36,962 nucleotides of DNA, taken from contig JAFGRC010000103.1 of assembly GCA_016935355.1 (NCBI GenBank), positions 1 to 36,962 of the forward strand. Direction: 5' to 3'. Shown in pieces: positions 1-36,962 of the stretch. This stretch comes from Bacteroidales bacterium. Lineage in GTDB: Bacteria; Bacteroidota; Bacteroidia; Bacteroidales; UBA10428. The position numbers and the translations under genes are program-made. Every line of letters starts with the position of its first letter. Within the stretch, counting starts at the first letter, position 1. The notes beneath the pieces were generated by a model. The model made no database searches. It saw only the letters and a program-made list of their open reading frames with translations, and was not told the DNA's origin.

Positions 1-953
1 CCCGCCCGCTCAAACAATTCAGTACCTTCTGTAAAAAATTGCCTTTTTTCGGAATAATACAACTCATATGGCGAAAGATTCAGCTGCTGGTCATCAGATT
101 GTATCTGGCCAAAATCGGGGATCAGCATCATATCGAGCGTAAAACTTTCGCTGATACCGTATTTAAGGTCCATGCCTCCCTTATAAGTGAAGTCAGGAGA
201 AGATTTGCTGTCTTTGAATTCAACATATGCTGCTGCATAAGGACTGAAAGACAGCCTGACCGGAGGACGGATATCTTTAATACCTGTCAGTTGTCCCTGT
301 TGGTGGATGAATCCGGATACTTCCCTGTCGATAAAATTCCATGAATTATTTGAATTGTACCGGCGTAAATTCCTGAACATATTCAGTCCCCATATATTTC
401 CGGCATCTTCTGAGAAACGCAGTGCAGAATAGGGTATGCGCATCTCAACAACCCATCCCTGTTCGCTAATGTTTGTTGCACTTTCCCATACTGCATTCCA
501 GCTACCATCCTCGTTATCTCCCCCGTCACCTTTAATTGCCTTAATATCGGTTTGTACTCCTGCAGGAGTGATAAAAAAACCGAATGCAAGCTGTCCCTGA
601 TTATAGGGATCCAAATAAATTCCAAAGTAATCGGACATGCCAATGTTGTCGCGCTCGCTCAGGAAGTTATAAATGCTGTCAGGAGCGCTGTCAAATAATA
701 TTGCACCTACATAGATGGCTGTCTGATCGTAAAAAATATGTACTTCCGAAGGCTGGTATGAAGGATGTCCGTTGTATGGCTGAAGTTGCACAAAATCTTT
801 TGCAGGTTCAGAAGATTCGTATACAGGCTCATCGGTTATTCCATCAATTGTTAAAGGCGTTGTAATATAAAGTGCCTGTACGGTTTTTTTCTCCTGTGCA
901 GCGATCATACCGGTACACAAAAGAAATGCAATAAAAACAGCTAAGAATTTCAT
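1..953 (-). CDS. DUF5916-family protein with N-terminal signal peptide and CBM9-like domain (C-terminus truncated by window edge)
   Basis: Hand translation of the minus strand from ATG at 953 is open to base 1: MKFLAVFIAFLLCTGMIAAQEKKTVQALYITTPLTIDGITDEPVYESSEPAKDFVQLQPYNGHPSYQPSEVHIFYDQTAIYVGAILFDSAPDSIYNFLSERDNIGMSDYFGIYLDPYNQGQLAFGFFITPAGVQTDIKAIKGDGGDNEDGSWNAVWES... It carries DUF5916 hallmarks (D..PD.I...LSERDN....D.F.I.LDPYN) and a YYSEKRQFFTEGTELF end. Absent from the ORF track because no stop lies within the window. Confidence 0.88.
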   Translation of the reverse strand, partial: MKFLAVFIAFLLCTGMIAAQEKKTVQALYITTPLTIDGITDEPVYESSEPAKDFVQLQPYNGHPSYQPSEVHIFYDQTAIYVGAILFDSAPDSIYNFLSERDNIGMSDYFGIYLDPYNQGQLAFGFFITPAGVQTDIKAIKGDGGDNEDGSWNAVWESATNISEQGWVVEMRIPYSALRFSEDAGNIWGLNMFRNLRRYNSNNSWNFIDREVSGFIHQQGQLTGIKDIRPPVRLSFSPYAAAYVEFKDSKSSPDFTYKGGMDLKYGISESFTLDMMLIPDFGQIQSDDQQLNLSPYELYYSEKRQFFTEGTELFERA

Positions 954-1520
954 GGTCTGGTTTAATGATTAGGGTTATCATGGTCTGGTTCAGTTGTTAT
1001 ATTATTCCAATAACAAAGACGTAAAATGATTCAGGTTGCTGCATATATTCAGGGTTTAAAGCAATAGATCGTTCATGCCGGGGATTTTCCGGATATTGCC
1101 GGTTTTATGATGACCGGTTAAAATATCATTATGTTTTGATACAGGATTGTCGTCCTCCTGATCCATCAGGGCATCCCATAACTCTAAAAAACATAATGTG
1201 AACAAAGCGAGACGAATCCGGAAGTATTTGTTGCTGTCCATTTCACCTTTTGCTATTTAAATAGCACTGATTTAACAGGGAGAGTTCATGAATTATGCCA
1301 AATATTTTAATTAATATTAAATCAATTATTTAAGGGCAATCAAAGCGTAATAAAATGTATTGTTACCGTACAGAGACTGTTCGTAAACGGACATATCCGG
1401 CAATTTTCTGAACACAACACGACCAGCTTCAAAGTATTTTGACAAATCCACATCATTTATAAACAGCAACACAGGATGCGTGATATTTTACATCTTTTTC
1501 AGAGCGGATTCATAATTTTT

Positions 1521-1528
1521 TATCTTTG
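1521..1528 (+). promoter_or_regulatory. Putative Bacteroidota -7 element (TATCTTTG) upstream of the AGCS symporter gene
   Basis: TATCTTTG matches the TAnnTTTG consensus and lies about 27 nt upstream of the start codon; no clear -33 TTG was established. Confidence 0.4.
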
Positions 1529-1554
1529 TTCATGTTCATCATTCCTGATCTCCC

Positions 1555-3273
1555 GTGATGCAGAACATAAATGATTTCCTGCTGTCGATCGACATATATC
1601 TGGGTGGTTCTCAGGTTTTTGTTTTCTTATTGCTCGGTACCGGTATTTTTTTCACCCTGTATCTCGGATTTCCACAGTTCAGATATTTCGGTCATGCAAC
1701 ACGTGTCATAACAGGTAGATATAACAAGGAAGGGGATAAAGGTGATGCCACTCACTTCCAGGCCCTGTCCACTGCATTATCAGGAACAATAGGTACAGGT
1801 AATATTGCAGGCGTGGCGCTGGCTATTTATCTGGGTGGACCGGCTGCGCTTTTCTGGATGCTGGTCACCGCTATATTTGGCATGACTTTAAAATTTGTTG
1901 AAGTACTGGTGTCACATAAATACCGCGAATTTGATGAGCAGGGGAAAGTTGCCGGCGGGCCCATGTATTATATGAGAAAAAGGCTGAACATTAAGCTTCG
2001 CAACGGAAAAATAATCAAAACAGGTTACCTTCTTGGGGGTATATTTGCCGTATCAACTATTTTCTGCTCCTTTGGTACAGGCAATCTGCCCCAGATAAAC
2101 AGCATTTCCAGTGCAATGTTTTCAACATTTGGCATTAACAAAATGCTATCAGGCGGAATTCTGGCTGTTCTTCTGGGACTGATTATTATCGGAGGCATCA
2201 AACGAATCGTCAAAGTCACATCCAAGCTGGTACCTGCAATGGCTATACTATATTTTATTGGAGCTGTTGCAGTATTAATTCATAATTACGATAATCTGTT
2301 ACCCGCCGTAGGTGCTATTTTTACCAATGTGTTTACCGGGACTGCTGCTGTGGGGGGATTTCTTGGGGCAACCGTCAAATTTGCAGTACAAAAAGGAGTA
2401 AACCGCGGATTATTTTCCAATGAGGCTGGACAGGGATCAGCTCCCATAGCTCATGCTACAGCACGTGCCCATGAACCGGTGTCGGAAGGTATGGTTGCAA
2501 TTCTCGGACCATTTATCGATACAATTATTATTTGTATGCTTACAGGTCTTACCATACTTTCTTCGGGTGTATGGTTGGAAAAGCATGAGAATCAGTTTGA
2601 ACCCGCTGATACAATCATACTTTCAGGTAATTATGATGATTCAAATGATGCTGACAGGGAAAAATTATCTTATTTCCTGAATGATGAAGAAACCAGCGAT
2701 TTACAAAGATATACAGGTAAAATTATTGTATTGGGGGGTAAAATAGAAGATGATATAACTGTAATAAATTCAAGGTCTGTTGCTGAAGATGTTATGGTAT
2801 TTAATTCAGATGCGTCAATTTATTCGGGAACCTTAATATGCAAATCGGGTAATATCGATACCAGAACAGCAGGCGTCTACCTTTTTGGAAAGTCATTGTT
2901 ACACAGTGCACCATTAACTGCCCTTGCTTTTACAGATAGCATATTCGGTAAATTTGGACAATATCTGGTGTCTTTTGGCCTGCTTTTATTTGCTTTTTCA
3001 ACAGCCATTTCCTGGTCGTATTATGGAGACAGGGCAGTGACGTACCTTTGGAGTGCAAAATATGTAACGGTTTACAGGATAATATATGTTATCGGATTCT
3101 TTTTTGCTTCTTTTACCGATACAACGGTCATTTGGACATTTTCCGGAATCACAATAGTATTGATGACCGTGCCGAATTTACTGGGTATACTAATTTTAAG
3201 CCGCGAAGTGAAATCGACGATTGCCGATTACTGGAGGGATTTTTCGGATAATTTTCCGGGGATTAAACGTTAA
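1555..3273 (+). CDS. Sodium:alanine/amino-acid symporter (AGCS family)
   Basis: 572 aa; AGCS motifs such as ALSTALSGTIGTGNIAGVALAIYLGGPAALFWM, GGPMYYM, NRGLFSNEAGQGSAPIAHA and SWSYYGDRA. GTG at 1555 or ATG at 1558. Confidence 0.93.
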   Translation: MMQNINDFLLSIDIYLGGSQVFVFLLLGTGIFFTLYLGFPQFRYFGHATRVITGRYNKEGDKGDATHFQALSTALSGTIGTGNIAGVALAIYLGGPAALFWMLVTAIFGMTLKFVEVLVSHKYREFDEQGKVAGGPMYYMRKRLNIKLRNGKIIKTGYLLGGIFAVSTIFCSFGTGNLPQINSISSAMFSTFGINKMLSGGILAVLLGLIIIGGIKRIVKVTSKLVPAMAILYFIGAVAVLIHNYDNLLPAVGAIFTNVFTGTAAVGGFLGATVKFAVQKGVNRGLFSNEAGQGSAPIAHATARAHEPVSEGMVAILGPFIDTIIICMLTGLTILSSGVWLEKHENQFEPADTIILSGNYDDSNDADREKLSYFLNDEETSDLQRYTGKIIVLGGKIEDDITVINSRSVAEDVMVFNSDASIYSGTLICKSGNIDTRTAGVYLFGKSLLHSAPLTALAFTDSIFGKFGQYLVSFGLLLFAFSTAISWSYYGDRAVTYLWSAKYVTVYRIIYVIGFFFASFTDTTVIWTFSGITIVLMTVPNLLGILILSREVKSTIADYWRDFSDNFPGIKR

Positions 3274-3521
3274 AAGATTTATATAAGTGGTGAGCAAAGA
3301 ATATAAAAAGTATAAGTGCACATTGCATAAAGAGTATAATCAGGGTGACAAGTGTAAAACGTGTGAAAAATAAATTGTCATAAAATTCAAATAAAAGAAA
3401 AAAAATAAATGAAGAAGTTAAAAAACAGAACGGCCGGAAAAAGTACGCAAAACAAAAGCTAAAATCATACTTTTAACTCTTTTTATTCCTAATATTGCAT
3501 CAAAGCTCAAGAGATTTGCCA

Positions 3522-3968
3522 ATGGAAAAATCCAAACAGAACGCCTGGAACTTCGCTTCCCTCTTTGTATATTTTATATTGCTGATCATCACCGGATTCT
3601 TACTAGAGAAAAAGGGTACCGACATCACGAAAACAAGTATTAAAGATTTAATTATGATCGTGCTGGCTTCATACCGTCTGACCAGAATAGTGGTTTTCGA
3701 AAAAATCTTCAAGTTTTTCAGGGATTTTATCAGGACAAAGGAAAAATATGCCGTTCTGAATACAATTAAATTCATCATAACATGTCCCTGGTGCATGGGT
3801 GTATGGATGTCCATGATCGTTGTCCTGTTATTCTTTATGGTCCCCTTCGGTAAAATAATCGTTTATATCATGGCAATTTCCGGTGTGGCATCCTTTATCA
3901 TCATGCTTGCCAATTTTATGGTTCTGACCAACGAGGAGAAGCAAAGCAGAGAACATTCACAGGATTAG
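3522..3968 (+). CDS. DUF1360 domain-containing membrane protein
   Basis: ORF 3495..3968; likely ATG at 3522 (MEKSKQNAW...). The segment LASYRLTRIVVFEKIF...FIITCPWCMGVWMS matches the DUF1360 pattern. Confidence 0.75.
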   Translation: MEKSKQNAWNFASLFVYFILLIITGFLLEKKGTDITKTSIKDLIMIVLASYRLTRIVVFEKIFKFFRDFIRTKEKYAVLNTIKFIITCPWCMGVWMSMIVVLLFFMVPFGKIIVYIMAISGVASFIIMLANFMVLTNEEKQSREHSQD

Positions 3969-4399
3969 CACGGAGTGATAAAACTGGAAGGAGTGAAAAA
4001 ACTGGAAAAAGAAAAGGAAATACTGCAGATCCCGCTTTAGCAGGAACTCCTTGACAAGTCTTAGCCACTTGTTTCAGGAATGTAATACCGGTTCTCCCGA
4101 TGAATATGAGAGCATTGAACAGACTATTTCGCCTTCAGCACTTGTAACAATAACAAACTGGATATTAAAGCTGCGAATGTTGGTTTTATCAACCTGAGAG
4201 ATATCAAAGAAATTAAACAGCTTCATATTAATGAGTTTATTACAATGCAGAACATGTGGTGAATGTTTTTTGATGTCAGTCCGTTTATTGTATGAAAAAT
4301 TCAGCATTTGCACTAATTTCATTAACTTATTACTACTTATTCTTGTGATATTTTATGGAATTTATCTTATATATGCACCTGTATTATAAAACATTTATC

Positions 4400-6292
4400 A
4401 TGAAACCACTCGGTATTTTAATGATTTGCATCATTTGCAACAATTTGTTATCGCAGGAAGTTGCAGAACAAGAAAACAAAACTGAAGTTCAAGAGGTTAC
4501 AGTATTCATCGAAGGTGCCCAGGTTACACGAACAAAAGATGTTGATCTATCCCGGGGAATTACGATCCTGAAGTTTACCGGCCTTTCGCCATTTATTGAT
4601 GCAAAAAGCATTCAGGTTAAAGCTGATGGAGCGGTTACCATAATGGCAGTAAATCATCAGCAGAACTTCCTGAATGCGGTGGAAAAGTCTGCAGAACTCA
4701 CTGCATTAGAAAAGCAACTTAAGAACATTAAGGATGAGATCCTTCTTCAGAATACCCATATCTCAATAGTATCGGAAGAACTTGCATTTCTGCAGGAAAA
4801 CAGGGATATAGGAGGCAGGGATCAGCAAATCAGTGTTGCGAATCTCAGAGAAATATCAAGTTTCTACAACACACAGCTTACTGCTTTAAAGCTTAGGGAA
4901 ATTGAACTTAGCAACAAAGTACATGAGTTGTCACTTCAACAACAGGATATTGAAAATCAAATCAAAACCCTGACAAGCAAAACAGACTATCCTTCCGGGG
5001 AAATTCTGGTTAAGATCGATGCGGAAAAACCCCTGCGGGCAAATATTTCCCTTTCCTATCTGGTGGCCAATGCCAGTTGGTTTCCTTCATATGATATCCG
5101 TGCCGTGAACATCAATGAGCCTGTTCAGGTTATTTATAAAGCGAATGTACGTCAGGATACGAAAGAGAACTGGAACGATGTAAAGTTAAGGTTTTCTTCT
5201 TCCAACCCGAATAAATCGGGAGTGGCACCGGAATTACAAACCTATTATTTAAATTACAATATACTGCCACCGGTTTATGGCAAGAATATCATCAATACGG
5301 TTACCGGAAAGGTCATGAGTTATGCTCAGGAGCCGCTCCCTGGGGTATATATTGTGGTGCAGGGGACTACGATCGGCACAATTACCGATATGAACGGCAA
5401 TTATTCGATAACCGTTCCAAATAATGCCGAATACCTTTCTTATTCATTCGTCGGATACCTGAGCAGGACACTTCCCATCACAAATTCTGTTATGAATGTT
5501 TTTATGGAAGAAGAAATAACAGCTTTGGAGGAGATGGTTGTGACCGGATACGGTGTCCAGAAAAGCAGTGAAGTATCAAATGTTTTGCAGGGCAGAGTCA
5601 CCGGAGTATCAATAGCAGACGATGCAGCGGTCAGAATTCGCGGAACCGGCAGTCTGGAAATACCTGCAGTGCAGGTTGAAAGACAAACCACAGTGGATTT
5701 TGAGATTGAGACTCCCTATACGGTATTATCGGATAATAAGAATTATTCCGTCGATATGGATGTTTATGATCTGGAAGCGATCTACCAGTATTATTGTGTT
5801 CCGAAAATTGACAGGGATGTGTTCCTGATTGCAAAGATCGTTGACTGGGAAAAATATAACCTGCTTGAGGGTGAAGCCAATGTCTTTTTTGAGGATACCT
5901 ATGTGGGAAAGACTTTGCTGGATGTAAGATTTGCGGCTGACACGCTGGATATTTCACTTGGGCGCGATAAGAATGTCAGCGTCAACAGGGAAAAAGTCAG
6001 GGATTATACAACAAGACAGCTTATTGGCAGCAAAAAAGAAGAAACCAGGGACTGGCTCATTTCGATCAAGAACAATAAAAGCCAGAAAATCAACATAGTT
6101 TTACTGGATCAGGTTCCGGTTTCCACCCTGGAAGAAATTGAAGTCGACGTGCAAAATATTTCCGGCGCAAAACGTGATACCGGATCAGGTGAGATCAAAT
6201 GGGAATTCACGCTTGAACCGAATGTTCAGCACGATTTTAACCTGAGATATTCCGTCAAATATCCGAAGAACCGTAACTTGATAATAGAATAA
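4400..6292 (+). CDS. MuiA-like DUF4140/DUF4139 protein with inserted carboxypeptidase-regulatory/TonB-plug-like segment
   Basis: N-terminal DUF4140-like VTVFIEGAQVTRTKDVDLSRGITILKFTGLSPFIDAKSIQV, coiled coil, then DUF4139-like SYLVANASWFPSYDIRAVN...WNDVKLRFSSSNP and a C-terminal half ending ...FNLRYSVKYPKNR. The insert VTGKVMSYAQEPLPGVYIVVQGTTIGTITDMNGNYSI...LEEMVVTGYGVQKSSEVSNVLQGRVTGVSI...VRIRGTGSLE sits in the middle. Signal peptide from the internal Met at 4400. Confidence 0.85.
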   Translation: MKPLGILMICIICNNLLSQEVAEQENKTEVQEVTVFIEGAQVTRTKDVDLSRGITILKFTGLSPFIDAKSIQVKADGAVTIMAVNHQQNFLNAVEKSAELTALEKQLKNIKDEILLQNTHISIVSEELAFLQENRDIGGRDQQISVANLREISSFYNTQLTALKLREIELSNKVHELSLQQQDIENQIKTLTSKTDYPSGEILVKIDAEKPLRANISLSYLVANASWFPSYDIRAVNINEPVQVIYKANVRQDTKENWNDVKLRFSSSNPNKSGVAPELQTYYLNYNILPPVYGKNIINTVTGKVMSYAQEPLPGVYIVVQGTTIGTITDMNGNYSITVPNNAEYLSYSFVGYLSRTLPITNSVMNVFMEEEITALEEMVVTGYGVQKSSEVSNVLQGRVTGVSIADDAAVRIRGTGSLEIPAVQVERQTTVDFEIETPYTVLSDNKNYSVDMDVYDLEAIYQYYCVPKIDRDVFLIAKIVDWEKYNLLEGEANVFFEDTYVGKTLLDVRFAADTLDISLGRDKNVSVNREKVRDYTTRQLIGSKKEETRDWLISIKNNKSQKINIVLLDQVPVSTLEEIEVDVQNISGAKRDTGSGEIKWEFTLEPNVQHDFNLRYSVKYPKNRNLIIE

Positions 6293-6301
6293 CAACCAGC
6301 C

Positions 6302-6329
6302 CCGGTTTCCGGATTTTTGAACCGGTTTT
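6302..6329 (+). terminator. Putative intrinsic terminator after the DUF4139 gene
   Basis: CCGGTT (6302-6307) / AACCGG (6320-6325) stem with 12-nt loop followed by TTTTG, just downstream of the stop at 6292. Confidence 0.4.
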
Positions 6330-6414
6330 GTGAGACCGTAACAAGCGGAAATCTGATTCCTTCGGTATCACATGATTGAGTATAAGAGCATGATCAAACT
6401 GTCCTTTTGAATAA

Positions 6415-6811
6415 TGAAGTTTACAACCGCACTGCTTCAGTTTCTAATTTTGAACGTGGGTTTATGCTATGCGCAAGACAGCGTAATAGAGGATTTTCTG
6501 TTACTGAGCTGACAAAGCAGACTGGAAGATTTTCCGATTGATTGCGGCAAATGGGCCGTTACATCCAACTTTCTTACCGGAATCATAACGGTTACTACCC
6601 TTATACAGAATTTGACAGATTTCCGGGAGAAAGCATTGATCCGAATGTGACTGAAAACCAGCCTATAATTGCAACACTGGCTATCAGACTGCAGATACCG
6701 CCGGGTTATTTGACTTCCGGCGGAATCGGCCCTTATGGTACGGATCCGTTCAGAATGCGACAGGGCACTGTGGAATTTTTTAACGCTCCCAAGTATTGGG
6801 AAAAGCATTGA
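6415..6811 (+). pseudogene. Possible decayed secreted-protein gene
   Basis: ATG at 6415 encodes an apparently intact signal peptide (MKFTTALLQFLILNVGLCYAQDSVIEDFLLLS) that stops at once. A separate ORF at 6542..6811 follows in another frame. No family recognised. Confidence 0.3.
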
Positions 6812-7047
6812 AGAACAAAATAAGAACATCGGGAAATAACCAGATTTGGATTAAAGTGTATTTTTTTGTAATTTGCATGAAATTAAATACCATCCTGCAT
6901 TGAAAGGGTATTAAGTTATAGGTAAAAAGTTGATGGAACCCGCTAAAAAATAAGGGGAAAAACAAGCACACGACTGTTGAAATTACAGGTTGGTCTTATA
7001 AGGATGAATCATTATATCCGTTATTACTAACTAATATATGTATCGTT

Positions 7048-7338
7048 ATGTCAATGTTTAAGAACATTTCCCGACTGGAATGGATCGACCAGTTGATACG
7101 CCAGGAAAAAACCGGTAACCCTCCGGCTTTTGCAAAAAGGATCGGAGTAAGTGTTAGACAGTTGTATAATATTATTGACGAACTGAGGGATTTGGGTTTA
7201 CCTGTTGATTATTGCCGCACCAGGCGTACATTTTATTATCAGACAAATTGCAGGCTGGTGGTTACGATCAGGGTTGAGGAACTGTCCGGAAGTTTACCTG
7301 ATGTTTCGGGTGATCCTCAGAAACGATTCCCGGACTAA
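7048..7338 (+). CDS. Small helix-turn-helix (HTH_11/WYL-N-like) DNA-binding protein
   Basis: 96 aa; LEWIDQLIRQEKTGNPPAFAKRIGVSVRQLYNIIDELRDLGLPVDYCRTRRTFYYQ is a typical small Bacteroidota HTH protein. Confidence 0.65.
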   Translation: MSMFKNISRLEWIDQLIRQEKTGNPPAFAKRIGVSVRQLYNIIDELRDLGLPVDYCRTRRTFYYQTNCRLVVTIRVEELSGSLPDVSGDPQKRFPD

Positions 7339-7501
7339 CAAGCCCTCGGGTGCAGTATCTGGTTTTGTATTTTCAGACGGTTGTTTCATCAGCCGGATTG
7401 TTCTGGCATTAACTCCGAATATCCGTTAAGTGGTCCAAACCTAATTTTAGCAAACAGGATGAACCAGGTAATCAGGAAGTTATATAAAGGGGACCAATTT
7501 G

Positions 7502-7771
7502 TTATCTTAATTTGAATTGTATTAACGTAATAGTTGAGAATGCAAGTAACACGAAAAAGACATAAAAAGGATACCATAAAAATGTCACCGCATTATTAAA
7601 TAAAAATATTATTGACAGTCCGGGGACTGACAGAATCAAGGTAAATAAAGCGGATTTCAAAATATCCCTCATTTGTTTTTCATCATACCAGTCTGTAATC
7701 CTCTCACTGACTTTTATTGAAAGCAAATTAAATAAAGAACAAAGAACAGGGAGTAATAAAAAGGGTGACAA
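7502..7771 (-). CDS. Small hydrophobic membrane protein
   Basis: 89 aa with three probable TM segments (LLLPVLCSLFNLL; LFTLILSVPGLSIIFLF; FLWYPFYVFFVLLAFSTI). No homology recognised. Confidence 0.4.
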   Translation of the reverse strand: MSPFLLLPVLCSLFNLLSIKVSERITDWYDEKQMRDILKSALFTLILSVPGLSIIFLFNNAVTFLWYPFYVFFVLLAFSTITLIQFKLR

Positions 7772-7910
7772 AGTTAATCTTTACATGAGCAAAGGATTTT
7801 CTGCAGGATGTACTTAATATCATTGTATGTTTAAACAATATTAAGTAAATTTCATCACAGGATATTTTTTCAAAGGATATTTTCAATTTATTAACATAAA
7901 ATAAATTATT

Positions 7911-8114
7911 ATGGCTGTACTAAAAGTTATCGAACTGCTTGCATCATCCACGAAAGGATGGGAAGATGCAACACAAATCGCGGTAAAAACCGCAAGCAAA
8001 ACTGTACAAGAAATCCGCTCTGTTTATATTCAGGACATGAGCGCGGTGGTCAAAGATAACAGTGTTATTGAATATAGAGTCAATGCAAAGATTACCTTTG
8101 AGGTAAAGAACTAA
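7911..8114 (+). CDS. Dodecin family protein
   Basis: 67 aa MAVLKVIELLASSTKGWEDATQIAVKTASKTVQEIRSVYIQDMSAVVKDNSVIEYRVNAKITFEVKN has the dodecin length and motif pattern (KVIEL..SS..GWEDA...A...AS.T...I...Y...M.A.V....I.EYRV..KI.FEV). Confidence 0.9.
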   Translation: MAVLKVIELLASSTKGWEDATQIAVKTASKTVQEIRSVYIQDMSAVVKDNSVIEYRVNAKITFEVKN

Positions 8115-8225
8115 ACGATACTATCGCGTTAATGCATCGATTATCCTTGAGGTAAAGCACCGAAGGATACTTTCGCGTCAATACGCAGATTTCCCTTTGA
8201 GATAACGGACAAAAGGACCGGGGAA
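8079..8225 (+). repeat. Three degenerate 49-bp tandem units copying the dodecin 3' end
   Basis: Unit 1 (8079-8127) GTCAATGCAAAGATTACCTTTGAGGTAAAGAACTAAACGATACTATCGC; unit 2 (8128-8176) GTTAATGCATCGATTATCCTTGAGGTAAAGCACCGAAGGATACTTTCGC; unit 3 (from 8177) GTCAATACGCAGATTTCCCTTTGAGATAACGGACAAAAGGAC... (more diverged). Confidence 0.8.
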
Positions 8226-8443
8226 ATAAAGAAATGACAGCTGCAGATCTAAGGAACTAAATGAAAAAAGAGCTGTGGATCTAAAAACTCCAAGACTAAA
8301 ACCCTGCAGATATTATAATAAATTCAGGGATGCAAGAGTTGAAGTATTGTGAAACACAGAAGTTCAATCACCAAAACATTAAAGGACATCTATTAGTAAA
8401 TCAAATACTTATATTGTTTTTCTAACCTTAAATTCATACTATT

Positions 8444-8905
8444 ATGGGATTAATATCATTTATTAAAAACGCAGGAGAGAAGATCTTCAAATCCGAAGAA
8501 AAACGCGAACAGGAAAAAGCCGATCTGATTCTTTCACATATTAAAAAATTTGGCTTTGATACCAGTAACATCAGGGTCGCTGTTGATGACTCAAAAGTCA
8601 CCTTAAGCGGCAAGATTGACACAATGGAAAATAAAAACAAAATTGTTGTTACAGCCGGTAATGTTGAAGGAATTGATACGGTTGACGACAGGATTTATGT
8701 TACAAAACCGGCACCTGTGACTCCTCCTGAGCCTGAAAAGCAGTTTTATACAGTAAAGAAAGGAGATTACCTTTCAAAAATTGCCAAGCAGGTTTATGGA
8801 AATGCCAACAAATACAATATTATCTTTGAGGCAAATAAACCGATGCTGAAAGATCCTGACCTCATATATCCCGGACAGGTTCTGGTTATCCCTCCTTTAA
8901 CCTGA
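8444..8905 (+). CDS. lysM: BON + LysM domain protein (YgaU/Kbp-like)
   Basis: 153 aa; N-terminal BON-like ADLILSHIKKFGFDTSNIRVAVDDSKVTLSGKIDTMENKNKIVVTAGNVEGIDTVDDRI and C-terminal LysM FYTVKKGDYLSKIAKQVYGNANKYNIIFEANKPMLKDPDLIYPGQVLVIP. Confidence 0.92.
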   Translation: MGLISFIKNAGEKIFKSEEKREQEKADLILSHIKKFGFDTSNIRVAVDDSKVTLSGKIDTMENKNKIVVTAGNVEGIDTVDDRIYVTKPAPVTPPEPEKQFYTVKKGDYLSKIAKQVYGNANKYNIIFEANKPMLKDPDLIYPGQVLVIPPLT

Positions 8906-8929
8906 AACTTATAACAAGGTTATAACCCT

Positions 8930-8965
8930 GGAGTGCCCGGGAGTTACTTAATTTTCGGGTACTCC
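8930..8965 (+). terminator. Possible terminator hairpin after the BON-LysM gene
   Basis: GGAGTGCCCG ... CGGGTACTCC stem (one G-T wobble) 24 nt after the stop; no convincing T tract. Confidence 0.35.
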
Positions 8966-8981
8966 ATGTTGAGCTGTGTTT

Positions 8982-9425
8982 TCAGGCTTTTTTGGACTTT
9001 TTTGCAGTTCCGGACTTGCTTTTGATGGTTGAAGCAGTTTTGGAAGTACTTTTCCCGGATGGGGCAGTTTTGGGTTTGTCTTTAACCTTCCCGGCAATTT
9101 CACCGAATTTGTCTTCAGCCTTGCCAGCGATTTTTTTACCCATCTCCTTCATTTTCTTAAGGGCGACCCCCGCTTTTACTTCAGCTTTATCAGCCGTCGC
9201 TTCAAGCTTGTCTTTCAAACCGCTTTTTTCGAAGTCTTCAATCTTATCTTCAACAAAATCTTCAGCTTTTTTGAAAACTTCGGTAACCTTTCCGTAAGCT
9301 TTGCTTTTTTTTGCATTTTCAACTTTGTCATCCAGAAAATCATCAGCCTTGTCTACCAGTTCTTTTGCCTTGTTCAACCACTTTTTTTCAGTTTTCTGAG
9401 CTTCCTTTTTTGTCTTTTTTTCCAT
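8982..9425 (-). CDS. Lysine-rich coiled-coil protein with a histone H1-like basic tail
   Basis: Start at the internal Met (9425): MEKKTKKEAQKTEKKWLNKAKELVDKADDFLDDKVENAKKSKAYGKVTEVFKKAEDFVEDKIEDFEKSGLKDKLEATADKAEVKAGVALKKMKEMGKKIAGKAEDKFGEIAGKVKDKPKTAPSGKSTSKTASTIKSKSGTAKKSKKA. The upstream part of the ORF (to 9563) overlaps pgi and is probably not used. Confidence 0.7.
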   Translation of the reverse strand: MEKKTKKEAQKTEKKWLNKAKELVDKADDFLDDKVENAKKSKAYGKVTEVFKKAEDFVEDKIEDFEKSGLKDKLEATADKAEVKAGVALKKMKEMGKKIAGKAEDKFGEIAGKVKDKPKTAPSGKSTSKTASTIKSKSGTAKKSKKA

Positions 9426-9501
9426 TTTAATATTATTTATGAATGCGTTTGTTATATAAAGGTTACATTTAATTAAATCCGATAAAAGATACACATTTTT
9501 T

Positions 9502-10845
9502 TTATAATCTTTCCTTAATTTTCCTGGTTTCCTCTTCAAATCCCGGTTTTTCAAGCAACGCAAACATATTCATTTTATAAGCCTCCACACCGGGTTGGTC
9601 GAAAGGATTGACATCCAGAAGATAGCCGCTTATACCACAGGCTTTTTCAAAGAAATACATCAGCTGCCCGAGATGGTATTCATTCAGCTCTGGCAATTCA
9701 ATGCGAATATTGGGTACACCACCGTCAACATGTGCCAGCATGGTTCCAAGTTCAGCCATTTTATTAACTGCATCCAAACGTTTACCTGCAAGGTAGTTGA
9801 GCTTGTCGAAGTTATCCTGGTCTTCGGGGATTTTCAGCCGGGTTTGAGGTTGTCTCACAGATATAACAGTTTCCATAAGGGTGCGTTCCCCTTCCTGAAT
9901 GTATTGCCCCATAGAGTGCAGATCAGCTGTAAAATCCACACTGGCAGGAAAAATACCCTTGCTTTCTTTACCTTCACTTTCACCATAAAGTTGCTTCCAC
10001 CATTCAGCAAGAAAGTGAAGTTTATTTTCGAAGTTGGCCAGGATCTCAATTTTTTTACCCGACAGGTATAACAGGTAACGGGCAGCTGCATATAATGCTG
10101 CCGGATTTTCAGCCTGGGGTAAGGCTGACAAAGTAAGTTTTTCCATTGCCCGTGCTCCTTCCACAAGTGCTCTTATGTCAAAACCTCCAATGGAAAGGGG
10201 TACAAGTCCTACAGGTGTCAGCACCGAGTAACGTCCTCCAACATCATCCGGTATAACAAATGTTTTGTACCCTTCACGTGTTGCCAATGTCCGTAAAGCA
10301 CCCTGGCTGTCATCGGTAATGGCTATGATCAGTTCCCGGGCCTTTTTCTTACCAGCTTTTATCTCGAGCTTTTCTTTCAGTATCCTGAAGGCAATGGCTG
10401 GTTCGGTAGTTGTTCCCGACTTTGAAATCACCACAATACCAAATCTGAGATTTTGGAGTACCTCAAGCAATTCGTTCAGGTAATCCTCGCCGATGTTCTG
10501 TCCCGCAAATAAAATCAACGGAAGGTCTTTTATATTCTGAAGATATCGGAAGGTATTTGACAGAGCTTCAACAACCGCTTTGGCACCCAGGTAGGATCCG
10601 CCAATGCCGATCACCACCAAAAGATCAATTTCCTGCCGCATGCGGAAGGCAGTTTGTTCGATATCTTTCAGGTCTGACTCAGATATGGAAGAGGGTAAAT
10701 TTACCCAGCCAACAAAATCATTGCCCTTACCGGTTTTGTTTTCCAGTGCCTCTGCTGCTTTCCTGGTTCTCTCTGAAAGATTCTGTATTTCTTCTGCGGG
10801 TATAAAACCATATACTTTGCTAATATCAATTTTTAAATTTTCCAT
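9502..10845 (-). CDS. pgi: Glucose-6-phosphate isomerase
   Basis: 447 aa; [58 protein letters not shown] and the C-terminal [19 protein letters not shown]. Confidence 0.97.
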
Positions 10846-10855
10846 TATTTATGTT

Positions 10856-11851
10856 TTAATGTAAATTTTCTGTAAGCAATTTGATTTCAAGTGCAGGAGA
10901 TATCTTATCGTACAGGATATGATAAACGGCATCACAAATGGGCATTTTTACGTTGTACGTCTTGTTCACCTCCCGGATGCATGCAACCGCGTAATATCCC
11001 TCTGCGATCATGTTCATTTCAAGCATCGCTGACTTGACTGAATATCCTTTACCGATCATCATACCAAATGTCCGGTTGCGGCTGAACTGTGAATAAGCCG
11101 TTACCAGTACATCGCCCAGATAGGATGAACTTAGCAGCCGTCGTTTACTTTTAAAAGATTTTTCCAGAAACCTCTTGATCTCCTGCATTGCATTCGATAT
11201 GAGGACTGCCTGGAAATTATCACCGTATCCAAGTCCATGGCTTATGCCTGCAGCAACAGCCACAATATTCTTCAACACGGCTGCATATTCGGTTCCGTAA
11301 ATATCGGTTGTACTTTTTACCTGAACATAATGACACCGGAGTAAAGCGGCCACTTCTTCCGATTTCTTCTCTGTGGCAGCAGCAACGGTCAGGTAGGAAA
11401 GCCGCTCCAGAGCAATTTCCTCTGCATGGCACGGTCCTGCTATGATAACGATATTCCTGAAAGGCACATTGTAATTTTTATTGAAAAACTCTGCCACCGT
11501 CAAATTATCTCCGGGTATGATGCCTTTAATTGCCGAAACGATGGTCCGGTCACCAAAGCCGGATGTAAAGGAAACAAGAGATTCTCGTAAAAAAGGTGCT
11601 GGTATTGCAAATATCAGAATTCCAGATGATTCAATAGTATCATGCAGTGAATTAAAGAATTTAATACGACTGGTATCAAATTGTATGTCGCTGATGTATT
11701 TTGGATTATGTTTGAACTTACGGATGTAATCAATGGTTTCGGCCGAACGGATATACCAGTTAATTTCCGGTACATTATTAAGCAATAATTTCACAAGCGC
11801 CGTTGCCCAGCTTCCGCTACCCAATACCGCAATACTGCGTTGACCTGTCAT
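10856..11851 (-). CDS. gpsA: NAD(P)H-dependent glycerol-3-phosphate dehydrogenase
   Basis: 331 aa; GSGSWATALVKLL, KGI, GPCHAEEIALERLSYLTVA, GTEYAAVLKNIVAVAAGISHGLGYGDNFQAVLISNAMQEI, YLGDVLVTAYSQFSRNRTFG. Confidence 0.95.
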   Translation of the reverse strand: MTGQRSIAVLGSGSWATALVKLLLNNVPEINWYIRSAETIDYIRKFKHNPKYISDIQFDTSRIKFFNSLHDTIESSGILIFAIPAPFLRESLVSFTSGFGDRTIVSAIKGIIPGDNLTVAEFFNKNYNVPFRNIVIIAGPCHAEEIALERLSYLTVAAATEKKSEEVAALLRCHYVQVKSTTDIYGTEYAAVLKNIVAVAAGISHGLGYGDNFQAVLISNAMQEIKRFLEKSFKSKRRLLSSSYLGDVLVTAYSQFSRNRTFGMMIGKGYSVKSAMLEMNMIAEGYYAVACIREVNKTYNVKMPICDAVYHILYDKISPALEIKLLTENLH

Positions 11852-12040
11852 TTCAGATTGGCTGCTTGTTTAATGTAAAGCAAAATTAACATTTAACCGG
11901 AATAATTCACTGATTAAAATATTAAAGATGTGAATTATTCAGGCGATCAGGGAGAGACAATATCTGAATGCATTTATTTTTTATCTCAATAGAACCGGTT
12001 ACTATTGTAAAGGACGGCAAAGGGCAACCTGCCGGTCATT

Positions 12041-12796
12041 TTATTTTGTGCATACCACAATAAAGTCCTTTGATCCGGAATGCAGGGGATTCTGTTTATA
12101 ATCGCCGTAAATGGCCTCGAGTTTCAATGATGAAAGACGGATGAGATGTTCCAGCTCATAACGGTAGAAAAACCGCATCTGAAATTGCCATTCTTTCTTT
12201 TGCCGGGAGTTTTTTTCATCCCATTCCAGTTTCATGGATACATTCAGCAGCTGGTTTACAATATCAGGATTGCTACTGACCGTACGTTTCAGTCGTTTGC
12301 CGGTATCATATTCACCGTCAAAGTCAGTTAGGTTCCTGATGCCATTGGCCAGGAGAAAGGGATCCGGAACGAACAAATCGAAAATGAATTTTCCTTCTTC
12401 GGTAAGATGTTCATAAATATTGTTCAGTAACCGGAGCTGGTTATCCACCTCCAGAATATGGGAAAACATCCGGAAAGGAGCAATGATCAGATCAAATTTC
12501 ACATCCCATTTCATATGCACGGCATCTTCCGTTTTTATGCGGAAATGCTCGGTTTCAGGTAACTTTGATTTCAGCATGCCGGTCATGCTTCTGCTGATAT
12601 CAACACCGTATACATCAGCGCCTTTATTGAATGCATCCATAAACAAACGACCCGTCCCGGCTCCCAGTTCAAGTACTTTACCCCTGACCGATGTTGCCTG
12701 TTTGAGAAAAAAACTGTTATCCACTCCATCCCTCACCTGGTGGTAGATCACATCATAAAACCGGGCAATAAAACCGGGATACTCAAAATCACTCAT
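12041..12796 (-). CDS. Class I SAM-dependent methyltransferase
   Basis: 251 aa; motif I VLELGAGTGRLFMDAFNKGADVYGVDIS and FDLIIAPFRMFSHI. Confidence 0.88.
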   Translation of the reverse strand: MSDFEYPGFIARFYDVIYHQVRDGVDNSFFLKQATSVRGKVLELGAGTGRLFMDAFNKGADVYGVDISRSMTGMLKSKLPETEHFRIKTEDAVHMKWDVKFDLIIAPFRMFSHILEVDNQLRLLNNIYEHLTEEGKFIFDLFVPDPFLLANGIRNLTDFDGEYDTGKRLKRTVSSNPDIVNQLLNVSMKLEWDEKNSRQKKEWQFQMRFFYRYELEHLIRLSSLKLEAIYGDYKQNPLHSGSKDFIVVCTK

Positions 12797-13000
12797 TTTT
12801 CATAAATTTTGCCTGTTATATGAAATTGTGTTTTGTTGACAGTCTATAAACGGCTCTCAATAAAACACACAATTTAAGAAAATCTTGTGTTTTTTCTTTG
12901 ATTGGGGCAAGGGGAAATTTATATAATTCCAGGTACATTAAACTTGGTAATAACAGTTTATATATAAAGCGGAAAAACGTTATACTACAATCGGGTACTT

Positions 13001-13843
13001 TTATCTGTTACCAAATGACCAGGAAACGGAGACGGCCGGACTGTAGCCCAGTACGGAATGTCTCCACACAGCCAGGTCGGCCCTGAAAGAACCGGTTTGC
13101 CATCCGATACCGAATGAAACCTGTGCATATTCGCCAAACTGAATTCCCATCCGGGCACATAGTGTTTCTGAAACCTTATATTCCAGTCCGGTTGCGAAAA
13201 CAATACCATTGTCCGATCTTTTTACTATTTCGAAACAGACCATGACATCATCTTCCAAAGAGTAACCTGCGCCTGCACGGATCAGGACAGGCATGCGTTC
13301 GCCTTGCAGATTGCTGAATCTTTGTCCTGCCGGGTTGTAAATATGAAATGCGATAATAAGATCCTGCAATGGTAAAGCCTGAATGCCAATTCCGGGTATC
13401 ACGGTATGCAGGTTACCGTAATCTGCTGCCTGATGGATCCGGATATAGTTCAGCGCAATGCCTGCCCGTAATTTATCACCAATGGACTTTCCATAAGCGA
13501 GTCCGGTTTTACTCTCGTTATAACCGTTATATCCATAGTGTATGTAATTGAATGCGTATGTACCTGATCCGGAAGGTATGCAGAATGTGAACGCTTCAAA
13601 TCCCATTTCGGCAATCATAAAATGATTTTCGTAATGAAAGGCAAACAGCGGATTTTCCATGACTGCCAGTCCGGCCTGATTGTGCAACCCCGACCATACT
13701 CCGCTTAGCATGACAGTTACATTGCCCAGGGCCCGTGACCGGGCGCTGACCGGAAAGACATCATGGATGGCCTGACAAGGAAATTGCCAAACCAGTATAA
13801 AGGTAAATAATACAACAACTTTCGCAGGTCGAACGAATTTCAA
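13001..13843 (-). CDS. PorV/PorQ-like outer-membrane beta-barrel protein
   Basis: 280 aa; signal peptide, then SARSRALGNVTVMLSGVWSGLHNQAGLAVMENPLFAFHYENHF, alternating beta pattern and an aromatic end ...VSVSWSFGNR. Confidence 0.65.
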   Translation of the reverse strand: MKFVRPAKVVVLFTFILVWQFPCQAIHDVFPVSARSRALGNVTVMLSGVWSGLHNQAGLAVMENPLFAFHYENHFMIAEMGFEAFTFCIPSGSGTYAFNYIHYGYNGYNESKTGLAYGKSIGDKLRAGIALNYIRIHQAADYGNLHTVIPGIGIQALPLQDLIIAFHIYNPAGQRFSNLQGERMPVLIRAGAGYSLEDDVMVCFEIVKRSDNGIVFATGLEYKVSETLCARMGIQFGEYAQVSFGIGWQTGSFRADLAVWRHSVLGYSPAVSVSWSFGNR

Positions 13844-13989
13844 ATTGTAACGATATTACGGTTAACGTTTTCCGGATTCAGTCGGGAAAAACTACTTTAG
13901 CAAATTACAAAAAAATGCACAGGAACAAAAATATTCTGTTTTTTTAAATTCAAAAGGGTTATTTACATGAAAATCGGAAAAAAATGATG

Positions 13990-14496
13990 TTATTCCACCT
14001 TAAACCTGAACTTAATGTTTTTCAGCTCATCGTTGGCCCTGATAATTTTAGTTTTCAGTCCTTCTTTATAGGATTTTAAGGATTCTGCAATTCTTTCATC
14101 ATGCAGACCAATGATCCGGGCTGCCAGAAGCGCTGCATTCTGAGCCGCGTTGATCCCCACCGTGGCAACCGGTATACCGGGAGGCATCTGCACGATGGAA
14201 AGCAGTGCATCAAGTCCTTCAAGGGAAGATTTTACGGGTACCCCTATCACGGGAAGGATTGTCATGGATGCGATTACGCCCGGCAAGTGGGCTGCCATGC
14301 CTGCAGCAGCAATAATTACCCTGATGCCGCGCTGGTCAGCACTTTTGGCAAATTGTTCGACTTCTCCGGGTGTGCGGTGTGCCGACAATGCATTCATTTC
14401 AAAGGGGATTTCCATGTCGTCCAGAATTCTGGCGGCATCCTCCATAACCTGAAAGTCTGAAATGCTGCCCATGATTATACTTACCAGAGGCTTCAT
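13990..14496 (-). CDS. purE: 5-(carboxyamino)imidazole ribonucleotide mutase
   Basis: 168 aa; PLVSIIMGSISDFQVMEDAARILDDMEIPFEMNALSAHRTPG and AAAGMAAHLPGVIASMTILPVIGVPVKSSLEGLDALLSIVQMPPGIPVATVGI. Confidence 0.97.
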   Translation of the reverse strand: MKPLVSIIMGSISDFQVMEDAARILDDMEIPFEMNALSAHRTPGEVEQFAKSADQRGIRVIIAAAGMAAHLPGVIASMTILPVIGVPVKSSLEGLDALLSIVQMPPGIPVATVGINAAQNAALLAARIIGLHDERIAESLKSYKEGLKTKIIRANDELKNIKFRFKVE

Positions 14497-14546
14497 ACCT
14501 GATGTTTAAAATTCCTGAAGCCTAAAATAGTGTAAATATTTGTATC

Positions 14547-15113
14547 TTGCGCATGAAATTTTCCAAACCACGGGTGGGTAGTATCATCATTGAGAATAAA
14601 AAATTCTTGCGCTATCTGACAAGCAAACAGATAGAAGTTGAAGTAAAAAGAATTGCCGGGAAAATAAATAAAGATATGGACGGTATGCAGGTGGTATTTC
14701 TGGTGGTTCTCACGGGTGCTTTTATGTTTGCTGCCGATCTGCTGCGCCGGATTAATTTTCAGGCTCAGGTGTCCTTAGTCAGGGCATCCTCATATAAGGG
14801 GATGGTGACTCCAGGGAAAGTACAGATTATGATGTGTACTGAGGAGAAACTTGAAAATAAGGTTGTGGTGGTTATTGAGGATATAATAGATACGGGACTT
14901 ACACTTAAAAGCATTTTGGGTAAGCTGGAGGCATTGAATCCGGGCATGGTAAAAACAGTTGCCTTGTTATTTAAGCCTGACTCATATAAAATGGACGTTG
15001 AACCGGACTATGTCGGATTTAGCATTCCGGGTCGTTTTGTTGGGGGCTACGGGCTCGACTATAAAGGTTATGGAAGAAATCTGGCAGAGATATATTTGCT
15101 TGAGGATGCATAA
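14547..15113 (+). CDS. hpt: Hypoxanthine phosphoribosyltransferase
   Basis: 188 aa; PRTase motif VVVVIEDIIDTGLTLKSIL, VVFLVVLTGAFMFAADLLRRI, PDYVGFSIPGRFVGGYGLDYKGYGRNL. Alternative start at 14553. Confidence 0.95.
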   Translation: MRMKFSKPRVGSIIIENKKFLRYLTSKQIEVEVKRIAGKINKDMDGMQVVFLVVLTGAFMFAADLLRRINFQAQVSLVRASSYKGMVTPGKVQIMMCTEEKLENKVVVVIEDIIDTGLTLKSILGKLEALNPGMVKTVALLFKPDSYKMDVEPDYVGFSIPGRFVGGYGLDYKGYGRNLAEIYLLEDA

Positions 15114-15227
15114 TCCGAAATTCTGATCAGTGAAATAAATGATCATATACAGTCCTATATGGGGTGAAAGATATACTATGAAGTAATCACATAATAATAA
15201 AGTAAGTTTTAATTAAAATTTGAACAA

Positions 15228-15800
15228 ATGTTGAATATAGTTTTATTCGGCCCTCCCGGTGCCGGTAAGGGGACTCAGGCGGTCAAACTGATTGATCAGT
15301 ACAAGCTTGTGCACCTTTCGACCGGAGATATTCTGCGCAGTGAGCTTGCTGCTGAAACAAAACTCGGATTAAAAGCAAAGCGGTATATGGATCGTGGAGA
15401 GCTTGTACCCGACGAGGTAGTCATTGGCATGATCGAAACCAAACTGGATCAGAATCCGGATGCGAAAGGATTTATCTTTGACGGCTTTCCCCGGACACAG
15501 GCACAAGCCCGGGCACTTGACAACCTGCTCTCCGGTAAGAATACCGCTATTACAACCATGCTTGCACTTGAAGTTGAAAAACAGGAACTCATACAACGGC
15601 TGATGGGCCGTGGAAAAGTATCCGGGCGGGCAGATGATCAGGATATTTCTGTAATTGAAAACCGTATTACGGTTTACAACCGGGAAACTTCCCCCGTAAT
15701 TGACTATTATGAAGGTCAGGGAAAATTCAAAGCCGTTAACGGCATGGGAAGCATCGAGGAGATTTTTGACAGACTTTGCAGCGCTATTGATAGTATATAG
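15228..15800 (+). CDS. adk: Adenylate kinase
   Basis: 190 aa; [45 protein letters not shown]. Confidence 0.97.
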
Positions 15801-15847
15801 TCGAGACAAAACATTCCGTACCGTTCACTTATACCCTGTTTGTTCCA

Positions 15848-16849
15848 ATGTCAGAATCCAATTTTGTTGATTACATCAAAATATTCTGCCGGTCGGGAAG
15901 AGGAGGAAAGGGCTCTGCCCACCTGCGCAGGGAAAAATTCAATCCGAAAGGAGGACCTGACGGGGGGGACGGAGGTCGCGGAGGACATATTATCCTGCGC
16001 GGTAACAGTCATTTGTGGACACTCCTGCACCTGCGGTACAGGAAACATATATTTGCCGTCCAGGGTCAGGATGGCATGAAGGATAACAAAACCGGAAAGA
16101 CCGGAGATGATGTAATCATTGAAGTACCCCTGGGGACAGTTGCCCGCGATGCAGAAACCGGCACATTCCTGCTGGAGATCTTAAATCATGGTGAGCAGCA
16201 AGTGCTGGTGAAGGGCGGTAAGGGAGGGCTCGGGAATACACATTTCAAATCGGCTACCAATCAGACACCGCGTTATGCTCAACCCGGAGAACCAGCAATA
16301 GAAGGTTGGTACAGTCTTGAACTTAAGATACTTGCTGATGTGGGACTGGTGGGATTACCGAACGCGGGAAAGTCTACATTACTGTCGGTTATTTCTGCGG
16401 CAAAACCAAAAATTGCCGAATATCCTTTTACGACTCTGGTACCCAACCTGGGTATTGTCCGCTACCGCAACGATCTGTCGTTTGTCGTGGCTGATATCCC
16501 CGGTATCATTGAAGGTGCGCATGAAGGAAGGGGATTGGGACTGAGATTTTTAAGGCATATTGAGAGGAATTCCATTTTGCTTTTCATGATACCGGTCGAC
16601 AGCAATGACATCCTGAGGGAATATGAGATCCTGCTTCATGAACTGAGGCAATATAATCCTGAACTCCTGGATAAGAAACGTGTGCTGTCCATTACCAAAT
16701 GCGATCTTGCAGATCAGGAGCTGATTTCCGGCTTAAAATCTGATTTGCCCGACATGCCCTTTGTTTTTATCTCTGCCCATACCGGACAAAACCTGCAGCA
16801 ATTAAAAAATATTTTGTGGGGCGAGCTTAATATCATGACTGATGATTGA
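15848..16849 (+). CDS. obg: Obg-family GTPase
   Basis: 333 aa; Gly-rich Obg fold ([28 protein letters not shown]), G1 [35 protein letters not shown]. Confidence 0.97.
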
Positions 16850-17399
16850 ATTCCTGCATAATATCGATTCCGAACTTTTACTCTGGCTGAACAGCCGGCA
16901 TTCGTATTTTTTTGACAGGGTCATGTTCTTTATTTCCGGGCACTGGGAATGGGTCCCCTTGTATGCCGTCCTCTTTGGATTCATGATCTGGAAGTACCGG
17001 TGGAAATCACTTTGGATATTGCTGGCAGTTGCAATTATGATAACGGTGAGCGATCAGCTTACCAATGTTCTCAAGTCAGCGGTAAAACGTCCCAGACCTT
17101 GCAAGGACCCGGTAATCGGACAAATGGTATTGCTGGTGAATGATTACTGCAGCGGGATGTATGGTTTTGTTTCGGCTCATGCATCCAACACATTTGCACT
17201 GGCGACATTCATATCGCTTTTGTTCAGGAATAAATGGGTCGCAGCGGGCATGTTGTGCTGGTCGTCCGTTGTTTCCTACAGCAGGATATACCTCGGCGTG
17301 CACTATCCTGGAGATATTATCTGTGGCGCAATACTTGGAGCGGTTCTGGCCTGGATGACTTATCGGATTCTCAAGCACCTTCACCGTATCGCGGTATGA
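16842..17399 (+). CDS. PAP2-family phosphatase (membrane)
   Basis: 185 aa; [29 protein letters not shown] and [20 protein letters not shown] tripartite signature; start overlaps the obg stop by 8 bp. Confidence 0.92.
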
Positions 17400-17425
17400 C
17401 TTTCTGATACCTTCTCCTTACCCTG

Positions 17426-17938
17426 CTACATCCTGATTTTCCTGAATTCTTCTTTCATCCGGTTGATATCGGTGATCCAGTCCTCGATATCATTCTCATG
17501 CTCCAATTCTTCATTCAGGATGGTGGTTGCAATCTGATGTGTGGTATGATCTTTCCCGTTTGTAAAGTCGGCAATTTCCTTATACCGCTGAATGGCGCAT
17601 CGCTCACCCTTCAGGTTCTGTTCAAGGACGACTTCTATATAAGGGTCTTCAGGAGCATCATATCCACAGCGGCCAAGGCTCAGCCAGTCTTTCGGATTCA
17701 GCACAGGTGTGCCTCCGAGTTGGATGATCCTGTCAACAACCAGTACGGCATGATTTAATTCCTGATCGGCATGCAACAGCAGCTCAGGTTCAATTTCACT
17801 CCGCATGGGTCCTTCCATCATTCGTGCGCCAATCCAGTACTGATAATATGCCAGCCATTCTTCTGAAAGGGCTGCATTAAGCATTTCAATGAGTTTTTTT
17901 ACATCAATGTCCAAAATGTCAACTGCTTGTTTGCCCAT
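17426..17938 (-). CDS. Ferritin-like protein, DPSL (Dps-like/thioferritin)-type
   Basis: 170 aa; EEWLAYYQYWIGARMMEGPMRSEIEPELLLHADQELNHAVLVVDRI and NEELEHENDIEDWI diiron motifs; C-X22-C pair (CGYDAPEDPYIEVVLEQNLKGERC). Confidence 0.82.
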   Translation of the reverse strand: MGKQAVDILDIDVKKLIEMLNAALSEEWLAYYQYWIGARMMEGPMRSEIEPELLLHADQELNHAVLVVDRIIQLGGTPVLNPKDWLSLGRCGYDAPEDPYIEVVLEQNLKGERCAIQRYKEIADFTNGKDHTTHQIATTILNEELEHENDIEDWITDINRMKEEFRKIRM

Positions 17939-18227
17939 AATAATTAGTTTAAGTTATTTTTATACTTCAAATTTAATTAAGATTTTCCGGTATTTGAAGT
18001 AACGGAAAAAAGTTTCACGATAAGAACATCAAAAATTATTGAATTCATGTCACAAAATTATCAGCATTTTGTCTGGTTAATAAGACTGTTTTTTTAATGT
18101 GTTTCAGTCAGGTATGCCAGGATAAATCCTGTTGTCCGTGAATTCATATATTCTTCTGATTCAGAATAATACTATATGACAGATATTAGTTTTTCCGTTT
18201 TCCTTTTAGTTATCAGCAAAAGTTCAC

Positions 18228-18235
18228 TATCTTTG
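18228..18235 (+). promoter_or_regulatory. Putative -7 promoter element (TATCTTTG) for the NifX-like gene
   Basis: TAnnTTTG consensus match about 48 nt upstream of ATG at 18283. Confidence 0.4.
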
Positions 18236-18282
18236 TTAAGTTGATAACACTCCGGATATTTTGCAATCTTAAAAATAACTTT

Positions 18283-18669
18283 ATGAAGATAGCTATTCCC
18301 ACAAGAGGGACAAAACTGGATCACCATTTCGGTCATTGTGAAAGCTATACGGTTATGACTGTTGATGATGATAAAAACATAATAGGATCTGAGGTACTTC
18401 CTGCAACAGCCGGCTGTGGCTGTAAATCAGATATTGCATCCGTGTTAAGGGAAAAAGGTGTGACCATTATGCTGGCTGGTAATATGGGTACCGGCGCGGC
18501 AGATATTCTTGGACAGCATGGTATAGAGGTATACCGTGGATGTTCCGGAAATGTAAGGGCTTTGGCAGAGGCTTTTCTTGCCGGTGCTATTGCGGATTCC
18601 GGATCACCTTGTGCACAGCATGAAATACATCACAGGCATGGACAGGACTACGATCACCATCCCGCATAA
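18283..18669 (+). CDS. NifX/NifB-C-terminal-like (dinitrogenase Fe-Mo cofactor-binding) protein with His-rich tail
   Basis: MKIAIPTRGTKLDHHFGHCESYTVMTVDDDKNI...VLPATAGCGCKSDIASVLREKGVTIMLAGNMGTGAADILGQHGIEVYRGCSG; tail HEIHHRHGQDYDHHPA. Upstream start at 18241 judged less likely. Confidence 0.88.
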   Translation: MKIAIPTRGTKLDHHFGHCESYTVMTVDDDKNIIGSEVLPATAGCGCKSDIASVLREKGVTIMLAGNMGTGAADILGQHGIEVYRGCSGNVRALAEAFLAGAIADSGSPCAQHEIHHRHGQDYDHHPA

Positions 18670-18723
18670 CAGATTTCATCGACAGAATAAGGCAAATAAA
18701 ATGTTGCAGCGTGTCCGGTAGAA

Positions 18724-19020
18724 TTAAAAAACCATAATCACAGAAGTTATTTCTCCGGGAACTGAAGTCGCAGTCAGATTACCGCCATGCATTTGCATAA
18801 TCTGCCTGGAAAGACTCAACCCGACTCCGCTTCCGGATTCCTTGGTGGTATAAAAGGGAATGAATATTTTGTCAAGGTTTTCCTCTGGAATGCCCAATCC
18901 GTTGTCTGCAACTTCCAGCTGAGGGCATCCATGGTCGTTGATGAACCCCTTCAGACTGATTTTAATTCATTATATTCATTGTTTCGATGGCATATGCAAT
19001 GCCAAAGGAGATTGCAGCAC
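18724..19020 (-). pseudogene. Decayed histidine kinase, C-terminal HATPase_c remnant
   Basis: Minus-strand translation: ISLKGFINDHGCPQLEVADNGLGIPEENLDKIFIPFYTTKESGSGVGLSLSRQIMQMHGGNLTATSVPGEITSVIMVF* (G1 box DNGLGIP, F box FIPFYTTK, G2 box GSGVGLSLSRQI). Upstream, an N-box-like ALPYAIETMN lies in a shifted frame; no dimerisation or sensor part remains. Confidence 0.82.
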
Positions 19021-19051
19021 TACTAATTATTTAACCAAACTATTGCATACC

Positions 19052-19918
19052 ATGACAATCACAACACTGGCGGAGAATCTGACCTATCAGCGGGGACTGA
19101 TCTCGGAACACGGATTATCGCTCCTGATCGAGGTCAATGGAAAAGGTATCCTTTTCGATACGGGACAGGGTTATGCCCTGATGCACAATGCCAGGCAACT
19201 CGGTATCAACCTTGGTGAGGTGGATGATGTTGTGATCAGTCATGGACATTACGATCATACCGGGGGACTGGCAGACGTACTTGAAGTGAATCAGAGGGCT
19301 GCACTATATCTGAAAGAGGAAGCTTTTTCCGGTAAACTGAAGGAGCTGGTGCATAACAGGCCTGAGGTAGATGGAACCGGACTGAAAGGACTGAAGGGAC
19401 AGAAGGGCAGGAAGAAGTACATTGGTATGGATCATACTGACAGGAATATATTTGACCGGGCGCACTTGCTTCATGAGCCCCTGGAAATTGAAGAGGATGT
19501 GTTCGTCATGACAAATATCCCCATTGAGAACAAGGCAGACACAGGGTTTACAGGTTTCATGACAGGACGCGACGAGGATTACAAACCTGACGAATTCCTG
19601 GATGAACTGTACCTTGTAGTCCGGCACAAAGGAAGGATCTCCGTCTTCAGCGGTTGCTCGCACCGGGGAATATCCAACATCCTGACCGCAGCGGTGAAAC
19701 ATTTCAGGTTGCCTGTGGCACTTGTCCTGGGGGGCTTTCATCTGTCCGGCTGTACCGGTGAGCAATACAGGGCGGTAGCAGACAACCTCAACAAACACCA
19801 TCCAGAATCCATCGGGGTATGCCACTGTACAGGCGTTGATGCCTATGGCAGGCTGAGAAGTGATTGCGGAGAAACCGTCTTCTACAATCCTTGTGGAAAC
19901 AGGATCCGTCTTTCATAA
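19052..19918 (+). CDS. MBL-fold metallo-hydrolase (dihydropterin-RFA-P synthase-like)
   Basis: Start at internal ATG 19052 (MTITTLAENLTYQRGLISEHGLSLLIEVNGKGILFDTGQG), VVISHGHYDHTGGL, FSGCSHRGISNI, VLGGFHLSG, GVCHCTG. The ORF extension to 18938 overlaps the HK remnant. Confidence 0.88.
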   Translation: MTITTLAENLTYQRGLISEHGLSLLIEVNGKGILFDTGQGYALMHNARQLGINLGEVDDVVISHGHYDHTGGLADVLEVNQRAALYLKEEAFSGKLKELVHNRPEVDGTGLKGLKGQKGRKKYIGMDHTDRNIFDRAHLLHEPLEIEEDVFVMTNIPIENKADTGFTGFMTGRDEDYKPDEFLDELYLVVRHKGRISVFSGCSHRGISNILTAAVKHFRLPVALVLGGFHLSGCTGEQYRAVADNLNKHHPESIGVCHCTGVDAYGRLRSDCGETVFYNPCGNRIRLS

Positions 19919-20224
19919 TTGTTGCAGCACTGATCTTGCATGTAAGTGAAGAGGCTGAAATTTGCTTAATGAAGGAAAGGAATTCAAGCCGCAGATTCAG
20001 ACGAAAAAGCCTGATAGATGAAACAGTCCTGTTTGGTGCATTAATATAACGTTTGGGATGTGGGTTGCAGTTCGATGAATCGTCATTAAAGCGGATGATT
20101 GCTGAAAGGAACATCAGACCTTTTCTCACGGAATGAGCGTATTTTTTCCGCCAGAGGACCAGTCAACAAAATATTATTATACTTTTAAATATTCGTTTTA
20201 TTAACCTAATAACTTACAACAACC

Positions 20225-21481
20225 ATGAAAAAACTCTTACTTTTTACTTTCATTTCAGGGTTCCTGATTTGTTGTACAGGGTTTCTGAGTAACGGTTTTT
20301 CAGCTACTGGTGCTGAGCAACCGGTCACATACACCGTTACCATTGACCAGCCTGTAAACGGCAACCTGACACTGAGTCCCGCCCTTCCTGCCGACGGAAT
20401 ATACCCGGAAGGAACGGTTGTGACTGTAACCGCCAAACCTGATGCCGGTTATGCATTCGATGCCGGTTATTACTCCGTGCCGGGGCGGTTTGGCCAGATG
20501 TACACCGAATTTGCAACCCCCACGTTTACGGTGACCATTGACCAGGATAAGCACATCGGGGCTTCATTCATTGAAGCTTCCGCGCTTGAAGGCTTTACCG
20601 TCAAGCATGATATCGTGTTTGCAAAGCCGGGTGTCAAGACGCTGAAATATGATGTTTTCACGCCGGACGGGGCAAAAAACCTTCCCTGCATTGTCATTAT
20701 CCATGGCGGCGGCTGGTCGGCCAACAGCGAGGACATTATGAGGGGACTTGCCAGAGAACTTGTGAGGGATGGCAAATATGTGGTTGTCAGCATTGATTAC
20801 CGCTGGGCAGGTCAGCTTGACGGGGATGAAACGGGCAATACCATGGCCAACCTTATCGAGGACTGCTATGGTGCCATCGTGCACATCATGGAACATGCAG
20901 CGGAATACGGAGCGGATCCGGATAAAATTGCCGTTACAGGTGACAGCGCGGGCGGACACCTCTCAGCCGCTGTAGCTGTTATGGCCCACAAGATCGGTGA
21001 TGGTGGTTTTGGAAAAACACCGGGTGTATTTGAGTACATGCCTTCCTACGTACCGGCCGGAAAGTCAATTGACCAGGTAAGAGCAGAGGTTATGTCAGCC
21101 ATTAAGGCTGCTGCACCCAGTTACGGAGTGTTTGCAGGTCTGAATACCTATACGGATGATCCTGCTGCAGATTCAACATGGACGCAGGCGGTATCACCAA
21201 TTAATAACATTCCAAATGCAGCTGACAGGGCTGTACCGCATTACCTGACACGTGGATCAAGGGATGGCCTGATCCGCCATGAAATGGTACAAACGTATTT
21301 GGATGCGTTGGTCGCTGCTGGTCACCGTGCAGAATATATACAGGTTGGCGGGGCCGGACATGCATTCTTTGACTGGAAGCCAAATGAACAGACTAAAGCA
21401 ACTTTCAAAAAATACGGGGTATATTATGCTGCTCAGATGCAGCTGTTCTATGATTCGGTATTTTATCCGGAAAGGCTATAA
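20225..21481 (+). CDS. Secreted alpha/beta hydrolase (esterase/lipase) with N-terminal bacterial-repeat domain
   Basis: 418 aa; signal peptide; YTVTIDQPVNGNLTLSPALPADGIYPEGTVVTVTAKPDAGYAF repeat domain; HGGGW oxyanion motif and GDSAGGH nucleophile elbow; GGAGHAF catalytic His region. Confidence 0.88.
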   Translation: MKKLLLFTFISGFLICCTGFLSNGFSATGAEQPVTYTVTIDQPVNGNLTLSPALPADGIYPEGTVVTVTAKPDAGYAFDAGYYSVPGRFGQMYTEFATPTFTVTIDQDKHIGASFIEASALEGFTVKHDIVFAKPGVKTLKYDVFTPDGAKNLPCIVIIHGGGWSANSEDIMRGLARELVRDGKYVVVSIDYRWAGQLDGDETGNTMANLIEDCYGAIVHIMEHAAEYGADPDKIAVTGDSAGGHLSAAVAVMAHKIGDGGFGKTPGVFEYMPSYVPAGKSIDQVRAEVMSAIKAAAPSYGVFAGLNTYTDDPAADSTWTQAVSPINNIPNAADRAVPHYLTRGSRDGLIRHEMVQTYLDALVAAGHRAEYIQVGGAGHAFFDWKPNEQTKATFKKYGVYYAAQMQLFYDSVFYPERL

Positions 21482-21503
21482 GCAGTCTGAAAAGAATATA
21501 AAT

Positions 21504-21537
21504 AACCCGGTAACTTTGTGCAAGTACCGGGTTTTTC
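21504..21537 (+). terminator. Intrinsic terminator after the esterase gene
   Basis: AACCCGGTA (21504-21512) / TACCGGGTT (21525-21533) with inner CTT/AAG pairing, followed by TTTT. Confidence 0.75.
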
Positions 21538-21602
21538 CATTTTTCACCAATCCAATTAAAAAATCAACAAAAATTTAACGAAATCCATATCCAAATGAAT
21601 CC

Positions 21603-22106
21603 TTATGTAAAAATAATCTGTGTTCCCTGTCCCCCGGACATTTCATAGAACCGGCCGACCGTTATAATATCAATTACCTCCTCAGTAAGATCTTCTTTCC
21701 TGATCTTGAACATGTCTGCAGCCATTTTGCAGGCATAAATCTCGCCTCCTCCTGCAACGATCATTTCCAGAAATTCCTTGACAGGAGGGAAGTCGAGTTT
21801 TTCCATCTGACTTTTCATCATGGCTGATACACCGGCTTCAACACCCGGTAGCATGCCCAATATTGTTGGGAACGGTAATCCTCCAGGCATGCGCAATGCG
21901 GGATTTCCCACTGTGCCTGTATGCAATTTGTCCATTTGCTTTTTGGTGATGGCGTCCAGTCCAAAAAAGGTAAAAAACAGTTTGGCTTCAATGCCTTCCA
22001 TTACAGCTCCGTTGGCCATGATCAGGGCTGCATATACATCTTCAATCGTTCCCTTGGCGCAGATGATGCACACTTTTTTCAGGGGATATTCTTCTTTTTG
22101 TGCCAT
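21603..22106 (-). CDS. DsrE/DsrF/DrsH-like family protein
   Basis: 167 aa; KKVCIICAKGTIEDVYAALIMANGAVMEGIEAKLFFTFFGLDAITKK...GEIYACKMAADMFKI. Confidence 0.88.
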   Translation of the reverse strand: MAQKEEYPLKKVCIICAKGTIEDVYAALIMANGAVMEGIEAKLFFTFFGLDAITKKQMDKLHTGTVGNPALRMPGGLPFPTILGMLPGVEAGVSAMMKSQMEKLDFPPVKEFLEMIVAGGGEIYACKMAADMFKIRKEDLTEEVIDIITVGRFYEMSGGQGTQIIFT

Positions 22107-22139
22107 ATTATTAATTTTAATTGTTTACAATACAACTTG

Positions 22140-22451
22140 TTAAATACAACTTGCGGGTTTGGGTATTCCGGCCAGTTTGGATGATATTTTTAAGGGACCA
22201 CCCGGAAAAAGCTGATACAACCCTTTAATGTCGGTTATACCTGAATTGCCTACCTTACGGATGGTGAGCTGTTCACCTGCCATATGTTTTTCACGGAGAT
22301 ACTCAAGAACCTCAAAATGTTTATCGGTCAGATCAATGTTGTATTCCTTGGCCATTTCGAAGGCCATCTCTTTAGTCCATTGCGAAGGATCTTCGAAGTA
22401 TCCCTCGGAATTTACATTTACCGTGATTTCTGCTAAAACTTTTTCTGCCAT
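22140..22451 (-). CDS. TusE/DsrC-family sulfur relay protein (single C-terminal Cys)
   Basis: 103 aa; DSEGYF-type NSEGYFEDPSQWTKEMAFEMAKEYNIDLTDKHFEVLEYLRE, YQLFPGGPLKISSKLAGIPKPASCI. Confidence 0.93.
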   Translation of the reverse strand: MAEKVLAEITVNVNSEGYFEDPSQWTKEMAFEMAKEYNIDLTDKHFEVLEYLREKHMAGEQLTIRKVGNSGITDIKGLYQLFPGGPLKISSKLAGIPKPASCI

Positions 22452-22454
22452 AAT

Positions 22455-22517
22455 ATTTAATGTTTAATGTTTAATGTGTGATGTTTCAACGTTCAACGTT
22501 TAAGGTTTCAGGTTCAA
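22455..22517 (+). repeat. Degenerate heptad-type repeats (TTTAATG)n / (TTCAACG)n
   Basis: ttaatgtttaatgtttaatgtgtgatgtttcaacgttcaacgtttaaggtttcaggttcaa between the TusE-like and DUF1641 genes, running into the DUF1641 3' end. Confidence 0.6.
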
Positions 22518-23073
22518 TTTTGCCGTATTGTGCCAGGTTTTTCATGAACATGACCATAAAGGTCATGCCTTTTCTCATTTCGGGACTGCGAAATTCTTTT
22601 AACAGCTTCCAATAAGAGTAATCTGGCATTTCATCGATATTCATGCTGTTGAAGACTTTCACGATATTATCAATTACATTGCCGCTTTCCCTGAAAAATT
22701 CAAAATACCCTTTGGTTTCGAATTCATGCAGTTTTTTAGTTAGGTCAATGATCATCTCATTTACCATCGGTCCGGCATCTTTGGCAAGATCTGAAAGGCT
22801 TTCGATCATATTAACCATGCTGGTAAATGCAGGTATGTTCTTCAGCAATTTGATCATGAACAGTTTTAAAATATCAGGATCCAGTTCCACTGAATAATTC
22901 TCAAGTTCAGCAACAGCCGTGTCATACATGTCCTTGCCGATGATGGACAGATCTGATGTCAGATCTTCCATAGAGGATCTTTTAAGTTTCTGCTCATGCA
23001 TGTAATCCAGCAATGTATCAAGCTTCCGGTTGATCTCGTCGATCTGTCCCTGCAATTGGCCATTTTCGTTCAT
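22486..23073 (-). CDS. DUF1641 domain-containing protein
   Basis: 195 aa; ALELL-type helical pattern; MIESLSDLAKDAGPMVNEMIIDLTKKLHEFETKGYFEFFRESGNVIDNIVKVFN...LLKEFRSPEMRKGMTFMVMFMKNLAQ; next to an SQR-like gene, as is common for DUF1641. Confidence 0.8.
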   Translation of the reverse strand: MNENGQLQGQIDEINRKLDTLLDYMHEQKLKRSSMEDLTSDLSIIGKDMYDTAVAELENYSVELDPDILKLFMIKLLKNIPAFTSMVNMIESLSDLAKDAGPMVNEMIIDLTKKLHEFETKGYFEFFRESGNVIDNIVKVFNSMNIDEMPDYSYWKLLKEFRSPEMRKGMTFMVMFMKNLAQYGKIEPETLNVER

Positions 23074-23086
23074 TGTATTTCGTATA

Positions 23087-24325
23087 TTAATATTTAACCA
23101 TCCGTTTACCGGCCATACTCATCTCGGCTTCAATAGGCAGTTCTTTCCCCTTCAGTAAAATATGCCAGTATATCCATCTGAAAAGCAATTTGCCATAATG
23201 GTTGATCTTGGTATTCTGTAAAAGTCCAAACGGACCGATCCCGGGCAGGGGAAATGTTCCCGGCAGGGGTTCGGTCTCGTAATTGAAATCGATCAACGCT
23301 CCTTTTCCATACCCTGTTTCTATATAACAATTGGAATGTCCGTCAAAATGTGCTTTTAATGGTCGGTTGTCAATCGCACTGAGGATGTTCTCGAACAGAA
23401 TGTCAGCTGAAAAATGTGCCACCGAACCGGCTTTTGATGTCGGCAGGTCAGCCGCATCACCAATGGCAAAAATATCTTTATAAGTTTCATGCTGCAAGGT
23501 ATGCCTGTTTACCGGAACATAATTCAGATCGTCTCCCAGTCCGCTTTTACCAACGAAATCAGCGCCCTTATTCACAGGAATAATGGTGAGGACATCAAAA
23601 GGGACTTCCCGTTCATCATAAGATATGAGTTTCTTATTTTCATTATCGATGCGTTCGATGTAAAAATCAGGAATGATGTTGATGTCTTTTTCTTTCAGCA
23701 GGTCGCTCAGCATCTGAGTGGCAACGGGCTTGGTAAATGCACCGGCAAGAGGTGTTACGAATGATATTTCAACTTTATCGCGGATTCCTTTTTCCGTGAA
23801 AAACGCTTCGGCAAGACAAACGAATTCAATTGGGGCAACCGGACATTTAAAAGGCATTTCAGTAATTGCCAGAACCAGTTTACCGCCTTCCCATGACCTG
23901 AAATATTCGCGCAATGCTAAAGCTCCTTCAACTGTATAGAAATCAAAAATTTCTTTATGCCAGAACTTATCTTTCATGCCGGGTGTTTCTTCAGGACTTA
24001 TTCTGGCACCTGATGCGATAATGAGAAAATCGTAGTCAAGGGATTTGCCATTTGTAAGAACCACACGGTGATTTTCGGGATCAATACGGTCAATTTCCTG
24101 ATACAATAAACTTACACCGGCCGGGATAAAATCACTTTTTGGTTTGATAACATCCTGCTTGTCATAAATACCGAAAGGTATGAACAAGAAACCGGGTTGG
24201 TAATAATGTCTTTTTTCCTTATCAATGATTGTAATGTTCCATTCTTCCCGGTCAAGGGCTTTGCGCAGCCTGTTTGCCATGATGGTTCCGGCAGTTCCTG
24301 CTCCGAGTATGATTATTTTCTTCAT
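23087..24325 (-). CDS. Sulfide:quinone oxidoreductase-like FAD/NAD(P)-binding flavoprotein
   Basis: MKKIIILGAGTAGTIMANRLRK...HYYQPGFLFIPFG...DFLIIASGARISPEETPG...MPFKCPVAPIEF...DIFAIGDAADLPTSKAGSVAHFSADIL...NCYIETGYGKGALIDFNYE. Start at the internal Met (24325); the ORF extends to 24373. Confidence 0.88.
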   Translation of the reverse strand: MKKIIILGAGTAGTIMANRLRKALDREEWNITIIDKEKRHYYQPGFLFIPFGIYDKQDVIKPKSDFIPAGVSLLYQEIDRIDPENHRVVLTNGKSLDYDFLIIASGARISPEETPGMKDKFWHKEIFDFYTVEGALALREYFRSWEGGKLVLAITEMPFKCPVAPIEFVCLAEAFFTEKGIRDKVEISFVTPLAGAFTKPVATQMLSDLLKEKDINIIPDFYIERIDNENKKLISYDEREVPFDVLTIIPVNKGADFVGKSGLGDDLNYVPVNRHTLQHETYKDIFAIGDAADLPTSKAGSVAHFSADILFENILSAIDNRPLKAHFDGHSNCYIETGYGKGALIDFNYETEPLPGTFPLPGIGPFGLLQNTKINHYGKLLFRWIYWHILLKGKELPIEAEMSMAGKRMVKY

Positions 24326-24415
24326 GTTGCCAACTGGTTTTAATGTGAATTCAATAACAAAAATAGTGGACATACATTTTTAATTTCTGATCATGCATAT
24401 GATAAGTATCAGGTG

Positions 24416-24429
24416 ATGATAATTATCAT
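24416..24429. promoter_or_regulatory. Candidate FNR/CRP-type operator: perfect palindrome ATGATAATTATCAT
   Basis: 14-bp perfect palindrome in the divergent SQR/crp intergenic region; ATGAT-N4-ATCAT matches 8 of 10 positions of the FNR box TTGAT-N4-ATCAA with the same spacing. Confidence 0.55.
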
Positions 24430-24464
24430 AGAGAAGAAATATTTATTGTAATTTTACTGGAATA

Positions 24465-25163
24465 GTGGTCATGGAAAGTATAAACACATGCAATTGCGAG
24501 GGTTGCGAACTGAAATCCCTTTTCTTTGAGAATGTCACCACCTCAGAGATTGAATCCATATGTACACGTAAAACAGAGCATGAGTACAGCAAAGGAGATA
24601 TAATCATTCAGGAGGGTGAGGCAATCCAGGACTTTATATACCTGAAGACGGGACTGGTCAAGTTATACCGAAGTGGAAACAACGGTAAGGAGCAAATTAT
24701 TTGTTTTGCATTGCCACTTGACTTTGTAAGCCTGTTGAGTATATTTTCGGAACAAAAATACAATTATTCTGTCGCTGCTCTAGAGGATTCAGTGACATGC
24801 AACATCAGGATGGAAGAGGTAAAAAGCATTGCTTCGCAAAACGGAAAGTTTACACTGAGTCTGATCGAAAAAGTGAACAAAGCTACTGACAGGATTATCC
24901 TCGATTTCCTTGAAGTTAAACAAAAGCGGCTTTATGGACGCATTGCATATATTCTTCTCTATTTTTCAAAGAAAATATATAATAGCAAATCGTTTGATTT
25001 GCCGGTATCCAGAAAAGAGATTGCTGAATATATTGGCATGACCGTGGAAAATGTGATCCGTTCACTTTCCGACCTGCGCAAAGACGGAATCATTAAAATA
25101 TTTGGCCCGAACATTGAAATTGTTGATGAGGACAGGCTCTTGCGGATTTCGGAACTAAGCTGA
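24465..25163 (+). CDS. Crp/Fnr family transcriptional regulator (Cys-rich N-terminus)
   Basis: 232 aa; cNMP-type GDIIIQEGEAIQDFIYLKTGLVKLYR, C-terminal HTH LPVSRKEIAEYIGMTVENVIRSLSDLRKDGII. Confidence 0.92.
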   Translation: MVMESINTCNCEGCELKSLFFENVTTSEIESICTRKTEHEYSKGDIIIQEGEAIQDFIYLKTGLVKLYRSGNNGKEQIICFALPLDFVSLLSIFSEQKYNYSVAALEDSVTCNIRMEEVKSIASQNGKFTLSLIEKVNKATDRIILDFLEVKQKRLYGRIAYILLYFSKKIYNSKSFDLPVSRKEIAEYIGMTVENVIRSLSDLRKDGIIKIFGPNIEIVDEDRLLRISELS

Positions 25164-25333
25164 TTCATTGGATTTCACAATCCAGTTTGATGTGCCTTGC
25201 GAACATATACCGGCAAATAATTCATTGGTGGTAATGTAATGAAGGCATTTCCGGTATTTTTAACGACAGCTGTGCAGTAAATGCATACCCGGATATGAAG
25301 GATCTTAAGCCTTTCAGGTAATGAATTAAAGCA

Positions 25334-26029
25334 TTATCCTTTCTTACTGATTTCCAGCAGAGACTGCATGTTTGTGATCCGGATGTTTTTATCTTCCAGT
25401 TTTATCAGACCATCCTTTTCAAAGGTTTTAAGCAATTTTACAGTGCTTTCCACAGATATGCCAGCAAAATCTGCAATATCTTTTCTTGATAACAATGAAA
25501 AAACCTGTTCGTCTGTGAAACGCTGATCGCTCAGGTAGAGCAGCGTGTCGGCCAGACGGCCGTTCATTTGTTTATACATCATATTTCCGAGTGTGCCAAG
25601 CAGCATATTGTTTTGTTCACAGTAACGTTTGATGATGCCGTGTGCAAAAAGGCCATTGCTTTTAACAATTTTGTCCAGAGCCGGTTTGTTGATGAGGTAT
25701 ACCTGTGTGTCTTTAAGGGCCTGCGTGGAATAGTTGAATACCTGCTGGTCAAAAACAACGGAAAGGCCCGCCAGATCTCCTGCCTGCAGCAAACTTAAGT
25801 TGAAATTACGGGTCATGTTACCTTCAATATATTGCTTGACCAGTCCGTTAATAATAAAAAGCACATAGGAAGAAAAGGCTCCCTGTTTGGTAAGGTTCTC
25901 TCCTTTGCGAAACAGAACCTGCGTTCTGCTGTCCTGCATGATTTCCATTTCTTCCGGTGAAAGAGATTGAAAACAGGGTGCCTGAATATCACAAATGAAG
26001 TCTTTATCCGATTCGGAAAGGGTTTTCAT
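25334..26029 (-). CDS. Crp/Fnr family transcriptional regulator
   Basis: 231 aa; FRKGENLTKQGAFSSYVLFIINGLVKQYIE, HTH LLSRKDIADFAGISVESTVKLLKTFEKDGLIK; N-terminal CDIQAPCFQSLS. Confidence 0.92.
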   Translation of the reverse strand: MKTLSESDKDFICDIQAPCFQSLSPEEMEIMQDSRTQVLFRKGENLTKQGAFSSYVLFIINGLVKQYIEGNMTRNFNLSLLQAGDLAGLSVVFDQQVFNYSTQALKDTQVYLINKPALDKIVKSNGLFAHGIIKRYCEQNNMLLGTLGNMMYKQMNGRLADTLLYLSDQRFTDEQVFSLLSRKDIADFAGISVESTVKLLKTFEKDGLIKLEDKNIRITNMQSLLEISKKG

Positions 26030-26148
26030 CTTTAATTATTAGAATAAACAGCTAAGTTAAAACTAAATCAATAAAATAGTTGAGGTATTTCAATTGTTGG
26101 ATTGAACAGCCAGAGGGCAAACTGCTTTTACGACTGCGCATAACCGGC

Positions 26149-26156
26149 TAATTTTG
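26149..26156 (+). promoter_or_regulatory. Putative -7 promoter element (TAATTTTG) for the thioredoxin gene run
   Basis: TAnnTTTG consensus match about 41 nt upstream of ATG at 26197. Confidence 0.4.
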
Positions 26157-26196
26157 CATCGTGAAACATCTGTATAAATCAAATAAACCATAAATT

Positions 26197-26568
26197 ATGT
26201 TGTACACAAATCTGAAACACATTGAATCGGCAGCTGATCATCAGAAAATTATCAGCGAAAACAATAATGTAATGGTATGCTGTGGCCGTATGGGTCCCAT
26301 GTGTATCCCTGTTTACGGAATAATGGAAGATCTGGAGGAAGAATACAAACATGTGAAGTTTTACGATATGGAATTTGACAATCCGGAATCACACGTAATC
26401 CGTAATGCTCCCGAATGCCGGGGTTTTATGGGACTTCCGTATGTGGTGTATTATAAGAACGGTAAAATTGTGAAGGCCACCAGCAGCATACAGTCCATGG
26501 AACAGGTAAAGGATATTCTGAATCAGGAATTTGGCGTAACAAAACAGGTTGAGCGTTATGCATCCTGA
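26197..26568 (+). CDS. Atypical thioredoxin-family protein (CCGRMGPMC motif)
   Basis: 123 aa; Trx fold pattern VMVCCGRMGPMCIPVYGIMEDLEEEYKHVKFYDMEFDNPESHVIRNAPECRGFMGLPYVVYYKNGKIV (LP in the cis-Pro region). Confidence 0.85.
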   Translation: MLYTNLKHIESAADHQKIISENNNVMVCCGRMGPMCIPVYGIMEDLEEEYKHVKFYDMEFDNPESHVIRNAPECRGFMGLPYVVYYKNGKIVKATSSIQSMEQVKDILNQEFGVTKQVERYAS

Positions 26569-27526
26569 TCATCATTATGACGCAATCATTATTGGTGCGG
26601 GTCCGGCCGGACTCACGGCGGGCATATATCTGTCCAGGGCCAGATTGAAAACACTTATACTCACGGAAGGTATGGCCGGAGGTCAGCTGATCCTGACGCA
26701 TGAGATCGCCAATTATCCTGGTGTTGAAAGTGTCAGTGGATACCAGCTCGCCAATATCATGAAAAAACAGGCAAAATCGTTTGGATGCGAAATTAAGACG
26801 AACACAATCAGCAAAAAACTTGATCTTTCGGGAGCCGTTAAAAGTGTCACACTTGCAAATGGCGATACCTTTACGTCCCATGCCCTGATCCTCAGTCCGG
26901 GAGGCAGACCCCGTAACCTGAATGTTCCGGGAGAGGACCGTTTTAAAGGACGCGGGATATCCTATTGCGCGACCTGTGACGGTGATTTCTTTACCGGCAA
27001 AGAGATCACGGTGGTTGGCGGTGGCAATTCGGCACTTGAAGAGGCGGTCTCGCTTACCAGATATGCCAGTAAAGTCACCATTGTTCACCAGTTCAATCAT
27101 TTTCAGGCATACCGTCATGCTGTTGAAGAAGCACAAAACAATCCCAGGATAGACTTTATGATGGAATCGACCATTGTTGAATTTTACGGAAAGGAAAACC
27201 TGGAAGGCGTTAAGATCAAGAATATCAATAAAGGAACAATACGTCAGTACAAAACTGACGGTGTTTTTATCTTCATCGGATATGTTCCCAATACGGAATT
27301 TCTGGACGGTCTCATTGAAAAGAATGCTATGGGTGAGATTCAGGTTTCTTCGCAGATGGAAACAAATGTTCCGGGTGTTTTTGCAGCGGGTGATTCCGTT
27401 GTTAAAAAATACAGACAGGTGACTACTGCAATAAGTGACGGTACAATAGCTGCTCTTTCGGCAACGGAATATATTAACAGGATCAAACAAAAAACTAGTC
27501 GTCAAATTTTAACTTCAATATCATGA
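26558..27526 (+). CDS. trxB: Thioredoxin-disulfide reductase
   Basis: IIIGAGPAGLTAGIYLSRA, active-site CATCDGDFF, GGGNSALEEAVSLT, FAAGDSVVKKYRQVTTAISDGTIAA. Start MHPDHHYD at 26558, overlapping the upstream gene. Confidence 0.96.
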   Translation: MHPDHHYDAIIIGAGPAGLTAGIYLSRARLKTLILTEGMAGGQLILTHEIANYPGVESVSGYQLANIMKKQAKSFGCEIKTNTISKKLDLSGAVKSVTLANGDTFTSHALILSPGGRPRNLNVPGEDRFKGRGISYCATCDGDFFTGKEITVVGGGNSALEEAVSLTRYASKVTIVHQFNHFQAYRHAVEEAQNNPRIDFMMESTIVEFYGKENLEGVKIKNINKGTIRQYKTDGVFIFIGYVPNTEFLDGLIEKNAMGEIQVSSQMETNVPGVFAAGDSVVKKYRQVTTAISDGTIAALSATEYINRIKQKTSRQILTSIS

Positions 27527-27942
27527 ACACGGCGCTTATTATAGCAGGAACGCTCTTACTGGTTTTACTGGGATATGGAATATATAATTTCCGGAAATTC
27601 AAAAACATGGAGGACGTTGCTCCAAGCGAAAGGATCAGAATATTAAGCGATAAAAGCTTTCAACACCAGATTAAAAAGGGAGTATCACTTGTCGATTTCT
27701 GGGCTTCATGGTGCGTACCCTGCAAAATGATGTCACCTGTATTGAACGATGTTGCTGAAGAACTGGATGGAAGTGCGAATGTCTGTAAACTCAATGTTGA
27801 ACAATATCCGAATATAAGTTCCAGATATCATATAAAAGGAATTCCAACCATGGTATTGTTCAGGGATGGAATAGAGGTCAACCGTTTTGCAGGTATTAAA
27901 TCAAAAGAATTTCTGATCAAACAAATAAATTTATTAATTTAG
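27523..27942 (+). CDS. Membrane-anchored thioredoxin
   Basis: 139 aa; N-terminal TM segment (ALIIAGTLLLVLLGYGIY) then Trx with SLVDFWASWCVPCKMMSPVLNDVAEEL...IKGIPTMVLFRDG. Confidence 0.93.
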   Translation: MNTALIIAGTLLLVLLGYGIYNFRKFKNMEDVAPSERIRILSDKSFQHQIKKGVSLVDFWASWCVPCKMMSPVLNDVAEELDGSANVCKLNVEQYPNISSRYHIKGIPTMVLFRDGIEVNRFAGIKSKEFLIKQINLLI

Positions 27943-27949
27943 GTATTTT

Positions 27950-28534
27950 ATGAAAAGTGTACGATCTCATAATGAGCTGATCAATGAAATATCAAAGAAG
28001 CCCCGTTCTTTGCTGTTGTTGTACAAACAGGGTAGCGAACTGAGCAGTTGTGCATTGAAGAACCTTTCCAACATCACGGTAAAAAACGGGGAAGAAATTG
28101 GTATGCTTGCCGCTGATGTTTCCACTGTCCGGGACATTCATCAAGTCTACGGGATAACCACTGTCCCTGCTTTGCTGATTTTCGAAAGGGATCAATTTAT
28201 AAATGTGATCAAGGGCTGTCACGAGAGTGCTTATTATAAAGCACTTGCCGAGAATGCGATTTTTCATTCGCTGTCAAAAGCGTCGGGCAGAACACAAAAA
28301 AGTGTAAAAGTATATTCAACCCCCTCGTGTTCATGGTGCAACACCCTGAAAGTCTATTTAAGAAAACAGGGGATCGCATTTACCGATATCGACATATCAC
28401 GGGATGAACAGGCAGCTCAGGAACTTGTCAGAAGGAGCGGACAGTCGGGTGTTCCACAAACTGAAATTGAAGGACAGATCATTGTCGGGTTTGACCGTAC
28501 TAAAATCAACAATGCTCTGGGTATTAACGGATAA
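27950..28534 (+). CDS. Thioredoxin-like (degenerate) + glutaredoxin fusion
   Basis: 194 aa; N-terminal Trx-like LLLLYKQGSELSSCALKNL...VYGITTVPALLIFERDQFINVIKG; C-terminal Grx KVYSTPSCSWCNTLKVYLRKQGIAFTDIDIS...RRSGQSGVPQTEIEGQIIVGFD. Confidence 0.88.
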   Translation: MKSVRSHNELINEISKKPRSLLLLYKQGSELSSCALKNLSNITVKNGEEIGMLAADVSTVRDIHQVYGITTVPALLIFERDQFINVIKGCHESAYYKALAENAIFHSLSKASGRTQKSVKVYSTPSCSWCNTLKVYLRKQGIAFTDIDISRDEQAAQELVRRSGQSGVPQTEIEGQIIVGFDRTKINNALGING

Positions 28535-28555
28535 TGATTATAATATCGAATAAAA

Positions 28556-28840
28556 ATGAAAGAGTTATTACCAGTAAATCAAAACGTAGTGCTCGATATT
28601 ACCGAATCGGGCGAACAAAAAACAGCTTCAGGCATCATTATACCTGATAGCGTAAAGGAAAAACCCAAATTTGCAAAGCTGGTCTGGATGAGCAATATTG
28701 AAAATGCTGAAGTAAAGCCAGGCGATGTGGTTGTATACAAACCATTTTCAGGTACAGAGATTGATTTTGAAAAGAAGAAGTTTTTAATACTTCCTTATGC
28801 GGACATTCTCGCCAAGATCACGGAAACAGAGGAGATTTAG
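28556..28840 (+). CDS. Stand-alone GroES (Cpn10)-like protein
   Basis: 94 aa; LLPVNQNVVLDITESGEQKTASGIIIPDSVKEKPKFAKLVW...VKPGDVVVYKPFSGTEIDFEKKKFLILPYADILAKI matches the Cpn10 layout including the mobile loop. Confidence 0.85.
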   Translation: MKELLPVNQNVVLDITESGEQKTASGIIIPDSVKEKPKFAKLVWMSNIENAEVKPGDVVVYKPFSGTEIDFEKKKFLILPYADILAKITETEEI

Positions 28841-29113
28841 CAAACCTACTGATTTCTATTTTAATACATATCTGAAAACAGGTTTTGAGACAGCCATTGA
28901 CAGCATTTCAAAAGCATTGGAAATGCGGAAGGATTTGGAGTGTAATCAGCTGAATCTTCAGGAAAAATTCAGGGAGTAACTGGGGAGGGAACATTAAAGG
29001 ATATACCTTAAATAACCGGAAGATCTTGCACCGGAAATTACTTAAAAATTACAACGGGTGATCAATAGCTTATAAGACAGCAAAAATCCTTTCAGGTTTT
29101 AGCAAGGTTTTAG

Positions 29114-29144
29114 TTGGCGATTCCGTGACTGTTTTATAATTTCG
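29114..29144 (+). promoter_or_regulatory. Putative Bacteroidota promoter for the MFS gene
   Basis: TTG at 29114-29116 and TAATTTCG (one mismatch to TAnnTTTG) at 29137-29144, 20-bp spacing, just upstream of ATG 29150. Confidence 0.45.
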
Positions 29145-29149
29145 CGGCC

Positions 29150-30544
29150 ATGAATAAATCTGGCTCAGCCGAAAAAGTAAACCGGGGAATTTTGCTGGCT
29201 GTGATCATGCTGTCTTCCTTCTTTAATCCCTTCATGGGATCGGCAGTCAATATTGCGCTTCCTTCCATCGGTAATGAATTGTCCATGAATGCGGTATCGC
29301 TGAGTTGGATCGCCATGGCATTTCTGTTATCCTCTGCCACCATGCTCGTTCCCTTTGGAAAGCTTGCGGATATTATCGGGCGAAGAAAAATGCTGCTATG
29401 GGGCAACCTGTTTTTTGTTGTTGCCACATTTTTATGTTCCCTTTCTTTTTCCGGTACCATGCTTGTAATTTCAAGATTTCTCCAGGGTATGGGAAGTGCT
29501 ATGATGGTGGGTTCAAGTATGGCAATTGTGATTTCTGCGTTTCCACCTGAAATCCGGGGAAGAATAATCGGTTTAAATACTATGGCTGTGTATGTTGGAC
29601 TCTCAGCTGCGCCCTGGCTGGGAGGGATTCTGACCGAGCATCTGGGGTGGAGAAGCATTTTTTATACCAACGGAATTGCAGGATTGTTGGTTATGCTGGG
29701 GATTCTTTTTGGCGTGAGGGCTGAATGGGCTGAAGCAAGAAATGACCGGTTTGATCTGAAAGGATCTGTTATCTATGTTGCATCAATGTTGTCGCTGATG
29801 TATGGTTTTTCAAAATTACCCGGCAATCTGGCGATTATACTTACTGTTGCCGGACTAACCGGAATGGTTTTTTTCGTGATGATCGAGCAACGCATGAATT
29901 TTCCGGTATTAAGCATCAATCTTTTCAGCAACAACCGCATTTTCGCATTTTCGAATCTGGCGGCACTGATCAATTATGCAGCTACCTTTGGAATTACTTT
30001 TGTGTTAAGTCTTTATTTGCAGAACATTAAGGGACTGTCGCCTGCAGATGCCGGTCTCCTGCTCATGACCCAACCCGTCGTGATGGCACTGACCGCATCT
30101 ATATCAGGACGCCTGTCTGACCGGATCGATTCCCAGATCCTTTCATCCGCGGGTATGGCTGTAATTGTGGTGGGACTCCTCTTTATGATATTTTTAAAAT
30201 CCGGCACCCCCGATTTTTACCTGATCATATCCCTGGTCATCCTGGGTTTTGGATTCGGTTTGTTTTCTGCTCCCAATACAAATTCTGTTATGAGTTCAGT
30301 CGAAAAAAAATATCTTGGGATTGCTTCAGCAACACTGGGAACCATGAGGGCAACCGGACAAATGTTCAGTATGGCCATTGCCGCTATGGCCATTCACATT
30401 TTTATCGGTGAGGCACAGATCAACATTCAAAATGTATTACCGTTCATGAAAAGTCTGAAGATCATTTTCCTGATCTTTGCTGCACTTTGCTTTTTTGGCG
30501 TTTTTGCGTCACTTGCAAGAGGGAAGAAAGTGGCTAATTCCTGA
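29150..30544 (+). CDS. MFS transporter (DHA2-like drug/H+ antiporter type)
   Basis: 464 aa, many TM segments; FNPFMGSAVNIALPSIGNEL, PFGKLADIIGRRKMLLWGN, FLQGMGSAMMVGSSMAI, GLSAAPWLGGILTEHLGWRSIFYTN. Confidence 0.92.
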   Translation: MNKSGSAEKVNRGILLAVIMLSSFFNPFMGSAVNIALPSIGNELSMNAVSLSWIAMAFLLSSATMLVPFGKLADIIGRRKMLLWGNLFFVVATFLCSLSFSGTMLVISRFLQGMGSAMMVGSSMAIVISAFPPEIRGRIIGLNTMAVYVGLSAAPWLGGILTEHLGWRSIFYTNGIAGLLVMLGILFGVRAEWAEARNDRFDLKGSVIYVASMLSLMYGFSKLPGNLAIILTVAGLTGMVFFVMIEQRMNFPVLSINLFSNNRIFAFSNLAALINYAATFGITFVLSLYLQNIKGLSPADAGLLLMTQPVVMALTASISGRLSDRIDSQILSSAGMAVIVVGLLFMIFLKSGTPDFYLIISLVILGFGFGLFSAPNTNSVMSSVEKKYLGIASATLGTMRATGQMFSMAIAAMAIHIFIGEAQINIQNVLPFMKSLKIIFLIFAALCFFGVFASLARGKKVANS

Positions 30545-30546
30545 TT

Positions 30547-32196
30547 TTATTTATAAAGATATCTTTTGATACTTCTTTTCGGGGTTTTTACGAATTCCTC
30601 ATCTCGGATCTCAAACCTGGAAACGTTCATATAGCCAGGAATGCTTTTGTTCAGGTCTTTTCGATACTGGTCGAATATTTTGACCAGATCGTCCTGTGAG
30701 ATATTCTCTTTTTCTGTTTTTTCTTTATCGGGGTAAATGAGGGCTACCAGCTTTTCTCCCCTTTGCACAACTACCGATTCGCTCACATAATACATGTTGT
30801 TTATGGGGGCTTCAATTTCCTCGGGATAGATATTACGACCACTGGCGCCGAGTATCAGGCTTTTGCTTCTTCCCTTTATATAAATGAAACCATCCCTGTC
30901 AATCACACCGAGGTCTCCGGTATGCAGCCAGCCTTCATCGTCAATAATCGCTTTGGATGCTTCTTCGTTCTTATAATATCCTGTCATAACGTTTTCCCCG
31001 CGCAGAATGATTTCACCAACGATATTTTGTGTATCCTCAGAATCAATCGTAACTTCAAGCGTGTCTACAGACCTTCCGGATGCTCCCAGCCTGTTTTCCG
31101 TCCAGGGTGCATAACTGATAAGCGGTCCGCATTCTGTCATTCCGTAACCAACTGCAAAAGGGAATTTGATTTTTTTGAAAAAAGCTTCGGCTTCGGGATT
31201 AAAAGCTGCACCACCAATGACCAGTTCAGTGAAATTACCGCCAAATGCCTGCATCAGATTAGCCCTGATCTTTTTATGCAGGACTTTTTTTAACAGTGGG
31301 GTGCCCAGGAGTATTTTCATGTGCCATTTACTGATGACAGGTATCAGCTTTGCTTTATAAATTTTCTCTATAACCAGGGGAACGGATAATATCAGCCGGG
31401 GTTTCACCTCCTGAAAAGCCTGCATGATTACCTGCGGCGATGGTGATTTGGTGAGAATGGTTACATGGCAACCGATAGAAAAAGGGAACAGAAATTCAAA
31501 TGCACAGCCGTAAGTATGCGCGAGCGGCAAAAATGATACAATGCGGTCACCGGGGATAAGCGGCATATTGTTCTGTGCAAATCTGACGTTCGCAGCCAGA
31601 CTGTTATGCTGGAGCATTACCCCCTTGGAAAAGCCGGTAGTTCCTGAAGTATAGCTGATGACAGCAAGTTCATTGTTGCTGACTGAAGGCACTGTGAACT
31701 GTTCGGCATTAAGTCCTTCTGGAAAGTTTTTGGCAAATTCCACATCCAGCTGTTCAATTGCCGGTCTGATCCTTGGCGAAGTGGAATTCAGCAGTCCGAA
31801 TGAGTTTAAAGATATTATCCCCTTTACAGCTGTTAATTTGGAGGGATCAATGTTCTGGTAAATTGAATCAGAACTGAACAACAGTACTGAATCAGAATGG
31901 TTGACAATGGACTGGATGTCCTCCGGCATGAAATCAGGAAGAATCGGAACAATAACAGCCCCGTATGAAGTTACGGCAAGATAAATAACGCACCAGCGGA
32001 CAGAGTTTTTTCCAACCAGGGCAATCTTGTCGCCTTTTTTGATTCCGATGTGGTCAAAAAGCAGGTGGAATTTATAAATATGATTTCCTATTTCTGAATA
32101 GGTCATACTTTCTCCTTTATAATCAGAGAGTGCGGTAATATCCCAGTTCTTTTTTATACTCTCTTTGACATAATCAACAAATCTCTCCTGTATCAT
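30547..32196 (-). CDS. AMP-binding acyl-CoA synthetase/ligase
   Basis: 549 aa; AVISYTSGTTGFSKGVMLQHNSL, FAVGYGMTECGPLISY, GWLHTGDLGVIDRDGFIYIKGRSKSLILGASGRNIYPEEIE. Confidence 0.94.
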   Translation of the reverse strand: MIQERFVDYVKESIKKNWDITALSDYKGESMTYSEIGNHIYKFHLLFDHIGIKKGDKIALVGKNSVRWCVIYLAVTSYGAVIVPILPDFMPEDIQSIVNHSDSVLLFSSDSIYQNIDPSKLTAVKGIISLNSFGLLNSTSPRIRPAIEQLDVEFAKNFPEGLNAEQFTVPSVSNNELAVISYTSGTTGFSKGVMLQHNSLAANVRFAQNNMPLIPGDRIVSFLPLAHTYGCAFEFLFPFSIGCHVTILTKSPSPQVIMQAFQEVKPRLILSVPLVIEKIYKAKLIPVISKWHMKILLGTPLLKKVLHKKIRANLMQAFGGNFTELVIGGAAFNPEAEAFFKKIKFPFAVGYGMTECGPLISYAPWTENRLGASGRSVDTLEVTIDSEDTQNIVGEIILRGENVMTGYYKNEEASKAIIDDEGWLHTGDLGVIDRDGFIYIKGRSKSLILGASGRNIYPEEIEAPINNMYYVSESVVVQRGEKLVALIYPDKEKTEKENISQDDLVKIFDQYRKDLNKSIPGYMNVSRFEIRDEEFVKTPKRSIKRYLYK

Positions 32197-32373
32197 GGCA
32201 AATTGTTTTAGTTAAATCATGCAACGACCATTAAAAACACAATTATATGGGTATGAAACGAGCATGAATATAGTTTGCAGACATGGAGGTTCCATACGAC
32301 CTTTAAAAAAAATTATACGTGTATGAAAGTAATAAATTTATTCATGCGGAGAAACCGATTCCGGAAAAAACAT

Positions 32374-32411
32374 AAAAGAGGCTGTAAGGTTATGTTATGC
32401 CAGCCTCTTTT
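32374..32411 (-). terminator. Intrinsic terminator (stem reads in both directions)
   Basis: Perfect 11-bp stem AAAAGAGGCTG (32374-32384) / CAGCCTCTTTT (32401-32411), 16-nt loop; about 155 nt downstream of the GH3 stop (minus strand). Confidence 0.7.
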
Positions 32412-32566
32412 CTGGTTATCCGTAACAATTCTCCCGGAGCGGGATGCCACGAGGTCTTTACTGAATTGAACAACTTCTGATCCTGAATTACAAAACCGTG
32501 CCCCATGATCCTGCAAAAACCGAATCATGAATTCCGGATCCTGAAAGGTGCACTGGGATCAGGGAT

Positions 32567-34906
32567 TTATTTCTTATACTTTGCCGTTCTGTCATCATTG
32601 ATAACACCTGACCAGTTCAGCCCGAATCCGAAATCATAAGTATTCCCTTCAGTGTCAACATGACATTGCATATCATGCGGTACATCCTCATATTGCTCTT
32701 CAACGACCTTCATGCTAACAGGCATTTGAAGGGGCAGCAGACCGGAAGGTTCCGTATTGCCGGACAATATTTCCAGAATGGCCTGAGCCTGAACTCTGAA
32801 ATTTACCACAATGGCATTTGCTTTATCCTCAAATTCACTGAAAACCATTGGATTGGAAATGCTTATCGATACAATTACCGGTTTGCCTTTCATTTTGGAA
32901 TAAGTATCCAGAACAAGATTCAGATCCGTTGTATTCGAGGATGTAACCGTTTTACCTTTAAAAGTCCTGTTGGTAAAATTCTCCAGAGGGTCACCACCGG
33001 CGATGCTGGGATCACGGGCGAATTCAGCCCTGTAAGGTCCGTATTGAAGACTCATGGGAATATATCCGTTTCTGCCTGCCTGTGCGTCTGCCCTGTTGTA
33101 GCCGCTTCCGGCGGAAGGACTGCTGATCACGACCAGTGCCACATCGGCTTCATCAGGATTGTCCGTTATATTGAAATATTGCCGTGCAATATCCATATTG
33201 ATCGGATCAGTCCAGCTTCCTTCTGCTGCGGAACCTCCAAACATTCCTTGCATTGCGGGGCTGTATCTCTTTGGAATATAAACTGTTGTATTTTGATCAA
33301 GTGGGAGCACGTTATTGCTGTTCTTCAACAGCACGATGGATTTAAGCTGGGCTTCATAACCGGCCTGCATATATTCGGGATTGCCAACCGTACTTTTGGT
33401 TTTTTCAACGTCAAGATAAGGATTTTCAAAAAGGCCAACGCGGAAGATATTTTTAAGCAACCTCACAGCTGATTGTTCCATACGGGCGCGCATAACTGCC
33501 TCGCCGTATTCTGCCACGCCCATGTTGTATGCTTCGATGACCGGACCGGCATCATTGTTGCCGCCAAACTGATCGACTCCGGCCATGATGATCTTGTAAT
33601 GCCTTTCTGCTTCCGTTAGACTCTCGGCACCCCAGGGAGTTGAACCAAATCCATCTATTGCCGTTACGTCATGTGTCACCCCCCAATCGGTGCATACCAC
33701 GCCTTCATAATTGTATGTTCCCCGCAGGAGGTCGTTGATCATATACTTGCTGTATGAATTGCCGACATTCTCATGATACACATCATCCTGATTGTACGAA
33801 ATGGTATAATATGGCATTACTGCTGATGCCATACCTGTCGGGCCTTCCAAATCAAATGCACCATTGACAAAAGGGGTCAACTGCTCAGAAAGGTTATCAC
33901 CTGGATACACAGCGTATTTTCCATAAGCATAATGGGCATCACGGCCGCCTTCACCTGAACCTCCGCCCGGCCAGTGTTTTACCATTGCATTTACACTGCT
34001 ATAACCCCAGCCGGATGCAATTTCGGTTTCTCCGGCAGAAGACTGAAATCCTTCAACATAACCACGTGCCATATCGGCGGCCAATTGCGGATCTTCACCG
34101 AAAGTCCCGCTTACGCGACCCCAGCGGGGTTCCGTTGCAAGGTCAACCTGGGGTGACAGGGCGGTTGATATACCCAGGGCGCGGTATTCAATGGATGCGA
34201 TTTCTCCGAATTTTTTCACAACCGCAGGATCAAAAGTTGCTGCCATACCCAGTGATCCGGGCCACATTGAAATGCTTCCGCCGGCACCTGCATTGAATTC
34301 TGCATCTGCAGTCGTTCCGTGACGCGGATCCGAACTATTATTTGCGGGGATGCCAAATCCAATGCCTTCGCAAAGGGCCTGAGCATTGTTATTCCAGACT
34401 GCAGCTACTTCCGGACTTTCAACCGAGGTGATCAGTACATGTCTCAGGTTGTCATTGGTCAGGAAGTCAATTTGCTGATCGGACAAATCCGATGGCAGTG
34501 CACCACTTTCCGCATAAGGTTGTGCGTTATAGGTCGCTGCACCGAACCTGCCTCCGCCTGCCGGAATAGCCTGATGCGCACTATATAACATTAAACCGGC
34601 AATTTCCTCTATGGAAAGTTTTGATGCGAGGTCGGCAGCACGTTCATCAGCTGATAGTCGCCAGTCTTCATAAACATCAAGTTCTCCGTTTTTATTCAGG
34701 TCTTTGAATGCAAATCCTTTATCGGTAAGCAGACTCACACCTGATGTTGTGGAATACCCGAGTGTCTGGCCATTTTTATTCGTTACGACCCTCAGGGTTT
34801 TCGTGACGGTTTCTTCCCATTTCCTGATTGAACATCCGCTGATGATCATGATCATTACAACGGAAATCAGAACAATTCCCGGAATTTGATTGATTGTTTT
34901 TTTCAT
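32567..34906 (-). CDS. Glycoside hydrolase family 3 lipoprotein (beta-glucosidase-like)
   Basis: 779 aa; lipobox ...MIISGCSIRK; KHWPGGGSGEGGRDAHYAYGKYAVYPG, GVVCTDWGVTHDV nucleophile region, SIVLLKNSNNVLPL, C-terminal YDFGFGL. Confidence 0.94.
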   Translation of the reverse strand: MKKTINQIPGIVLISVVMIMIISGCSIRKWEETVTKTLRVVTNKNGQTLGYSTTSGVSLLTDKGFAFKDLNKNGELDVYEDWRLSADERAADLASKLSIEEIAGLMLYSAHQAIPAGGGRFGAATYNAQPYAESGALPSDLSDQQIDFLTNDNLRHVLITSVESPEVAAVWNNNAQALCEGIGFGIPANNSSDPRHGTTADAEFNAGAGGSISMWPGSLGMAATFDPAVVKKFGEIASIEYRALGISTALSPQVDLATEPRWGRVSGTFGEDPQLAADMARGYVEGFQSSAGETEIASGWGYSSVNAMVKHWPGGGSGEGGRDAHYAYGKYAVYPGDNLSEQLTPFVNGAFDLEGPTGMASAVMPYYTISYNQDDVYHENVGNSYSKYMINDLLRGTYNYEGVVCTDWGVTHDVTAIDGFGSTPWGAESLTEAERHYKIIMAGVDQFGGNNDAGPVIEAYNMGVAEYGEAVMRARMEQSAVRLLKNIFRVGLFENPYLDVEKTKSTVGNPEYMQAGYEAQLKSIVLLKNSNNVLPLDQNTTVYIPKRYSPAMQGMFGGSAAEGSWTDPINMDIARQYFNITDNPDEADVALVVISSPSAGSGYNRADAQAGRNGYIPMSLQYGPYRAEFARDPSIAGGDPLENFTNRTFKGKTVTSSNTTDLNLVLDTYSKMKGKPVIVSISISNPMVFSEFEDKANAIVVNFRVQAQAILEILSGNTEPSGLLPLQMPVSMKVVEEQYEDVPHDMQCHVDTEGNTYDFGFGLNWSGVINDDRTAKYKK

Positions 34907-35130
34907 TGCAGTAAATTTTATATCACAACATTAATAAAACTTTAACGGATTTAAAAATTTGGTTAATCAAAAATGACAGATCCTCAGGTTTTATTTTTTA
35001 CGCGTGCTATAAACGGGGATTGAGCAGGCAGTTGATAAAAAGTGGAAATTAACATTATAAGATAATGCGGACTCGATGAAAGTTTAATAAATTGATCCCT
35101 GATCATAAACGGGTAGGAGCAGGAATAAGG

Positions 35131-35892
35131 ATGATTGAATTATGCGCCCTGGCATCGGGCAGTAACGGGAACTGCTATTATATCGGCAACAGGCATGAGG
35201 CAGTATTGATAGATGCGGGTATTTCGGCAAGAAGGATCATTTCCCGCATGCATCAGCAAAACCTGGATCCGGAAAAGGTAAAAGCAGTGTTCATTTCACA
35301 TGAACATTACGACCATACGAGCGGAGCAAGGGTCCTGAGCAAACGACTGAAGATCCCTGTCTATCTGACTGCAAAAACATATGCTGCCATGTATTCCGTT
35401 CACCGGCCTGACGCACCGGGATTTTTTGAACCCGGTTCCGAAGTGAGCACGGGATCTTTTATCATACATCCGTTCCTGAAAAACCATGATGCTGCAGAAC
35501 CCTGTTCCTTCAGAATAGAATACAACGGATTTAACACAGGGGTGTTGACCGATATAGGAAGTTCTTCAGATCAGGTTGTACATCATCTCAACAGGTGCCA
35601 TGCACTTTTTCTGGAAACAAACTATGATGAGAAAATGCTGTGGGAAGGCTCCTATCCCTGGTTGCTGAAACAAAGGATCGCTTCTGAACGGGGTCACCTG
35701 TCAAATGACCAGGCATTCGAACTGCTGGAAAACCATTCAGGAAGTCAGCTGCAGATGGTATTCCTCAGTCACCTCTCTGCTGCAAACAATACGCCCGAAA
35801 AAGCCATGAACCGTTTCAGGGAGATGGTCAACAAATACAAAATTCTCCCGACTTCCAGATATGCCCCGGGTGAAGTATTCACCATAGCCTGA
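35131..35892 (+). CDS. MBL-fold metallo-hydrolase (YycJ/WalJ-like)
   Basis: MIELCALASGSNGNCYYIGNRHEAVLIDAGISARRI...VFISHEHYDHTSGARVLSKRLKIPVYLTAKT...LTDIGSS...FLETNYDE...RGHLSNDQAFELL. The ORF begins at 35092 but ATG 35131 fits the family better. Confidence 0.9.
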   Translation: MIELCALASGSNGNCYYIGNRHEAVLIDAGISARRIISRMHQQNLDPEKVKAVFISHEHYDHTSGARVLSKRLKIPVYLTAKTYAAMYSVHRPDAPGFFEPGSEVSTGSFIIHPFLKNHDAAEPCSFRIEYNGFNTGVLTDIGSSSDQVVHHLNRCHALFLETNYDEKMLWEGSYPWLLKQRIASERGHLSNDQAFELLENHSGSQLQMVFLSHLSAANNTPEKAMNRFREMVNKYKILPTSRYAPGEVFTIA

Positions 35893-35974
35893 GAACTTTG
35901 GCACCTCTGATCCTCAGGTTTTTCTTTCTTTTTAATACCCATACCCGGATAAAGTGACATAAATGTGGTTAAAG

Positions 35975-36962
35975 TTATAGTTCCGGTAATTCCCAGCCGT
36001 TATGGTAAGCAGGAGTGATCAATGCATTGGCTGTTCCGGTGTCAAAAGCCTGATTGGCATCGTTCCAGCCGATTTTTTCACCGGTCCTGAAAGCAATGTT
36101 ACCCATTTGTGCCACAAGTGCGACATTTCTGCCCACGTCGATGCCTGCATGAAGCTGCAGAGGGGTATTGTTTTTCAGACAATCGATAAAATTCCGCACG
36201 TGCAGGTCGAGACCAACTCCAACATTCTTTTGTACAGGCAGTGCCTCAATTTTGTCTTTCTCAGGTATTACCTCCCATCCGTTGCGGTCGAGCACCAGCG
36301 TACCGTTCTCACCAATATATGACATTCCGTGAGGCCTGCTCCAGTTCCCCAGTCCGATACCAATGGTGTGTTCCCAGACCATTGTGAAATCCTTAAAATC
36401 ATATACGGCGGTCATGGTATCGGGAGTGACCATATCATCATCGGGATAGGCATACTTACCGCCAATGGCCATTACGGATTCCGGAGTTGTTTTTTGCATT
36501 CCGTATAATATGTAATCAATAAGATGCACACCCCAATCCGTCATCAGCCCCCCGGCATATTCCCAGTACCAGCGCCATGTAAAATGAAATCGGTTCCTGT
36601 TGAAAGGTCGCATAGGGGCCGGACCAAGCCACATGCTGTAATCCACACCCTCAGGTACCGGTGTATCCGGTACTTTCGGAACGGGCCCTTTCCAGTCGAC
36701 ATATGACCATGCCTTGCAGGTACGGATGCGTCCCAGCGCACCTGATCTCAGGTAATTAATTGCATCGACAAAATGAGGCTGGCTTCTCTGCCATTGCCCG
36801 ATCTGTATCAATTTGCCATATCTCACTGCAGCTTTTTCCATAATGCTGATCTCGGCAATTGAATTTCCCAGTGGTTTTTCGACATAAACATGTTTTCCTG
36901 CCGCAAGGGAATCGACGAATTGCAGGCAATGCCAGTGATCCGGAGTCCCGATGATCATAACA
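35975..36962 (-). CDS. Gfo/Idh/MocA-family oxidoreductase (N-terminus beyond the window)
   Basis: MIIGTPDHWHCLQFVDSLAAGKHVYVEKPLGNSIAEISIMEKAAVRYGKLIQIGQWQRSQPHF...EYAGGLMTDWGVHLIDYI. The frame stays open at the window end. Confidence 0.93.
   Translation of the reverse strand, partial: VMIIGTPDHWHCLQFVDSLAAGKHVYVEKPLGNSIAEISIMEKAAVRYGKLIQIGQWQRSQPHFVDAINYLRSGALGRIRTCKAWSYVDWKGPVPKVPDTPVPEGVDYSMWLGPAPMRPFNRNRFHFTWRWYWEYAGGLMTDWGVHLIDYILYGMQKTTPESVMAIGGKYAYPDDDMVTPDTMTAVYDFKDFTMVWEHTIGIGLGNWSRPHGMSYIGENGTLVLDRNGWEVIPEKDKIEALPVQKNVGVGLDLHVRNFIDCLKNNTPLQLHAGIDVGRNVALVAQMGNIAFRTGEKIGWNDANQAFDTGTANALITPAYHNGWELPEL

Follow-up and report, generated by a model that had tools for sequence, protein, structure and literature searches.

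The locus studied here raises the question of why a protein of the MuiA family carries, in the middle of its DUF4139 domain, the N-terminal part of a SusC-type receptor. The window, that is, the whole stretch of 36,962 nt of contig JAFGRC010000103.1 that was analysed, encodes this MuiA protein (hereafter the window protein) in an open reading frame of 645 aa at 4355-6292 on the plus strand, where all features described below also lie. Its true start is likely Met16 at nt 4400, in agreement with an earlier sequence-only reading. A Sec-type signal sequence, MKPLGILMICIICNNLLSQ, begins there (4400-4453; cleavage site placed by eye, model helix 3-16), and no lipobox was seen in it. The N-terminal MuiA domain DUF4140 (4496-4792; PF13600, residues 48-146, 75.5 bits) is followed by two long helices that resemble a coiled-coil stalk (4691-4975; model helices 98-133 and 146-192 in the 630-aa form). 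DUF4139 comes in two parts, an N-terminal half at 5045-5254 (PF13598 from residue 231; core 217-285 in the 630-aa form) and a C-terminal half at 5684-6289 (PF13598 to residue 638; pLDDT mostly 72-95). DUF4140 and DUF4139 both score above the Pfam cut-off, and the NCBIfam model TIGR02231 (MuiA) gives 267.6 bits against a cut-off of 112.6, which makes the window protein a member of this family. The entire DUF4140-DUF4139 framework is thus common to the window protein and the family; the difference is that the DUF4139 of the window protein is split by a SusC-derived insert of 120-150 residues, whereas many MuiA relatives have only 26-70 residues at this position, mostly unrelated. Pfam reports a single DUF4139 match from residue 231 to 638, which takes in about 150 extra residues in mid-domain. 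Foldseek found no convincing relative of the modelled DUF4139 core in the PDB. The paper on Pseudomonas aeruginosa MuiA concerns alginate and envelope-stress regulation only (PMC10418997). Downstream of the gene, 6293-8443 forms a stretch of about 2.1 kb without an ORF of at least 150 aa, up to a LysM/BON-like gene at 8444; neither this stretch nor the window as a whole contains an Rfam family or a tRNA.

A SusC-type N-terminus inside DUF4139

The insert covers residues 315-434 and consists of a SusC N-terminal extension (NTE), a Ton box and two short plug motifs. The NTE, a CarboxypepD_reg-like domain, lies at 5297-5524, and its Pfam model (CarbopepD_reg_2, PF13715) matches residues 316-396 with 59.5 bits against a cut-off of 32.2. 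The Ton box LEEMVVTGYG follows at 5525-5554 and was matched by a Ton-box matrix; the two motifs of the mini-plug are LQGRVTGVSI (5585-5614) and VRIRGTGSL (5630-5656), and a 14.2-bit match to a plug model spans both. In a phmmer search against the PDB, RagA and SusC homologues were matched by residues 304-431 only. The sequence-only reading had put the insert at 5293-5680, which is accurate, as the NTE begins at 5297 and DUF4139 is back at about 5684, and its central claim of a SusC-style N-terminus in mid-DUF4139 without a barrel was confirmed by the Pfam and NCBIfam domain search. The window protein is not a full SusC/RagA receptor. It scores 98.9 bits with the SusC/RagA model TIGR04056, for which the cut-off is 368.25, and covers just positions 2-94 of 981; Pfam at E<=1 gave no match to Plug (PF07715) or to any barrel family, and DUF4139 follows the insert instead.

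The window protein was modelled with AlphaFold2 (mean pLDDT 78.8), and DUF4140, the helices, DUF4139 and the NTE all come out folded. The top PDB match of this model is 9hfj, the NTE of SusC BT3090 (Foldseek; TM 0.85 by target length, rmsd 1.3), so that the insert holds an NTE of SusC type in both sequence and fold. The Ton box and mini-plug (residues 375-428 in the 630-aa form) have pLDDT below 50 and are predicted to be disordered. Structure prediction, which had been proposed as a check, thus bore out a folded NTE and not a folded mini-plug. The Ton box is therefore predicted to sit on a disordered tether, and the insert has what is found in a Ton-box protein, a Ton-box sequence that is present, conserved and predicted to be exposed. 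SusC/RagA receptors such as Bt1763 and RagA share with the insert the NTE fold, the Ton box (DEVVVTG/GYG) and the short plug motifs. In contrast to them, the window protein has no complete plug and no barrel, is not an outer-membrane transporter, and carries the module internally, not at the N-terminus. STN-domain and Oar-type receptors also have an extra N-terminal domain ahead of the Ton box, as in the insert (PMC7782687, PMC6434023), but unlike the window protein they are true barrel receptors.

Distribution and history of the graft

Our survey of DUF4139 proteins covered 23 genomes from the same family plus a sample of 393 from the phylum Bacteroidota, and 117 full-length proteins were extracted and aligned. 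The loop between the DUF4139 halves is hypervariable, from 26 to 219 residues. The SusC pieces in it are combined in many ways: some loops have an NTE and a Ton box, some a complete plug but no NTE, some short remnants, and in some the order is permuted. Strict SusC motifs, one or more per loop, occur in 55 of the 117 loops, where shuffling would give 0.7, and almost none lies outside the loop. Profile models identified an NTE in 36/117 and a near-complete plug (>70 bits) in 14/117, and a Ton box is present in 42/117; all of these are located in one and the same loop. The Ton box is retained there by 11 of the 81 proteins that have no NTE (0.08 expected). Pfam Plug PF07715 is above cut-off inside seven tested MuiA proteins (L022, L036, L044, L062, L102, L109 and L113), and the paralogues L012, L017, L020 and L022 have a complete plug but no Ton box. 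In many family members the insert loop is lost or unrelated.

We also searched for orthologues with the N-terminal half of DUF4139 only, a query unbiased by the insert. This search turned up 80 named loci in Bacteroidales, Flavobacteriales and Cytophagales, of which 78 proteins were usable. By eye, 75/78 have an NTE and a Ton-box-like sequence. The Ton-box matrix, trained on 44 sites bearing NTE or plug (mostly SusC/TBDT), was passed by 71/78 orthologues; the chance expectation is about 0.1 for these matches and likewise for the 42/117 in the survey loops. Outside the loop it matched 0/78 orthologues and 3/117 survey proteins. The architecture is neither unique nor misassembled: it is widespread across Bacteroidota, and the singular capture event that the sequence-only reading had implied is wrong; a wide distribution was among the findings which that reading had itself named as refuting it, and here it refutes uniqueness. 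Since the window's genome is a draft in 173 contigs, a misassembly or a chimeric gene call at the insert had to be considered. Yet the same architecture recurs in about 100 genomes, many of them unrelated, including one complete chromosome (Formosa sp. L2A11, locus L208, with a Ton box) and several single-contig genomes (L102, L113, L087), and dN/dS between the window protein and its same-genus counterpart L014 is 0.10 for the whole loop, the same as for the core. An assembly artefact is thus refuted, its probability being negligible.

Sequence, fold and trees alike support the capture of a SusC N-terminus. On the core tree, NTE presence takes about eight changes. One capture for all MuiA plugs was rejected in a tree of MuiA and receptor plugs (AU test, p 0.007), and a single plug origin was accepted without L044 (AU p 0.80). 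The MuiA plugs do not form one clade because the L044 plug groups with plugs of its own genome (G039), to which it is 78% and 72% identical, the next best being 49%. These relatives belong to a SusC-like receptor (L174) and a vWA/YfbK protein (L166); three different proteins of this genome thus have closely related plugs, and plug sequence seems to have passed between protein families. One NTE capture for all MuiA proteins was likewise rejected (p 0.017), weakly, as only about 70 columns were available. The plug trees fit one old graft with erosion and at least one re-capture, and the simplest history is an early graft, then repeated erosion and loss, with occasional re-capture. In L065, L067, L069, L076 and L087 the plug motifs and the Ton box occur in permuted order, for which simple erosion of one graft is no explanation. 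Many MuiA loops (L188, L203, L210, L216, L234, L256 and others) have fused plug motifs in the peptide LQGRVAGVxIRGASS, in which the motif spacing is shorter than usual among sampled receptors.

Selection on the insert and a possible TonB contact

Conservation was measured in an alignment of the window protein and 62 orthologues (n=63), which were not picked for the Ton box. Within the insert, conservation is highest in the Ton box, at 3.08 bits/column with an 81% majority residue. The NTE has 2.32 and DUF4139 2.67-3.04 bits/column; plug motifs 1 and 2 have 1.91 and 1.08, and the insert linkers 1.09 and 0.92. Between the window protein and L014, the Ton box and both plug motifs show pN of 0.05-0.09 at pS of 0.54-0.82 (0.05 against 0.65 for motif 1; 0.09 against 0.54 for DDAAVRIRGTGSLEIP, the segment of motif 2), while the short linkers drift with pN of 0.46 and 0.72; few codons enter each of these values. 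Pooled over 18 close pairs, dN/dS is 0.09 for the core, 0.12 for the Ton box, 0.16 for the NTE, 0.30 for plug-motif residues and 0.36 for linkers, with a mild bias as the pairs were picked for having a Ton box, and with synonymous sites partly saturated. By computation, these pooled and conservation values show purifying selection on the Ton box and drift in the linkers. Ton box and NTE are clearly retained by selection, and across the group the constraint on the plug remnants is just slightly above that on the linkers. In Bacteroidota, 'xEVxV' often follows directly on an NTE, so part of the Ton-box conservation could belong to the NTE. The last loop residues before DUF4139, EIPAVQVER (5657-5683), are also strongly constrained in close pairs (dN/dS 0.11).

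That the NTE and Ton box of the insert are homologous to those of SusC and common to orthologues across Bacteroidota is shown by computation. We propose that a SusC-type N-terminus was grafted in long ago, has been maintained by selection and may serve as a TonB-binding tether, a reading to which we give about even chances. On this view the receptor N-terminus was placed in a single variable loop on the surface of a periplasmic MuiA/DUF4139 protein. The exposed Ton box would be bound by the TonB C-terminal domain through beta-augmentation, as in receptors, and the adjoining NTE would perhaps decide which of the cell's several TonB proteins binds; the window's genome encodes five TonB_C proteins that score above the cut-off. 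Contact with TonB could dock, regulate or pull the soluble MuiA protein, with docking, titration or mechanical gating as possible effects, and the mini-plug would be an eroded plug remainder with at most a minor role. TonB contact is the reading that we favour, since no other part of the insert is conserved as strongly as the Ton box; the Ton boxes in survey loops without an NTE and the recurrence of the module on unrelated vWA/YfbK proteins also speak for it. Such contact is plausible and would be the most economical explanation, since the insert presents the same elements as Oar and SusC on a flexible tether in a cell with five TonB_C proteins. In receptors the Ton box lies near the free N-terminus, whereas in the window protein it sits in an internal loop, and this counts against the tether. 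The Ton box cannot be the purpose of every graft, as it is absent from L012, L017, L020 and L022, which have a full plug. Gene neighbours gave no operon clue, as synteny is lineage-specific only and none of it is shared with the window.

Work on receptors shows what these elements do. In the SusC Bt1763 the Ton box is DEVVVTG, and its loss makes the transporter non-functional; NTE deletion abolishes growth on levan, a stronger effect than Ton-box loss, and the authors suggested that the NTE may confer TonB specificity (PMC7782687). For Oar, a two-hybrid assay showed binding of TonB C-terminal domains by a barrel-less N-terminal piece that comprises NTE, Ton box and plug (PMC6434023). In substrate-free SusC-lev, the tyrosine directly behind the Ton box packs on plug and barrel (PMC7618045); this tyrosine is kept in 86% of MuiA Ton boxes, though no barrel is present.

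The same facts can be read otherwise. The NTE may be the working part, binding either a factor in receptor biogenesis or some other partner in the envelope that normally recognises SusC N-termini, with the Ton box as a passenger. The stronger effect of NTE deletion in Bt1763, which may lie in biogenesis (PMC7782687), agrees with this, as do the conservation and low dN/dS of the NTE, but the Ton box exceeds the NTE in conservation, occurs without it in 11 survey proteins, and lies outside the NTE fold both in the NMR structure (PMC7782687) and in the AlphaFold2 model, and we consider this account unlikely. Somewhat less probable still is that the insert is passive debris, in which a permissive loop gathered SusC DNA by recombination from many SusC genes and now decays without function. 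The hypervariable loop, its many fragment combinations, some of them permuted (L065, L067, L069, L087), the re-captured plug of L044 and the fast evolution of some motif-poor loops (L038/L039, dN/dS 0.50) are what debris would look like. The Ton box, constrained like the core and retained in 71/78 orthologues, and the nearly as constrained NTE are not, and for these two parts debris is largely refuted; the linkers may still be debris and, to a lesser degree, so may the mini-plug.

The plug pieces could also act as a mimic that docks in trans with a SusC barrel or competes with its plug, and the sequence-only reading had mentioned a decoy plug. Both plug motifs are kept in the window lineage while the linkers between them drift, and several paralogues have a complete Pfam Plug that is 55-58% identical, compared with 61-63% for their core. 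On the other side, the mini-plug of the window protein lacks most of the plug, is predicted to be disordered and has poorly conserved motifs, and L022, too, has a plug without a confident fold (pLDDT 50-73 at best, in a low-confidence model from 14 sequences). For the window protein the decoy idea is weak, though paralogues with a complete Pfam Plug might act in this way, and we find mimicry quite improbable. SusD binds the extracellular side of the SusC barrel. Since that barrel is absent here, the SusD-like partners that had also been suggested have weak to no support.

The module in other barrel-less proteins

The NTE-Ton box module was also found on vWA/YfbK proteins without a barrel. One is encoded in the window's genome (L133/L274, contig C75; NTE and EEVVVVGYATEKK), and others are L264, L271, L276, L281 and L266. 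L281 has a mini-plug, LAGRVAGVNV, and L266 has a complete plug and an apparent N-terminal membrane segment. These YfbK-type proteins of Bacteroidota resemble the window protein in being barrel-less and in having the module with an eroded or complete plug; they differ in that the host protein is unrelated and the module is N-terminal to the vWA part. The window's genome also encodes a stand-alone 253-aa protein (L149:1360-2118, contig C19) with a signal sequence, an NTE and a plug (PF07715, 40.7 bits), which ends right after the plug. These sequences raise the possibility, which we put forward tentatively, that NTE-Ton box is a portable TonB-docking module on soluble periplasmic proteins such as MuiA and vWA/YfbK and that TonB-ExbBD has non-transporter clients.

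TonB is the motor of outer-membrane import and of one secretion process, via the receptor Oar. If conserved Ton boxes do work on barrel-less periplasmic proteins, TonB would act on, or be titrated or regulated by, other kinds of protein, and this would give a first way in to understanding DUF4139 and the SusC NTE, whose role is unexplained. In the open-access literature we found no publication on a SusC module inside MuiA and no papers on Ton-box or plug modules in barrel-less proteins; the component domains will already be visible through automatic domain annotation. A further barrel-less protein of the window's genome, of 157 aa (L150:1396-1866, contig C30), matches the NTE weakly and carries VNVGYGKVEREKV close to its end. 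Its Ton-box-like stretch reads LVNVGYGKVEREKV, and the ORF that follows it on the same strand is ECF sigma factor-like.
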